A stretch of 64,000 nt of DNA from Lacticaseibacillus camelliae DSM 22697 = JCM 13995 (lineage in GTDB: Bacteria > Bacillota > Bacilli > Lactobacillales > Lactobacillaceae), in contig NZ_BBAJ01000001.1 in assembly GCF_001311195.1 (NCBI RefSeq), forward strand, positions 1-64,000. The letters are read 5' to 3'. The stretch's first letter is position 1, and each line of letters starts with the position of its first letter. The notes under the pieces were generated by a model, which had not been told where the DNA came from, searched no databases, and saw only the letters and a list, made by a program, of their open reading frames with translations. The position numbers were made by a program, and so were the translations under genes. Below are positions 1 through 64,000 of the stretch, in pieces.

Positions 1-4
1 AAAA

Positions 5-2511
5 TTGAGGAAGCGAAATACCATTCGGTTGATCCGTTTGTGCCTAGTTGCTGTGATGACTTTGGGTAATTTTGCTTATTTGCCTGCCGTGACGACTCGC
101 GGTGATGGAATCGCCCCCCAGGCCGCGGGCGATTATTATCAGGATAATCAGGCGGGACGAGATGACGTGCTTGGGGCTGCTCAACGGTTCCATATTTTTA
201 CGCTGAATGCCGACCTGGGGGCCTCGGAAGATGGCAACGTCGCCGCCCAAAGTTTTAACGGGACGCACGATTTTGGCACTTCTCAGGGCCTAAAAGGGAT
301 CGAGCCTGACGGCGAGGAAATCAATTACCTGCAAACCATCGAGGGCATTCAAAGCGCGGCCCTAGACTCTGGCCGGTCGCAAAAGTTCGTGACCGGGCCG
401 ACCACCTCATTGACATCTGCGGATAACGGTCATGCGGTGGCCATTGCGGGGGTCAAGAACAACACGCTCAAGGCCAATGAGGTTTACCAGGACACTGACG
501 CGGCTCCCTATATTGACTTTAAGACAGAGTTTGATCGGCTGCGGGCAGTGTCGGCACTGTTTGCCAACAAGGGCAAAACGTATCAAAAAACCAATGATAA
601 CCTCCTAAGCATCGATCTTAGCGATGATAGTTTACAAAGTGTGCCCTACCCACTGCGGCTCACGAAACAGGCTGAGGATGGCGCCCTTCTTCCTGGCGCG
701 GTTTACCGGCTGGTTGATTCGGCGGGCAAGCCGTTAGATTCAAGTCAGGACGATCTTTGGGTCAATGACGCGAATAAGACGAGTGACCCCACTAAATTCC
801 TGACCGATAAGCAAGGCCAGATCAATGTGTCTGTTTCTAAAGCCGGGACTTATTCCTTTGTAGAGACCACTGCACCCGCTGGGTATCGCGTGGATTCTGA
901 GCCGAAAAAGGTCGAGACGGGGTCAATTCCCGATGCGACGTATGTCAACCTAAGTTGGAAGCAGCTTTATGCGGTTGGCGGCGAGGCGGCGAGCCATATC
1001 GATTTTACTGGGCGTGACTTCCACGCCGCCGACGCCACGCCGCTGATCATCGACGTTGATTTCACCGGTTACGATCCAAGCCAGATCGATTCTGGCCGGG
1101 CGGGGAACATTTCGCTTCAGGGCCTCACGGGGGATGATCTCAAGGACTCCAGTAAAGCCAAAGTCTTGTGGAACTTTTATGGCTATCCGAAAGACGCCAC
1201 GATTCCAATCGGCAATGATGATTTTCTGGGTACGATATTGGCGCCAGACGCCAATATTACGGTCAACACTGGCGGTCACGTGTACGGCTCAATCATTGCT
1301 AAAAGTGTGAAGACTGGTGACACCAGTCATCGCTGGGATCTGAATTTTCAGTCTACTCCAGGAAGTAATGTCGTTGCGACGGACACGAAAATCCCGACGA
1401 CCAGCCTCACCATTCAGAAGAAGTGGAAGTCGCTCACCGATGCGGATGCCGCGGGTGAAGCCGGTTTTCAGCTCTATCAGCATCAAGATGGGCACGAAGG
1501 CAAGGCCTATGGGGATGTGGTGACGCTTACCGGCAAACTGCAGGATCCGGCCAGTTGGAAGCACACGATTGGTGATCTCCCGATGGAAGACGCAGTCGGG
1601 CACAAACTGACATACACCGTTCAGGAAACCGGCGCGAAGGTCGCCGACCACGCTGCCGACACTTATCAGCAGTCGACTGACGGGACGACCGTCACGAACA
1701 CTCAATACGGCTTGGTGGTGAAGAAGGTTGACGCCGATTCTGGCCAGGAGCTGACTGATGGTGTCACGTTTACCGTCACCGGTCCCGCTGGTTTCGAAAA
1801 GACAATCAAACCCGGTGCGACGGCGCCGCTTGCGCCAGGCACGTACCAGATCACTGAGACGACGCCGCCAACCGGGTATCAACTTGATCCCACGCCGCAG
1901 ACTGTGACATTGACCAAGGACGGTAAGTGGCTGACCGGTGCCGGCAAGGCCCTGGGCACCACCGCGCCAACTGAAGATGGGAAACCAGTCGATGGCCTGT
2001 ACGTCGATGCGTCTGATCAATATCGCGGTCAGCTCCTGCACGTGGTGAAGACTGACCACAAGTACTTGAGTTTAAAAATCATCAAGCACGACAAGGCCAC
2101 TCACACCGCGCTTAAGGGTGCGGTGTTCACCCTGACCCCAACTACCGGTGCACCGAAGACGTTGACCACCGGTGATGATGGCACTGCGGTTGATGAGCAG
2201 CTTCAGTCAACGGCAAATCAACAGTACACCTTGGAGGAAACGACCCCACCTGGTGGATATGATGCGTTGACTGGGAGTGCCACGATTCAGGGTGATGCAG
2301 TGAGTTTGAATGGTGACTTCAAAGGCAATGTTGACATCTCGACTCAAGCAATCAGATCACCCTCACAGTGACCGATACGCCGCGCGGTCGGCTGCCCGCG
2401 ACTGGCGGGACCGGGCCGCTGCAGGCCGTTTTGCTTAGCGGTTTGGCAGCGTTGATTGCTGTGCTTCTTTTCGCCTGGTCCTGGGTGCAAAAGCGAAGGG
2501 AGGAAGCATGA
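5..2511 (+). CDS. Pilus tip/minor pilin adhesin, choice-of-anchor A plus SpaA/Cna-B domains, LPATGG (frameshifted near the end)
   Basis: Large cell-wall-anchored surface protein and first gene of a sortase-pilus operon, probably the tip adhesin (SpaF/SpaC position). A Sec-type hydrophobic leader covers about residues 8-30. A choice-of-anchor A domain starts near residue 53 and is split by a SpaA-like domain (about 215-305, ending in an E-box-like TYSFVETTAPAGY). Further Cna-B/SpaA modules follow at about 465-570, 570-645 and 690-775. The long reading frame ends at 2371, but the next frame continues at once with LPATGG (about 2401-2418), a membrane segment and a KRR tail stopping at 2511. One base appears lost near 2339-2341. 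The TTG at 5 is only a working start, because the ribosome-binding site lies outside the window. The stop overlaps the next gene (TGATG), which supports an operon. Confidence 0.85.
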
Positions 2512-3625
2512 TGAAAAAAATCAACTCACTGATTGTGCTCCTTCTCGGCATACTGATGCTGGCCTTTGGCCGCGGACATCCGGTGGCTGCCGCCACGGAT
2601 GTCCAAGTGACGATTCAGCACGTGGTGAACCAGCAAAGCGCTAGAGGACAGCCGACCCGGCCCGGCGCGTTTGCCCACTTCACCGTTTACGATATGACGG
2701 CTACGGCGCATGAGCGGAGTGTCCGCGGCGAGCCGGTTTCAAGGCTGGCAGAAGCGCTGGGCCAAAAGGATGATCAGGCAATCGGTGCCTTTATCAAGCA
2801 GCAACATCTGCGACCGGTGGCCAACGTTGAAACTGATGCCGGCGGATCAGCCACTTTGCCGTTTCTGGTGCCTGGGGTAACGCTTATTTGATTGTTCAGA
2901 CCACGCCGGGCTTTGACCCAACCAATGCCCTGAACGTGAATGAGAAGGCGCTGCCGATCGTCCTGAGTTTTCCGCAGGAGAATCAGGCGCAAGGCGTCAC
3001 GATCGTCACGAAAGCGGTGCGCGTCCAGCGGGCGGTGTACTTTTACAAGTACGGGCGGTCCGGCCGGGAAACGGCGCCGCTAAAAGGGGCAATCTTTGCC
3101 GTTCGCCGAGCGGGCGCGTATCTGACCACCGCACAGCGGTGGCTTCAGACCAAGTCACCCTTGGCCGATCACCGGGTGCTGAAGATGCACTCGCAGGCAG
3201 ACGGGTTGGTCATGTTGAAAGGGGTTCCGCTGGCGCCTGGCAGTTATGTGGTTCAGGAGCTGAAGGCACCCAAGGGCTATGCACTGACTCGGCAAGCACA
3301 GCAAATCAGGCTCAGCATTCCGCGTGCGGACACCATGGCTCAGATCACGGTCAACGGCGTTGCACTGAGGCCGCTGCTTGCCGATCGGGTTCAACGTGGT
3401 GAGGCAAGCCGTACTGAGCTGCGCATTTACAACCCAATTAAAGCTGTCCCGCCGAAGACCCCAGGTGGTAATGGCCCGGGGCCCCGTTTGACACATTATT
3501 GGGGACATCTCCCACAGACAGGGGAAGCGAAAGCAAGCTTGGCATTGTTAGGATCACTGATTATCGGCTTTACTGTTTACTACTGGAAACGACATTTAAG
3601 ACAAGGTAGGGAGTGTAACAAATGA
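2511..3625 (+). CDS. Minor (basal) pilin, LPQTGE-anchored, SpaB/SpaE-like (frameshifted)
   Basis: Second pilus gene, about 371 residues once repaired. It has a signal peptide (about 1-27, ending VAAA), an N-terminal pilin fold, a SpaA-like domain with the E-box YVVQELKAPKGY, and a C-terminal LPQTGE sorting signal with a membrane segment and RQGR tail. Two methionines lie side by side. The second (2511) is better spaced, 7 nt, from GGGAGG at 2498-2503. The frame breaks at GGGG, 2874-2877. One extra G there gives a continuous protein reading PGGNAYLIVQ. In spaCBA/spaFED operons the gene between tip and backbone is the basal pilin that anchors the shaft to the wall, so that role is inferred from order and sorting signal. 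Its stop overlaps the backbone start by ATGA. Confidence 0.85.
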
Positions 3626-5197
3626 AAAAAAGGGACGTTAAAGCACTTTTTAGCGAGTGCGTTACTGATTTTACCGTTGGTGTTGCAGGCGGCCGTGGGG
3701 GTCCAGACCGTTGCCGCAGCTGACACACCGGACACCGTGAACATCACGTTGCATAAGCTGGCGTTTGATCATGCGGTTTCGCCAGAGGTTCAAAACGATG
3801 GCGAGACCGAACCAGATGCGTTAAAGGCCGGGAAGCCGCTCGAAGGGGCGACCTTTGCCGTTTACGATGTGACCGATCAGTATCAGCAATTATTGCAAAA
3901 TGGCAAATCCACGACCGATGCGCAGGCGGCGATCCAAAAGGATGCCGCAGCCGGCGCCCCGGCATACGCTAAGCCGGTCAATGCGGCTGCTGCCAGCGAT
4001 ACTGACGCTGATGCCAAGGGTGACACGGATACACCGACTAAGGCGGAAGCGGAGACTAAAACGACCGATCAGGACGGGTTAGCAACGTTCTCTGATCTGC
4101 CTGCGACCATCGATGGTCACCATGCAGTTTACCTGTTTGTCGAAACCAGTTCCGTGGTGACCGGTCAGACCACCATTCAGCAGGCCACGCCGCTCGTTGT
4201 GGCACTGCCGCTGTACAAGTCTGATAAGACGACGGTTAACAAGGATATCCAGCTGTATCCCAAGAACGTTGAACAAGAGACAGCAACAAAGGATATCACC
4301 AATGCTGGCGCGCCAGACAAGGACGGTACCTTTAGCTCACAAATCGGTGCGGTTCTGAACTACTCGATCAAAGCGGCCATCCCAGCAGATCTTTCAGTGG
4401 CGAAATACGACAAGTTTGATATTAAGGATACGCCAGATAAAGGGCTAGCAATCGATACTGATTCGATTAAGGTGACCCTAGGTGATACGGAATTAAAGGC
4501 AGACACGGACTATAAGCTCACTGCCTCAGCGACAGGATTTTCGATTTCTTTACTGATGGACAAGGATTACTCGCCAGCTGTTCTGGCTGGTGCCGGCAAA
4601 ACTCTTAATGTGACTTACAATGCAACTATTACTAAGGACGCCGCGGCTGGCCAGCCATTGGACAACCAGCTGACCGTGACTCCTGGCAACAATCCCGGGA
4701 CGGACATTCACAGTCATCAAAAGCCTGAAATCGGTGAAGCTGACTTTAAGAAGCAAGACGTTAACAGTAAAAAGGGTCTGACAGGCGCGGAGTTTGAAGT
4801 CAAAAACAGCGATGGGAAATTTGCTGTGCAAGACCCCGACACCCTTGCAGTGACCTTTACGGATGACAAGGATCAGGCAACCAAGTTCATCTCGGGCGAG
4901 GATGGCCTGCTAAAGATTCAAGGCCTGCCATTCGGTGATTACACGCTGACAGAAACCAAAGCGCCAGAGGGTTACGTCTTGAGTGACACACCAGTGACGA
5001 AGTTTACGGTCAGCGCTGATAGTGATTATTCTGACGTAGGCAGCATTCCTACCGATCAGCAGATCAACAACACACCAAAGGGCATCTTGCCGCACACCGG
5101 TGGGATGGGGATCTACATCCTGATTGTCATTGGGCTTGCAGTCATGGGTGGTGCCTTCTTCTTCCTGAAGAAGGGCAGCCGTCACGAAGAAGTCTGA
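3622..5197 (+). CDS. Major backbone pilin, SpaA/SpaD-like, LPHTGG (frameshift in A7 near the start)
   Basis: Shaft-forming pilin of about 524 residues. ATG at 3622 follows a GGTAGGGAG-type site and overlaps the previous stop. The A-run at 3625-3631 has seven As. With six, the frame reads MKKGTLKHFLASALLILPL and joins the long downstream frame without a gap, giving a normal signal peptide. The pilin motif is visible as LYPKN within DIQLYPKNVEQE; its lysine would form the isopeptide link to the next subunit. The E-box YTLTETKAPEGY precedes the LPHTGG signal, membrane helix and KKGSRHEEV tail. Length is close to SpaD of Lacticaseibacillus rhamnosus (known family). Only the sortase gene follows, after a hairpin that may limit read-through. 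Confidence 0.9.
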
Positions 5198-5228
5198 TTG
5201 ATACTAAAACGTCAAGAATGACGAAAAA

Positions 5229-5250
5229 GCGCTGCTTAGGCGGCGTTTTT
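5229..5250 (+). terminator. Hairpin with T-run between backbone pilin and sortase
   Basis: A 7-bp stem with two wobble pairs (5229-5235 with 5240-5246) and a TTAG loop runs into five to six Ts. It sits inside the pilus operon, so it likely acts as a partial terminator that lowers sortase mRNA relative to backbone pilin. Confidence 0.7.
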
Positions 5251-5277
5251 TCGCATTAAACAGGAAGGAAGGCCCCG

Positions 5278-6399
5278 ATGTCAAAGCGAAAACAGCGTCC
5301 ACGCGCCTATCTTGCCACCCAAATCATCGCATTCCTGTTCCTGATTTTTGGTGCGGCGGTTGCCTTATACCCGTTTTACGTGGGCGGGCTGAACGACCTG
5401 CTGGATAACTATCGCGCGGCTCAGACTCAGCGAGCAAACCAGAAGAATGCCGATGACCAGCTTGCGGCGATGAGGCGGCGCAACGCAGCACTGAAAAAAA
5501 GTGGGATTCATGCGAACGCCGATCCATTCTCGGGTTTGAGTCGAAAGCAAACGGTGGACCTTAAGCATGACATGATTGGGGATGTCATTGTTCCCAAGCT
5601 GAAACTGACGGTGCCACTGTTTAAAACCCTGACGGAAGCCACGCTGCAAGTCGGCGCCGCCGTTGTGCCTGGCACATCGATGCCGGTTGGCGGCCCCAAC
5701 ACACATACGGTCATCGCCGGACACCGGGGCTTGGTCGACCGGCGACTGTTCTCCGACCTGAATAGGGTAAAAAAAGGCGATCTCTTTGTCCTGAAGGTGT
5801 TCGATAAACACTTAGCCTACAAGGTCTTCCGCATCCAAGTTGTGAAGCCGGATGATACAGATGTCCTCAGGATTGAAGCAGGTAAGGACCTGGCGACGCT
5901 ACTCACGTGCACACCGTACATGATTAACAGCCATCGGCTTTTGATCACCGGGCATCGGGTGCCATACACGCCCGCGGTGGCACATGATGTCGCCGGGTCG
6001 CAGCAGCGCGAGCGTTGGCAGCAGCTCGCTATTTTACTTGCGGCTATTGGGGCACTCTTTGTGCTGGCGTGGGCGATGGGCCGCCGCATTCATACGCTGC
6101 TGCTCAGACGGCATGTTTTCAATCTCTTGTTTTATCGCGTTGATCTTGAAGGACATCCGGTTTCAGGCGCGGTTTACCAGCTCTGCAAGAAAAACGGCAA
6201 GCCACTGTACAGGCAAGGCAAAGTCCTCGAAGTCAAGTCGGATGAAACCGGTCAGGTGTTTATCGAACATTTGCCAGGCGGGGTTTACCTCCTCAAGGAA
6301 CTTGCGCCTACCCGGTGGCGGGTGAAAGTCGGTAAGAAAAAAACTGCGCCAACAGAAGCTGCGGTTTTACCCGAAAAAAAGGTCAGGCTGAAGCAGTGA
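5278..6399 (+). CDS. Class C pilin-specific sortase with an extra C-terminal SpaA-like domain
   Basis: Transpeptidase that polymerises the upstream pilins. AGGAAGG lies 9 nt before ATG. There is an N-terminal membrane helix (about 13-34) after a basic KRKQRPR stretch, then a lid motif DPF at 82-84 typical of class C sortases. The catalytic set is His149 (VIAGHRG), Cys211 (LLTCTPY) and Arg220 or Arg227 (SHRLLITGHR). A second helix (about 248-268) follows. Most class C sortases end soon after this helix. This one continues another 100 residues with a SpaA/Cna-B-like fold: RVDLEGHPVSGAVYQL, then an E-box-like VYLLKELAPTRW. The basic GRRIHTLLLRRH after helix 2 predicts that the added domain is cytoplasmic, which would be odd for a pilin-type fold. 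The sortase call is firm; the role of the extension is unknown. Confidence 0.92.
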   Translation: MSKRKQRPRAYLATQIIAFLFLIFGAAVALYPFYVGGLNDLLDNYRAAQTQRANQKNADDQLAAMRRRNAALKKSGIHANADPFSGLSRKQTVDLKHDMIGDVIVPKLKLTVPLFKTLTEATLQVGAAVVPGTSMPVGGPNTHTVIAGHRGLVDRRLFSDLNRVKKGDLFVLKVFDKHLAYKVFRIQVVKPDDTDVLRIEAGKDLATLLTCTPYMINSHRLLITGHRVPYTPAVAHDVAGSQQRERWQQLAILLAAIGALFVLAWAMGRRIHTLLLRRHVFNLLFYRVDLEGHPVSGAVYQLCKKNGKPLYRQGKVLEVKSDETGQVFIEHLPGGVYLLKELAPTRWRVKVGKKKTAPTEAAVLPEKKVRLKQ

Positions 6400-6730
6400 C
6401 TGTTTCAAATGATCGCTGGGAAATTAAACGATAGAACTGCCGGCAACTGGCCAATTGGGTAGGCTGGCAGGTGTGGGCGCATGCCCGAAAAGTTAAATAA
6501 TGTAAATTATTATTGATCAGAACGTCAGTGGCGTGATGATTTGAAGTGACGGTGGCGGCTGCCCGTTATCGAATCAGGCGGCTTCCTACAGCAACTGGCC
6601 ATTGATAGGGAATCAGTTAAGCTCAAAGCGAAAGACAATACGGAAAAAAAGAAGAGAATGTTATTATAATGGCTTGATAAATGGGGTAAACATTATCAAA
6701 ACCGGCAAATAATCATTCTTCGTGTTTTTC
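6400..6730. other. Intergenic stretch without a recognised gene
   Basis: Between the sortase gene and the promoter of the non-coding unit. I see no coding potential, tRNA or strong hairpin. It is AT-richer than its surroundings towards the right end and has an isolated TATAAT-like sequence near 6665. Confidence 0.5.
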
Positions 6731-6758
6731 TTGATATATTTTTCAGAATAGATATAAT
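6731..6758 (+). promoter_or_regulatory. Strong promoter of a non-coding unit
   Basis: TTGATA (6731-6736), a 16-nt spacer and TATAAT (6753-6758). No protein start with a ribosome-binding site follows within the unit; a structured region and a terminator do. Confidence 0.7.
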
Positions 6759-6764
6759 GATTAC

Positions 6765-6893
6765 GTTACAGGCATTAGTCTTGGGGGAGACTTTTGCAGG
6801 AGTGTTGGTTCACATCGGGTGCGAGAACTTTGTTCGCGTGCTTGGATCGAAAATCAATTTGGCGATCCCCAGGAAGCTGAGGATCGTTTTTTT
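6765..6893 (+). ncRNA. Candidate small RNA or leader of about 130 nt ending in an intrinsic terminator
   Basis: Transcription from the promoter at 6731-6758 would begin near 6765 and stop at the T7 run 6887-6893. The region carries small hairpins (6778-6791; around GAAC/GTTC at 6820-6835) and no convincing reading frame. GGATCG occurs twice, at 6844-6849 and 6881-6886. Either copy can pair with CGATCC at 6863-6868, so the terminator has a mutually exclusive rival hairpin, as in attenuators and riboswitches. I found no SRP, tmRNA, T-box or 6S signature I could rely on. Function unknown; it may be a free sRNA or the leader of a second transcript ending at 7024. Confidence 0.55.
6863..6893 (+). 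terminator. Intrinsic terminator with competing antiterminator
   Basis: A 10-bp stem with one mismatch (6863-6872 with 6877-6886), a GAAG loop and seven Ts at 6887-6893. The rival pairing is 6844-6849 with 6863-6868. Confidence 0.85.
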
Positions 6894-6982
6894 ATTACCA
6901 TGGTACTCTGATCGACTCAAACCGGCTTGTTCGTCTGAGTTGACTGAGGCTGGATTGGCATGTTCTCTTCCCCTCCCTATAG

Positions 6983-7025
6983 TAAAGCCCACCTAGTGAA
7001 TCACTCACCAGGTGGGCTTTTTTTG
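6983..7025 (+). terminator. Second intrinsic terminator downstream of the non-coding unit
   Basis: AAAGCCCACCT pairs with AGGTGGGCTTT across a loop of about 15 nt and is followed by a run of Ts on the + strand. It can also serve the convergent transporter gene, although the minus-strand T-run is short. Confidence 0.85.
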
Positions 7026-7101
7026 CCGAAATGACGCTCATGGCCGCAGCGTTCATCGATAGAGAAGCGGTAGTGGCCGTGACAAACAACAGGAATGCGG
7101 C

Positions 7102-8033
7102 CTACAAGTTAGCAATGATCATGCCGCCAAGGGCCATCAGCAGTGTACCTACAGCGATGTGCCGCATCTGCTGGTGACTCTTGCGCTCATGCAGCAGGAA
7201 GATGCCGCAGAAAGTGCCGACAATGACGCACATTTGGGAAAGGGTGGTCGCCACGGTTTGGCCGACCTGGGGGTTGCCCGCCGAAATCAGCATGCACAAG
7301 TTGCCGACGGCCCAAGTGAGGCCGGTCAGGATGTTGGTGAACGAGTGCTTTTCGAGGATCAAGTGTTTCTCGTGGAACACTGCGCTGATCAGCACTAGGG
7401 CGCCAATGAGTTGGCCGATCGCCTGGGGCAAAATCACGGCGGTCATGTAGGTCAGACCGTGGTCTGCGGCGTGAAAACTGGCAGAGACGATGCCCAGCTT
7501 TGCCATCAGGTTCGGGAACACGAAGTAGAGCATAAAGCCTAACGTGGACCAGGCCAGCACGATCAGGCCGTGCCGCATTTTGCTAGGCGCAATTTGACTT
7601 GCGCCGGTTTTGCTGCGGCCGGAGATTTGGGTGGCCCCAAAGACGATGATCAAAATCGCTAGGGTGCCAAAGCCCCACATTTTGCCGGTGGTCCAGCCGC
7701 CGAGGACGACGGCAGCCATCACCGCGTTGGCTACGATTTGGCCCGCGGTCGACAGCGGTAGGCCAACGGACACACCGAGGTCCTTGTAGGCCAGGTACTG
7801 CCCGGTGTTGCCCAGCGACCAGCACATGCCGGAAAGCAGCCCGGTCAACCAGACGCTGGCGGGGATGGTTACGCCGTGCGGCAGGACGTACAGCAGGTAC
7901 ACGCCCAGGCCGAGAACGAGCGCGCCCAGCTGGTGCCGAGGGTTTGCTGCCCGGCGGTGCCGCCGAGCTTGGTGGTAATGGTGGCCATGAGTCCCCAGGT
8001 GAGGGCCGGGACCAGTGCGATCAGCAGTGCCAT
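7102..8033 (-). CDS. GRP/RhaT-family (GlcU-like) sugar uptake permease (frameshifted)
   Basis: About 310-residue permease with ten hydrophobic segments, of the glucose/ribose porter (drug/metabolite transporter) family that takes up unphosphorylated sugars. Start ATG at 8033 follows an AGGAGG that overlaps the stop of the upstream VOC gene, implying translational coupling. The N-terminus reads MALLIALVPALTWGLMATI, a typical GlcU beginning. It then shifts frame near 7929-7932 (one base missing) and resumes LGALVLGLGVYLLYVLPHG. Last gene of the minus-strand polyol cluster controlled by the divergent LacI gene. Import of a free sugar or polyol fits the neighbouring dehydrogenase and fructokinase; the true substrate cannot be read from sequence. 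Confidence 0.82.
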
Positions 8034-8046
8034 GCCTTAACGCCTC

Positions 8047-8432
8047 CTAGAGCTTTTGGCAAAATTCGATGGTTTCGTGATTCGGGCCAAGAATGTTGAA
8101 GAAGCGGATGCCGTGGTCCCAGAAGCTGGGGATGCTTTGAATCTCGTTTTCGACAATGTTCAAGCCCTGCGCTTTCGCGGCGGCGTAAGTGGCGTCGACG
8201 TCGGTGGTGTTCAGTGAGACGTGGTTGATCGCGCCGGCCTGCAGCGCAGGTTGATCGCCTTCCCAGGTCTCGATCATGAGGTCCTGGTAAGCGACAAAAC
8301 CGCAGCGGTTTGGGCCATTGTGAAAAATGCCGAGGCACTTGAAGCCGATGCTTTCATAGAAACGGATGGTTTCGTCCAGGTTCTTTGCCGGGATCCAATG
8401 TGCGAGATCCCGGTCACATGATCCATGATCAT
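8047..8432 (-). CDS. VOC (glyoxalase/bleomycin-resistance fold) family protein (frameshifted)
   Basis: About 129-residue single-domain VOC protein. The repaired product begins MIMDHVTGISHIGIPAKNLD, with the usual beta-alpha-beta pattern and the closing block SFWDHGIRFFNILGPNHETIEFCQKL-like (positions 8049-8130). The ATG at 8432 has AAAGGAG 9 nt upstream. One base is missing near 8393-8397. Metal-ligand type residues (His near the N-terminus, Glu in the last strand) are present, but VOC enzymes are too diverse to name a reaction. In this operon it could act on a keto-sugar, as an isomerase/epimerase, or be a detoxification enzyme. The stop codon overlaps the ribosome-binding site of the permease gene. 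Confidence 0.75.
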
Positions 8433-8471
8433 GAGGTGGTGCTCCTTTCTCAAATTACCGGTTGTATTCCT

Positions 8472-9329
8472 TCAGCGCCAAGCGTAGTTGCCAATTGTCG
8501 CCGAGCCGTTGTCTTTGGCCTGCGGCATGGTGAGGTACTGATCCAGTGGGCCGACTGCCACGTAATCATGGAGCAGCTGCTTGAACTGGGCGCGCACCTT
8601 GACCAGCAGTGGTTCGGAAATCACCCCGCCGCCGAAGACGATTTTGTTCGGCCGGATCGTCAGGGTACTTTGGATCGCGGCCTGAGCGATGTAGTACGCC
8701 AGAATGTCGAAGACGTGGTCGGTCAGTGGCACATCCTTGCCGGGTTTTCCCAGCCGGGCTTCAAAGGTGGGTCCCGAGATGAGGCCTTCCAAGCAGTCGC
8801 CGTGGAACGGGCAGATGCCCTTGAAGTTCAGGTCGTCCGGGTGACGCTTGACATAGACGTGGCCCATTTCGGGGTGGCCCAGGGTGCCGAGAAACTGGCC
8901 ATTTTCCACGACGCCGGCGCCGACCCCGGTGCCCACGGTGTAGTAAACCAGCGAGGCGATTTTTTCGTTGAACAGCGAGGCGAGTACGTATTCGCCGTAT
9001 GCCGAGCCGTTGACGTCGGTGGTCCAGGCGATGGGGCCCTTGAACTGCTGACGAATGGCGCCGACAAAATCGGTGTTCGACCAGCCAGGCTTGGGCGTGT
9101 TGGTGATGTAACCGTACTTGGGCGAGTGGCGGCGGATCTCAATGGGCCCAAATGAGGCGATGCCCATGGCCTTGAGAGCGGGGAACTGCGCGAAATAGGC
9201 GTTCACCGCGGCCAGCGTTTCCCGCGGCGTGGTGGTCGGGATGACCTGCCGCGACTGGGTGTGATAATTTTCATCGCCGACCGCACAAACGAACTTGGTG
9301 CCGCCGGCTTCGATACTGCCTAATTGCAT
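8472..9329 (-). CDS. ROK-family fructokinase
   Basis: ATP-dependent sugar kinase of 285 residues, best matching ROK fructokinases (ScrK/GmuE type) that convert fructose to fructose 6-phosphate. Visible features are the N-terminal phosphate-binding loop GSIEAGGTKF, the catalytic region TDVNGSAYGE, the glycine-rich VGTGVGAGVVE, and the ROK signature GTLGHPEMGH followed by the zinc-binding CPFHGDC. AAAGGAG precedes the ATG at 9329. It lies between the dehydrogenase and VOC genes on the same strand. A polyol dehydrogenase producing fructose followed by this kinase would feed glycolysis; that pathway reading is an inference. Confidence 0.9.
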   Translation of the reverse strand: MQLGSIEAGGTKFVCAVGDENYHTQSRQVIPTTTPRETLAAVNAYFAQFPALKAMGIASFGPIEIRRHSPKYGYITNTPKPGWSNTDFVGAIRQQFKGPIAWTTDVNGSAYGEYVLASLFNEKIASLVYYTVGTGVGAGVVENGQFLGTLGHPEMGHVYVKRHPDDLNFKGICPFHGDCLEGLISGPTFEARLGKPGKDVPLTDHVFDILAYYIAQAAIQSTLTIRPNKIVFGGGVISEPLLVKVRAQFKQLLHDYVAVGPLDQYLTMPQAKDNGSATIGNYAWR

Positions 9330-9349
9330 GGTGAGACTCCTTTCCAAAA

Positions 9350-9380
9350 ACGCAGAAGAGCCGCCTGAGCGACTCTGCGT
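9350..9380 (-). repeat. Intercistronic hairpin between kinase and dehydrogenase genes
   Basis: Perfect 7-bp arms ACGCAGA (9350-9356) and TCTGCGT (9374-9380) without a T-run. It may affect mRNA processing or stability rather than termination. Confidence 0.4.
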
Positions 9381-9392
9381 GATCTGACCGGT

Positions 9393-10390
9393 TTAGCCGA
9401 CTTTAACGACGGCCTTGGAGACGCCGGCGACCTTGCCTTGCAGCACGGGTTCGACCTGGTTGAGTTCCAGTTCGTGGCTGATCAGGGGATCGACGTTGAC
9501 CTTGCCGCTGGCCAGCAGCGCGATGGAATCTTCAAACGCGTGCGGGTTGATGAAGGAGCCTTGGATGGTCAGCTGCTTTTGGTAAATCTCATATGTGTTC
9601 ATCTGGAAGTGGGCGTCTGGGTGGCCGACGCCGAACATCAGGACCTGGGCCCCTTTGCGGGTGGCGTTGACCGCTTGTTCCTGGGTCTCCGGCTTGCGAC
9701 CGCTTCAACGACGATATCGTAGTCGCTTGGCAGGGTGTCGCGGGTGGTGTTATAGGTGTTCTTAACGTTGAACAGCTTCTTGTTGAGCGCCAGTTTGTCA
9801 TCGATAATGCCGGCAAAATCGACCTGGTGCACGCCGTATGCCTGCAGGATCTGAACGAACAGCTGGCCCATGAAGCCGTCGCCGATGACCAGTGCCTTAG
9901 CGTAAGGCGTCAGGTGCAGCAGCTGCACCCCGTGAACCGCGCAGGAAATCGGCTCGATGGTCGCGCCGGCCTTGAAGGAGATGCTGTCTGGCAGTTCGTA
10001 AACAACGGAAGCCGGCGCGGTGAAGTACTCCGCCAGGCCGCCGTTGCGAGTCACGCCGACCGCGGACAGGTGGTCGCAGAGTTCTGGACGACCGGTGCGG
10101 CAGTAGTAGCACTGACCGCAGTAGATGTTGGGGTCCACCGTGACGCGGTCGCCGACTTTGACATTGGTGACGTTTGCGCCGACCGCGGCGACAACGCCGG
10201 AGTTTTCATGGCCGAGGACAATTGGTGGGACGGCCTTGGCGGAACCGGGCAGGCCGTTGTACAGCGCGTGATCCGTGCCGCAGATGCCGGCGTACTTGGT
10301 TTGCACCAGGACCTCGTTCGGTAAGACGCTCGGCTTGGGCAGATCCTGAATTTCCATCTTCTTAACAGCAGTGAGTACTAAACCTTTCAT
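9393..10390 (-). CDS. Zinc-dependent medium-chain alcohol/polyol dehydrogenase, sorbitol dehydrogenase-like (frameshifted)
   Basis: NAD(P)-dependent MDR enzyme of about 332 residues. Catalytic-zinc motifs are GICGTDHALY and GHENSGVVAAVG. The structural zinc lobe is the C-x2-C-x2-C-x7-C pattern in YCGQCYYCRTGRPELCDH. A Rossmann segment ALVIGDGFMGQ follows. Start ATG (MKGLVLTAV) at 10390 has GGAGG upstream. The frame breaks near 9696-9699 and resumes KPETQEQAVNATRKGAQVLM, so one base seems lost. First gene of the minus-strand operon, with a perfect 18-bp palindrome between promoter region and start. Family members oxidise sorbitol, xylitol, threonine or butanediol; sorbitol-to-fructose fits the adjacent fructokinase but is not proven. 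Confidence 0.87.
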
Positions 10391-10438
10391 GTTAATGACC
10401 TCCGATTTAAAATGCGTTGGCGGGAAAAGTCCCAATTT

Positions 10439-10456
10439 TGAGTAAACGTTTACTCA
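10439..10456. promoter_or_regulatory. Perfect 18-bp palindromic operator (LacI type)
   Basis: TGAGTAAACGTTTACTCA is a perfect palindrome with a central CG, as bound by LacI/GalR proteins. It is located 49 bp upstream of the dehydrogenase start, where a bound repressor would block transcription. Confidence 0.75.
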
Positions 10457-10512
10457 AAAGCCAGAAAATGACAGCCCTGTTCTGACCAGGCAGCCAGAGC
10501 TAAGGCCTAAAT

Positions 10513-10528
10513 GCGTAAGCGCTTACCC
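10513..10528. promoter_or_regulatory. Second palindromic operator
   Basis: Core GTAAGCGCTTAC (10515-10526) is a perfect 12-bp palindrome with central GC, related to but distinct from the site at 10439. Confidence 0.6.
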
Positions 10529-10544
10529 AACGCTCAATTCATAT

Positions 10545-10558
10545 TCTAAACGCTTTCA
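10545..10558 (-). promoter_or_regulatory. Candidate cre site (CcpA)
   Basis: On the minus strand the sequence reads TGAAAGCGTTTAGA. It fits the catabolite-responsive element except at the last two positions, and is placed upstream of the dehydrogenase operon. Confidence 0.45.
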
Positions 10559-10710
10559 TGAGTTTGTAAAGCCCTAATGAGCGAGAATCTGAATTTATAA
10601 AATCTCATAACTATTTTGCGGATGCGTTTGCGCAATTTTTTTCTAAGCCAACCGAAGCCGTCACACCAACGCTTCTCTTTATTCGTCAAGACAGCTAAAA
10701 TGAAGCTGTT

Positions 10711-10726
10711 GCGTATGCGCTTACGC
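10711..10726. promoter_or_regulatory. Near-perfect palindromic operator upstream of the lacI-type gene
   Basis: GCGTATGCGCTTACGC is a 16-bp palindrome with one mismatched pair, 31 bp before the regulator start. It shares the GCGCTTAC half-site with 10513-10528, suggesting autoregulation. Confidence 0.6.
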
Positions 10727-10756
10727 GAAGACTCGACGTTGAGGAGGACCATTACC

Positions 10757-11764
10757 ATGCGTGTGACCATCGAAGATATTGCGAAAAAGGCCGGCTTATC
10801 CGCCGCTTCCGTGTCGCGAATTTTAAACAACACGGGGCGCTTTTCCGAAGCCACAGCGAAAAAAAGTGCGGGCCATTGCGGATGAGCTTGGTTACTACAA
10901 GAATCGCTCCGCGTCAGACCTAGCGAGTCACACGCAGACGACGCTGGGGGTCATTAACTACCCGGCGGAAACCGACTCCAACTTTCACGTTATTCGCGGC
11001 ATTACCGAGCAGGCGCGGCAAAGTGACGTCGACGTGCTGATCATGATCGCCGAGCGGGATGATCAAACCGCCATTCGCAAAGTCGTGGAGGACTTGATCG
11101 AGCGGCGCGTTTTCAGCATTCTTTTCCTCTCTGTGCACCCCGACCAGGCCATCATCGACCTGATCAAGCGCGCCGGCATCTACCCGCAGGAAGTCGCCAG
11201 CGCTTACGCGCTCGATTTGTCTTACGTATCGTCCAACGACTACCAGATGGGCCAATTGGCCACGCGCACGCTGATTGACAAAGGGTACAGCCGCATCGGT
11301 TTTGTCGGCGCGACCCGGAAAAGGACATCGTCGGCACCCAGCGGTTTGCCGGCTACCAGGCAGCGCTGAAAGCGGCGGGGATCACGTACCGGCCTGAGTG
11401 GCTGTTCGTTGGCGATGGCAAGTACAGCTATCAGTCCGGTCTCGATGCGGTGCCATACTACACCGATAACGCCGACGTCGACTCCGTGTTTGCGACCTCC
11501 GACGATGGCGCGCTGGGTATTATTAACGGTTTGATCGACCGCGACGGCGCCTTCACTCACCAGTGGGGCATTATCAGTACCGACGGCTCCCAAATCTGTG
11601 AGCAAACCCGGCCGAAGATCTCCAGTGTCACCCAGGACTTTAACCTGATCGGCCGGATGGCTGTCGATGAGGCAGTTCGCGCCATTACAGACTTGCCCAA
11701 GGAGAAGCGTCAAATTGATGTGCCGTTCAGGCTGGAGCTGCGCGAAACCACGCCCGCAAAATAG
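10757..11764 (+). CDS. LacI/GalR-family transcriptional regulator (two frameshifts)
   Basis: Repressor of about 335 residues. The N-terminal helix-turn-helix reads VTIEDIAKKAGLSAASVSRI, and a periplasmic-binding-protein-like effector domain follows. GAGGAGGA precedes ATG at 10757. Frame one ends in A7 (10859-10865); with six As it reads AKKVRAIADELGYYKNR. A second indel near 11309-11312 separates GFVGA from DPEKDIVGTQRFAGYQAAL. After repair the protein is complete through the C-terminal VDEAVRAI. It is divergent from the dehydrogenase-kinase-VOC-permease operon and surrounded by three palindromes, so it most likely controls that operon and itself. The inducer is unknown. Confidence 0.9.
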
Positions 11765-11873
11765 AAGAATCGATAGATGGCGATGAAATTCTGTGAGGGT
11801 TAGTGATCACGCTGCCTATTGTGCGACTGCCTTTTTCGCAGTATATTATTCGTTGTATACGCACGCATAACTT

Positions 11874-11993
11874 CAAAAAATGGTTGGCCAACCTAGCAAA
11901 GAGAATCTTGAAATCAAGCATTTGCATATTAGTAACAAATGCGTTGATTGTCAGGGTTATTTCTTGGATAGGTTGGCCATTTTTGCGCACTTT
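11874..11993. repeat. Long nested inverted repeat upstream of the CAP-domain adhesin gene
   Basis: Outer arms contain AAAAATGGTTGGCCAACCTA and, in reverse complement, TAGGTTGGCCATTTTT. Inner arms are AATCAAGCATTTG and CAAATGCGTTGATT. The whole 120 nt can fold into one long imperfect stem flanked by A- and T-runs. It occupies most of the 331-nt gap between the regulator and the adhesin. It may be a bidirectional terminator, a structured RNA or a palindromic repeat element. Confidence 0.6.
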
Positions 11994-12095
11994 TTACCAT
12001 ATGGGTCGCGTGTGTCGGGGGAATGTTTTTGGGCGTGTGTTCAGCAGTTCAGCATCAGCTCAATTTTGATTTTTATCTTTGGAGGAGGATCTTTT

Positions 12096-14502
12096 ATGAC
12101 CACAAACAGTAAACGTCTTATTTATACGTCGATGGCTGCCATCGCCTTGATGGCAGTCAAGGCGGCACCAGTTCATGCCGATACCAGCGATACAGCCAGC
12201 GCTGCAACCGATGCCCAAGCAACAACAGCCGCCGCGCCAACGAATAAGGCTAATAAAGCCATGGCGACAACTAAGCCAAAGTCACAAGCGGAGTATGATG
12301 CAAATGTGGCGGCTGGGCAAGCCGACGTTAATGCCGCGCAGAAGACGGTCAACCAGGACCATCAGACAGCTGATCCGGCAAACGCAGCAGTGACTAAAGC
12401 CCAAGCCGCCGTCAAAGAGGCAACCAAGGCTCAGCAGGCCGCCCAGGCGAATGCTGATGGCACGGCTATCAAGAGTGCAGCGTCAGCCCAGGCTGCAGCG
12501 CAAAAGGCGCTCGATGGTGTTCCTGCCGATCCGACTCAGGATGACCAAGATGCTGCCAACAAAGCAGTGACCAATGCCGCAGCCGATGCGGCTGCGGCAA
12601 AGACCGTCCAAACGGCCGCTGGCAAGGCCGTTGAAACTGCTCAGGGGAACGTTGACGCAGCACAAACTGCCGTCACCCAAGCTAAGGCAGCCCAGGCGGC
12701 GAAGGGAACGGCCATTGACATTTCCGGAGACCCTGCAGTAGTCAAAGCAACTAGCGAGGTGACCGCCGCTCAGAAGGCTGTCGATTCTGCCAAAGCGAAC
12801 GTGACATCTGCCACCAAGGCCGCCAATGCTGCGAAGACAGCCAGCACTAAGGCCGCTGCGGCTGTTACCGCTGCCCAGGCAGCATTAGACAAAGCAAACG
12901 CTGAGTCTGCTACGATCCCTGGTAAAACGATTGCGGAGCACGACTATAATACTGCTAATTGGCCCGACTCTAAGCCTGCCAGCAAGACGACTACCGTGGT
13001 GACCGTTAATGGAGATCCATCAAAGTACACTGTAAACTGGTCAAATGTTGTCAAATACTTCTACCAGTATTTAAACGAGTTGCGAGCGGCGAACGGGGTC
13101 ACTGGTAGTCTTGCACCTACTGATCGAGGCATGGCGTATGCGAATAAACAGGCCGCGGCGCAGACTGGGGTTCTGGAACACAAAAACGTACAACCCAATT
13201 CCGGTGAGAACTTGGCCGGTACATACCCTAGTTCTTGGTACGGCAGTGATCAGGAGTTTGCGTACAGTCTCTTGATGGGATGGTTTGACGAGTCGGAGAA
13301 TGTCTTTCCTGCTGGCAGCAGTCTTCATTATGGACATCGTACAAACTTACTGTTTAGTGAAATAGCGGATAGCGGACTAGGATACAATCCAAAAGTTAAT
13401 GCTGTTGCATTCGACTACTATATGAAGGACGAATCACCTGAGGATTACCCATCATATGAAGACTATATGGCCGCATACGACGCTATAAATGCAGAAATAA
13501 ATCCATCACTTGCCGTTTCTCAAAGTCGTGTCGGTCTGGTTAACTACAAGTTTGTCTACGTTTCTGGTACGAAGCCCAGTTCCAAGGCAGCGGATGTTAA
13601 AAAAAGCGACGGCTGCCTTGACCAAAGCGAAGGCCAACTCGGAGACAGCAAGCCAGGCTTTGACTGCGGCTAATGCAAAAGTAACATCGGCTAACACTGC
13701 TTTAGCAGCGGCGCAGAGTCAGCTGACGACGGCTAAGGATAACTTAGATACTGTCAAAACAACCGCGACGCGCAGTGCTGAAGCCGCGCAATCCGAATCA
13801 GACACTCAGCTTCAGCAGGCAGTGGACGCCGCGCAGGCCAAATTGGAGTCAGCTCAAGTTGCACTAACTGAAGCTAAAGGCGCTAAGACCACCTCTGACG
13901 CAGCGGTCAAAACTGCAGAAGCAGCACTGGCTACTGCTCAGCAGCACGTTAAGGATTTAACTGATGCTGCTAATACGCGGGCAAAGTTGCAAAAAGCACT
14001 TGACGATGCCAATGCTGCGTTAAAAGCAGCTCAAGACGCTCAGCCTGCTGCAAAGCAAAGCCTCGATGCGGCCAACCAAGCATTAGCTCAGGCACAGGCT
14101 GACCTTGAGACGGCAATGGCATCTGCAAAGCAACCGAACGCACAACTTGCTGCAGACACTGCCATCCTCACACAGGCTAAGAGCCTTCTCGCACAGATCA
14201 AGGCCAACGTCTTCATCGTGAAAACCGCAACGAAGACACCAACCAAGCTTGCTGATGGCACCAGTGGTAACCGTGCTCAGAACGGCGCCGAGGCTGGTCA
14301 CCCGAATGGGACGCCAGCTGCCATCCAACTGGCGGCCGCAATTGGGACTCAAATCAATCGCCCGGCTGGTAAGAGTGCGAGTCAAAACGGCAACCAATTA
14401 CCCAAGACTGGTGATGAAACGAATGCCGCTTTCGCCGCTGCTGGGCTGGGTATTCTGGCCGCACTTGGGAGCCTCGTTGGCTTCAAGCGCCGGCGTGCCT
14501 GA
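12096..14502 (+). CDS. LPKTGD-anchored surface protein with a CAP domain between two Ala-rich coiled coils (frameshifted)
   Basis: About 801 residues. GGAGGAGGA lies 6 nt before ATG 12096; signal peptide about 1-28 (VHADTSD). Residues about 55-285 are an Ala/Lys/Gln-rich heptad-like coiled coil. A CAP (SCP/PR-1) domain follows at about 310-490, with the usual tetrad candidates: His in EHKN, Glu in GENLAG, Glu in WFDESE, His in GHRTNLL. Then comes A7 (13599-13605), where the frame is lost. With six As it continues KKATAALTKAKANSE into a second coiled coil of similar length (about 500-715), and ends with LPKTGD, a membrane helix and FKRRRA. Similar coil lengths on both sides suggest an antiparallel stalk presenting the CAP domain at its tip. 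Adhesin or surface-exclusion-like role is inferred. Confidence 0.88.
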
Positions 14503-14548
14503 GCGCTCAGTGTTTCAGCTAGGTACCTTGACATAAATTTGCGTGATG

Positions 14549-14582
14549 TCCCCACAATTCACTCTGAGTTGTGGGGATTTTT
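14549..14582 (+). terminator. Terminator of the CAP-domain gene
   Basis: Perfect 9-bp stem TCCCCACAA / TTGTGGGGA with an 11-nt loop and five Ts. Confidence 0.88.
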
Positions 14583-14626
14583 GTCGGTTCAGCCCTTAAA
14601 AACAGTCAGTATTGCGAGATAAGTAA

Positions 14627-14669
14627 TCAAAACGGCGTGGCCGCTTCATCACGAAGCAGTCGCGCCGTT
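14627..14669 (-). terminator. Terminator of the minus-strand GH1 gene
   Basis: Interrupted stem AACGGCG...GCTTC / GAAGC...GCGCCGTT (14631-14669), followed on the minus strand by TTTT. Confidence 0.7.
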
Positions 14670-14675
14670 ATTGCG

Positions 14676-16111
<1,436 letters not shown>

Positions 16112-16153
16112 TTAATGCGCCGAATACACGCTAAGTTCATTTAACCACTGATG

Positions 16154-16166
16154 GAAGCCGCTTTCA
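16154..16166 (-). promoter_or_regulatory. Possible cre site upstream of the GH1 gene
   Basis: Minus strand TGAAAGCGGCTTC partly matches the CcpA element and lies about 65 bp before the start codon. Weak match. Confidence 0.3.
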
Positions 16167-16212
16167 AAACAGGTTGCGAAGGGCAGCGCACGAAGCCCTT
16201 ATGCGACTGGCC

Positions 16213-17066
16213 TCAGTCTGCAATGATTCTACCTAAGAGTTGACTCACCGGCCGCGCGTAGCTGCTGCCGAACTTATCCAGGTGCACCATGAGCAGGTAC
16301 AGCCGGTAAAAGTCGAGCCGCTTGCCCGCGCCGGGTTCGAGCGGTAGATCCGCCGCGTAGGCCTGGTAAAAGCGGTCGTTGAAGCCGCCGAACACGGTGG
16401 TGATGCCGATGTCGAATTCGCGGTCACCGTATAGCGCCGCCGGGTCGATCAGCGCCGGCTGGCCATTTGCTGTGAACATGAAATTGCCGGACCACAGATC
16501 GCCGTGCAGCAAGACAGGCTGACTGGCGCGTTTGGCCAGCGCGGCGACAATTTTGGCCCGGGCGGCCAGGTAGCGGGTGTGGTCGGCGGCAGTCCACAGG
16601 CCCTTGTGCGTGAGCGCGCGGTCCAGCACGTCCAGACGGCGGTCAACGAACAGCTCGGTCCAGGTGTCGGTCCACGCGTTGTCGAGCTGACCGAGGTGCC
16701 GGCGTAAGGTTGATCAAAGCCGAAGCGGCCATTGGGACTTTTAACCTGGTGGAGTTTCGCGACTAGATGGCCGAGGGCGGCCTGGTCGCCGGTGCCGCTG
16801 GTCATGTAGCTGAGCAAGAGGTAGCCGGCACCATCGATTGCGCCATTGCCCAGCACGCGCGGGGCGTTAATGTCGTTTTCCTGGAATGCTTTCAGACCGG
16901 CGATCTCACCGGCATAAAAACTGGCAGGCTGGCCGGGCTGGACTAACAGGAACAACTCGCGCTTGGCAGTGTTCAGGTGATACGCCTCGTTCACGTCGCC
17001 GCCGTGAACGCCTTGATACGAAGTTACCGGTTCGATGGGGAGCTGGTCAAGCCAATTTTGATCCAT
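16213..17066 (-). CDS. Fructosamine kinase-family protein (frameshifted)
   Basis: About 284 residues of the fructosamine/ketosamine-3-kinase family (aminoglycoside phosphotransferase fold). These enzymes phosphorylate sugars bound to amines so that glycation can be reversed. The N-terminus has YQGVHGGDVNEAYHL. The Brenner-type catalytic motif is LLHGDLWSGNFM and the metal-binding region is LIDPAALYGDREFDIG. The start ATG at 17066 follows GAGGTGAT. One base is missing near 16689-16691, between the N-terminal block and QLDNAWTDTWTELF. It precedes the GH1 gene on the same strand with a 122-bp gap. Substrate unproven. Confidence 0.85.
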
Positions 17067-17101
17067 ATGATCACCTCGCCTCAATTCTAACGCCAATGGC
17101 C

Positions 17102-17135
17102 AAAAAAAAGTGCTGGGCTCGCCGGCCCAGCACTT
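17102..17135 (-). terminator. Terminator of the ThrE-type exporter gene
   Basis: AAGTGCTGGGC (17108-17118) pairs with GCCCAGCACTT (17125-17135) and is followed on the minus strand by eight Ts. Confidence 0.9.
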
Positions 17136-17149
17136 TGCGATCATCTAGT

Positions 17150-18496
17150 TCAGTCGGCGTGACGCCAGCTCTTGTCGGTGAGGATGCGCGCGCAGGCGAG
17201 GCCCAGGGGCAAGGCGACGACGATCATCGCGGCCTGGATCAACCAGGTGCCGCCAACGTCGAGGTTGGACAGTCCGAGGTTGAACATGGCGCGATACATG
17301 TACAGGCCAGGCACCATGATCACAATGGCGGGCACGGTGAGTGAGATGCGCGGGTAGCCATTTTTCGAATTGACCAGAGACGCCAGCAGGCCGGAAAGCA
17401 GTGCGCCAAGAAACGCGGCTGCCGCGGCCGGCACGGCAAAGCCGACCAGCGTCAGGCGCAGCGTGTTGGCGGCGGCGCCGATGAGGCCCGCCGTGGTGGC
17501 CATTTTGACTGGGCTGTTGAACATCAGAGAGAAGCCGAAGACCCCGCAGAAGCTGGCGACCAGGCGCAGGCCGAGGAGCGGCCAGAAGCTTAGCCCCAGC
17601 GGCAGGAAGTTTTGCGGCCGCAGCTGGATGATCATGGCGACGACCCAGCCGGTCAACGTCGCGACGACGATCGTTAAGATGGCGAACATCCCGCGCTCAA
17701 GACCGGAGCGCATGTCGAGCTTTGCCATGTCCAGCCCTGAGGTAATGAAGGGAAAACCGGGAATGACAAACAGCATTGCGCCAATGTAGCCGGCCTCGTG
17801 CGCGGCTGCCACATGGAAGGCCAGCTGCAGCAGGGCAAACACACCGGCGTAAGTCAGGCAGGCGGCTGCCACGCCCACTGAGACGTTGGCGAATAGGGTG
17901 ATGTGACGGTCGAGCATGAGGCGGCGGACCAGGTTCCCCACACCAGCGCCGAAGAAGGCACAAAACATTTCAATGGGACCACCGCCAAGCAGAAACACGA
18001 AGGCTGCGCAGGCGAGCGCCGAGGCCAGGCCGACCTGAAACGGGGTGTAATTACCGCGCTTTTTATCAATTTTATCCAGCTCCGTGTGGAGTTGGTGGAC
18101 GGTCAAATTGGTCAGCGTCTCGGCGAAGTTGTTGACGAAAATATCCATCGCGTGGAGCTTGTCGGTGTTGACGCCGCTGTTGGGCAGCGACATCGTCTGC
18201 GAGTAGTGGTGGCCGTGCTCAAAGCACGTGTACTCGATGGAGATCAGGCCGACATCGGCGGCACAGGTGAGCCCCAGCGGCCGGGCGACGCTGTTCATCG
18301 CCTCGCGGACGCGCCAAGCCCCGGTGCCGGCTCCCAGCAGCATCAACCCAACGCGGCCGACGATGCTGGCGCGCTCAGCCAGACTGGCCTCGGTCACCAG
18401 CACCTCATCGTCCTTGACGAAGTTGTGCCAGTGAATTGTCATGTGATGGTGGCCGTCCGGCACCAGGTCGGACGGGGATGCTTGATGCTGTGTCAT
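17150..18496 (-). CDS. ThrE-type threonine/serine exporter (fused DUF1212/DUF3815 domains)
   Basis: About 448-residue membrane protein. A cytoplasmic N-terminal half (about 1-150) carries the ThrE signature area GLMLLGAGTGAWRVREAM. About ten membrane helices follow, including the repeated-type motif VIPGFPFITSGLDMAKLD and, near the end, VPAIVIMVPGLYMYRA. The fused arrangement corresponds to Corynebacterium ThrE, whereas many Bacilli split it into YjjP and YjjB. Start ATG (MTQHQASPS) at 18496 has GGAGG 6 nt upstream. Monocistronic by its own terminator. Family members export threonine or serine, and some export dicarboxylates such as succinate, so the substrate is not certain. Confidence 0.88.
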   Translation of the reverse strand: MTQHQASPSDLVPDGHHHMTIHWHNFVKDDEVLVTEASLAERASIVGRVGLMLLGAGTGAWRVREAMNSVARPLGLTCAADVGLISIEYTCFEHGHHYSQTMSLPNSGVNTDKLHAMDIFVNNFAETLTNLTVHQLHTELDKIDKKRGNYTPFQVGLASALACAAFVFLLGGGPIEMFCAFFGAGVGNLVRRLMLDRHITLFANVSVGVAAACLTYAGVFALLQLAFHVAAAHEAGYIGAMLFVIPGFPFITSGLDMAKLDMRSGLERGMFAILTIVVATLTGWVVAMIIQLRPQNFLPLGLSFWPLLGLRLVASFCGVFGFSLMFNSPVKMATTAGLIGAAANTLRLTLVGFAVPAAAAAFLGALLSGLLASLVNSKNGYPRISLTVPAIVIMVPGLYMYRAMFNLGLSNLDVGGTWLIQAAMIVVALPLGLACARILTDKSWRHAD

Positions 18497-18655
18497 GATG
18501 GCCTCCGCAGTGAAAAAGTTTACGATTAAGCGTACCACCGAACCGGGCAAGATGAAAGTGGGGCAAGCACTTAAGCCATTTTTCACCTCATCAAAATAGG
18601 ATTGAAAGGGGGCCTTCGCCGCCGCAGGAAATTTTCATTGGCGCGCAGGGTATGC

Positions 18656-18694
18656 AAAAACCCCGATCAGAAATCTGATGATTTCTGATCGGGG
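18656..18694 (-). terminator. Terminator of galU
   Basis: Perfect 15-bp stem CCCCGATCAGAAATC / GATTTCTGATCGGGG with TGAT loop, followed on the minus strand by five Ts. Confidence 0.92.
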
Positions 18695-18709
18695 CTCAGC
18701 TGTCAGCAG

Positions 18710-19628
18710 TTATTTCTTGGCATTGCCCTTCGCCTTGGCCGCGTCTTCTTTTTTTAATGCGGTCGGCGAGTCTGAGAATGTAGTCGTGCAGTTCATCCTT
18801 GATTTCCGGGTGAGTCAGCCCATATTCGACGCTGGTTTCCACAAAACCGAACTTGTTGCCGACATCGTAGCGCTTGCCCTTGAACTCGTGGGCAAACACA
18901 CGCTGGGTCTGGTTCAGCGTATCAATGGCGTCGGTGAGCTGGACTTCGTTGCCTTTGCCCGGCTTCTGGTGCTCCAGAATGTCAAAAATCTCCGGCGTTA
19001 GGAGGTAGCGGCCGATGATGGCCAAGTCACTTGGCGCATCGTCAACAGACGGCTTTTCAACGAATTTGCGAACGTTGTACAGGCCCTCAGACACTTCGGT
19101 TTCGGGATCGATGACCCCGTAGGCCGACACGTCCTGGTGGGGGACCCGCTTGACGGCGAGGATCGAGGCGTGGGTGCGCTCGTACTCGTTGATCAGCTGC
19201 TGGGTGAGCGGCACCTTGTCCATCATGAGGTCATCGCCCAGCATGACCACAAACGGCTCATCGTTGACGAAGGACTTTGCCAGACGCACCGCGTCGCCCA
19301 AGCCCTTGGGATGGGTCTGACGCACGTAGAAGAGGTTGACACCCATGTCAGTGGTCGAGTGGACCAGGTTCAGCATTGCTGTCTTGCCTTTTTCCTGGAG
19401 GTTCTGTTCAAGCTCGGGGTTCGAGTCAAAATGGTCTTCAATGCTGCGCTTGTTCTTACCTTCGACGATCAGAATGTCGGTGATTCCACTGGCCTTGGCC
19501 TCTTCGACAATGAACTGAATGGTCGGTTTGTCGACGATCGGAAGCATTTCCTTCGCCAGCGCCTTGGTGGCAGGCAGGAAGCGAGTGCCGAGCCCGGCTG
19601 CCGGAATAACTGCTTTTCTAACTTTCAC
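18710..19628 (-). CDS. galU: UTP-glucose-1-phosphate uridylyltransferase
   Basis: Makes UDP-glucose for polysaccharide and teichoic acid glycosylation and for galactose metabolism. GTG start at 19628 with AAGGAGG 6 nt upstream gives [20 protein letters not shown], the nucleotidyltransferase signature. Further motifs are [34 protein letters not shown] and [12 protein letters not shown]. As written the frame runs to 18696 with an Arg/Gln-rich tail. The A7 run on the minus strand (18749-18755) is the likely cause: with six As the protein ends [14 protein letters not shown] at 18710 and the length becomes a whole number of codons (305 residues), normal for GalU. Own terminator downstream. Confidence 0.95.
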
Positions 19629-19830
19629 GATGGTCCTCCTTGGTATTTTGTTCTTTAATACCTCTATTATACGCATGACTAGGCGAAAGCGGTACCTCGG
19701 ACGATTATTGATGCCCGGTTTGGGCGGCACCTGATGGGCCAAAATGTGGTCGCACGGCCGCTTAAGCAATATCCGTGAGGTAAGTTTATAATGTTGACTT
19801 AATGATTATTTCAAGTAGGGGGACGGCCAT

Positions 19831-20712
19831 TTGCAAAAAGAACAATCACGTGCCGGCCATTTGGCAGCGCTGTTCACGATTCTGCTGTGGGGGACGACTT
19901 ATATCGCGACCAAGGTGCTGCTGAGGCACTTTGGCCCGCTCGAGATTTTACTCACGCGGTTTGTGATCGGTTATTTGACGCTACTCATGATGCGGCCAGG
20001 TCGCGTGAGGCTGGCGCGGCCAAAGCAGGAATGGCTGTTTGTTTTTGCCGGACTCAGCGGCATCACCTTATACTACCTGCTTGAAAACTTAGCGCTGACC
20101 CAAACCACCGCCAGCAACGTGGGCATCATCGTCACGATCTCCCCGTTTTTCATGGCGCTGCTGACGGTCGTCTTTCTGCACGCCAAGCTGCCTAACCGCT
20201 GGTTTTACATTGGGTTTGTGGTGGCGATGAGCGGCGTGATCCTGGTCAGCGACCACAGTGAAGTCGCGATGGTCGGTCACTGGCTGGGGGACGCACTGGC
20301 CGTTCTGGCCGCGCTGGTCTGGGCTGTTTATTCGCTCCTGACGGCCAAAATAGGGACGCTGGATGTGAATCTGATTCAGGCCACCCGCCATACGTTTTTT
20401 TATGGGATCTTATTCATGCTGCCGCTGACGTGGCTGTTTGGCTTCAAGCTGGACTGGCATGAGCTGGTGCAGCCGGTCAATCTGAGCAACTTCCTGTTTC
20501 TGGGCATCGGCGCCTGTGCACTGTGCTTTGTGACCTGGAGCTTCGCGGTGAAGCGGCTGGGGACGGTGCGCACCAGTGTCTACATGTACCTGGTACCGGT
20601 GATCACGCTGGCCTTTTCCGTGTGGCTCTTGCACGAGCCACTCACGCCGCTGATCATGCTGGGGGCCGCACTGACTCTGGTGGGCCTGTGGCTGTCCGGA
20701 AAAACAGCCTAG
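19831..20712 (+). CDS. EamA-domain (DMT superfamily) permease
   Basis: 293 residues with ten predicted membrane helices and two EamA repeats (about 8-140 and 155-290). Typical motifs are LLWGTTYIATKVLLRHFGP near the N-terminus and RTSVYMYLVPVITLAFSVW in the second repeat. The start is TTG 19831 after AGTAGGGGGA. Drug/metabolite transporters of this type export amino acids or other metabolites; no substrate can be assigned here. Transcribed alone between galU and a convergent acetyltransferase gene. Confidence 0.85.
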   Translation: MQKEQSRAGHLAALFTILLWGTTYIATKVLLRHFGPLEILLTRFVIGYLTLLMMRPGRVRLARPKQEWLFVFAGLSGITLYYLLENLALTQTTASNVGIIVTISPFFMALLTVVFLHAKLPNRWFYIGFVVAMSGVILVSDHSEVAMVGHWLGDALAVLAALVWAVYSLLTAKIGTLDVNLIQATRHTFFYGILFMLPLTWLFGFKLDWHELVQPVNLSNFLFLGIGACALCFVTWSFAVKRLGTVRTSVYMYLVPVITLAFSVWLLHEPLTPLIMLGAALTLVGLWLSGKTA

Positions 20713-20729
20713 CGCTGGTTAGCAAAAGA

Positions 20730-20751
20730 CCCATGGCAGCATTGCCATGGG
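20730..20751. terminator. Palindromic hairpin between convergent genes
   Basis: CCCATGGCA / TGCCATGGG, a perfect 9-bp stem with a GCAT loop. It lacks a good T-run, so terminator activity is uncertain. Confidence 0.5.
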
Positions 20752-20816
20752 CCTTGGCTTAAATTCAGGCTGTTTCACGTGAAACGGCAGGGCGGGTCAA
20801 ACCTGGCCGTTGCGTT

Positions 20817-21338
20817 TTAAAGCCCAAACGCCGGGTCGTATTCAAGCCGGCCGGACACGTTCTCCAAGCCGCCTTGGCGAATCGGTTTGATCATGAATTC
20901 GGCGCCTGTGAAGGGACCGGTAATGTCATACTGACTAGCCGGCAGGTAACCGAAGCGGCCGTAAAATTTGGGGTCGCCAAGGATGCTGATGGCCATGCGC
21001 TCGTCTTCACCAGCCTGCATTTCCAGGTATTTGATGAGGTTGCTGCCCACGCTTTGGTGCTGGTAGGCAGGCAACACGGCCAGCGGGGCCAGGACAAATA
21101 CCGGCCAAGTTTGCGCGTCGCTGATGATCTTGGCCGCGGAGAGCAGGGCGCTGCCGATCACGGCACCGTCGTCGCTGGTGGCAATGACATCGTAGTCGGG
21201 ATCGTAGGTGGGACTCTTGCGCAGTTTCTCGACCAACTCCGCTTCGTGGCCGTCGGTGTGGGCGGCCCCGGCGAAAGCCTGTCTGATGACGTCAAGGCTG
21301 GCGTCAAACTTTTTCGGGGTAATGGGTTCAATTTTCAT
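20817..21338 (-). CDS. GNAT-family N-acetyltransferase (YhbS-like)
   Basis: 173 residues. The acetyl-CoA-binding segment is LAVLPAYQHQSVGSNLIKYL, and the later block ISILGDPKFYGRFGYLPAS is characteristic of YhbS-type proteins. Starts at ATG 21338. Substrate unknown. A small membrane-protein gene ends 21 bp upstream on the same strand, so the two are probably cotranscribed. Confidence 0.88.
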   Translation of the reverse strand: MKIEPITPKKFDASLDVIRQAFAGAAHTDGHEAELVEKLRKSPTYDPDYDVIATSDDGAVIGSALLSAAKIISDAQTWPVFVLAPLAVLPAYQHQSVGSNLIKYLEMQAGEDERMAISILGDPKFYGRFGYLPASQYDITGPFTGAEFMIKPIRQGGLENVSGRLEYDPAFGL

Positions 21339-21359
21339 CGTTATAAACTCCTTTGGTAA

Positions 21360-21602
21360 TCAGGCGAAAAACAACATGACGATCATGACCCCAGCGGCGA
21401 GGACGAAGCCCCAAGGAATCAGGCGCTTGTAGACTGGCTGCGGTTCGCGTCGTAAAGCCAGGTACAAGCAGAGCGCGCCGACCGGTGGGAAGACTAAGGC
21501 GAGCCAGCCGATTTGGTGCAGCCACTGCAAGCCCAGCTGAGGAATGAGGTAGCCCGCCGCAAGCACCCAGTCAGGCGATGTGGTGCGGTCAGATTTAACC
21601 AT
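21360..21602 (-). CDS. Small membrane protein of unknown function
   Basis: 80 residues with about three hydrophobic segments (roughly 12-30, 32-50, 60-79) separated by a basic RREPQPVYKR loop. No family recognised. AGAAAGAAGG-type site precedes the ATG. Probable first gene of a two-gene unit with the GNAT downstream. Confidence 0.6.
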   Translation of the reverse strand: MVKSDRTTSPDWVLAAGYLIPQLGLQWLHQIGWLALVFPPVGALCLYLALRREPQPVYKRLIPWGFVLAAGVMIVMLFFA

Positions 21603-21666
21603 GGTGTGTGCCTTCTTTCTAGTGACAAGCGTAGCACATCAAGCCGCTTCGGCGGGTCTTGAATAA

Positions 21667-23253
<1,587 letters not shown>

Positions 23254-23261
23254 CCTTGGCT

Positions 23262-23295
23262 GGCCACTGACACGGATCGTGCTGGTGGCCTTTTT
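23262..23295 (+). terminator. Terminator of the second GH1 gene
   Basis: GGCCAC (23262-23267) pairs with GTGGCC (23285-23290), with additional inner pairing, followed by TTTTT. Confidence 0.8.
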
Positions 23296-23311
23296 GGTGG
23301 CTTACGGCGCA

Positions 23312-23342
23312 AAAAAGCCCAACCGCTGAGGCGGCTGGGCTT
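23312..23342 (-). terminator. Terminator of the small minus-strand gene
   Basis: AAGCCCA and TGGGCTT arms with inner GC-rich pairing around CCGC/GCGG. The minus strand then has six Ts. Confidence 0.75.
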
Positions 23343-23351
23343 GGTGAACCA

Positions 23352-23675
23352 TCAGACGAGCGGCTCATAAACCAACTCGACCAGGTTTTTGTGGGACGCG
23401 ATGTTGATGCCGGAAATCGGCTGGTCGAGGATCTTCTGATACTCATCCAGCACGTCGTTAGGCAGGGGCGTGAGCAAGTGTAAATCATCGATCACGTCGC
23501 TCGAGGTGTCAGTGGTGCTGAGGTCAGTAAAGAGGTCGATCTTGCTCATGCAGTCGAAAAGCAGGTCGCTCAGCTGCGATTGCGGCTTGCCGTTGCCGTC
23601 AATGATCACGACTTGCGAGTGGTTCAGCGGTTGGTGCTCAATCTGAAGCATTTTGATGGCGTGATAAACATCCAC
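23352..23675 (-). CDS. Hypothetical protein of about 107 residues
   Basis: Soluble, acidic protein (MDVYHAIKMLQIEH... to ...NLVELVYEPLV) with no family I recognise. The GTG at 23675 has GAGG 8 nt upstream; an in-frame GTG three codons earlier (23684) has no such site. It has its own terminator and normal codon use for the region, so it looks like a real gene. Confidence 0.6.
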   Translation of the reverse strand: MDVYHAIKMLQIEHQPLNHSQVVIIDGNGKPQSQLSDLLFDCMSKIDLFTDLSTTDTSSDVIDDLHLLTPLPNDVLDEYQKILDQPISGINIASHKNLVELVYEPLV

Positions 23676-23743
23676 AGTTTTCACCTCACTATTGTTACCC
23701 CGATTGTAGGCATTCTGCTGGGAAAATACAACGACGAAACTGT

Positions 23744-23972
23744 GGGGCAGAGGATGGTCTCCGGCGGGATTCGGCTGGAACGTGGCGGATACCGCTTCGA
23801 GCCTCGCAAGCGAGTCTCTCAGTCGGATCTTGTTGTAAGCGGCAGCTGCGCATGGCTTAGAGTATGCGGCAAAGCCGCTTACTCTAAGCTCAAGCCGCTA
23901 ACAACAATTTCGCCACTGAGCCGATCCCGCCTCCGACCATCCTCCTTCTGCGCCCCCGTTGGAGTGTCAATC
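23744..23972. repeat. Large imperfect inverted-repeat element (about 230 bp)
   Basis: The core is a 16-bp stem (23865-23880 with 23884-23899, one mismatch) closed by an AAA loop around GCGGC/GCCGC. Outward, TTGTTGTAAGCGGC pairs with the reverse complement of GCCGCTAACAACAA. Further out, GAGGATGGTC...GGCGGGAT on the left matches the right arm read in reverse complement. The left arm has an extra hairpin-forming stretch of about 40 nt. It fills the gap before the P-type ATPase gene and touches its stop codon. It resembles a MITE or intergenic palindromic repeat. Confidence 0.65.
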
Positions 23973-26796
23973 GGCCTCTGGGATTTCGTTAGGTGAAGCG
24001 GACTGGGATTTGCCACCTTTTCCTGGACGCAGCGCCCAGTAGAGTTCCTTCAGGCCCGACAGGATGAAGGTTGGGATCGCCGGCAGGAAGATCACCGCCG
24101 CGTACAGCGGGGTCGACAGCGGCGCGGTGCCCATCACCTCGTTGAAAAACGGCATGAGGGTCACCAGCAGGGAAGCGCTGGCCGCAAAGCCCACGGCCAT
24201 GAGGAGGCGAGGGTTGTTGAACGGATTGCGGCGGAACAGGGTGCGGGTACTGCGGGCGTCAAACACGTGCCACAGCTGGCCGAACACGAGGGTCAGGAAG
24301 GCCAGGGTCTGGGCCTGGCCGGCGGACATGCCGCTGGCAGCGCCCCAGACGAAGGCAACGTAGACCAACCCACCCATCACAGTGCCGCGCACGAAGATGC
24401 GGGTGAGCACGCCGGACAGGATCGACTGCTTCACGTTGCGTGGCGGCCGGTGCATGAGGTCCGCCTCCGGCACGTCGTAACCCAGTGCGAAGCTCGGTAA
24501 GGCGTCGGACACCATGTTCACCCAAAGCACCATGAGCGCGGTCAGCGTCGGTGTTGTCGCCGCAACCTGGCCGATCGGCTGAGTCATCAGCAGGACCCCA
24601 AAGAGCAGTGCGAGGACCTCGGCGACGTTGGTCGTCAGCTCGTGGCGCATGAAGTTTTTGATGTTGGCAAAATGGTGCGGCCGGCGCGGACGCTGTTTTC
24701 AATGGTCGTGAACTGGTCGTCCAGCAGGATCAGGTCGGCGGCGTCCTTGGTCACCTCGGTGCCGTTGATGCCCATGCGATGCCGATGTCTGCGGCGCGCA
24801 GAGCCGGGGCGTCGTTGATGCCGTCACCGGTCATCGCGACGGTTTCACCTTGGCGCTGCAAGGCGTGAACGATGCGCTGCTTGTGCTCAGGCGAAACGCG
24901 GGCGTACACACGGATGTCCGGCGCGAGGCGGAAGAGGGTGTCGTCATCCATGGCGGCCAGCTGCTTTCCTTCGATCACCCGGGCGTTCGGGTCGGTCACG
25001 ATGCCAAGCTTCAGCGCAATGGCGCGCGCCGTCACAGCGTGGTCGCCGGTGATCATCACGACATTGATGCCGGCCTGGTGCAGCTCCTTCACGCTTTGCC
25101 GGACTTCCGGGCGCGGCGGGTCGATGATGCCGGCGATCCCGAGCAGGGTCAGGTGCTGCTCGAGCTGGGCTGTGGTGCCGTGCAGGGCGAGCGCCTCATC
25201 GATGTCGCGGACGGCAACGGCCAGTGTGCGCAGGGCCTGTTCGGCGAAGCGGTTCACCTGGTGTTCGACAGCGGCGCGACCCTCTGCGATGGGGATCATT
25301 TTGCCGTGGTCCTCGATCAGGTCAGTTTTTGCCAGCAGCACGTCCGGCGCACCCTTGGTCAGGACTTGGTACCGGCCGGCGTCCTTGATCACGACGCTCA
25401 TCATTTTCCGTTCAGAGTCAAACGGCAGCTCGCGGATGATGTCGATGTCCAGCGCCTGGTCCTTGTTGAGCACGGTGTCGCGGTCGACCCCGCTCTTGTG
25501 GCCCATAACGATCAGGGCCACGTCGGTTGGGTTCCCGTAAGGCTGGCTGCGGCCGTCTTCGTCCGCCTGGATCGCCGCATCGTTGTTCAGGACACTGGCA
25601 AGCATGAAGCGGGTGAAGCCCGGCGTGTCGTCTTCATCATCGGGCAGAATTTCGCCGACCGGTTCGTAGCCGTCGCCTTCGACGACGTAGCTGGCACCGT
25701 TGGCGTAAAAGCGCGTGACGGTCATCTGGTTGCGCGTCAGGGTGCCGGTTTTGTCAGAGGCAATGTAGCTGGTGGCGCCGAGGGTCTCGACTGAGTTCAG
25801 TGACTTGATCAGGCCGTTGTTCTTTGCCAGCATGGTCGCACCGATCGTCAGCACGATTGACAGCACGGCCGGCAGGGCATCCGGAATGGCGGCCACCGCT
25901 AAGGCGATGGCGGTTGACAGGGATTCGGCAAGGACCTCAAAGGACAGTGTACCGGTTTGCTGCACGGCCTTGACCATTTCAAGAATCAGCGTGAAGGCGA
26001 CGATGATGATCGCGACAATCATCAGCTTTTTGGAAAGCGCAGCAATGGTGCGCTCAATCGGTGTTTTCTTGGTTTCGACCTGGTTGAGCAGGGTCGCAAT
26101 TTTCCCCAGCTCGGACTGCATCCCGGTGGCCACGACGACGCCCAGGCCGTTGCCGTGGGTGACCGTTGCGCCGGAGAAGCCCATATTGGTGCGGTCGCCG
26201 ACTTGGGCGTCGCCGTCGAGGGCGTGGGTCTGCTTCTGGACCGGCTCGGCCTCGCCGGTCAGGTGGGCCTCGTTGGTTTGCAGCTCGGCACATGGAGCCA
26301 GCGGACGTCGGCTTCAATGAAATCGCCGGTTTTGACGCTGACAATGTCGCCGGGTACCAGCTGGCTGGCCGGCACGGTTTCCCACTCCGAGTCGCGCAGG
26401 ACCTTGGCGTGGTGGTCGGCCATGACCTTCAGGCGTCCAGCGATTTCTGCGCACTTTTGGCCTGCCAGAAGGACAGGCCGGCATTAATGAAGATCAGTAG
26501 GAGGATCGCGATGCTTTCGTACACGGCGGCCATGCCGTGAGCCGGGTCGTCGCGCACGAAAAAATCGTAGCCGGCGCTGGCCCATGCGAGTCCGACAGCA
26601 ATGAACAGGATGATGACCAGTGCTCCTTCAGGCTGAGCAGGAACTGCTTCCAGGCCGGGGTCTGCTTGGCCTGCGCTAAGGCGTTTTCGCCGTACTCGCT
26701 GAGGCGAGCCGCCGCTTCCTGCTGGCTGAGGCCGGTACTGCGGTTGGTGTGGAGCCGGTTTAGGACGTCTGCTTTATGTTCGTTGTGGGGGTTCAT
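23967..26796 (-). CDS. P-type cation-transporting ATPase, P2 (Ca2+-ATPase-like) family (five frameshifts)
   Basis: Repaired product of about 940 residues. It contains the N-terminal cation-ATPase domain ([18 protein letters not shown]), actuator TGEAEPV, phosphorylation motif [12 protein letters not shown], nucleotide-binding KGAPDVLL and hinge [17 protein letters not shown], then the C-terminal membrane domain (GRTIFANIKNF). Start ATG 26796 has AAGGAGG. Indels lie near 26620, 26435, 26292, 24777 and 24669-24672, each resolved by adding one base. The M4 motif reads [12 protein letters not shown] where SERCA-type pumps have IPEGLPAV, so the transported ion is not certain: Ca2+ or Mn2+ are usual for relatives. 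A TTGACA promoter on the minus strand (26906-26935) is back-to-back with the pyruvate kinase promoter. Confidence 0.9.
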
Positions 26797-26905
26797 TTTA
26801 TTCCTCCTTGGAAGACAAAAGGGCACAGCGTGCAAGCGGCTTTCCTCCCCGAGAAAGCAAACTTGAGCGCAGCGCCCAACCGAATGTCTAGTATTGATTA
26901 CCTAA

Positions 26906-26935
26906 AGCTTAACGGAACGATAATTATGTTGTCAA
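26906..26935 (-). promoter_or_regulatory. Promoter of the P-type ATPase gene
   Basis: Minus strand TTGACA (26930-26935), 18-nt spacer, TAAGCT (26906-26911), about 110 bp upstream of the start codon. Confidence 0.6.
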
Positions 26936-26960
26936 GTTTACTGCCTTAACGATTGGTAAA

Positions 26961-26998
26961 AGAAAGCGTTTGTATTATTGGCTGGATTCCTCTAAAAT
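26961..26998 (+). promoter_or_regulatory. Promoter of pyruvate kinase with overlapping cre-like site
   Basis: TTGTAT (26970-26975), 17-nt spacer, TAAAAT (26993-26998). AGAAAGCGTTTGTA (26961-26974), a cre-like sequence, overlaps the -35 box, suggesting CcpA control. Confidence 0.6.
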
Positions 26999-27061
26999 AA
27001 GCTTGTGACTGCATTCACGTAGTCAACTTAAGTAGGGCAATTAAGAGTATGGAGGACAAAC

Positions 27062-28507
27062 ATGCGCAAGACAAAAATCGTGTCGACTCTGGGGCCGGCA
27101 TCCAATGACTTAGAGACCATCGTCGCCTTGATCCACGCTGGGGCCAATGTGTTCCGCTTTAACTTTTCTCACGGTGATCATCCTGAGCAGCTGGGCCGGA
27201 TGAACCTGGTCAAGCAGGCAATGAAAGAAACCGGCATCAAGGTGGGGCTGATGCTCGACACCAAGGGCGCCGAGATCCGCACCGGTGAAAACGTTGACGA
27301 CGCCGTGTTCCATTACGAAACCGGCGACAAGATCATCCTGACGATGAACACGGGCATCCAAAACGTCAAGGACCGCATTGACGTGACCTACGCCGGCCTC
27401 TTTGACGACGTGGAAGTCGGCGGCCAGATCCTGTTTGACGACGGTCTGCTCGGCACGACCATTTTGTCGAAGGACGCCAAGAAGCGCGAGCTGACCCTGG
27501 GCGTGCAGAACCCGGCGGAACTCGGCAGCAAGAAGGGCGTCAATGCCCCTGGCGTGTCCCTGAAACTGAAGGGGCTGACAGACAAGGACCGCGACGACAT
27601 CAAGTTTGGGGTCGAGCAGGGCATTCACTTCATCGCGGCCAGCTTTGTCCGCAAGCCAAGCGATGTCCAGGACCTGCGTGACTTGCTGGAAGAAGTCGGC
27701 GGCCAGGACGTGCTGATCATCCCTAAGATCGAGTCGCAGGAAGGCATTAACAACGCCGACGAGATTATCCGGCTCGCCGATGGCGTCATGGTGGCGCGTG
27801 GCGATATGGGCGTCGAGATCCCTTACGAAGAAGTGCCAGCCGTTGAGCAGGAGCTGATTCACAAGGCCAACCTGATCGGCAAGCCGGTCATCACCGCGAC
27901 CCAGATGCTGGATTCGATGCAGGAGAACCCGCGGCCGACGCGTGCCGAAGTCACCGACGTTGCGTTTGCGGTGCTGCAAGGCACCGATGCCACTATGCTC
28001 TCCGGCGAATCCGCCAACGGGGACTACCCGGTCGAATCCGTCCACACCATGGCTGTGATCGACGAGCGTGCAGATAAAATGCGGCCGCTGCACAGCCCCG
28101 TGTTGAACGAACTGAAGCAAAGTGGTTCCATCACCACGACGACGGCGATCGCTGCGGTCACTGCCGCCGAGCGCGTTTCCGCCAAGGCCATCATCACACT
28201 GACCTCCAGCGGCTACACCGCCCGTCAGATCAGCCGGTTGAAGCCGGCGGCGCCGATCATTGCGCTGACTTACACTGAGCGCACCGCGTCTCAGCTGTTG
28301 CTGTCATGGGGTGTGACCCCAATGGTGCTGCCGAAGGGCGACGCCTATGAAGACTTGATCGCACAGGCTGAAAAGCGCCTGATCAAAGAAGGGGTGGTGG
28401 CTGCAGGTGACGTGATCGTCATTGTGGTCGGGCTGCCCTTATACCAGGCAGGTTCAACTAATAACGTGCTGATCTCGCGGGTCAACGAGGACGGGGCAAA
28501 GGACTAA
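27062..28507 (+). CDS. pyk: Pyruvate kinase lacking the C-terminal PEP-mobile domain
   Basis: 481 residues, uninterrupted. It converts PEP and ADP to pyruvate and ATP. N-terminal MRKTKIVSTLGPASND, substrate-site region FRFNFSHGDHPEQ, LDTKGAEIRTG, the active-site signature LIIPKIESQEGINN, VARGDMGVEIP and TATQMLDSM are all present. GGAGG precedes ATG 27062. Lactobacillaceae usually carry a longer pyruvate kinase of about 585-590 residues next to pfkA. This one is shorter and stands alone, so it may be a second isozyme. It has its own promoter and terminator. Confidence 0.95.
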   Translation: MRKTKIVSTLGPASNDLETIVALIHAGANVFRFNFSHGDHPEQLGRMNLVKQAMKETGIKVGLMLDTKGAEIRTGENVDDAVFHYETGDKIILTMNTGIQNVKDRIDVTYAGLFDDVEVGGQILFDDGLLGTTILSKDAKKRELTLGVQNPAELGSKKGVNAPGVSLKLKGLTDKDRDDIKFGVEQGIHFIAASFVRKPSDVQDLRDLLEEVGGQDVLIIPKIESQEGINNADEIIRLADGVMVARGDMGVEIPYEEVPAVEQELIHKANLIGKPVITATQMLDSMQENPRPTRAEVTDVAFAVLQGTDATMLSGESANGDYPVESVHTMAVIDERADKMRPLHSPVLNELKQSGSITTTTAIAAVTAAERVSAKAIITLTSSGYTARQISRLKPAAPIIALTYTERTASQLLLSWGVTPMVLPKGDAYEDLIAQAEKRLIKEGVVAAGDVIVIVVGLPLYQAGSTNNVLISRVNEDGAKD

Positions 28508-28523
28508 CAAATCCGAACAAGAG

Positions 28524-28555
28524 AGAGAAGCCGGTGAAGGTCGGCTTCTCTTTTT
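28524..28555 (+). terminator. Terminator of pyruvate kinase
   Basis: Perfect 10-bp stem AGAGAAGCCG / CGGCTTCTCT, 8-nt loop, five Ts. Confidence 0.93.
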
Positions 28556-28563
28556 GCCTAAAA

Positions 28564-28620
28564 TCGGCTAAAACACGAACATTAAATTAGTCCAGTTGTA
28601 CTATTTACAATTTTAGCCGA
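28564..28620. promoter_or_regulatory. Inverted repeat, possible PurR-type control region
   Basis: TCGGCTAAAA (28564-28573) and TTTTAGCCGA (28611-28620) are perfect 10-bp inverted arms 37 nt apart. CGAACATT at 28576-28583 and CCGAATATT at 28617-28625 resemble PurR-box halves (CCGAACWWT). Placed just upstream of a purine permease gene. Suggestive only. Confidence 0.4.
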
Positions 28621-28677
28621 ATATTCTATGATGGGTTGCGTGCTGAAATGAAACTTTCAGAAAGCAGGCAATTATTC

Positions 28678-29990
28678 ATGAAACAAAAGCTTCTAGATTA
28701 CTTCGAGGTCGATGAACTGGGCACCACGGTGCGCCGGGAAATCCTGGCGGGCTTCACCACGTTTATCTCGATGGCCTACATCTTGTTCGTCAACCCGTCC
28801 GTGCTCGGCGCGGCCGGAATGGACAAGGGCGCCGTCTTCACGGCGACCGCCTTAGCCAGTGCACTGGGCTGTATCCTGATGGGGGCGCTGGCCCGCTACC
28901 CGATCGCCACGGCACCGGCTTTGGGCATTAACGCCTTCTTCGCGTACTCGGTCGTCATTGGCATGAAGATCCCTTGGCAAACCGCGCTGGCCGGGGTGTT
29001 CGTCGCCAGTCTGATTTTCATTTTGATCACGATCTTCAAGCTGCGGGAAATGATCATCGATGCGATCCCTGCCGACCTGAAGTACGCGATTTCCGGCGGG
29101 ATTGGGTTGTTCATCGCCTTTTTGGGGCTGAGCAACGGCAAGCTGATCACCGCCAACAAGTCGACAATTGTCGGTCTGGGTTCGCTCGAGAATCCGCTGG
29201 TGTGGCTGACCATTTTTGGGTTGATCGTGACTGCGATTCTGATGGTTAAAAAAGTCCCAGGCGGGATTTTCATCGGGATGGTGTTGACCATCATCCTTGG
29301 TCTCGTCACCGGTCAAATCAAGCACCGAGCCGGCTGATTTCCTTGGCGCCCAGTCTTAAACCGACATTCGGCGTGGCCATCAGGCATGTCGGCGACATTA
29401 ATACGTTGCAACTGGCAGTCGTGGTCCTCACCTTCCTGCTGGTCACGTTCTTTGATACAGCGGGCACCCTGGTCGGCCTGGCCAACCAGGCAGGGTTCAT
29501 GAAGGACAATAAAATGCCGCGCGTCGGCAAGGCGCTGGCCTCAGACTCCACGGCCATGCTGGTCGGCTCAGTGCTCGGCACCAGTCCTGTTGGGGCCTAT
29601 GTTGAATCCTCAGCCGGCATCGCGGTCGGCGGCCGCACTGGTCTCACCGCCATCACCACCGGCGTGATGTTCCTAGTCGGCATGATTTTCTCGCCACTGC
29701 TCTCAGTCGTTACTGACCAAGTCACTGCCCCGGCACTCATCATCGTCGGCGTGCTGATGGCGCAGTCACTAAAGAATATCAACTGGTCGAAACTGGAAAT
29801 TGCCATTCCGTCGTTTCTGATCATGATCGGCATGCCGCTGACCTACAGCATCTCCGACGGCATTGCGCTGGGCTTTATCATGTATCCGATCACGATGATT
29901 GCGGCGCACCGCGGCAAGGAAGTATCCCCAATCATGTACGGGCTGTTCTTCGTCTTCATTGGGTTCATGTGGATCCTGAACGTCGGCTGA
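28678..29990 (+). CDS. NCS2-family purine (hypoxanthine/guanine or adenine) permease (frameshifted)
   Basis: About 437-residue AzgA/PbuG-type permease with twelve predicted helices. Motifs include FTTFISMAYILFVNPSVL, ATAPALGINAFFAYSV and TFFDTAGTLVGLANQAG, plus SPVGAYVESSAGIAVGGRTG, the NCS2 core. The start is ATG 28678 (MKQKLLDYFEVDEL); an in-frame ATG 10 codons earlier lacks a binding site. One base is missing near 29323-29325, between LVTGQIK and PSRLISLAPSLKPTFG. It probably imports purine bases by proton symport; which base is not decidable. A strong terminator follows. Confidence 0.92.
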
Positions 29991-30015
29991 CGAGGCGTAA
30001 TTAGATAGTGATAAC

Positions 30016-30052
30016 AAGGCGGTGCAGCCCCGAGTGGTTGCACCGCCTTTTT
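30016..30052 (+). terminator. Terminator of the purine permease gene
   Basis: AAGGCGGTGCAGCC pairs with GGTTGCACCGCCTT (one G-T pair), followed by Ts. Confidence 0.92.
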
Positions 30053-30220
30053 GACTGTGGAGAAGGGAGAATAAGCCTAAGCTTTTTTCAGAAAAGTGGT
30101 TCAAATGCTGTTAAGGCGCAAGTCAGCGGGCAAATAAGCACTAATTTTTTCGGCGGGCCATTTTACGTTCAACAGGATGAATCATTTTTACTTCCATATA
30201 AAGGGTCAACTGGCAAGTGA

Positions 30221-30802
30221 TCAGAGTTGATGGTTAATAGTTTTGGTGGTTGTCGCTGGTCCCGGTAAGCCCAGAGTGGCCAAAACTTGGTTGAATTCGT
30301 TAACTTGTACGGGCAGGTTTGTCAGCGCCTGGTCATTGATAAGTTGGCTGATGAAACTGTACGTGAGGACGGCCAGATGCTGCGAGACCGCGAGGGAGCA
30401 GGTCAGCTTGATCCCGCGCCGACTGAGGTCCCGTTGAAATAGGCAAGTAATGTGCTGGATGGCGATCTGCTGAAAGCTGGCCTCAGCCGTGTTGATGTTG
30501 CTCAACAGCTTCGCGTGAGGCAGCAGGTCAGGATTTTCTTGGCAGGAAGAGACGACCAGGTTGATGGGACACCGGTTCAGGAACAATGCCGTGAGCTGCT
30601 CAGTTGTCTCCTCAATCAGCGCGCAGGCTAGGGCGTACTTATCCTGATAGTGATTGTAAAAAGTGCTTTGGCCAATTTCCGCGCGGCTGGCGAGCTGGCG
30701 CACGCTGATGGTTTCAAAGGACTGCTCTCTCAGCAGCGCATAAAACGCGTTGGTGATGGCGCGGTGCGTCTTGCGCACCCTTAGATCGCTGGAATTTTGC
30801 AC
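30221..30802 (-). CDS. TetR-family transcriptional regulator
   Basis: 193 residues starting from GTG 30802 with GAGGAGAA upstream. The N-terminal DNA-binding domain reads TISVRQLASRAEIGQSTFYNHY, a clear TetR helix-turn-helix. The C-terminal half (about 75-193) resembles the TetR_C_33-type ligand domain common in Firmicutes. It is divergent from the WxL cluster, which it might control. A CCGACT-N7-AGTCGG palindrome lies 51 bp upstream of its start. Ligand unknown. Confidence 0.88.
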   Translation of the reverse strand: MQNSSDLRVRKTHRAITNAFYALLREQSFETISVRQLASRAEIGQSTFYNHYQDKYALACALIEETTEQLTALFLNRCPINLVVSSCQENPDLLPHAKLLSNINTAEASFQQIAIQHITCLFQRDLSRRGIKLTCSLAVSQHLAVLTYSFISQLINDQALTNLPVQVNEFNQVLATLGLPGPATTTKTINHQL

Positions 30803-30852
30803 ATTATCTTCTCCTCACACAGAAAGCTCGACTCTGGCGAAGTGAATAGACT

Positions 30853-30871
30853 CCGACTGCATTGTAGTCGG
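30853..30871. promoter_or_regulatory. Candidate TetR operator
   Basis: Perfect 6-bp arms CCGACT / AGTCGG separated by 7 nt in the tetR-wxl divergent region. The following GGTCCCTTTTT also gives it some terminator character on the + strand. Confidence 0.4.
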
Positions 30872-31080
30872 GTCCCTTTTTGGTCTACAAGCATAAGCAC
30901 CCGCGTACTGGGCAGTTCCGTTCAGGATGACCAATAATGGTCAGGACTGCTGAAGTCACCACCAACGCACAGCGGCGCGCGTTTATACTCCCCTTGTTTA
31001 GAGTAGTGATACTGGCGAAAACTCTAACGATTTGTTTTTGACGACGGATTGCATCACGTCAATCAAGGAGGGTATTAGGA

Positions 31081-31821
31081 ATGAAAAAGACATTATTTGT
31101 GACGGCCGCGGTCGTGGCAATGACGGCGGCAGGTGCACTGACAGGAGTGCAAAGCGTATTTGCGGCAGATGCCAATGGAAATGCCCAAGGAACAACCAAC
31201 GCCGAGTTCAAGGTAGAGGCCGGTAGCGGTGGTACAGATGGCGGCGACACTGGTAATGACAAGGATCTTATTCTTAACAAGATTCCGGACCTAAGATTTA
31301 ATCTTGATGGTACTAGCAACGGAGCCGACCCTAAGGTTGGAAATATCATCAGCGGGGTAACTTTGAAGTATGCGGATGGAAATGTGGAGACTAAAACCAA
31401 CGATAATGCTGAGAACCAAAAAGGACTCATTGAAGTCTTGGACTATCGCGGCACTAATGCCGGATGGAACTTGTCTGCTCAGGTTGGCAAACCGACAAAT
31501 GGCAAGACCACCCTGGAAGGCACGCTGACGTTGCACGCACCAATCTCTATGTTTACCAATGCGGACGTGACAGCGGCAGGGAATACTGTTGCAGGCACCT
31601 TGACGGCTGGCGGTGCAAACGTTCAAATCTGGCAAGCAAAGGCCGCTGTTGCTGGAACTGATGCTCAGCATCCTGCGACTCCTGGCGAAGGGGCCGGTAC
31701 TAACGATGCGACTGTAGACAATGGCACGACATTTGATATTGCATCAAATGCTAGCGCCACCACTGGTCAGTACGATGCGCTTGTCACCTGGACGCTGGCT
31801 GGCACACCTGAGATGAACTAA
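31081..31821 (+). CDS. WxL-domain cell-surface protein
   Basis: 246 residues with a signal peptide ending VFAADA (about 29) and a C-terminal WxL domain, which attaches non-covalently to peptidoglycan. The two WxL motifs are AGWNLSAQV (about 129-137) and the terminal LVTWTLAGTPEMN. AAGGAGG precedes ATG 31081. First gene of a csc-type (cell-surface complex) cluster. Complete, no indel. Confidence 0.93.
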   Translation: MKKTLFVTAAVVAMTAAGALTGVQSVFAADANGNAQGTTNAEFKVEAGSGGTDGGDTGNDKDLILNKIPDLRFNLDGTSNGADPKVGNIISGVTLKYADGNVETKTNDNAENQKGLIEVLDYRGTNAGWNLSAQVGKPTNGKTTLEGTLTLHAPISMFTNADVTAAGNTVAGTLTAGGANVQIWQAKAAVAGTDAQHPATPGEGAGTNDATVDNGTTFDIASNASATTGQYDALVTWTLAGTPEMN

Positions 31822-31893
31822 ATCTCTACGGGTGACACCATGACGGCCAAGGAATTGTCTTGGTCGTTTTGCTTATAGATTGGGGGAACAGGC

Positions 31894-32928
31894 GTGAAGG
31901 TGCGGAAATGGTTGATGGGTGTGATCCTGATCGCCGGCAGTTTTTGGCTGCAAACCGGGCACGTGGTGCAGGCGGAAGGCGCGAGTTTTTCGGTGAGCCC
32001 ACAAATCCCTGAGAATCACGCTCGGCGGTGTCGAATTACTATGATCTGGTGGTAAAGCCGGGGACAACACAGAACCTATCGCTTTCGGTTACCAACCGGA
32101 CGGCGGAAGTGCGGCACGTGCGCCTGAGCGTGACTGACGCATGGTCGCAGTCGAATGGGCAGGTCAGTTACAGCCCCGGTGCGCCGGCGGACGACTCGGC
32201 CGAGCACCGGCTGACTGATCTGGGGCCGGCACCAATGACGCTGACCCTGGCACCCAAGGAAGTGAAAACCGTCACGGTCCCGCTCAAAATCCCCCGGATG
32301 GGTTCCGGGGGGTCCTGTTGGGTGCGCTATATCTCGTGGATAATGAGCGGTCGGGCGGCGAAGAAAGTGGCGGGGTGGCCATCAAGAATCGGTTTGCCAC
32401 GGTCGTCGGCGTGCAGCTGCAAACCTCGACCGGCGCGATCAATGGCATCGTCCCGCACTTGAAACTGCTGCGGGTGGCGCCGGCGTGCACGATAACCAGC
32501 CCAGTGTGCTGGCGACCCTGCAAAACGATCGACCGACTTATTGGGGCAAAATGCGGCTGAAGGCGACCGTCACCAGGCGCGATCAAAAGACGGTCGTCAT
32601 GCAGCGCGAGGCGGCTAATTACGCCGTGGCCCCTAACTCGCATTTTAATTTTGCGGTAACGAACCAGAAGGCGCTGGACCCCGGCGACTACACGCTGAAT
32701 CTGGCGGTGACCGGGCCGCATGGGCATTGGCAGTTTCGCCGCAATTTTTCCATTCTGGTCGGTGAAGCGGAGAGTATCAACAAGGAGGTCGGCCTTAAGC
32801 GGCGGTTCGTCATGCCGTGGTGGGGCTGGGCGCTGATTGGCCTCGCGCTTCTGGTAGTGGTCGCGGCCTGCTGGTGGGTGCTGCACCGGCCAAGTAAGTC
32901 GCTGCTTCGTGAAAGGAGGGAGGCTTGA
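31894..32928 (+). CDS. WxL-interacting protein (DUF916 + DUF3324), membrane-anchored (three frameshifts)
   Basis: Repaired protein of about 345 residues. GTG start at 31894 gives MKVRKWLMGVILIAGSFWLQ and a signal peptide ending VVQAEGA. A DUF916 peptidoglycan-binding domain follows (SNYYDLVVKPGTTQNLSLSV; DAWSQSNGQVSYSPGA), then a DUF3324 host-binding-type domain (KNRFATVVGVQLQ; YWGKMRLKATVTRRDQKTV) and a C-terminal helix WWGWALIGLALLVVVAACWW with a basic tail. Indels lie near 32015, in the C-run 32289-32293 and near 32479. These proteins hold WxL proteins at the wall. The stop overlaps the next start (TGATG). Confidence 0.88.
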
Positions 32929-33248
32929 TGCACCGAATACGAATTGGGTTGATCATGCTCGTACTGGCGGTGATTGCCGCGCCGGCCTCAATGGTGGGTG
33001 CAAGCGCCGAATCAGGGGCGACTGTTGCCGAGTTCGTGGTGACTGGCAAAACGCCGCCGCAGCAGAAACCGGCCCCTCCGTCGGTCGTGCACTATTCCCC
33101 GCGTGACCGACTGCCTGGCACCGGTGACACGCGGCAGTTGCCGCACACCGGTGATCAGACCAACCACTGGCTAGTGATTCTTGGCGGAGTTGTGATTGGC
33201 AGTTTGGGCCTGGCAGCGATGGTGAGGAGGGATGATCGTGAAGCATAA
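32928..33248 (+). CDS. Small LPxTG-anchored protein of the WxL cluster
   Basis: 106 residues with a signal peptide (about 1-29), a short Pro-rich spacer, and the sorting region RLPGTGDTRQLPHTGDQ followed by a membrane helix and VRRDDREA. Two LPxTG-like motifs (LPGTG and LPHTG) lie 10 residues apart; the second is in the usual position before the helix. AGGAGGG precedes ATG 32928. CscD-type small anchored proteins accompany WxL clusters; their role is unclear. It overlaps the following gene. Confidence 0.82.
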   Translation: MHRIRIGLIMLVLAVIAAPASMVGASAESGATVAEFVVTGKTPPQQKPAPPSVVHYSPRDRLPGTGDTRQLPHTGDQTNHWLVILGGVVIGSLGLAAMVRRDDREA

Positions 33249-35101
33249 ACGTTTTGCGCTTGTCTCAGCCATTGTGGCGGGAGCCTGGCTATCGGCAGTC
33301 GGACCGCCGTGGTTCAGGCCGCGCCGGCCGCAGATTACTTGCCATGGCTGACCGGATCGTACCCGGAACCGATTGATCCTGCCACGGGGCTCCCGGCCTT
33401 TGTCCCTTTTGAAGAGGTGATGAGCCCCCTTTCTGGAACGAAGGACTCCAGCAAAGTTCTAACAAATGGAGATGGGAACCACGTCGCTGTAAAGGTGACG
33501 GATGGGCCGACCCAAAGCGGCTCGATTTGGAGCACCTATACGCTGGATCTGACCAAGAGCTTCGATGCACGAATGAACCTTTACTTTAATTCGGGCACAG
33601 ATTTAGGCGACGGCATGGCGTTCGTCATGAGCGGCGCCAAACCAACCCAGGTCTATGGCATTGGCTCGGCGCTTGGTATCTGGCGGTCTCAGCTTAGAGA
33701 TGGCGCGAAAATGGCCGCGCTGCCCAAGAGCTTTGCCATTGCCTTTGATACCACGGATAATCACGATCGCCAGGACCATAACGTTGTCCAAAAAGGGGCC
33801 GGTCAGTATGTCGGTTGGGGTTATCCAGCGCAACCTAACCAGTCCGCCAAAAGCTTAGGAATGCTGGGTACTGGGCTAGAAGACTTGCCGATTCAGTGGG
33901 CTTCGGGCAACAGTTATGGCGATCCGGGCTTGGGCGGCTACCAGGCGCTCGATAATGCGATGACTGACGGCACGTGGCACCCGCTGCACATTCATTGGGA
34001 GGCAGCAGGGGACGGTGGCGGCACGTTCTCGTTTCAATTCGCGGTTGGCAGCGAGGTTGTTGACCAGTCACTGACCTGGTCTCAAGATGATGTCGCGCGG
34101 TACTTTGACGGCACAACCGTTTACTGGGGCTTCACTGGGACGGCTGGGGCGTACGTTGAAGATGCAGTGGTCGCTTTTCAGAGCATTCCCGGGGTGTTGG
34201 ATAACGGTATGACGGCCGAGGTGACTCAAGGCACTGTGTATCCGCGATCCGTCCTGAGCCAGGACTACACCATCACCTACGATCCAAACGCCAGCCTTCA
34301 AGCCTGGCCGCAACCGAGTGGTGGGCAGCAGAGCGCCTTGTACGCCCAGCTGCTAACCGGCAGTCATTACGGGTTTGTGGTGGCTAACGATGGTAACATT
34401 CACCTAGACCTAGGCGGCGGGAAGGAGCTGTTAGCCGATATCCCGGCCGGTGAACAGCCCGGCGATATAACTGACCGGGCAGGCAATTCGGTGAGGTATG
34501 TGAATAAGATCGCCCTAGATACTGTGCCGCCTTTTCCTAAAAACATGACGGTGCAGACGCTTAAGTTCAGCGCGCCGATCATCGCAAGAGAGGTTGGTGG
34601 CGCCGAAACCGTATCTGCCGGGACCGTGATTGGCAATAACGGCCAGGCGACGGCCAATGTTTCGCTGCCAGCTGTGGTTCCGGAGCCGCTGACCCTCGAT
34701 GCGGTACCGAGCTTCAAGTTTGGTGAAGGTGATGCACCGAAAATCACCGTGGGTGAGCTGATCGATGGCTGAACGCCAAGCCGGGCATTGCCTCGGGGAA
34801 CATTTCTGCCGCGATTCCTGATGGCGCGACTAATCGCCTGACAGCCAAAATGGCGTCTTTTCAGCTAGGACCAGGCTACCAAGCCGGCAGCGCGCACCTG
34901 GCCTTTTCTTACAATGGGGCCATTCACACGCTGACAGACAATAACAGCGAGACAGAGCTTTTTAATGTGACCGGCAGTCAACTGCCCGATGGCACGGTGT
35001 CGAACCCGACTCTCACGATTGCGCCATATGCGCACGCAACCGTCGGCGTGCATAAGAGCTGTATTGAGTGGACCCTGACCTCCTCGCCGCCAATGAGGTA
35101 A
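33238..35101 (+). CDS. Surface protein with L-type lectin-like domain and C-terminal WxL domain (two frameshifts)
   Basis: About 620 residues after repair. GTG 33238 overlaps the previous gene; signal peptide MKHKRFALVSAIVAGAWLSA up to VVQAAPAA. Residues about 60-300 resemble a bacterial lectin (legume/L-type) domain: DGMAFVMSG, ALPKSFAIAFDTTDNHDRQD, and WHPLHIHWEA before GGTFSFQFAVG. A linker of about 200 residues leads to the C-terminal WxL domain ending CIEWTLTSSPPMR. Indels lie near 33301-33303 and 34769, where DGLNAKPGIASGNISA continues. The protein probably binds glycans at the surface and is retained by its WxL domain together with the neighbouring DUF916 protein. Confidence 0.83.
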
Positions 35102-35170
35102 GTAACACCTGCGTCAGCTAAGTCGTGGGGATAGTTCATAAGCCCAGGGCCGCCACTAAACGGGACGAAA

Positions 35171-35206
35171 AAGGCAACCGACGATTGGTCGATTGCCTTA
35201 ATTTTG
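35171..35206 (+). terminator. Terminator of the WxL cluster
   Basis: AAGGCAA (35171-35177) pairs with TTGCCTT (35193-35199), with CGA/TCG inner pairs, followed by AATTTT. It can act in both directions. Confidence 0.75.
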
Positions 35207-35333
35207 TATGAAAAGAGAGGACCTCTAAATGGGTAAAATTTAGTCTTCAACACCAGTTGACATAGAGCCGAAAAAGGGATTGCGAGCTGGCGATTCAGCG
35301 GTAGTCATTAGGAACGCAAAAGCCCCACCACCA

Positions 35334-35456
35334 TCATCGAATGAATTCCGATTCTTCATCCGGTAACGGCGACAGGGCCTCGTATTCGCTGCGTTCGGAG
35401 ACAGCCAATAGTGTGTTGTAAATTCTGTGTAATACTAGGTGATAATAAGGGTATTT
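35334..35456 (-). pseudogene. Unidentified coding-like remnant of about 40 codons
   Basis: Minus-strand open stretch without a start codon, preceded directly by in-frame TAG codons and ending TGA at 35334. It encodes KYPYYHLVLHRIYNTLLAVS followed by an acidic ERSEYEALSPLPDEESEFIR. Composition is protein-like, but I do not recognise the family. It may be the tail of a decayed gene. The rest of the 420-bp gap 35102-35521 shows only the terminator. Confidence 0.3.
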
Positions 35457-35521
35457 CTAGAACTAAAACCTAAGACGTATGACAGCAATGATTTAATACA
35501 GTGTTTGGAAAGGTAAGTGAG

Positions 35522-36238
35522 TTACCGATTGGCGAGTGCGCGCAGGTGTGCCAATGCGTGCTGCGCTTGTGCATGGGTCGCTGAGGCGTCCTTAGAGGAC
35601 CTTGTCGTTGGATTTTCCAATGGCAGAAGGTCGTCTTGAGTGAGTCCAAACGACTTCTTCATGGCACCGTCGAGCACCTGCGTAGTCTCCGTCTGGAGGT
35701 CAAGCTTGATGGCTGCACCTTGGTATTGGTTGCCCATCACGTCACCGTTGAAGGAATCAATCGCCTTGATGTTAACCGTCGTGCCCGGATCCAACAGAAC
35801 GTAAGTTGCGCCAGACTTATCAGTGAACCAGTAAGCACCATCGTTGTCGAAGTAATCACCAGACGCTGGGCCAAAGACAAAGTTGATAGCGTTAGATGAC
35901 GCAGCTTCGAACTTGCGCTGAGCGGCTGGAATCACCTTCATGTCGTTATCTGCGTAAGCAAACTTGATTTGATTGGCGTTTTTGATGCGCGTAACACTTG
36001 CCAGGGAGCCTTTGTTGGAAATCGTACCAGGCAAATCTACCTGGGTCCCCGGTTCGTAATTTTTTGAGACGTCCGGGGTGGGAATGTTAGTGGTTGTGCG
36101 CATCGTGCCAATTGAGATGTTTTGCGTAGACTCGCTACTAGCAGTGAACCAGGCGTAGGTGCCGCCGCCAACGCTCAGCAGTAATGCCGCTAGGGCTGCT
36201 GCAATTTTGCCACGGTTACTAATATGGAACTTTTTCAT
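35522..36238 (-). CDS. TasA/camelysin-like secreted protein with SipW-type signal peptide
   Basis: 238 residues. The N-terminus has the alternate signal peptide typical of SipW substrates: a hydrophobic ALAALLLSVGGGTYAWFTAS with cleavage expected after the GTYA-type motif, followed by ESTQNISIGTM. Residues about 40-200 match the Ig-like TasA/CalY layout. The C-terminus is a charged Ala/His-rich tail. In Bacillus, TasA forms extracellular biofilm fibres after SipW cleavage. The SipW-like gene lies 57 bp upstream on the same strand, which strongly supports the pairing. Assignment to TasA is by signal type and context more than by sequence identity, and fibre formation here is inferred. Confidence 0.78.
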   Translation of the reverse strand: MKKFHISNRGKIAAALAALLLSVGGGTYAWFTASSESTQNISIGTMRTTTNIPTPDVSKNYEPGTQVDLPGTISNKGSLASVTRIKNANQIKFAYADNDMKVIPAAQRKFEAASSNAINFVFGPASGDYFDNDGAYWFTDKSGATYVLLDPGTTVNIKAIDSFNGDVMGNQYQGAAIKLDLQTETTQVLDGAMKKSFGLTQDDLLPLENPTTRSSKDASATHAQAQHALAHLRALANR

Positions 36239-36295
36239 GATCTTTCTTCTCCTTCTGAGCTAGGATAATGATTTGGCGTAGTAGCCATAGCCCAA

Positions 36296-36766
36296 TTAAT
36301 ACGCTGGCTGCGAAAGCCAGCCAGCTGGCTGCTGGAAGAACAAGGCAACGTATCCAAGGTAGGGAATCACCAGCATTAACTTACCAAGCACATTTGCGCA
36401 CGAAGTCAGTCTGGTATCTTCATAAGTATTAGCATCGCCTTTGGTTTCAAATCGTATGTCACCTGATCTTTTGGGTATAGCGACAACTCTGTGGGTTAGT
36501 ACGGTGCCATCGACATTAGTGGAGATAATGTCTCCAGGGCGGATCTCGTGGGGATCAACTGATCGTGTGACGATTAAGCTGCCAACAGGCATCCGCGGGG
36601 CCATACTCCCACTTTGAACGACTCTGAAAGAAAGCGTGCCAGATGCCTGGTTGTAGAAGAGGCGATTGATACCAGTGAGTAGTAATAGCCCAAAAGCAAT
36701 CAACAAAGCTAGGTTACATAGCCAACTGACGATGCGATGCTTGTTCTTTGGTTTGGATACGGACAT
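36296..36766 (-). CDS. sipW: SipW-type (archaeal/ER-like) signal peptidase I
   Basis: 156 residues with an N-terminal helix (about 12-32) and a second hydrophobic segment near the C-terminus. The catalytic serine is in VVQSGSMAPRMPVGS. The general base is His in TVLTHRVVAI, rather than Lys, which marks the SipW/Sec11 type. The conserved ETKGDANTYED block is present. Cleaves the unusual signal peptides of TasA-like proteins. It is the middle gene of an operon with the GH92 gene (30 bp upstream) and the TasA-like gene (57 bp downstream). Confidence 0.88.
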   Translation of the reverse strand: MSVSKPKNKHRIVSWLCNLALLIAFGLLLLTGINRLFYNQASGTLSFRVVQSGSMAPRMPVGSLIVTRSVDPHEIRPGDIISTNVDGTVLTHRVVAIPKRSGDIRFETKGDANTYEDTRLTSCANVLGKLMLVIPYLGYVALFFQQPAGWLSQPAY

Positions 36767-36796
36767 TGCAATCCTTCCTTAACTAATTAGAAGTAA

Positions 36797-39700
36797 CTAA
36801 TTTGATACACGGACCAGCGTCTTGGCTGTGGTACCACCAGGGGCGGTCACATAGACGTAGCTCATACCGGATTTCTTGGCCGTTACCGTGCCGTCGGCGG
36901 AAACTGACAGAACATCGTCTTTCTGAACGCTCCAGATCAGGTCTTGGGCGTTGACACCTGTAGGGGTGGCGTTGAGCTTGATCTTCTGACCGCGTTTGAC
37001 AATGTTCAGATTGGAATTGTTCAGCTTGACAGTCGCGTTCGTATCTTTCATGTCGCCAAGCAGTTCAATTTCGCCAATCTTACCTTCGCCGCCGTTGAAC
37101 TGGATGCGATAGTGGCTGAAGGCTTTGTTCTTTTGGTCAACCAGGTAAGGCTTGGTCTGTTGATCATAGGTGAAGCCGACCTTGGTCTGGGTGCCGACCT
37201 TGGTCCACTTCTTGCCATCGTTGGAGCCGAGTACTGTGACAGACTTGAAGGTCGTATCCTTGTTGATGTTGGTCAGGGTCATCAGGCTGACAACGCGGGC
37301 CTTATCCAAGGTGACGTCGATGGTTGAACCATTCTTCACGTCAGTTGCGGTGTCACTGTTGTTATCAGTCAAGTTCTTCGCATCAGGAATTGCACTGTCA
37401 ATCTTGACTGCCTTATCAAAGGCATCGGTCTTGACGTAAGGCGCCTCGGTGCCTTGGGTCAGGGAAGCAGGCTTATCTGATGGCTGGGTTCCGCGTGTCT
37501 TGTTCGGTGTTGCCGACATGTTGAAGGTCAAAGTGCCGCCCTTCATAAGGTCCTTGTAGTTCATGTACAGAGTGGAAACCGGCTTACCATTAAAGGTGAC
37601 GCTGTCCACGTAGACATTTGTCTTGCTGTTGTTCGGTGCGTTGACGGTCAGCGTCTTGCCGTTTGGCAGCTGAACGGTTGCTTGATCAAACAGTGGAGAG
37701 CCCAGGACGAACTGGTTGGTCGCAAGGTTCTCTGGGTACAGCCCGAGTGCAGAGAGGATGTACCATGCAGAGGCTTCACCGTTATCTTCGTCACCTAAGT
37801 AGCCTTGACCGAAATCACTGCCAACATATAGGCGGCTCAGAATGTCGCGAACATACTTCTGAGTTTCGTAAGGCTTGTTGGAGAAAGCATACATATAAAG
37901 AATGTCGTGTCCTGGCTGGTTGCTGTGTTCGTATTCGCCCAGTTTGCCTTCGCGTTGTTCACGCGCTTCGTGAATCACAAAGTCACCTGGCTTCCAGTCG
38001 CCTGGTGTGGTGACAATTTGGTCGAGCTTTTGACCCAACCCGGCTGGACCACCGTACAGGTTGGCTAGGCCATTACCATCTTGCGGGACTGGTACTGCAC
38101 CGTAGTCAAACGCATTTGTTTCTGTGTAGTCATGAGCCCATGAGCGGGGATCAAACGTGCTTGGCGTGGAGGTCCAACTGCCGTCAGTGTGCTTACCTTT
38201 GAACCAATCATCGGTCGCGGTCTTGCCACTGCCATCAAAGAGGTTGACATAGCTCAGCGCACGGTTCTTGAAGTACTCGGCTGCCCCTTTATCGCCCTTC
38301 TTAAGCGCCATCTGATAAAGGCCATAATCACTGATGTAGCCTTCGACTGACCATGAAAGGCCTTTGTCATCGGCTTCTGCTGGAACGTAGCCAATAAATT
38401 CAGACTGGTTTAAGTCAGTCCGGCCACCGTTAACCAAGTCCGTTGACTTAACTGTGGCGTTCTTCAAGGCTGCCTGATAAGCGTCATCACTGTCGAATGG
38501 AATGCCCTTGTTTAATGCATCGGCAAAGATGATGTCCTGGTTGGTGCCGACCATACTGTTGGTGCCACCCGGAGCGATCCAACGCGGAACCCAGGTGCTG
38601 TCCTTGAAGTGCTGGGTCAGGCCATTCAGGTAGCTGCTTTCCTTGTCAGGAGACAGTAGGGAGTAAGCTGACCAAGCAGTGCGGTAGGTGTCCCAGAAGC
38701 CGTTGTTGTAGTACATAACGCCATCTTTGGCGACCGGGTGCTCCATGTCGCCGCTGTACGGATCACTGTGAATCCACTGTGGCTTGTCATTTGTGCCCTT
38801 GTTTTCGCCGTAGAACGTCGGATACATGTAAAGGCGGTACAGGTTGGAGTAAAGTGTGGTCTTTTGAGCATCCGATGCGCCTTTGACTTGGATCTTGTTC
38901 AGCACAGAGTTCCAGTCGTTGGTAGTCTGGTTTTCCAGTTGACCAAAGGTGGTCTGCGCCAGCTCAAGGTCGTAGTTCTTCTTGGCTTGCTCTGCGCTGA
39001 TAAACGAGGTGGCAACCTTCATGGTGACTTTGTTGCTATCGAAGCTGACGATCCCTTGTTTGCTGTTTTCAACCTTGGCCTGGGTGTAAGGCTGGTCAAA
39101 GGTCCCGTAGACGTACATCTGCTTCATGCCGTTATTACCGTTCTTTGTAATCTCGGTGAAGGAGTTGGTGGCCTTGTCAAAGGTAAGAGTACCGTCGCCC
39201 TTGGAGGAGTCAAAAATTACGTTCTTGTTTTTGGCCGAGTCGGCAAAGTTAAACTCAGTAATGGAACCGTGCATGCTTGGCGTCAAGCTGATCGAAGAAC
39301 CGGCTGCGGCACCGCCGTCTGGGAACTTGATTGAGTAAAGTTGAGGCTTGGCAACTTCATCATCGTGGCTGAAGTTGGTCTCGTACTTGGTGTGGTCAAT
39401 GTCAGCACCACTTTGAACCTTGCTGGCATCGATGGAAGTATTAGCCATGAATTGCCAAGTGCCGCGGTCGCCAACCCAAATGGATGGCTCGTGACTGATG
39501 GTGATGTGCTGGAATTTCCGGCCGCCATTTTGCTGGTATTGATACATCGTATCATTGCCGTATTCAGTAACTGGGGCCCAGAAGTTGAAGCCGTTTGGCA
39601 CGGTCGTTGCCGGTACTGTCAAGCCGCGGGAAAAGTTTCCGTTAGAGTTGGTCCCGCGCAGCGTGTTGACGTAATCAACTGTACTGTTGATCGTTCTTTT

Positions 39701-40912
39701 GGCTTCATTACCAGAGAAGACCTTTACGTCATCCAGGAAGTTATCAAAGGTCTTCCCAGCGGTGGCGTTATCGTCTTCGAAGCTGACCATCATCTTGGTA
39801 ATAGTCTTGCCAGCGGCGATTTCACCAATGTTTGTGGTGATCTGGTTCCACTGGTTGTAGTACAGTGACCGGGAATCACCTTGGGCTTCGGGTGTGACTT
39901 CAAACCCATCGGTACTGGTAGGTTTGAGGTCGCTCAGGTGTGTACCATCTGAGAACTCCAGGTCCACACTCATGTGCATCGGTGTGTACGAGTAATCGTA
40001 GTGGTTGTCATAGTTGTGCTGACCATCAGACGGATAGATCTTGTACTGTAGGTTTGTGTCCTTTTGTACCTTGAGATTTAGATTATCAATAATGTCATTG
40101 TGGGCATAAACCTTACCGGAATCAGTGACCTTGCCTTTAACTTCCAGAGCTTGCGCCCCTGTCCAGCCGACGTTGTTCTGTTGGTTAATGGCATCTGTCG
40201 GCCCGTTACTGAGTGTAGTTGCCATTTCTGATTTAGCGCCGGTGTCTTTGACGCCAGTCCCCAGAACTAATCCAGAGAATTGAGTCATCGGGGCACCGCC
40301 GTTTTTGCTTACGACCAGTTTAAACTGGTCGTAAGCTTTACTGGTTTTGATCTTGTAATTATTGTAAGTTTCCCGGCCGGAGAATGTCTGGTTGGTTTGC
40401 TTATCAATTGAAGTCCAGTTCTTTCCGTCGTTGCTGGCAAGTAATTCCCAGTCCGCCGGGTCACGGGTAGGCTCGTCATTGGCGGAGCTAATAGCATATT
40501 CCCCAATCTGTTCTGGCTTCGTAAGTGAAAAGCTAACCGAAATATTCTGACCGTTATTCTCGTTAGTATTGAATTTTGTTCCTACGTTCCCATCAAATAG
40601 ATTCTGCTTGGTTTCCGAATCAGGGTTAAAGTCTGAACTTCCTTTAATGCTTGATTTATCGACCTCTGCACTGACATCACCGTCGACAACACTGCCGTAA
40701 GAAGCGGTAACACCTTTGGTGCCGAGCTTTGCATCAGTTTGATTGAGCTGAACTGGTGTCTTCTCATTTGCTTCAAACGACGTAAAGAACGACGAGGTGT
40801 CGTTCGTGCTACCTGCCGCGTGAGTGTACTGATTGTTGGTTGGTGCTAGGCTCATTAAAACCCCTGAGCAAACTAGTGTAACCAGCAATTCAATCTTTCT
40901 CTGCTTCTTCAT
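36797..40912 (-). CDS. Secreted multidomain GH92 alpha-mannosidase
   Basis: 1371 residues, uninterrupted. A Sec signal peptide ends near residue 33 (YTHAAG). An F5/8 type C (discoidin) carbohydrate-binding domain follows at about 85-215, a beta-rich GH92 N-domain at about 405-680 and the catalytic (alpha/alpha)6 domain at about 690-1110. The family blocks FWDTYRTAWSAYSLLSP, APGGTNSMVGTNQD, EGYISDYGLYQMA and YLGDEDNGEASAWYI are all present. A second F5/8C domain (about 1190-1290) and a bacterial Ig-like domain (about 1292-1371) close the protein. GH92 enzymes are Ca2+-dependent exo-alpha-mannosidases acting on N-glycans or yeast mannan. There is no LPxTG, so it is secreted or held by its binding domains. 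The DNA is more AT-rich than the chromosome around it, suggesting transfer. Confidence 0.93.
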   Translation of the reverse strand: MKKQRKIELLVTLVCSGVLMSLAPTNNQYTHAAGSTNDTSSFFTSFEANEKTPVQLNQTDAKLGTKGVTASYGSVVDGDVSAEVDKSSIKGSSDFNPDSETKQNLFDGNVGTKFNTNENNGQNISVSFSLTKPEQIGEYAISSANDEPTRDPADWELLASNDGKNWTSIDKQTNQTFSGRETYNNYKIKTSKAYDQFKLVVSKNGGAPMTQFSGLVLGTGVKDTGAKSEMATTLSNGPTDAINQQNNVGWTGAQALEVKGKVTDSGKVYAHNDIIDNLNLKVQKDTNLQYKIYPSDGQHNYDNHYDYSYTPMHMSVDLEFSDGTHLSDLKPTSTDGFEVTPEAQGDSRSLYYNQWNQITTNIGEIAAGKTITKMMVSFEDDNATAGKTFDNFLDDVKVFSGNEAKRTINSTVDYVNTLRGTNSNGNFSRGLTVPATTVPNGFNFWAPVTEYGNDTMYQYQQNGGRKFQHITISHEPSIWVGDRGTWQFMANTSIDASKVQSGADIDHTKYETNFSHDDEVAKPQLYSIKFPDGGAAAGSSISLTPSMHGSITEFNFADSAKNKNVIFDSSKGDGTLTFDKATNSFTEITKNGNNGMKQMYVYGTFDQPYTQAKVENSKQGIVSFDSNKVTMKVATSFISAEQAKKNYDLELAQTTFGQLENQTTNDWNSVLNKIQVKGASDAQKTTLYSNLYRLYMYPTFYGENKGTNDKPQWIHSDPYSGDMEHPVAKDGVMYYNNGFWDTYRTAWSAYSLLSPDKESSYLNGLTQHFKDSTWVPRWIAPGGTNSMVGTNQDIIFADALNKGIPFDSDDAYQAALKNATVKSTDLVNGGRTDLNQSEFIGYVPAEADDKGLSWSVEGYISDYGLYQMALKKGDKGAAEYFKNRALSYVNLFDGSGKTATDDWFKGKHTDGSWTSTPSTFDPRSWAHDYTETNAFDYGAVPVPQDGNGLANLYGGPAGLGQKLDQIVTTPGDWKPGDFVIHEAREQREGKLGEYEHSNQPGHDILYMYAFSNKPYETQKYVRDILSRLYVGSDFGQGYLGDEDNGEASAWYILSALGLYPENLATNQFVLGSPLFDQATVQLPNGKTLTVNAPNNSKTNVYVDSVTFNGKPVSTLYMNYKDLMKGGTLTFNMSATPNKTRGTQPSDKPASLTQGTEAPYVKTDAFDKAVKIDSAIPDAKNLTDNNSDTATDVKNGSTIDVTLDKARVVSLMTLTNINKDTTFKSVTVLGSNDGKKWTKVGTQTKVGFTYDQQTKPYLVDQKNKAFSHYRIQFNGGEGKIGEIELLGDMKDTNATVKLNNSNLNIVKRGQKIKLNATPTGVNAQDLIWSVQKDDVLSVSADGTVTAKKSGMSYVYVTAPGGTTAKTLVRVSN

Positions 40913-41192
40913 GCTGAACCCCTTTTCCGCATTGCATTATAGAAAAAGTCAACTTGCTGTTTGGTCAATCCTGTCACTGTAAGCTGAAGGTACTGCCAGA
41001 AGCCCACGAATTAGAGTTTTGTACTCAGCTAAAATGACAATGACCGGTCCCAAACGGGTTATCCTGTGGACGAAAATAGTTATTAGTAAGCTGCAAGCGG
41101 TGCTGTTAATTAGATGCCACCCCTTTTCCCAAAGCTTACCGACAACTAGCGTTAGCTAATCGCTTTGACCAATCGTGCTGTTGAACAAAGAC

Positions 41193-41333
41193 TTATTCAA
41201 CCTGGGCCCAATCGATCTTATCGCCAGGATGCGCATTGAATCCTACGCCGCACCCCACGATAATTTTCGCGGTGCCGCGATCGTCCACCTGTACTAAATT
41301 GTTGTTGATCCGACGTGTAATCTTCACTTTCAC
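41193..41333 (-). CDS. Orphan 46-residue CAT (BglG/LicT-type) RNA-binding protein or truncated antiterminator
   Basis: The reading frame from GTG 41333 encodes MKVKITRRINNNLVQVDDRG, continuing with GCGVGFNAHPGDKIDWAQVE and TAA at 41193. This matches the whole co-antiterminator RNA-binding domain of LicT/SacY/BglG (NNN in strand 2; G-x-G-[LIV]-[AG]-F; K/P-G-D-x-[IV]). No PRD domains follow: in the same frame 18 more codons lead to another stop. Directly upstream lies a leader with a RAT-like sequence and a terminator, so the gene has the autoregulatory arrangement of a bona fide antiterminator. It is either a degenerate licT or a functional mini-antiterminator free of PTS control. Its ORF is too short for routine annotation. 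Confidence 0.6.
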   Translation of the reverse strand: MKVKITRRINNNLVQVDDRGTAKIIVGCGVGFNAHPGDKIDWAQVE

Positions 41334-41380
41334 CACCCCAAAGACTATATTTGTACACACGAATTTAGCGCTGTATAAAA

Positions 41381-41411
41381 ATGACCTAATAACTTTAAGT
41401 TATTAGGTCAT
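41381..41411 (-). terminator. Terminator in the leader of the CAT-domain gene
   Basis: Perfect 15-bp palindrome ATGACCTAATAACTT / AAGTTATTAGGTCAT with a 1-nt centre. The minus strand continues TTTTTATA, so it is an intrinsic terminator in the leader. Confidence 0.8.
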
Positions 41412-41434
41412 GCCGGAATTGTCCGTAACAAACC
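41403..41434 (-). promoter_or_regulatory. RAT (ribonucleic antiterminator) site for a BglG/LicT-type protein
   Basis: On the minus strand GGTTTGTTAC at the start and GGCATGACCTAA at the end match the LicT RAT consensus (GGATTGTTACTG...GCAGGCAAAACCTAAA) closely. The 3' half overlaps the 5' arm of the terminator at 41381-41411, exactly as in known antitermination leaders. Confidence 0.7.
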
Positions 41435-41458
41435 AACGTTAAAATCGCTTACACGTGA

Positions 41459-41486
41459 ATGCTATCACGAACTTTGGCCTTGTCAA
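41459..41486 (-). promoter_or_regulatory. Promoter of the RAT leader
   Basis: Minus strand TTGACA (41481-41486), 16-nt spacer, TAGCAT (41459-41464), starting transcription about 20 nt before the RAT. A cre-like TGTAAGCGATTTTA follows on the same strand. Confidence 0.65.
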
Positions 41487-41760
41487 CCTTATTTTACCTG
41501 TATAAACAAACACTATGATTAAAATCACAACGTTTTACAAGGGGTACCAATGCAGCGGAAAAATGATTCGGCTTAATGGGGCGCGTACCTGACAGTCAAG
41601 CTTGCCACAATAGCATAACAGAATTTATAAATGCAAATAACATATGGAAATTTTTGGGCCAACGGTTAAAAGTCGTCTTGCCGGGAAACTCTTTTTTATA
41701 TGCGGCTTCAAGCGTCACAAGGGGGCTCGACTTGTCAGCTTTACCACCACTTTAGCTGAT
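41487..41760. other. AT-rich intergenic region without recognised gene
   Basis: Between the RAT-leader promoter and the lysine-transporter terminator I see no reading frame with a start signal and no strong structure. Composition is AT-rich like the adjacent GH92 block. Confidence 0.4.
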
Positions 41761-41771
41761 AGCGAAAGTGG

Positions 41772-41811
41772 CGAAGAATGATTCCATCGAATCATTCTTC
41801 GCCACTATGGT
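41772..41811 (-). terminator. Hairpin downstream of the lysine transporter operon
   Basis: A perfect stem of about 17 bp, AGTGGCGAAGAATGATT / AATCATTCTTCGCCACT, with a 6-nt loop. The minus strand continues CTTTCGC, so the T-run is weak, but stem strength and position support termination. Confidence 0.7.
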
Positions 41812-41836
41812 TAGTCTGTTTTATGCTGATGACGGA

Positions 41837-42580
41837 TTAGATCCGGCTCAGGTAGCGCTTCAAGAAGTCCTGGGTGGCCTGTTGCTGCGGGTGACCGAAG
41901 AGTTCGTCCGGCTTGCCGGTTTCCGCGATGACGCCTTCGTGCATGAAGACGACTTTATCTGAAACGTCGCGGGCAAAAGCCATTTCGTGGGTGACGATGA
42001 TCATCGTCAGCCCAGTGTGGGCCAGAGCGGTCATGGCGTTCAGGACGTCGTCGACCATTTCGGGGTCAAGGGCCGAGGTCGGCTCATCGAACAGCAGGAC
42101 CTCGGGATCCATGGCCTCGGCCCGGGCGATGGCGACCCGCTGCTGCTGGCCACCGGAAAGCTGGGCCGGCTTGGCGTTGACGAACGGATCCATGCCGACA
42201 CTGTTCAGCAGTTCCAGCGCATGCTTTTTCGCCTCGTCGGCGCCGCGGTTGAGCACGGTTTGCTGACCGACCATGACGTTTTGCAGCACAGTCAGGTTGT
42301 TGAACAGGTTAAACGACTGGAACACCATGCCGACATGGGCGCGGTACAGCGGCAGGTTAAAGTCGTCGGTCAGGATGCTTTTGCCGTGGAACAAAATGTC
42401 GCCATCCGTTGGGGTTTCGAGCAGGTTGACGTTGCGTAGCAGGGTCGACTTGCCGGAGCCGGAGCGGCCGATGATGGAGACCACCTGGCCTTTGTCGACT
42501 GTTAGGTTGATGTCCTTTAAGACCTCGTGAGTGCCGAAGGACTTTTTTAAATTACGCACTTCAATAATGGGTTCTGACAT
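41837..42580 (-). CDS. Amino-acid ABC transporter ATP-binding protein (lysine, by riboswitch context)
   Basis: 247-residue polar amino acid-type ATPase. It has Walker [11 protein letters not shown]-loop VFQSFNLF, signature LSGGQQQR and Walker [12 protein letters not shown], followed by the switch His in IIVTHEM. Start ATG (MSEPIIEV) at 42580 has AAGGAGG. It lies 13 bp after the fused substrate-binding/permease gene and forms one operon with it. The operon is led by a lysine riboswitch, so lysine uptake is the inferred role. Confidence 0.95.
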
Positions 42581-42593
42581 GTTTTTGTCCTCC

Positions 42594-44183
42594 TTACTTG
42601 ATCTTTGGGGTGTCAACTTGCATCTGGTTGGTCATCAAATCGTAATCCTTGGGCCCATCCATCCGCTTTTCGACCAGTCTGAACAGCCGGCTGATGGTAA
42701 AGGTGAGCAGCAGGTAGATCCCGGCGACGACCAGGTAGGTGTGGAAGAACTGGAAGTTCTGACCCGCCACGGTTTCGGCGCTGAAGAACAGTTCGGAAAC
42801 GGAGATGACGGACAGCACTGACGTATCCTTGATGTTGACGATGAATTCATTGGTGACGGCCGGCAGGGAATTGCGAATCGCTTGCGGCAGGATGACCTTG
42901 GTCATGGTTTGCCAGTGGGTCATGCCCAGCGCGTGTGCGGCTTCGAACTGGCCGGAGTCGACAGAGGTGATGCCCCCACGGATGATTTCAGAGATGTAAG
43001 CCCCGGTGTTAATAGACACAATGAACAAGGCGGCCACGGTACGGTCCATGTTGACGTGAAACGCGAGGGCGGCGCCGTAGTAAACGACGGCGGCCTGGAC
43101 GATCATTGGGGTGCCCCGGAAGACTTCAATGTAGACGGCGAGCAGCCAGTTGCCGATGGCCCGCAGACCGCGTTTGCCGCGGTTCTTGGGTACCGGGGTG
43201 GTGCGGGCGATGCCGACCAGCAACCCGATCAGGAAACCAACGACGGTCCCAATCAGGGAGATGAACAGCGTCATACCGGTCCCACGCAGGAGCATCGGGC
43301 CGTACTGCTTCAGCAGGGCGACGAACCAGTTGCCCTGACTGGTGGTGGATGGCTGGTCCGCGACGGCCTGGTTCATTAACTGATCACGCTCTTTTTGCGG
43401 GATCTTTGCCAGCTCGGCGTTGATCTTGGCCTTGTCCGGGTCGTTCTTACGGATCCCAATCGCCAGATCCACGTCCTCCGGGTTGGTCTTGAAGCCATTT
43501 TTCTTGGAGAAACGCAGGTAGGTCAGATCGGGGTTGGCATTTTCGGCGGTGATGCCCTCAGGCACTTCGGAGACATAGCCGTCGATGGTGCCGGATTCAA
43601 GCGCCACCCGCATGGCGGGGAAGTTATCCATGGCGGGTTCCTTGATGACGCCCTTCATTTGCTTGATGGCCTGATAGTGGAAGGTCGACAGCTGCGCCGT
43701 GATCTTGGCGTTCTTGAAATCATTGATGCTCTTGGCTTTGGCGTACTTACTGTCGCGGCGTACCACGACGGTCAGCTTGCTGGCGTAGTAGGTATTGGTA
43801 AAATCGATGGTCTTGCGGCGTTCAGGCGTCGGGCTCATGCCCGCGATGATGGCGTCGATCTTGCCGGAGGTCAATGCCGGCGGCAGGCCATTCCAGGACG
43901 TCTTGACGACGACGACCTTTTTGCCCAAGGCCTTGGCGACCTTCTTGGCCATCTGGACGTCATAACCGTTGGCGTAATCCGAGCTGCCTTGGATCCTGAC
44001 AGCGCCGTTCGCGGCCGTGTTTTGGGTCCAGTTGAACGGGGCGTAGCCGGCTTCCATGCCGACCTTGAACGTGCCCTTGGTTGCGGCGGCCACGTGCTGT
44101 GGCGTGCCGGCGCTGATGCCCGCCGCCACGGCGAGCAGTGCGAGACCGCTGACAAGGCGGCCCCAGAAATGCTTCTTCATCAT
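42594..44183 (-). CDS. Amino-acid ABC transporter, fused substrate-binding protein and permease (lysine, by riboswitch context)
   Basis: 529 residues without indels. A signal-anchor (about 1-33) is followed by an SBP_bac_3 domain (about 38-275; AGYAPFNW, AIIAGMSPTPERRK, STFHYQAIKQMKG). A HisM/GlnP-type permease domain follows (about 300-520) with the EAA-like loop EAAHALGMTHWQTMTKVILP. Fusion of binding protein and permease is common in Lactobacillales polar amino acid transporters. The lysine riboswitch in its leader makes lysine the likely substrate. The tandem ATG at 44183 follows GGGAG. Confidence 0.95.
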   Translation of the reverse strand: MMKKHFWGRLVSGLALLAVAAGISAGTPQHVAAATKGTFKVGMEAGYAPFNWTQNTAANGAVRIQGSSDYANGYDVQMAKKVAKALGKKVVVVKTSWNGLPPALTSGKIDAIIAGMSPTPERRKTIDFTNTYYASKLTVVVRRDSKYAKAKSINDFKNAKITAQLSTFHYQAIKQMKGVIKEPAMDNFPAMRVALESGTIDGYVSEVPEGITAENANPDLTYLRFSKKNGFKTNPEDVDLAIGIRKNDPDKAKINAELAKIPQKERDQLMNQAVADQPSTTSQGNWFVALLKQYGPMLLRGTGMTLFISLIGTVVGFLIGLLVGIARTTPVPKNRGKRGLRAIGNWLLAVYIEVFRGTPMIVQAAVVYYGAALAFHVNMDRTVAALFIVSINTGAYISEIIRGGITSVDSGQFEAAHALGMTHWQTMTKVILPQAIRNSLPAVTNEFIVNIKDTSVLSVISVSELFFSAETVAGQNFQFFHTYLVVAGIYLLLTFTISRLFRLVEKRMDGPKDYDLMTNQMQVDTPKIK

Positions 44184-44244
44184 TAAAAACTCCCTTCGTG
44201 TTGTCCCAAGTTAACTTGGTGAACCACGCGGGAAATAGAGAAGT

Positions 44245-44487
44245 AAAAAGGCCGGCCTATAAGTGAAATAGGCCGACCGATGATTTCAGTGGTTAAACCA
44301 GAATCATAGCGCTCCGAAGCTAGGCTTCGACAGTCCAGCGGGTTTCCCCAAACTGGCCCAACGCGCCCTGCCCCTGTGGCAGAATGCGTTTCGGCGGATT
44401 CGCTTACGGCTGATTCAACGTGACAGGCACTCCTCAGCGTTCGTCGTTTCCGCGACCTCTATTTCTTAGTGGTAAATTCAGTTGTCG
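44245..44487 (-). ncRNA. Lysine riboswitch (L-box) with expression-platform terminator
   Basis: Minus-strand leader containing the lysine aptamer core: ATAGAGGTCGCG (5' P1/P2), GAGTGCC, CCGCCGAAACGC, GCGTTGGGCC, GCTGGACTGTC and the 3' closing GGAGCGCTATGATTC, in the order of the L-box consensus. It is followed by a terminator: stem 44250-44260 with 44268-44278, then TTTTT on the minus strand. High lysine should stabilise the aptamer and the terminator and shut off the ABC transporter 62 bp further on. Confidence 0.9.
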
Positions 44488-44493
44488 CTTGCC

Positions 44494-44522
44494 AGTTTAT
44501 GCGTCCGAAACCGCCGTGTCAA
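44494..44522 (-). promoter_or_regulatory. Promoter of the lysine riboswitch/transporter operon
   Basis: Minus strand TTGACA (44517-44522), 17-nt spacer, TAAACT (44494-44499). Transcription would start near 44487. Confidence 0.8.
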
Positions 44523-45003
44523 GGCGTTTGCTTAAGATAACGGTTTCAGCTGTGACCACCTGGGATACTGTCACAGGCGGTGAAGGTTATTGCGTTGGGC
44601 AAACCCTTAAGCTAGGGAGATGGCCTATCATCTCTTTCTGAGGCTTAGTCGCGGTTTGTATGAATTATTTTACTAACTAAAGGTTTATTCATCGATTAGA
44701 ATTTTGTTTGTGGCCGGCGGTTTGTCGGCCTGTGTTAGAGAATGACGAGACTGGTACGCGTTTCAGACAAAAGCGGTTCGGATCGTGCGCTTAGCCAAAA
44801 TTAATCATAAAAATTTTTTAGCCGCGAGCCTTAGTAGTAAGTGGTGTTTCATGAAAACGATTGTTTTTTTGAAGCTTCAACCTTTGCAATCGCAACCATT
44901 TTTGTGCAAACTATCTGCTGGACCGTGACACGTCACCCAACTTTTTGAGTTAAATCCGAATGGTGGCGCTATCAGTCTAAATACATATAGGAGGCGACAA
45001 ACA
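44523..45003. other. Intergenic region upstream of the mannose PTS
   Basis: No gene seen. It contains a TGTGAC-N13-GTCACA inverted repeat (44551-44575), a small GGCCG/CGGCC hairpin near 44713, and a cre-like TGAAAACGATTGTT (44852-44865). AGGAGGCG (44991-44998) is the ribosome-binding site of the PTS gene. I could not place a sigma-54 promoter. Confidence 0.45.
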
Positions 45004-45977
45004 ATGGTCGGAATCATCCTTGCTAGCCACGGCGATTTTGCCAAAGGCATTATGCAATCAGGTCAGATGATCTTTGGTGAGCAGAAGAATGTTGAAGCAG
45101 TGACATTCCAGCCCAACGAAGGCCCGGACGACTTGAAAGCACACCTCGAGGAAGCCATTGCGAAGCTCGACTCAGATGATCAGGTCCTGTTCCTTATCGA
45201 TTTGTGGGGCGGCTCTCCGTTCAACCAGTCTAACGGGTTGTTCGAGCAGCACAAAGATAAGTGGGCCATCGTCACTGGGTTGAACCTACCAATGCTGATT
45301 GAGGCATACGGTTCCCGTTTGTCCATGGATTCAGCGCACGATATTGCGGCGCACATTATTGAGTCAGGTAAAGACGGTATCAAAGTCAAGCCTGAAGAAC
45401 TGGCACCAAAGGCGGTACCTGCTGCAGCACCAGCGCAGCACGTCAGCGGCGGTAAGCCAGGGAAGATGAGTTACGTTCTGGCTCGGATCGACTCTCGTCT
45501 GCTTCACGGGCAAGTTGCGACGCTTGGAGCAAAGAGACCAAGCCAACGCGGATCATTGTTGTATCGGACGGTGTCGCACACGACAAGCTGCGTAAACAGC
45601 TGATCACTGAAGCGGCCCCATCAGGTGTTAAGGCTCACGTCATTCCAATTGATCAGATGATCAAGATCGCCAAAGACGACAAGCACTTCGGCGGCGAAAA
45701 AGCGTTGCTATTATTCGAAACACCGGAAGACGCGAAAAAGGCCATTGACGGCGGCGTGCCGCTGAAGGAACTGAACGTTGGTTCCATGGCGCACTCAGTC
45801 GGCAAGGTTCAGCCGAACAAGGTCCTGGCCTTTGACCAGACCGATATTGACACGTTCAAGGCCTTGGAAAAGGAAGGCGTCACCTTCGATGTTCGGAAGG
45901 TCCCAACCGACAACAAGGACAACATGGACGCAATCCTCAAGAAGGCGCAAGACGCGCTGGATGCACAGAACAAGTAG
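45004..45977 (+). CDS. manX: Mannose-class PTS EIIAB (frameshifted)
   Basis: About 324-residue cytoplasmic phosphotransfer protein. EIIA domain about 1-130, with His in ILASHGDFA (phosphorylated by HPr), a Pro/Ala-rich linker (about 140-155), and EIIB domain from [17 protein letters not shown] with its phosphorylatable His. One base is missing near 45522-45525; the EIIB then continues [16 protein letters not shown]. Forms EIIAB-C-D with the next two genes to import and phosphorylate mannose and glucose, and also signals carbon status. In many Lactobacillaceae this transporter is also a receptor for class IIa bacteriocins. Confidence 0.93.
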
Positions 45978-46019
45978 CAATAGATTATATTCCTAATTAA
46001 ATTTAAGGAGGATATTCAC

Positions 46020-46842
46020 ATGGATTTGAACTTTCTTCAAATCATCGGGGTCCTCATCGTGGCGTTCCTGGCAGGGATGGAAGGGGTTCTTGATGAATTC
46101 GAATTCCATATGCCAGTTGTAGCGTGCACGCTGATCGGGTTGGTCACTGGCCAGCTCATGCCTTGCCTGATTTTGGGTGGGACCTTACAGATGATTGCCC
46201 TTGGCTGGGCCAACGTTGGTGCCGCGATTGCACCTGACGCTGCCTTGGCTCAGTTGCTTCTGCTATTATTCTGGTTCTTGGCGGTCAGGGCCGTGCCGGA
46301 GTTAACTCCGCGATCGCCCTTGCGGTTCCGCTGGCGGTTGCCGGCCTGCTGCTGACCACCTTGGTTCGTACGGTTGCAACCGCGGTTGTCCACCTGATGG
46401 ACCACGCGGCTGAAGAAGGCAGCTTTAAGATGCTGGACTTCTGGCAGTATGTTGCCATTGCTTTGCAGGGTCTGCGTATCGCGATCCCTGCCGGCTTGAT
46501 CCTGGCTGTTGGTGCCGGTCCTGTTCGTTCCCTGCTTGGCCTCATGCTAAGTGGTTGACGGATGGCCTGGGCATCGGTGGTGGCATGGTCGTTGCAGTTG
46601 GGTACGCCATGGTTTTGAACATGATGGCGACCCGCGAAGTATGGCCATTCTTCATCATCGGTTTCGTTTTGGCAACCATTTCCCAGTTGACCCTGATCGG
46701 CCTTGGCGCGATCGGTGTGTCCCTGGCGCTGATCTACCTGACCCTGTCCAAGATGGGCGGTTCTTCTAGCAGCAATGGCGGCTCTTCTGACAACAATGGT
46801 GGCTCCGGCGATCCAGTCGGCGACATCATCGACAACTATTAG
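46020..46842 (+). CDS. manY: Mannose-class PTS EIIC (two frameshifts)
   Basis: About 274-residue membrane subunit. MDLNFLQIIGVLIVAFLAGM, then GLVTGQLMPCLILGGTLQMIALGWANVGAAIAPDAAL, is the typical start (positions 46020-46245), and ALYLTLSKMGG-like sequence ends the membrane part. Indels lie near 46250 and 46546; between and after them SAIALAVPLAVAGLLLTTLV and KWLTDGLGIGGGMVVAVGYA restore the family sequence. The tail is Ser/Gly/Asn-rich and ends DPVGDIIDNY, as in other lactobacilli. AAGGAGG precedes ATG 46020. Confidence 0.92.
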
Positions 46843-46860
46843 AGAAGGAGGTAGAAAAAT

Positions 46861-47804
46861 ATGGCTGATACAGCTGAAGTACAAGCAAGTTTGGCTGAAC
46901 ACAAGTACAGTTTAACGAAAGCTGACCGGATGAAGGTTTGCTGGCGTTCTACCTTCCTTCAGGGTTCATGGAACTACGAACGTATGCAAAATGGTGGCTG
47001 GTGCTACTCCTTGGTTCCTGCCATCAAGAAGCTCTACACGAAGAAGGACGACCAGATCGCCGCTTTGAAGCGACACATGGAGTTCTTCAACACTCACCCG
47101 TACCTGGCTTCACCGGTTATCGGTGTGGTCCTGGCGCTGGAAGAGGAACGTGCCAATGGCGCCCCAATCGATGACGTTGCCATCCAGGGCGTTAAGGTCG
47201 GCATGATGGGTCCTCTGGCCGGTGTCGGCGACCCAGTCTTCTGGTTCACCGCTCGTCCTATCCTTGGTGGTCTGGCTGCGTCCTTGGCGCTGGCTGGGAA
47301 CATCATGGCCCAATCATTTTCTTTGTCGTTTGGAACCTGATGCGTGTGGCCTTCATGTGGTACACCCAGGAATTCGGCTACAAAGCCGGGTCTCGGATCG
47401 CGGACGACATGTCCGGTTCCCTGCTTCAGGATGTGACCAAGGGTGCTTCTATCCTCGGGATGTTCATTCTGGGTTCTCTGATCAACCGTTGGGTCACCGT
47501 TAAGTTCACCCCAGTGGTTTCGACGATCACTCAGCAAAAGGGTGCTTACATTGAATGGTCGAAGTTGCCGAAGGGCGCTGCGGGCATCAAGGAAGCACTG
47601 ACTGAGCAGGCAAACGGCCTTTCTCTGGACAAGATGAAGGTCACCAAACTGCAGAACAACTTGGATCAACTGATTCCAGGTCTTGCAGCGCTGCTGCTGA
47701 CCCTGCTTTGCATGTGGCTCCTCAAGAAGAAGGTTTCCCCAATCGTTGTTATCTTGGGCCTCTTCGTTGTTGGTATCGTGTTCCATGTCTGGGGTCTCAT
47801 GTAA
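46861..47804 (+). CDS. manZ: Mannose-class PTS EIID (frameshifted)
   Basis: About 314 residues. N-terminal cytoplasmic part with TFLQGSWNYERMQNGGW, VALEEERANGAPID-like region, and GPLAGVGDPVFWFT, all EIID hallmarks. The missing base near 47307 interrupts GNIMGPIIFFVVWNLMRVA. The C-terminal membrane helix is followed by HVWGLM and the stop. AGAAGGAGG precedes ATG. Forms the membrane complex with EIIC. Confidence 0.93.
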
Positions 47805-47818
47805 GTTTAGACCTGTTG

Positions 47819-47851
47819 GCCTCGGGGCGTCAGCTCCGAGGCTTTTCTTTT
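47819..47851 (+). terminator. Terminator after manXYZ
   Basis: GCCTCGGGG (47819-47827) pairs with CTCCGAGGC (47834-47842), followed by TTTTCTTTT. Since DUF956 is often cotranscribed with the PTS, this may be partial. Confidence 0.8.
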
Positions 47852-47858
47852 GATGAGG

Positions 47859-47882
47859 CGCCACGGCTGCGTGGCGTATAAT
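47859..47882 (+). promoter_or_regulatory. Hairpin plus TATAAT upstream of the DUF956 gene
   Basis: CGCCACG / CGTGGCG hairpin (47859-47876) directly followed by TATAAT (47877-47882). A clear -35 box is missing, so the gene may have its own weak or regulated promoter. Confidence 0.4.
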
Positions 47883-47912
47883 AAACAGTAAAGTGGTAAA
47901 AGAGGGATATCG

Positions 47913-48323
47913 ATGCAACAACCAGTGAAGTCAATCAATACGAAAGTCGACTTGACCGTCGATGCCACGTCTTACATGGGCATCGCCGATTACGGGAAAA
48001 TGATGATCGGCGATCGCGGTCTCGAATGGTACGCCGACAAAAACGTCCAGAAGTACATCCAGATTCCTTGGGGTGAGGTGACGTTCGTTGAAGTCACGGT
48101 GATGTTTAAAGGCAAATACATTCCCCGCTTTACCGTTCACACCAAAACCAGCAGCAATTTTCCGTTTGCAACTCGGGATCCGAAACGCACACTGCGCGCG
48201 ATCCGGGTCTACGTTGACCCCAAGAATCTGGTCCAGTCACGCACTTTTCTCAAGATCCTGGGGGGCTACCTACGTAATATTAAGTCGCGGTACTTCACCA
48301 AGGATAAACAAGCTAAAGATTAG
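47913..48323 (+). CDS. manO: DUF956 family protein (ManO-like), mannose operon partner
   Basis: 136 residues, soluble. Begins MQQPVKSINTKVDLTVDATS and contains the conserved GDRGLEWYADKNVQKYIQIP. DUF956 proteins are found almost only next to mannose-class PTS operons in Lactobacillales and Listeria (ManO). Their biochemical role is not settled; a regulatory link to the PTS is assumed. A good terminator follows. Confidence 0.88.
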   Translation: MQQPVKSINTKVDLTVDATSYMGIADYGKMMIGDRGLEWYADKNVQKYIQIPWGEVTFVEVTVMFKGKYIPRFTVHTKTSSNFPFATRDPKRTLRAIRVYVDPKNLVQSRTFLKILGGYLRNIKSRYFTKDKQAKD

Positions 48324-48343
48324 ATCTGAGGCCGATGACCGTT

Positions 48344-48371
48344 GCCTCTGCCAGTGCGGCAGGGGCTTTTT
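48344..48371 (+). terminator. Terminator of the DUF956 gene
   Basis: GCCTCTGCC / GGCAGGGGC, 5-nt loop, TTTTT. Confidence 0.88.
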
Positions 48372-48485
48372 GGCGTGCAGCCGAGGGCGTTAATTGCCCG
48401 GGAAATGTTAAGATAACAGAACTGAAAGACGGTTGGGGCGGCCTGGGTGCTAGACTGGATAAAGACTGTAGTGGAAGGGGTGGCC

Positions 48486-49184
48486 ATGGTGGCAGCAACG
48501 ATCCTATTGGTAGAAGACGAGGCGGGGTTGATTTCATACCTGGATTCCGAATTACATTTTGAGGGGTACACGGTGTTGACTGCCCAGGATGGCCAGGCGG
48601 CATGGGATACGTGGCAGGCCAAGCAGGCGGAGATCAATCTGATCCTGCTGGACTGGATGATTCCCAAGCTCGACGGACTGGAAGTGATGCGCCGCGTGCG
48701 CAAGACGTCTGATGTGCCCATCATGATGATGACGGCGCGCGATTACGTGGGTGACAAGGTGGCTGGTCTTGATAACGGGGCCGATGATTACATTACCAAG
48801 CCGTTTGAGATCGAGGAGCTGTTGGCCCGCATTCGGGTGCTGATTCGCCGGGGGCAGCACCTGGTGCCCACGACCTATACCGTTGGGGACCTTACCCTGG
48901 ACACCAAGGCCCGGCAGGTGCGCCGCGGTGGTCAGCTGGCTCAGTTGACGCAACGTGAGTATGACCTGCTGCTGGTGCTGATGCAGCACCGCGGGGAAGT
49001 CTGCACCCGCGACCAGCTGCTGGATGCGGTGTGGGGCACGGAATTTGACGGTCAGGCCAACATTGTGGATGTTTACGTCCGGTACTTGCGGCAAAAACTT
49101 GAATGCCCGGATGAACCGGCGCTGATCCAAACGGTCCGCGGTGTGGGCTACATGCTGGAAGAGGCGGCCAGTCATGCGGGGTAA
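48486..49184 (+). CDS. OmpR-family response regulator
   Basis: 232 residues. Receiver domain (about 1-118) with acidic pocket ILLVEDEAG, phospho-acceptor Asp in LILLDWMIPKLDG, Thr in MMMTARD and Lys in ITKPFEI. Winged helix at about 135-228 (LTQREYDLLLVLMQHRGEV; NIVDVYVRYLRQKL). GGAAGGGGTGG precedes ATG 48486. It overlaps the histidine kinase gene by 11 bp. The pair sits just upstream of the dlt operon and could regulate wall charge, as several Gram-positive systems do; that is inference from position. LisR/ArlR-like. Confidence 0.93.
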   Translation: MVAATILLVEDEAGLISYLDSELHFEGYTVLTAQDGQAAWDTWQAKQAEINLILLDWMIPKLDGLEVMRRVRKTSDVPIMMMTARDYVGDKVAGLDNGADDYITKPFEIEELLARIRVLIRRGQHLVPTTYTVGDLTLDTKARQVRRGGQLAQLTQREYDLLLVLMQHRGEVCTRDQLLDAVWGTEFDGQANIVDVYVRYLRQKLECPDEPALIQTVRGVGYMLEEAASHAG

Positions 49185-50559
49185 AAGCAGCAGCGCGGCC
49201 CGGATGGCGCGTGCCTACAACGGCTTAATTGTTGCGCTGATGCTCCTGATTTTTGTGTCGGTGATCAGCGTGGTTGGCGGCCGTCTGATCAAGAACAAGC
49301 GCGACGATGCCGTTCAAGTGATGACGACGCTCCAGCACACCTTTGCGCAGCACGAGCCAGACTGGGATTACTGGCGTGACAATGCCCCACTAAACACGCG
49401 CCTGACCTTTGTTCGGGTGCGGGTCCGCCAGCCAGACGGCCGCGTCAGCGATTACTACACGCGGCACACGAAGGATTTTCTCGAGGATAATTTCAGCACC
49501 TGGCCGTTATCCTCTAATGTGCAGTACCAGCGCGGCCAAGGTGTGTATTATCACGTTGAAAAAGTCGTCAAGAAGGCGGGGTGGCGCACGACTTACTCAG
49601 TGTGGCTCAGTCTGAACAACATGATTGAGATCTTCAAACTGATTTCGCTGATGACCCTGTTGGTCACGGCGTTTGGTGTCATCATCGGGACACTGGGGAC
49701 CTCACTTTTGGCCAAGCGGCTGAACCGTCCGCTTGTGGCGCTGACTGAGGCGACGAAGCAGATCACTGACCAGCCCGATGCCAACTACCACGAGCGCTTG
49801 CCGGTGCCGGAAGCGCCACAAGAGGTCCGCGAGCTTTCGCAGGAGTTTAACCGCCTGCTGCACTCGCTGAACGAGCAGGTGATCCGGGATAATCAGTTTG
49901 TTTCCGATGCCTCGCATGAGCTGAGGACGCCGCTGACGGCGATCCGCGGCCATGTCGCACTGCTGCGGCGGCACGGCACTGAGCATCCGGAGCTGATTCC
50001 GGATTCGCTGGCGGTCATCGACGACGAATCGATGAAAATGCAAAAGCTGATCGAAAGCCTGCTGGCGTTGTCGCGCATGGACCACGCCGAGGTCCAGGTG
50101 GCAGCATTTGACGTCGCTGGGCTCGCCCGCCGGGTGGTCAGCCGCTTCCAGCCGCAAAGTAAACAAAATCTTAAAGTCGTGATGCCAAGACGGCTGATGG
50201 TCCTGGCAAATGCCGAAAGCGTCGAGCACGCGCTGTTATCTTTGCTGTCCAACGCGAATAAATACGTTCCAGCTAACACTATTGTCACCATCAGCGGCCA
50301 ACCGGTCGGGGATCACGTCGAGCTCAGTGTCGCGGACCTCGGTCCGGGCATTCCTGACAGCGAGAAAGCACGTGTGTTTGATCGCTTCTTTCGGCTCGAT
50401 GAATCCCGGTCCAAGGCCATTTCAGGCACTGGGCTGGGGCTGGCCATCACGCGCCGGCTCATCACGCTGAGCGGCGGGTCGATCCGCGTGGTGGATAATC
50501 AACCGCAGGGTAGCCGCTTCATGATTAACTTAAAAGCACCGGTTTCTGAAAGTCTTTAA
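49174..50559 (+). CDS. Sensor histidine kinase, partner of the upstream regulator
   Basis: 461 residues from ATG 49174 (MRGKSSSAARMARAYNGL). Two membrane helices (about 17-38 and 155-180) flank an extracellular sensor of about 110 residues. HAMP domain, then HisKA with FVSDASHELRTPLTAIRGH. HATPase_c follows, with N-box LLSNANKYVPA, G1 DLGPGIP, F-box RVFDRFFRLDESRSK and G2 GTGLGLAITRR. Complete, no indel. Signal unknown. Confidence 0.93.
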   Translation: MRGKSSSAARMARAYNGLIVALMLLIFVSVISVVGGRLIKNKRDDAVQVMTTLQHTFAQHEPDWDYWRDNAPLNTRLTFVRVRVRQPDGRVSDYYTRHTKDFLEDNFSTWPLSSNVQYQRGQGVYYHVEKVVKKAGWRTTYSVWLSLNNMIEIFKLISLMTLLVTAFGVIIGTLGTSLLAKRLNRPLVALTEATKQITDQPDANYHERLPVPEAPQEVRELSQEFNRLLHSLNEQVIRDNQFVSDASHELRTPLTAIRGHVALLRRHGTEHPELIPDSLAVIDDESMKMQKLIESLLALSRMDHAEVQVAAFDVAGLARRVVSRFQPQSKQNLKVVMPRRLMVLANAESVEHALLSLLSNANKYVPANTIVTISGQPVGDHVELSVADLGPGIPDSEKARVFDRFFRLDESRSKAISGTGLGLAITRRLITLSGGSIRVVDNQPQGSRFMINLKAPVSESL

Positions 50560-50593
50560 TGTGACCTTTAGAAACTGTTCCTGACCGAATAAG

Positions 50594-50630
50594 CAACGTC
50601 CACTACACTGTGGTCGTTGTTTATTTATTT
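50594..50630 (+). terminator. Terminator or attenuator between the kinase gene and dltX
   Basis: CAACGTCCAC (50594-50603) pairs with GTGGTCGTTG (50610-50619) with one mismatch, followed by TTTATTTATTTT. I see no obvious dlt promoter between it and dltX, so the dlt genes may depend partly on read-through. Confidence 0.65.
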
Positions 50631-50645
50631 TGCCAAGGAGTCTTC

Positions 50646-50786
50646 ATGATGAAAACATTCTTTGCGCGGCCCGGCGTCCGCTTCGTATTAAAAACGTTAT
50701 TTTACGCGGTGGTGCTGCTGACGTTGGTATACCTGTACAGCTACCGCGGCGTCGCCGGTGGTCACTTTATCTATAACGAGTTCTAG
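50646..50786 (+). CDS. dltX: DltX, small membrane protein of the teichoic acid D-alanylation operon
   Basis: 46 residues: MMKTFFARPGVRFVLKTLFY, one membrane helix, and the conserved C-terminal end HFIYNEF. DltX precedes dltA in most dlt operons. Its C-terminal motif is needed for D-alanylation, probably as the acyl carrier between DltC/DltB and the lipoteichoic acid. AAGGAG precedes tandem ATGs (50646, 50649). It ends 10 bp before dltA, with the dltA ribosome-binding site overlapping its stop (TAGGAGG). Too short for routine ORF calling. Confidence 0.93.
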   Translation: MMKTFFARPGVRFVLKTLFYAVVLLTLVYLYSYRGVAGGHFIYNEF

Positions 50787-50796
50787 GAGGCACAAG

Positions 50797-52298
50797 ATGA
50801 AATCTTTAATCGAAATTATCGACGAGATCGCCACTTCTCATCCCGACTGGCCCGCGGTCAACACGCTGGGCGAGCTGAAAACATACGGTGAGCTCAAGGC
50901 GGCCTCGGACGGGATTGCGGCGGCGCTGCAGGCCCGTCATTTGCCGGCCAAGGCGCCGCTCATGGTGTACTGCGACCAAAGCTTCGCGGCCATCGCCACG
51001 TTTCTGGGGTGCGTGAAGGCGGGCCATGCGTACATTCCGGTCGACAGTCACTCGCCCAACGATCGGCTGACCATGATTGAGGAAATCGCGCACCCGGCAC
51101 TGGTGCTGGCGACCATCCCGCTGCCGCTCAAGCTGAAAACCACGACCGTTGAGCCGGCGCAGGTGAAACAAATGATGGCGGTGGCGCCGACTGAGAACGT
51201 CGAACTTTCAGCGGATGATAATTTTTACATCATCTTCACCAGCGGCACGACCGGGCAGCCCAAGGGGGTGCAGATCTCGCACGCGAACCTGATCTCGTTC
51301 GTGTCCTGGATGGCGAGCTTCAACTTGCCGCGGCGGCCGCGGATGCTGGCGCAGGCCCCGTTTTCCTTCGACCTGTCGGTGATGTCCCTGTACCCGACGC
51401 TCACCGCCGGCGGCTGCCTGCAGATCCTGCCCAAGGAACAAACGGAGAACCTGAAGGCGCTGTTTGAAACGCTGCCGCATGTGCCGGTCGACGTGTGGGT
51501 CTCGACCCCCAGTTTCGTGGACATTTGCCTGTTGTCACCGCTGTTTGACGCGACGAACTACCCGGCGCTCAAGCAGTTTTACTTCTGTGGTGAGGAGCTG
51601 ACGCACGCGACGGCGGAAAAGTTGCGCCAGCGGTTCCCGCAAGCCAAGATCTACAACACATATGGCCCCACTGAGGCCACTGTCGCCGTGACGGCGGTCG
51701 AGATCACGGATTCGGTGCTGGCGGATTACCCGCGCCTGCCAATCGCTACGCCAAGCCCGACACCACGATGACGCTGGTGCCCGGCACCGTCCGGACTGAG
51801 GATGACCAGCAAGTCGGCGAACTCGAGATCATCGGCCTCAGCGTTTCCAAGGGTTACCTGAACCGGCCGGAGAAGACCGCGGCGGCCTTTACCGAAGAAC
51901 ACGGGATGCGTGGGTACCGAACCGGGGACCTTGGCATCATTGCCGAAGACGGCCTGATTTTCTACCGGGGTCGCACCGATTTTCAAATCAAGCTCAACGG
52001 TTATCGAATTGAGCTGGAGGAAGTCGACCATTATCTCAACCAGGCGCCGATGATCCATCAGGCGGTTGCTGTGCCGAAGTACAACGCCGAGCACAAGGTC
52101 CAGCAAATGCTGGCCTATGTCGTCCCTGAACAAGGGGAAGAAGGCGGACTGGCACTGACCAAGAAAATCCGGGCCCACCTGCAGCAGGTGATGATGCCTT
52201 ACATGATCCCGCAGCGCTTCATTTACAAGGCAGCGCTGCCGCTGACCCCAAACGGTAAGGTCGCGGTCAAGGCGCTGATCAGTGAGGTCAACGCCTAA
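50797..52298 (+). CDS. dltA: D-alanine--D-alanyl carrier protein ligase DltA (frameshifted)
   Basis: Activates D-alanine with ATP and loads it on DltC. About 500 residues. AMP-binding motif FTSGTTGQPKGVQISH, then NTYGPTEATVAV, YRTGDLG and the C-terminal catalytic lysine region PLTPNGKVAVKAL. One base is missing near 51743-51745, between YPRLPI and YAKPDTTMTLVPG. TAGGAGG lies 7-8 nt before ATG 50797. Overlaps dltB by TAATG. Confidence 0.95.
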
Positions 52299-53504
52299 TG
52301 CTGAATTTACAACCTTACGCGGATCCGCAGTACTTCCTGCTTCTGATGCTGGGCCTACTCCCGGTCATGATCGGGTTGTACCACGGCCACCGCTTCAAAA
52401 CGTACGAAACGCTGATTTCATTGCTGTTCATTATCCTGATGTTCACCGGCGCCAAGTGGCAGCAGGGTATTGCGCTGATCGGGTACATCCTCTGGCAGCT
52501 GGCCATTGTGTTTGGCTATCTGCATTACCGCAAGCACCACAATCAAACCAGCGTGTTTGTGATCACGGTCTTACTCAGCATCCTGCCGCTGGTCATCGTA
52601 AAGGTGACGCCGGCGGTGGTCTTGCATCCGTCGCTGCTGGGGTTTCTGGGGATCTCGTACCTGACTTTCAAGGCGGTGCAGGTGATCATGGAGCTGCGCG
52701 ACGGCACGATGAAGGCCGTTGCTGATGCCGTTTCTGCGGTTCATGCTGTTCATGCCCGCCCTTTCCAGCGGCCCGATTGATCGGTATCGCCGGTTTCAAA
52801 AGGATTACGACAATGTGCCCAAGCGTGAGCAGTACTTGAATATGCTGGCGCGGGCGGTGTGGTATCTGTTTCTGGGCTTCTTTTACAAATACATCCTGGG
52901 GTACGGGTTCGGCACGGTGCTGCTGCCGCGCATTGAGCGCTCGGCAATGGTTGTCCGGCACATGTACTGGCTGGGGCTGAGTCCGTCGCTGGTCGGCGTG
53001 GCGTTTGTCTACTCGATGTACCTGTTCTTCGATTTTGCCGGCTACTCGCTGTTCGCCGTGGCGACCAGCCTGGTGATGGGAATCGATACGCCGATGAACT
53101 TCAACCGGCCGTTTCAGGCGCACAACATCAAGGACTTTTGGAATCGCTGGCACATGACGCTGTCGTTTTGGTTCCGCGATTTCATCTTCATGCGCGTGAC
53201 CTTCTTCATTATGAAGCACAAGCTGATCAAAAATCCGATCCGGGTCTCCCAGGTCGCGTACCTGATCAACTTCCTGATCATGGGGTTCTGGCACGGGGTG
53301 ACTTGGTATTACATCACGTACGGCCTGTTCCACGCTTGCGCGATCATAATCAACGACATTTGGCTGCGCTTCAAGAAAAAGCACCGCAAGCAGCTGCCGC
53401 ACAACCGCTGGGCCGAGGCGCTGGCCATCGCCACCACGTTCTGCGTCGTGTGCTTCAGCTTCCTGATCTTTTCGGGGTTCTTGAACACGTTGTGGTTTAA
53501 GTAA
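52298..53504 (+). CDS. dltB: D-alanyl transfer protein DltB, MBOAT family (frameshifted)
   Basis: About 402-residue multi-span membrane O-acyltransferase that moves D-alanine from DltC across the membrane. Motifs include MPALSSGPIDRYRRFQKDY, SMYLFFDFAGYSLFAVA, FWNRWHMTLSFWFRDFIF and the catalytic His region LIMGFWHGVTWYYI. One base is missing near 52713, between DGTMKAV and LLMPFLRFMLF. The next gene, dltC, is 166 bp away because a palindromic element lies between them. Confidence 0.95.
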
Positions 53505-53509
53505 AGGCT

Positions 53510-53628
53510 GCGAGGCGGGGCGATTTTAGCCCGACGGCTAGCCTAGCTCAAGACATTACCGGCGTTTTTTTTGCCGGTGAGGGCTTGAGCGTAGCTAGAC
53601 GCTCGGGCGTTGCCTCGCCGAGCGCGAC
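53510..53628. repeat. Intra-operon palindromic element, copy A (between dltB and dltC)
   Basis: A single long imperfect hairpin. GCGAGGC (53510-53516) pairs with GCCTCGC (53612-53618). AGCCCGACGGCTAGCCTAGC pairs with its near-complement at about 53589-53608, with TCAAG/CTTGA above it. The tip is ACCGGC / GCCGGT around a T8 loop. In reverse complement it closely matches copy B at 61511-61626. Confidence 0.75.
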
Positions 53629-53670
53629 TAGGTCCTGCCACTATCTTTCAAACAAAAGGAGAAATTAATC

Positions 53671-53905
53671 ATGGATAAAAAAAGCCACTGTACTATCAAT
53701 ATTGAACGACCTCACCGGTGAAGATTTCAGCAATAACCTGGATGAGGATTTATTTGCCTCAGGTTTGATCGATTCTATAGACACGGTCCAACTGCTGCTA
53801 CAACTGCAATCCCAACTGGGGATGGACGTACCAGTGTCCGAGTTCGACCGCAACCAGTGGAATACGCCTGCTAAGATCATTAAGAAAGCTGAGGATGCGG
53901 AATAA
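53671..53905 (+). CDS. dltC: D-alanyl carrier protein DltC (frameshift in A7)
   Basis: About 77-residue acyl-carrier protein. ATG 53671 has AAAGGAG 10 nt upstream. The A-run at 53677-53683 has seven As; with six, the protein reads [20 protein letters not shown] and joins the downstream frame. The phosphopantetheine-attachment serine is in [16 protein letters not shown]. Carries D-alanine from DltA to DltB. Its stop overlaps the dltD start (TAATGA). Confidence 0.93.
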
Positions 53906-55155
53906 TGAAACGGCGCCTCTGGCAGATCTTTGGGCCGGTCGTTTTGGCGGCGGTGTTGGTGGTCGGCATCCTGCTCGCCCCACTGCCGAATGGCCGCATG
54001 AGCAAAGCCCGGCTTGAGTCGGATGCAGTGTCGCTTTCACCCAATGTGTTAGGCGGTGCTCGGGTCAAAGCGCAGGCGCTGAGCCAGCATTACGTGCCGT
54101 TTTTCGGTTCCTCTGAGCTGGCGCGCATGGATCCTTTCCACCCGTCAACGCTGGCCGCCAAGTATCATCGCTCATACCAGCCCTTGTTACTGGGCAATCC
54201 CGGGACGCAGTCGCTGACGCATTTTGTGGATGACCAGTCCGAACTGAACCAGCTCAAAGGGAAAAAGGCCGTCTTCATTGTCTCAATGCAGTGGTTCACT
54301 CGCCAGGGGCAGATTCCTGCGGCGTTTGACATGTATTACTCGCCGCTGCAACTTTCCACTTGGCTCCTGCGGGCGAAGGGGAACGCTGCCGACCGGTACG
54401 CGGCGCGCCGCCTGTTGAAGATGAACGCGCCGGAAAAAAGTACGCTGGACCGGCAGTCGCTGTACCAGATTGCCGCGGGCCGGCCAGTCAGCGGCTGGAC
54501 GCGGCTGGCACTTCAGACCCGTTTGCGGATGCTGAACAATGAGGATCAGCTTTTCTCTCGGTTCACCCATTCGACGAACTGGCGCCGGATCCAGGATGGG
54601 GAGAAACGGCTGCCGGCCAAGGACGACCCGCAACAGCTCGAAGCGCTTGCCGGCCAAATCGCCAAGGCGAGCACCAAACATAACCGCCTGGGCATTGATG
54701 ACACGTTCTATCGCCAGCGCCTCGGCCATGGCAAGCTGGCCGCGCTACGCGGCAGTCAGCGTCACTTTGAGTACCGGTACGGGCCGGAGTATGGGGACTT
54801 TGAACTGCTTTTGCAGCAGTTTGCCAAGAATCACACGACGGTGCAGTTCATCATTCCCCCCATCAATGCCAATTGGGCGGCTTACACCGGCCTGCCGATG
54901 GGGAACTATGAGCAGGCGGTTGCTAAACTCAAGTATCAGCTGGCCAGCCAGGGCTTCACGCATGTCGAGGACCTGAGCCGCGATGGCGGGAAGCCGTACT
55001 TTATGCAGGACACGATTCATTTGGGCTGGCGCGGCTGGCTGGCCGTTGACCAGGCGGTCAAGCCATTTCTGACCCAGCCGCAGCAGCCGGAACAGTACCG
55101 GCTGAACGATGCCTTTTTCGGGGAGACTTGGGCGAAAACGACTAATGTGAGGTAA
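53905..55155 (+). CDS. dltD: D-alanyl transfer protein DltD
   Basis: 416 residues, intact. One N-terminal membrane helix (about 8-27), then an SGNH-hydrolase-like extracellular domain with the nucleophile motif FFGSSELARMD and the partner region ending YFMQDTIHLGWRGW. It completes D-alanine transfer onto lipoteichoic acid outside the cell. Starts one base into the dltC stop; the following hydrolase begins 4 bp later. Confidence 0.95.
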   Translation: MKRRLWQIFGPVVLAAVLVVGILLAPLPNGRMSKARLESDAVSLSPNVLGGARVKAQALSQHYVPFFGSSELARMDPFHPSTLAAKYHRSYQPLLLGNPGTQSLTHFVDDQSELNQLKGKKAVFIVSMQWFTRQGQIPAAFDMYYSPLQLSTWLLRAKGNAADRYAARRLLKMNAPEKSTLDRQSLYQIAAGRPVSGWTRLALQTRLRMLNNEDQLFSRFTHSTNWRRIQDGEKRLPAKDDPQQLEALAGQIAKASTKHNRLGIDDTFYRQRLGHGKLAALRGSQRHFEYRYGPEYGDFELLLQQFAKNHTTVQFIIPPINANWAAYTGLPMGNYEQAVAKLKYQLASQGFTHVEDLSRDGGKPYFMQDTIHLGWRGWLAVDQAVKPFLTQPQQPEQYRLNDAFFGETWAKTTNVR

Positions 55156-55159
55156 TTTT

Positions 55160-56373
55160 ATGAGAAGAACGCAACATCACAACCGGCGCAAACAGGAGAT
55201 TCGGCTAAGACTGGTTGTGCTCGCGGTGGCGGCCGTTTGTCTGGTTGCCGGCGGATTTGTTTTGGGGCGGGTGACCGCGCCGAAGCCGCACCAGGCCGCC
55301 GTAGTTAAAAAGTCGGCTCAGATTCGTCGAAATAAGCCGTCACGTTCTCGGCAAACGACCGCCGCGGCGGCAGCCTCGCCGGTCGTGCCGCGCGCCATCG
55401 CTCAGCCCATTCAGCAGACGTTGACGGCGCGGCTGCAGGCGCAGCATTTTTCCGGAACCGCCATCGTGATTAAGAATGGCAAACTGGTCGCATCGACGAG
55501 CTTGGGTCAGGCCAGCGTGAAGCGCCACTTGGCAAACCGTGAGGACACGATGTTTGAGATCGATTCGCTGCAGAAAAGTCTGACAGCGGGCCTCGTGATA
55601 CAATTGCTCGATGCTGGGAAATTAAAGTTGACGACTCCCATCGGGGACTTTTATCCGCGGTTTAAAAACCAGCCGCGGATCACGGTCGGGACCTGCTGAA
55701 AATGCGGTCGGGGTTGAAAACGGTGGGCACGCTGGCACCCAAGTACCAGTCTGACAGGCAGTTGGTGGATTACGTCGCGGCGCATGTGACCGATGATCCC
55801 CACCAGTTCGGGATCTGGCAGTACACGGCGGTCAATTACGTCCTTCTTGTCGGCATCGTGGAAAAAGTGACCGGGCAGTCATACGAGGCCCTGTTCAAGC
55901 AGGCGTATATCGATCGGCTGCACCTGAAACAAACGGTGATGGCGTATCACCTTCGGCCGACCATGAACTACGCCTCAGGGTACAACGTTCAGGGCCAGAA
56001 CTCATACGCGAGTCAGCAGTTAACAAGCTTGGATCAGATGCACGCCGAACTAGGCACCGGGCAGGTGTACATGAGTGCCTTAGATTTTTACCGGGCCACG
56101 CGGTCTTTGATGACAGGTGATCTGCTCGGTGGCACGCGGGCACAGCTTTACCGGCCAGGTCAACCCAACCTGTTTTACGATGCCGGCTTCTATCAGAACG
56201 TGCCTGGGTTCCTGCGGGCAAACGGTTCCGGTTACGGGTACATGACCACGATGCAGCTGTCGCGAAACGGGCGCGATGCCGTGGTGATCCTGGGCAATGT
56301 GCAGGGCCGCAGTCGTGCCGGTATCATTGCGCTGGCCGGGCAGCTCCGGCAGCAGTTTCTGCAGGCAAAATAA
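55160..56373 (+). CDS. Serine hydrolase of the beta-lactamase/DltE type at the end of the dlt operon (frameshifted)
   Basis: About 404 residues with an N-terminal signal-anchor helix (about 18-40) and an extracellular class C beta-lactamase-like domain. The SxxK motif is DSLQKSLTAG, and the second motif is a Tyr/Asn pair in IWQYTAVNYVLL. One base is missing near 55684-55687, between ITV and RDLLKMRSGLK. In Lactiplantibacillus plantarum a related dlt-operon hydrolase (formerly PbpX2, now DltE) is a D-alanine esterase acting on lipoteichoic acid (known). The position, 4 bp after dltD, makes a similar editing role plausible here. A D,D-carboxypeptidase is the alternative. Confidence 0.82.
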
Positions 56374-56416
56374 AGCACCGGGCCGCAGTTTTGCGACTCA
56401 GTGCTTCAAGTCAAGG

Positions 56417-56441
56417 GGTGACCAGAGATGGTCGCCTTTTT
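56417..56441 (+). terminator. Terminator of the dlt operon
   Basis: GGTGACC / GGTCGCC stem with a 6-nt loop and TTTTT, between the convergent dlt and argGH units. Confidence 0.85.
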
Positions 56442-56443
56442 GA

Positions 56444-57827
56444 TTACTGATGGGTCTTGATGATGGCTTTGGCGCGGGCCACTTCCTTGTTGACGTTGGT
56501 CACAGCGGTGCCGCCCAGGCTGGTGCGGCGCTCGACCGCGGCCTCAGACGTCAGCTCCTGGTAAACGTCTTCCTGAATCTGCGGGGCGGCCTCCTGAAGC
56601 TCGCTTAGCGGCATATCCTGCAGGCTCTGGTGCGTCTTGATCCCGTGCAGGACCAGCTTGCCAACGATGCCGTGGGCCGTGCGGAACGGCACGCCCTTGG
56701 TCGCCAGGTAGTCGGCCAGCTCGGTGGCGTTACTGAAGTCGTTGATGGTCGCATCGTGCATTTTTTCCTTGTGGACCTTCACGGATTCCAGCATGCCGGC
56801 GAAGATGTGCAGGGAGCCGAGAATAGTGTTGTAGGTGTCAAACACCGGCTCTTTATCCTCTTGCATGTCCTTGTTGTAGGCCAGCGGCAGGCTCTTCATC
56901 GTCGTAAGCAAGCCCATCAAGCGCCGTACACCCGACCGGTCTTGCCGCGGACCAGCTCGGCAAAGTCGGCGTTCTTCTTCTGCGGCATGATCGAGCTGCC
57001 GGTGGCGAACCTGTCATCCATTTCAATGTAGTTGAAGTCGTACGTGCACCACAAAATCAGCTCTTCGGCCAGCCGGCTCAGGTGCTCCATGAGAAGCGCG
57101 GCATTGCTAAGAAATTCCAAGGCAAAATCGCGGTCGGACACGGCGTCGAGGCTGTTGTGGTAAACCTCGTCAAAACCGAGCTCATCAGCCACGTACTCGC
57201 GGTCGATGGGGAAGGTGGTGCCGGCCAGCGCGGCGGCGCCCAGCGGCAGCATGTCCGTGTGCTTCTGGTTGAATTCAAAACGCTCGTAGTCGCGCTGCAG
57301 CATCTCAAAGTACGCCAGTAGATAGTGGCCGTAAGTGATCGGCTGGGCGTGCTGCATGTGGGTGTAGCCCGGCATGATGGTCCCGGCGTTTTCCTCGGCT
57401 TTTTCCACCAGTACCGTTTGCAGGTTGGTGATGGCTTCCTTGATTTCCGGCAGGCGGTTTTTCAGCCATAGGTGAAAATCGGTGGCCACCTGATCGTTGC
57501 GGGAGCGCGCAGTGTGCAGCTTGCCGGCGACCGGACCAATCAGGTCGGTCAGAAGGCTTTCCATGTTCAGGTGGATGTCCTCGTTCTCGACGGTGAAGTG
57601 CAACTCTCCGGCCTCGAGGCGCTGCATCAGGACGTTCAGGCCGTCTTCGATGGTCTTGGCGTCCTTTGCCGGAATGATGTTTTGCTTGCCGAGCATCTTG
57701 ACATGGGCGATGGAGGCGGTGAGGTCCTCTTTGGCCATTTGCTGATCAAAGGAGATCGACGCGCCAAACTTATCGACCACTCGGCCGCCTTGGCGGTAAA
57801 CCGGCCGCCCCAGAGCTTATCGGTCAT
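56444..57827 (-). CDS. argH: Argininosuccinate lyase (two frameshifts)
   Basis: Splits argininosuccinate into arginine and fumarate. About 461 residues: N-terminal [16 protein letters not shown], the substrate-binding regions [15 protein letters not shown] and [17 protein letters not shown], and the fumarase-superfamily signature [12 protein letters not shown]. Indels lie near 57778-57780 and 56919-56922; the second restores [20 protein letters not shown]. The ATG at 57827 overlaps the argG stop (TAATG), indicating coupled translation. Confidence 0.95.
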
Positions 57828-59047
57828 TACTTATCCTCCGGTTTCTTTGAGTGCACGTGGTTGACCTCTTCGTAAACGGTGGCCGGCAGGGTCCAGAGCT
57901 TGATGAAGCCGGCTGCGGCTTCCTGGTCGAAGGTGTCGGCAGACGTGTAGGTCGCCAGGTTCTCGTCGTACAGCGAGTTGGTGTCCGACTTGCGGGCGAC
58001 AGGGACTGCCGAGCCCTTGTACAGCTTCATCTTAACGACGCCGTTAACGACCTTTTGCGTGTCGTCAATGAAGGCCATCAGGCTGTCAAACAGCGGGGTG
58101 ATCCATTTGGCTTCGTAGATCATGTTGGTCAGCTGCTGCTCGATCAGTGGCTTGTAGTGAGCGACGTCGCGCTCCAGCGTGAGGTTTTCCATTTCGTGGT
58201 GGGCGGCCATGATGACGGCCGCGGCTGGGGCCTCGTAGACTTCGCGAGACTTGATGCCGACCATGCGGTTTTCAATTTTGTCGATGCGGCCGATCCCATT
58301 TTCGCCGGCCAGCTTGTTCAAGGATTTGATGAGGTCCGAGAGCTTCAGCTTGTTACCGTCAATGGCGACGGGAATCCCCTTTTCAAAGGTCAGGTCGATG
58401 AACGTTGGCTTGTCTGGTGCTTCTTCCGGGGCAACGGTCATGCCCCAAGCATCGTCCGGTGCTTGGTTCCACGGGTTCTCCAGGATGCCGGCTTCGTTGG
58501 CGCGGCCCCAGAGGTTGGCATCGATCGAGTACGGGGACTTCTTGCCGATTGGGACTGGAACGTTGTGCTCCTTGGCGTAGTCGATTTCTTCCTCGCGGGA
58601 CCAGTGGAAGTCGCGGATCGGGTCTTCAATTTTGAGTTGCGGGTCCAGGGCGTGAATGGCAGCCTCAAAACGGACCTGGTCGTTGCCCTTACCGGTGGAG
58701 CCGTGCGCGATGGCGACGGCGTCGTGCTGGTGGGCGATTTCAACGAGATGCTTGATGATCAGCGGCCGCGACAACGCGGAAACCAGCGGGTAGTCGCCTT
58801 CATACAAGGCGTTGGCCTTGATGACCGGAGTCACGTACTCGTCGGCGAATTCGTCCTGCGCGTCGATGGCGTAGCTCTCGATCGCACCGACCTGCTTGGC
58901 CTTCTTCTGAATGAAGTCCATGTCGGCGTTTGGCTGGCCGACGTTCAGGCAGGCGGCGATCACGTCATAGCCCTTGTCCTGCAGCCACGGAATGGCCACG
59001 GAAGTATCCAAGCCACCAGAATATGCCAACACGATTTTATCAGTCAT
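57827..59047 (-). CDS. argG: Argininosuccinate synthase
   Basis: Joins citrulline and aspartate with ATP. 406 residues, intact. P-loop-like PP motif [15 protein letters not shown], then [14 protein letters not shown] and the aspartate/citrulline site around [20 protein letters not shown] precedes ATG 59047. First gene of argGH; without other arg genes nearby the cell probably makes arginine from citrulline. I see no clear ArgR box. Confidence 0.97.
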
Positions 59048-59088
59048 ACAGAATTCCTCCTTGAAAGTTATACTCGCTTACATCATAA

Positions 59089-59112
59089 CGCCCCGCGGCT
59101 GCCCGCGGGGCG
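59089..59112 (-). terminator. GC-rich hairpin between the glutamine-type ABC gene and argG
   Basis: CGCCCCGCGG / CCGCGGGGCG perfect stem with a 4-nt loop. The minus strand continues TTATGATG, so the T-run is poor. It probably ends the upstream transporter transcript. Confidence 0.6.
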
Positions 59113-59139
59113 CGTTTAACCATTTAAATCAGTTTGGGA

Positions 59140-60602
59140 CTAGTTGAGGCGGTGTTCGACAAAGCCCAGTGCCCGGCTGAGAATGAAGGTCATGGCGAAG
59201 TAGATTAAGGCCACGATCATGATCGGGAAGAACGGCTCGAACGATGCCCCCTGAACGGTGGTGCCTTCAAACATCAGCTCGGTGGCGCCGATAACCGATA
59301 GGACTGAGGATTCCTTGATGTCGGTCACGAATTCGTTGCCCAGCGCCGGCCAGATGTTCTTAACGGCTTGCGGCAGTACGACATAGCGGGTGGTTTCCCC
59401 GTTGCTCAGGCCCAGGCTGCGCGCGGCTTCGGTTTGGCCGATCGGCACGGAGTTCAGGCCGGACCGGATGATCTCGGCGACATACGCACCGGAGTTGATG
59501 CCCATGGCGATCGCGCCGGAAACAAAGGCGGAAAGGTTCAGGCCCAGCACTTGCAGCCCGAAGAAGACGATGAAGGCTTGGACCATCAGCGGCGTGCCCC
59601 GGATAAACTCAACATAGACAACCGCGATGGCCTTGAGGATCCAGATGCTGGAACGACGCATGAGGGCCAAGATGGTGCCGAGGATGGTCCCAGCGATAAC
59701 CGTGAGCAGCGCGAACAGCAGGGTGTAGGCCGCGCCTTTAATGAAGAAGCTGCCGTACTTGGACCAGAAACTGTTGCTTTGATTCTGCAGCTTGTAGGCC
59801 TGATCCATCCAGCCGGCCCACATGTGGTCTTTGCGGACTTTGTCGATGGTCTTGTTGACCTGGTTCTTCATTGCGGTGTCGCCTTTGGGCAACGCAACCA
59901 CGGTTGGGGCTTTCCCAGTGGCAAACTTAGGATCGATGATCTTGAGGCTCGGCGTCTTTTGAACGTAAGCACCGGCGACGATGTTGGACATGACGGCGGC
60001 ATCGATCTTGCCATACTCGACTTGGGCGATCACGTCATTGGCTTTTTCGAGCGGCACGATTTTGGCGCCTTGCAACTCAGCCTTGGCGATTTGCTCCTGC
60101 GTGGACTGCTTTTGGGCCCCGACTTTCTTGCCGGAGAAGTCCGCGACGTTCTTATACTTGGAAGCCTGGTCTTTCTTGACGACCATGATCTGCTTTTCTT
60201 CAGTGTAAGACTTGGAGAATTCAACCTGCTTGGCCCGTTCCGGTGTGGCACTCATCCCGGAAATAACCATGTCGACTTTGCCTGTCTTCAAGGCGCCAAT
60301 CAGGCATCAAAGCCCATTTCCTTGATTTGCAGCTTGACCCCCATGTCTTTGGCGATCTGCTTGGCCAAGGAGATGTCGGCACCGACGATGGTGTCAGACC
60401 CGTCAACGGTGGCGTGGAATTCGAGCGGCGCATAATCGGCGGAGACGCCTAAGATGACGTAACCACGCTGTTTGATTTGCTGCACCGAGTTCGTGGTGTT
60501 GCCCGCCGCAGCAACCGGCTGCGTGGCGGTCGTAGTTAATGCCGTGCCGGCCACCAGCAGCATTGCCAGCAGGCCGATGACCCAACGATAAAGTTTATGC
60601 AT
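59140..60602 (-). CDS. Polar amino-acid (glutamine-type) ABC transporter, fused binding protein and permease (frameshifted)
   Basis: About 487 residues. ATG 60602 (MHKLYRWVIGLLAML) has GAGGGG 9 nt upstream. SBP_bac_3 domain at about 35-275 (GVSADYAPLEFHATVDG; VISGMSATPERAKQVEFS). Permease domain at about 285-480 (EFIRGTPLMVQAFIVFFGL; EAARSLGLSNGETTRYVVLP). One base is missing near 60304-60306, between GFDA and LIGALKTGKVDM. Similar in layout to the lysine transporter at 42594-44183, but no ATP-binding subunit is adjacent; it must be elsewhere. GlnPH-like; substrate inferred only from family. Confidence 0.9.
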
Positions 60603-60719
60603 AAGTGCCAACCCCTCAGACTTGAATTTTTATTGAATATATACCCAAAATACGAAATATGCAAGCGAAATTGTAAAATATGCAAAATTTATTCATGAGC
60701 AGGCACGGTTAGGCCCTTT

Positions 60720-60748
60720 TTGCCCCGCCTCTGAGAAACCGTTATAAT
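60720..60748 (+). promoter_or_regulatory. Promoter of the walRK operon
   Basis: TTGCCC (60720-60725), 17-nt spacer, TATAAT (60743-60748), 33 bp before the walR start. Confidence 0.7.
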
Positions 60749-60780
60749 GAAGATAACTCGTACACGTAATGGAGCCTATC

Positions 60781-61491
60781 ATGGCAAAAAAGATCCTTGT
60801 GGTCGACGATGAAAAGCCGATCCTGGACATCGTGAAATTTAATCTGAATAAGGAAGGCTACGACGTTGTCACCGCGGAAGACGGTGAAGAGGCGTTGACC
60901 AAAGTGAACGATGAAAATCCCGATCTGATCATTCTTGACTTGATGCTGCCGAAGATCGATGGGCTGGAGGTCGCGCGCCAGGTGCGTAAGGACCACGACA
61001 TGCCGATCATCATGCTGACAGCCAAGGATTCGGAGATCGACAAGGTCCTCGGGCTGGAGATGGGTGCAGATGATTACGTCACCAAGCCGTTCTCGAACCG
61101 CGAACTCGTGGCCCGGGTCAAGGCTAACTTGCGCCGCTCCGGCACGCCGGTTCAAACCGAGACGCAGGAGCCGGAGAATCAGGAACTGACCGTGGGTGAC
61201 CTGACGATTCATCCGGACGCCTACACGGTCACCAAGCGCGGTGAAAAAATCGAACTGACTCACCGAGAGTTCGAGCTGCTTCATTACCTGGCGCAGCACT
61301 TGGGTCAGGTGATGACCCGCGAACACCTGCTGCAAACGGTTTGGGGCTACGATTACTTTGGCGATGTCCGGACGGTTGATGTGACTGTTCGCCGGCTGCG
61401 CGAAAAAATCGAGGATAACCCGTCCCATCCCGAGTGGCTGGTCACGCGGCGCGGCGTTGGGTATTATTTGAAGAACCCGAACGAGGAGTAG
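60781..61491 (+). CDS. walR: Essential response regulator WalR (YycF)
   Basis: 236 residues, intact. Receiver with ILVVDDEKP, phospho-acceptor in [22 protein letters not shown] and [10 protein letters not shown]. OmpR winged helix with [12 protein letters not shown] and the recognition region [20 protein letters not shown], which is nearly invariant in WalR. The ATG at 60781 is preferred over 60769 because GGAG lies 6 nt before it. Controls cell-wall hydrolase genes together with WalK. Confidence 0.97.
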
Positions 61492-61510
61492 GCCAAGCAA
61501 CTTGGCGTAA

Positions 61511-61626
61511 TCGTGCTCGGCCAGGCAACGCTCGAGCATCTAGCTACGCTGATCGCATCGCCGCCAAAATGCGGCGGCTACGCCATCAGCTAGGCTAGCT
61601 GTCGAGCTAAGTGCGCCTGGCCTCAC
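61511..61626. repeat. Intra-operon palindromic element, copy B (between walR and walK)
   Basis: Long imperfect hairpin. GGCCAGGC (about 61519-61526) pairs with GCCTGGCC (61615-61622). CTCGA and TCGAG arms and CTAGCTACGCTGAT / ATCAGCTAGGCTAG follow inward. The tip is CGCCGC CAAAAT GCGGCG. Its reverse complement shares the blocks CAGCTAGCCTAGCT, AGCGTAGCTAGATGCTCG and GCGTTGCCTGGCCGAGC with copy A at 53510-53628, while the tip sequence differs. Confidence 0.75.
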
Positions 61627-61649
61627 AACTTCCAACTTGGAGATTTACA

Positions 61650-63555
61650 TTGAACAAGAAGATTCGTTTTTTTTCAATCGATCAACTTTAAGATCGCGCT
61701 AGTGTTTATTCTGCTGCTTTTAGTGACGGTGGAAATCATTGGCGCGTATTTTGTGCGGTCTCTGGAACAACAGAATGTGGATACGTTTAAGACGGCCATT
61801 AACCTGGATCCGTACCTTCAGGATAAAGTCGCCACTGATTTGATGAAGACCGATACATCTGCCGCCGATGATTCCCTGAAGTCCACGATTTCTCAGGCCG
61901 ATGTCGCCAACACCGCGACAATCGTGGTTGTGGATGCCAAGGGCACGGTGCGCGCCAATTCCAACATCAATTCCCAAAACGACGTCGGCACCAAGTCCGC
62001 CAACAACAGCATCAAAAACGTCCTGTACAGTGGCCAGCTGTTTGAAGGCTACGAGTACAGCGATTCGTCCGGGTCGATGTACACCAAGATCATTCCCATC
62101 AAAAATCCCAACGCGACCGGTGATGGCAACGCGGTGATCGGCGCGGTCGCCATCACGGCCTCGATGGAAACGGTGTACAACAACATCAACCAGATCGTCC
62201 GGATTTTCCTGATTGCCAGTCTGGTCGCCGGGCTCCTGGGCGTGATCATTTCCATTGTCATCTCGCGGGCCATCACCAGGCCCATCGACGAAATGAAAAA
62301 GCAGGCGATTCGCATGGCCCGCGGTGATTACTCCGGTCAGGTCCGCATTTACGGGCAGGATGAACTGGGACAGTTGGCGGTGGCGGTCAACAACCTGAGT
62401 GTCCGCGTTGAGGAAGCGCAGGAGGCCAGTGAGGCCGAGCGGCGCCGGCTGGATTCGGTGCTGGCCCACATGACCGACGGCGTCATCGCGACGGATCGGC
62501 GCGGCAATGTCATTATCATTAACGAAACCGCGCTGGAGTTCTTGGATACCAAAAACGAAGACGTCATCGGCGTGTCGATTTTGCGCTTGCTGAACATCGA
62601 AAAGGACTACACGCTGCGCGACTTGCTGGAAAACCAGAAGGAGCTGCTGCTGGACTTCACTGAAAAGCTCGACCATGAGTTGATCTTGCGGGTCGACTTC
62701 AGCCTGATTCAGCGCGAAACCGGCTTTATCTCCGGGATTGTCGCCGTGCTGCACGACGTCACCGAGCAGCAAAAGAACGAGCGTGAGCGCCGAGAATTCG
62801 TGTCGAATGTGTCCCATGAGCTGCGCACGCCGCTGACGTCAATGCGCTCTTATATTGAAGCACTGAACGAAGGGGCTTGGAAGGACCCGAAGATCGCGCC
62901 GCAGTTCCTCAAGGTCACTCAAGAGGAAACCGACCGGATGATCCGCATGATCAACGACTTGCTGTCACTGTCGCGCATGGATTCCGGCACTGCCAAGATC
63001 GAAAAGGAAACGGTCAACCTGAACGAGTTCTTCAATTACATTTTGGACCGCTTTGACATGATGCTGAAAACCGACAACGAGTCGGCCGGGGCCGACAACA
63101 ATCAGGCCGAGCCGTTGAAGACAACGCCCCACAAGCACTACACGATTCGCCGTGAGATCACGAAGCGCGATCTCTGGGTCGACATCGATCAGGATAAGTT
63201 TATGCAGGTGATCGACAACATCATGAATAACGCGATCAAGTACAGCCCGGATGGCGGCGTGATCACGGCCCGGCTGCTCGAGACGCACAACCATGTCATC
63301 CTGTCGATTCAGGACCAGGGCCTGGGCATTCCGCGTCAGGATATCAACAAAGTCTTCGACCGCTTCTACCGGGTCGACAAGGCGCGCTCGCGCAAGCAAG
63401 GTGGCACTGGCTTGGGCCTCGCGATTTCCAAGGAAGTCGTCGAGGCGCTGGGCGGCCGCATCTGGGTCGATTCTCAGGAAGGCAAGGGCAGCACGTTCTA
63501 CATTTCGCTGCCGTATCAGCCGCTTGATGAGGGAGGCGATTGGGATGAAGCTTAG
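61650..63555 (+). CDS. walK: Essential sensor histidine kinase WalK (YycG) (frameshift in T8)
   Basis: About 634 residues. TTG start at 61650 with GGAG 9 nt upstream. The run of eight Ts (61667-61674) breaks the frame; with seven it reads MNKKIRFFQSINFKIALVFI. Two membrane helices flank an extracellular Cache-like sensor of about 140 residues. HAMP, PAS (VIATDRRGNVIIINETAL), HisKA (FVSNVSHELRTPLTSMRSY) and HATPase (NNAIKYSPDGG; GQGLGIP-like; GTGLGLAISKEV) follow. WalK is essential in Firmicutes, so the indel must be an assembly error or be corrected in the cell. The stop lies beyond the walH start, so the two genes overlap. Confidence 0.96.
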
Positions 63556-64000
63556 CGGATTGATTTTACGGGTGTCACTGACTGCCATGGTCTTGCTCAG
63601 CCTGGTCTTCTCCGCCTTGATTTGGCGCAATCCGTCCCGGCTCGGCCGCACGGAAACGTCCAGCGCGCTAAAAACCACGCAGGAAACGTCGGCGAGCCAG
63701 CAGGCGGCGTATCTGTACGTGCCCACGACCGCCTATTATCAAACCGGCAGCCAGAAGGTCCAGCTGCTGCAGAAGGATCAGTCGGCGACTGGCGAGATCC
63801 ACAAGACGATCCGCCAGTGGCAGCTGAAGCAGGTCAACAGTTCTGTTCAGCTCAGCACCAGTGCGCTAGCCGCCCTGCTGACCCAGACGGACACGCTGCA
63901 GTTGACGTTCAGCGGGCCGGTGACTTTTGGGGTGTTTAACGCGCACTACTTTGCCAAGCCGTTGAAAAACGTGCCGTCTTTTCAGTTTGATCGGCTGATC
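63545..64000 (+). CDS. walH: WalH (YycH) regulatory protein, 5' part, cut by the window end
   Basis: Open frame from ATG 63545, overlapping the walK stop by 11 bp, running to the last base. It begins MKLSGLILRVSLTAMVLLSL, followed by IWRNPSRLGR, which is the N-terminal helix and NPxR motif of YycH proteins. An extracellular part with FSGPVTFGVFNAHYF follows. WalH modulates WalK at the membrane. GGGAGGCGA at 63531-63539 is the ribosome-binding site. At least 152 residues are present. Confidence 0.9.
   Translation, partial: MKLSGLILRVSLTAMVLLSLVFSALIWRNPSRLGRTETSSALKTTQETSASQQAAYLYVPTTAYYQTGSQKVQLLQKDQSATGEIHKTIRQWQLKQVNSSVQLSTSALAALLTQTDTLQLTFSGPVTFGVFNAHYFAKPLKNVPSFQFDRLI

Follow-up and report, generated by a model that had tools for sequence, protein, structure and literature searches.

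Three adjoining genes of Lacticaseibacillus camelliae DSM 22697 = JCM 13995 encode a giant GH92 enzyme, a SipW-type signal peptidase, and a TasA-like protein. We think it fairly probable that this trio is a member of a mobile Lactobacillales cassette by which an exported glycan-degrading enzyme is retained on the cell surface, through a tail domain on the enzyme and a SipW-processed TasA-like protein. The cassette recurs in other Lactobacillales, every locus found combines a TasA-like gene with one for a tail-domain protein, and the tail is absent from four homologous enzymes whose loci lack TasA.

The trio and its neighborhood

The window is the whole stretch of DNA analyzed here, 64,000 nucleotides in length, and its relevant features are collected in Table 1. 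The first-pass annotation had described three same-strand genes separated by 30 and 57 bp, and the coordinates of the open reading frames bear this out. It had also listed a GH92 protein with two discoidin domains. Both the N-terminal and the catalytic GH92 domains exceed their Pfam cut-offs (424.9 and 90.2 bits against 24.6 and 34.5), two F5/8C stretches are present, and the enzyme is a GH92 family member and a predicted mannosidase. That list overlooked the C-terminal Ig-like domain, the key part of the protein. The best PDB match is the GH92 alpha-1,2-mannosidase 7nsn (1411 aa, E = 4.8e-260), and the likeness covers residues 3 to 1155 of the window protein; 7nsn differs in that it is absent among the 13 PDB sequences matching the tail profile at an E of <=0.01.

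Table 1. Features of the GH92-sipW-tasA-like region, in coordinates of the window
Feature	Position	Strand	Basis or remark
TasA/camelysin-family protein with SipW-type signal peptide	35522..36238	-	238 aa; PF12389, TIGR04088
sipW continuation in another frame, with C-terminal membrane segment	36219..36344	-	overlaps the tasA-like start, as on pWX3
SipW-type (Ser/His) signal peptidase, ORF as assembled	36296..36766	-	156 aa; TIGR02228, 89 bits
GH92 enzyme ORF	36797..40912	-	1371 aa; Pfam and PDB matches
Domain order of the GH92 enzyme			signal peptide (by eye), F5/8C, GH92N, GH92, second F5/8C stretch, C-terminal Ig-like domain
Big_2-type tail domain of GH92, proposed docking domain	36800..37048	-	alignment of 18 tails
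Stand-alone CAT RNA-binding domain (antiterminator fragment)	41193..41333	-	PF03123, 43.2 bits (cut-off 25)
Terminator-like hairpin, 14 pairs, in the GH92 leader	41381..41411	-	fold z -5.0
Promoter-like site upstream of the hairpin	41459..41486	-	10/12 consensus bases
Mannose-family PTS genes and DUF956	45004..48323	+	divergent from the GH92 operon; counterpart adjoins GH92 on pWX3

The peptidase is of the His type, as first annotated. It exceeds the cut-off of the signal peptidase I family TIGR02228 (51.85 bits) and falls below that of the SipW equivalog NF046067 (75.9 bits against 190). A Ser/His dyad replaces Ser/Lys, with Ser54 and His92 invariant in all 15 aligned SipW sequences, an arrangement of the ER type. 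The open frame in the window is shorter than its homologue on plasmid pWX3 and excludes the C-terminal membrane segment. Frame breaks are also present in the mannose-type PTS genes of the window, which makes an assembly indel likelier than a real truncation, and the break near the end of sipW is probably an assembly error. A search of genome contigs with the SipW sequence returned distant SipWs, at 24 to 47% identity.

The third protein carries the alternate signal peptide that had been annotated (TIGR04088, 26.5 bits against a cut-off of 19). It matches PF12389 (Peptidase_M73/camelysin) at 31.4 bits against 22.5, over residues 12 to 90 only, and scores 26.4 bits against a cut-off of 450 in the TasA equivalog NF046066. 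It belongs to a subfamily of 16 members that align over their full length, are 29 to 61% identical to the window member, and have a C-terminal tail of their own. At an E of <=0.01, PF12389 is the sole family matched by all 16, and TIGR04088 matches 14. Structural comparison did not confirm a TasA fold. AlphaFold, given few and distant alignment rows, returned a mean pLDDT of 45.6 and 48.9 in two runs, and Foldseek placed the TasA fiber 8aur at rank 38 (E = 0.026), with nothing at an E of <=0.001. The best Z score in VIA-align was 7.0, inside the stated noise, and the absence of TasA from its 50 rows excludes nothing. A PDB search with a profile of the 16 TasA-like sequences gave nothing believable (best E, 0.16), and profile comparison with the neighbor of a Bacillaceae SipW aligned 25 columns only, at a probability of 3.3%.

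The lower GC content that had been reported for the trio was also found: 2-kb intervals between 35001 and 43000 range from 0.45 to 0.52 and the remainder from 0.51 to 0.64, a slight overlap. Moreover, the sole other lactobacillus copy found, on the mobilizable Lacticaseibacillus paracasei plasmid pWX3, encodes GH92, SipW, and TasA-like proteins in the same order (80%, 57% over residues 40 to 146, and 60.5% identity, respectively) between flanking IS elements; the three genes are linked there as well. Horizontal acquisition, as originally proposed, fits the lower GC content and the plasmid carriage of the pWX3 copy.

Upstream of the GH92 gene, what we take to be a RAT-like sequence overlaps the 5' side of the leader hairpin. 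Terminator-like sites in the region number 8, against 7.9 in shuffled sequence, and promoter-like sites number 6 against 6.7, so the promoter in Table 1 is a weak candidate. Rfam gave no match at an E of <=1 over positions 35000 to 42000. An ABC transporter lies between the GH92 operon and the mannose-type PTS genes in the window but not on pWX3. A mannose-type PTS that lies upstream of both GH92 copies, in divergent orientation, fits the use of mannan or N-glycans, and to that extent the coupling of the module to a mannan- or N-glycan-degrading enzyme stands, as does the linkage itself. Specificity for GH92 or mannan does not, because the same SipW/TasA-like set accompanies many other enzymes.

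A recurrent cassette with a shared tail domain

Among 72,556 plasmid records searched at an E of <=1e-5, the TasA-like protein had three matches: pWX3 and two Enterococcus faecium plasmids, on which a GH53 enzyme, a small secreted protein, SipW, and the TasA-like protein follow lactose-PTS genes. As the two GH53s are 98.6% identical over their aligned part, they are counted as one locus. A profile of three TasA-like sequences, run against 395 Lactobacillales genomes, found, apart from the window, a strong class of 13 places spread over 12 genomes (138 to 246 bits), the next match reaching at most 39.9 bits. Cassettes span two bacterial families. The protein is absent from all 29 other genomes searched in the genus, and at an E of <=1e-10 a draw of 378 genomes of class Bacilli gave only the window and one Lactobacillales genome. 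A single-sequence query of 397 genomes of the same family added three matches of 18.8 to 24.7 bits in frames of more than 1,000 aa, which we excluded from the TasA-like members. No cassette was matched in the viral contigs searched.

What the loci share beyond the TasA-like gene is a domain at the end of a large protein. Good alignment between the E. faecium GH53 and the window GH92 is confined to the C-terminal ~79 residues, which form an Ig-like domain (30% identity, E = 1e-7). A large protein with this tail lies near the TasA-like gene in 13 of the 13 profile-found loci, and with the window, pWX3, and E. faecium the count is 16 of 16 loci and 18 tail-domain proteins, two loci having a second one. 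In the 13 profile-found loci, the tail protein adjoins the TasA-like gene or is separated from it by at most sipW and a small protein, and looks secreted from its N terminus. In the 18 aligned tails, K18, G61, and R80 are invariant and V81 and T82 nearly so; 16 tails end in RVT, one in RIT, and that of the window in RVS, each with one last residue after it.

The enzymes that bear the tail are diverse, amounting to about nine types with the window included. They comprise GH92 (two), GH53 (three), GH43 (three), sialidase (two), GH101, GH85, a metallophosphatase, members of an alginate-lyase family (two over the cut-off and one just under), a rhamnogalacturonan lyase, and one protein without a catalytic family. 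A catalytic family exceeds its Pfam cut-off in 16 of the 18, and 15 of those 16 fall in glycan-active families. In the loci scanned, neighboring genes fit the enzyme: a sialidase cassette lies near NanE, a ROK kinase, a DHDPS-family aldolase, and a sugar-binding protein; a GH43 cassette lies near GH35; and GH53 cassettes lie near LacD, a PTS, and GH1 or near GH42 and an ABC permease.

Pfam Big_2 exceeds its cut-off in 13 of the 18 tails and falls below it in those of the window, pWX3, L112b, L114, and L117. When each tail was scored against a model built without it and its closest relatives, 16 of the 18 reached 71 to 115 bits and background domains at most 69; the best of the 17 background loci, at 65 to 69 bits, has its domain inside a short frame. 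All 16 tail-profile matches of more than 90 bits are cassette proteins and the next reaches 68.8, a count that is circular by itself because those 16 rows built the model. With both GH92 rows excluded, the tails of the window and pWX3 scored 66.4 and 62.4 bits, the best background domain reaching 68.0, and the window GH92 gave no row for Pfam Big_2 (PF02368, cut-off 22.8) at an E of <=0.001. The window tail joins the family through the cassette profile, not through Pfam Big_2, and since it is among the weakest members by sequence alone, it is placed by its position and its pWX3 homologue.

As a control, 20 weaker TasA-type places were taken from the 395-genome search, one per genome. All 20 have a SipW-profile match, and none has a tail-profile match at an E of <=0.01, against 13 of 13 cassette loci. 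A mirror-tree comparison of TasA-like proteins and tails gave an r of 0.50 over 16 loci (1 of 5000) and an r of 0.23 over 11 nonredundant loci (813 of 5000), and as significance is lost in the latter, we attribute the signal to shared descent of close pairs.

Other components vary. The sipW gene adjoins the TasA-like gene in 15 of the 16 loci, the exception being L115, which has no SipW-profile match. A small acidic secreted protein is encoded between the enzyme and the TasA-like gene in 9 of the 16 and is absent from the window and pWX3. It was considered as a TapA-like starter and rejected, as its similarity to the N-terminal strand of the cognate TasA-like protein was no better than shuffled (123 against 127.4) and only its position remains in favor; a motif picked post hoc was present in 6 of 9, where shuffles gave 2.2. 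In four loci, a downstream protein has by eye a C-terminal membrane segment after LPATG, LPQTN, LPKTS, or LPKLG, and such a protein could serve as a wall anchor.

Proposed surface holding and the competing readings

The best hint of what the tail does comes from homologous enzymes encoded apart from TasA and SipW. GH92 is present in 150 of 390 genomes, and among the matches listed its open frames measure 561 to 801 residues except for the window (1379) and G407 (1290). The G407 enzyme is 55% identical to residues 1 to 1287 of the window protein and ends just before the tail, and no TasA-like or SipW match was found in its 15-kb surroundings. The L. paracasei plasmid GR0548 carries an operon of lactose-PTS, lacG, IIA, and GH53 genes resembling that of E. 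faecium, with a different PTS gene order. Its GH53 matches residues 25 to 569 of the E. faecium enzyme and then continues into a Ser-rich linker, LPKTG, a membrane segment, and a positively charged end, in a locus with no TasA or SipW match in 17.7 kb. Two further GH53 loci, one from Leuconostoc and one from Lactococcus garvieae with a fragmented gene, have neither a TasA/SipW match nor a tail. Thus, the tail is absent in four of four TasA-less homologues examined, one of which has a sortase anchor at that position. Conversely, the combination of a C-terminal LPxTG, a membrane segment, and a positive tail occurs in none of the 18 tail proteins, the two motif matches being LPETA inside the tail domain. 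The cassette enzymes resemble LPxTG/sortase-displayed glycosidases in that a secreted enzyme of ordinary make-up carries an added module at its C terminus, and differ in that the module is an Ig-like domain accompanied by a SipW/TasA pair.

The same tail on unrelated enzymes, its absence from all 20 controls, and the sortase anchor in a TasA-less locus lead us to favor surface holding. The evidence points to this rather than to the matrix-fiber module of the first-pass annotation. In that reading, the SipW/TasA-like pair forms a matrix or adhesion fiber of its own and travels with glycan loci since cells stick to the polymer being digested, and the tail is a spacer or a wall-binding Ig domain. 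Precedent exists in B. subtilis, where TasA forms biofilm fibers (PMC9674648, PMC10151520). Moreover, Big_2-type domains are common: the tail profile matches 115 of 395 genomes at an E of <=1e-4. An independent fiber nonetheless seems unlikely to us, as it leaves unexplained the three observations with which this paragraph began, including why unrelated enzymes beside this particular subfamily should carry one type of tail.

The TasA-like protein might instead be a surface glycan-binding partner, as SusD is in Bacteroidota, with the tail placing the enzyme on its substrate instead of anchoring it. In its favor, a large enzyme-like protein is present in every cassette examined, several loci are built like glycan-use operons, and the window GH92 is already furnished with its two F5/8C stretches. 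We consider a glycan binder improbable: the TasA-like protein is conserved across loci for quite different glycans, a conservation that a substrate binder would not need, and the one family common to all members is PF12389. Still less probable is that SipW, alone or together with TasA, serves specifically to export or mature the large enzyme. The genes do adjoin and seem to form one operon, overlapping or separated by short gaps, but the SipW-type signal peptide is on the TasA-like protein and not on GH92, the enzyme N termini look ordinary by eye, and the tail is at the far end. Chance neighbors joined by horizontal transfer, which plasmid carriage and the IS elements around the pWX3 trio might suggest, are scarcely credible, since the tail is present in all 13 loci and in none of the 20 controls, and the cassettes span two bacterial families and so many enzyme types.

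Surface holding has points against it as well: the window and pWX3 tails are the least typical of the set, Pfam Big_2 passes its cut-off in 13 of the 18 tails only, Big_2-type domains also form the C terminus of other proteins, such as 556-aa proteins in four background loci, the correlated divergence of TasA-like proteins and tails is significant only when close pairs are retained, and L115 lacks a SipW-profile match.

A proposed docking tag in place of a sortase anchor

We infer SipW cleavage, filament assembly, docking, and display as follows. The enzyme would be exported by its ordinary signal peptide, and the TasA-like protein would be cleaved by SipW and assemble at the surface, probably as a filament like that of B. 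subtilis TasA. The last ~83 residues of the enzyme, its Big_2-type domain, would then dock on the TasA-like assembly, replacing a sortase anchor. In the window, the GH92 mannosidase would release sugar that the nearby mannose-type PTS imports. In B. subtilis, TasA polymerization relies on each subunit completing its successor with its N-terminal strand, the initial strand being supplied by TapA (PMC9674648, PMC10151520).

The cassette shares its pairing of SipW with a camelysin/TasA protein bearing a SipW-type signal peptide with the tapA-sipW-tasA operon of B. subtilis and the sipW-calY operon of B. cereus (gene orders from PMC10151520). It differs from them in being paired with one of many enzymes sharing a tail domain and in lying often amid sugar-use genes and sometimes on a plasmid, and its TasA-like protein differs from TasA and CalY in its own C-terminal tail and its low TasA equivalog score. 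More tentatively, and with a little less than even confidence, we suggest a new form of Gram-positive surface display in which a SipW-matured TasA-like filament serves as a general scaffold. Its docking tag would be the Ig-like domain at the enzyme C terminus, which terminates in (V/I)RVT(K/R) and would be exchanged among unrelated enzymes as a replacement for LPxTG. The tag may even contribute its final strand to the filament through donor-strand exchange.

In the cohesin-dockerin cellulosome, many enzymes use one docking domain on one scaffold. The cassette shares that logic by analogy, but Pfam scans of its proteins found no cohesin or dockerin family, and its scaffold would consist of just one small SipW substrate. 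TasA, SipW, Big_2, and each of the enzyme families are already known; the cassette and its swap with a sortase anchor appear to be new, and no description of TasA/SipW paired with tail-domain glycosidases was found among the literature matches listed, mostly open-access papers.

If the proposal is true, TasA-type fibers would serve not as biofilm matrix alone but also as scaffolds for enzymes used in feeding, and the tail would be a short, portable tag, one that might be used for display in food-grade bacteria. The tail domain together with SipW/TasA would be a marker for finding more such enzymes, and the families covered act on mucin, N-glycans, sialic acid, and pectin. The proposal would also account for the way lactobacilli, enterococci, and their relatives retain giant secreted glycosidases that have no recognizable anchor.

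Leader of the GH92 gene

Upstream of the GH92 gene in the window, a RAT-like sequence overlaps a terminator-like hairpin, which is followed by a 46-aa CAT_RBD domain standing alone. This arrangement may serve PTS-linked antitermination control of the gene. Upstream of the GH92 gene of pWX3, the L. paracasei plasmid that carries the same trio, a pattern built from the window's RAT-like sequence found no match.

Features discussed, by position in the window or in a comparison locus (L)
Feature	Locus	Position	Strand	Remark
Promoter-like site, RAT-like sequence, terminator-like hairpin, CAT_RBD domain, in that order	window	41193-41486	-	upstream of GH92
WxL-protein/LPxTG/L-type-lectin cluster	window	31081-35101		convergent with trio
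ORFs	window	32028-32928		apparent split by frame break, within the cluster above
man-PTS IIAB, IIC, IID	window	45004-47801		frame breaks (tblastn)
Permease gene	window	28636-29990		split into two ORFs
Second SipW locus	L111	13598-16708		directly after cassette, same genome
TasA-like gene	L074, E. faecium CP138458.1	9001-9596		two separate matching pieces
Cassette with metallophosphatase	L115	8446-11587
Tail-domain protein	L117	8001-11024		1007 aa

Assembly and neighboring genes

The breaks in conserved genes (man-PTS and permease) point to an indel-prone assembly of the window. The cluster beside the trio is Csc-like.

Other SipW loci and unusual cassettes

The 20 loci with weaker TasA-type proteins (L151-L170), 14 from a single genus (g57), are another SipW locus type. 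The five examined in detail combine TasA-type proteins and a protein matching the SipW profile with two others, one ending in a C-terminal membrane segment and one of 737-2079 aa; the cassette's tail profile matched in 0 of the 20. The second SipW locus at L111 is of a different kind from its neighboring cassette, with a SipW-profile match of 96 bits and weak TasA-type matches.

Since it matches in two pieces, the TasA-like gene of E. faecium CP138458.1 seems broken. No SipW-profile match was present in the 17 kb covered at L115. The L117 protein matched no known catalytic family in Pfam and may be a new enzyme.
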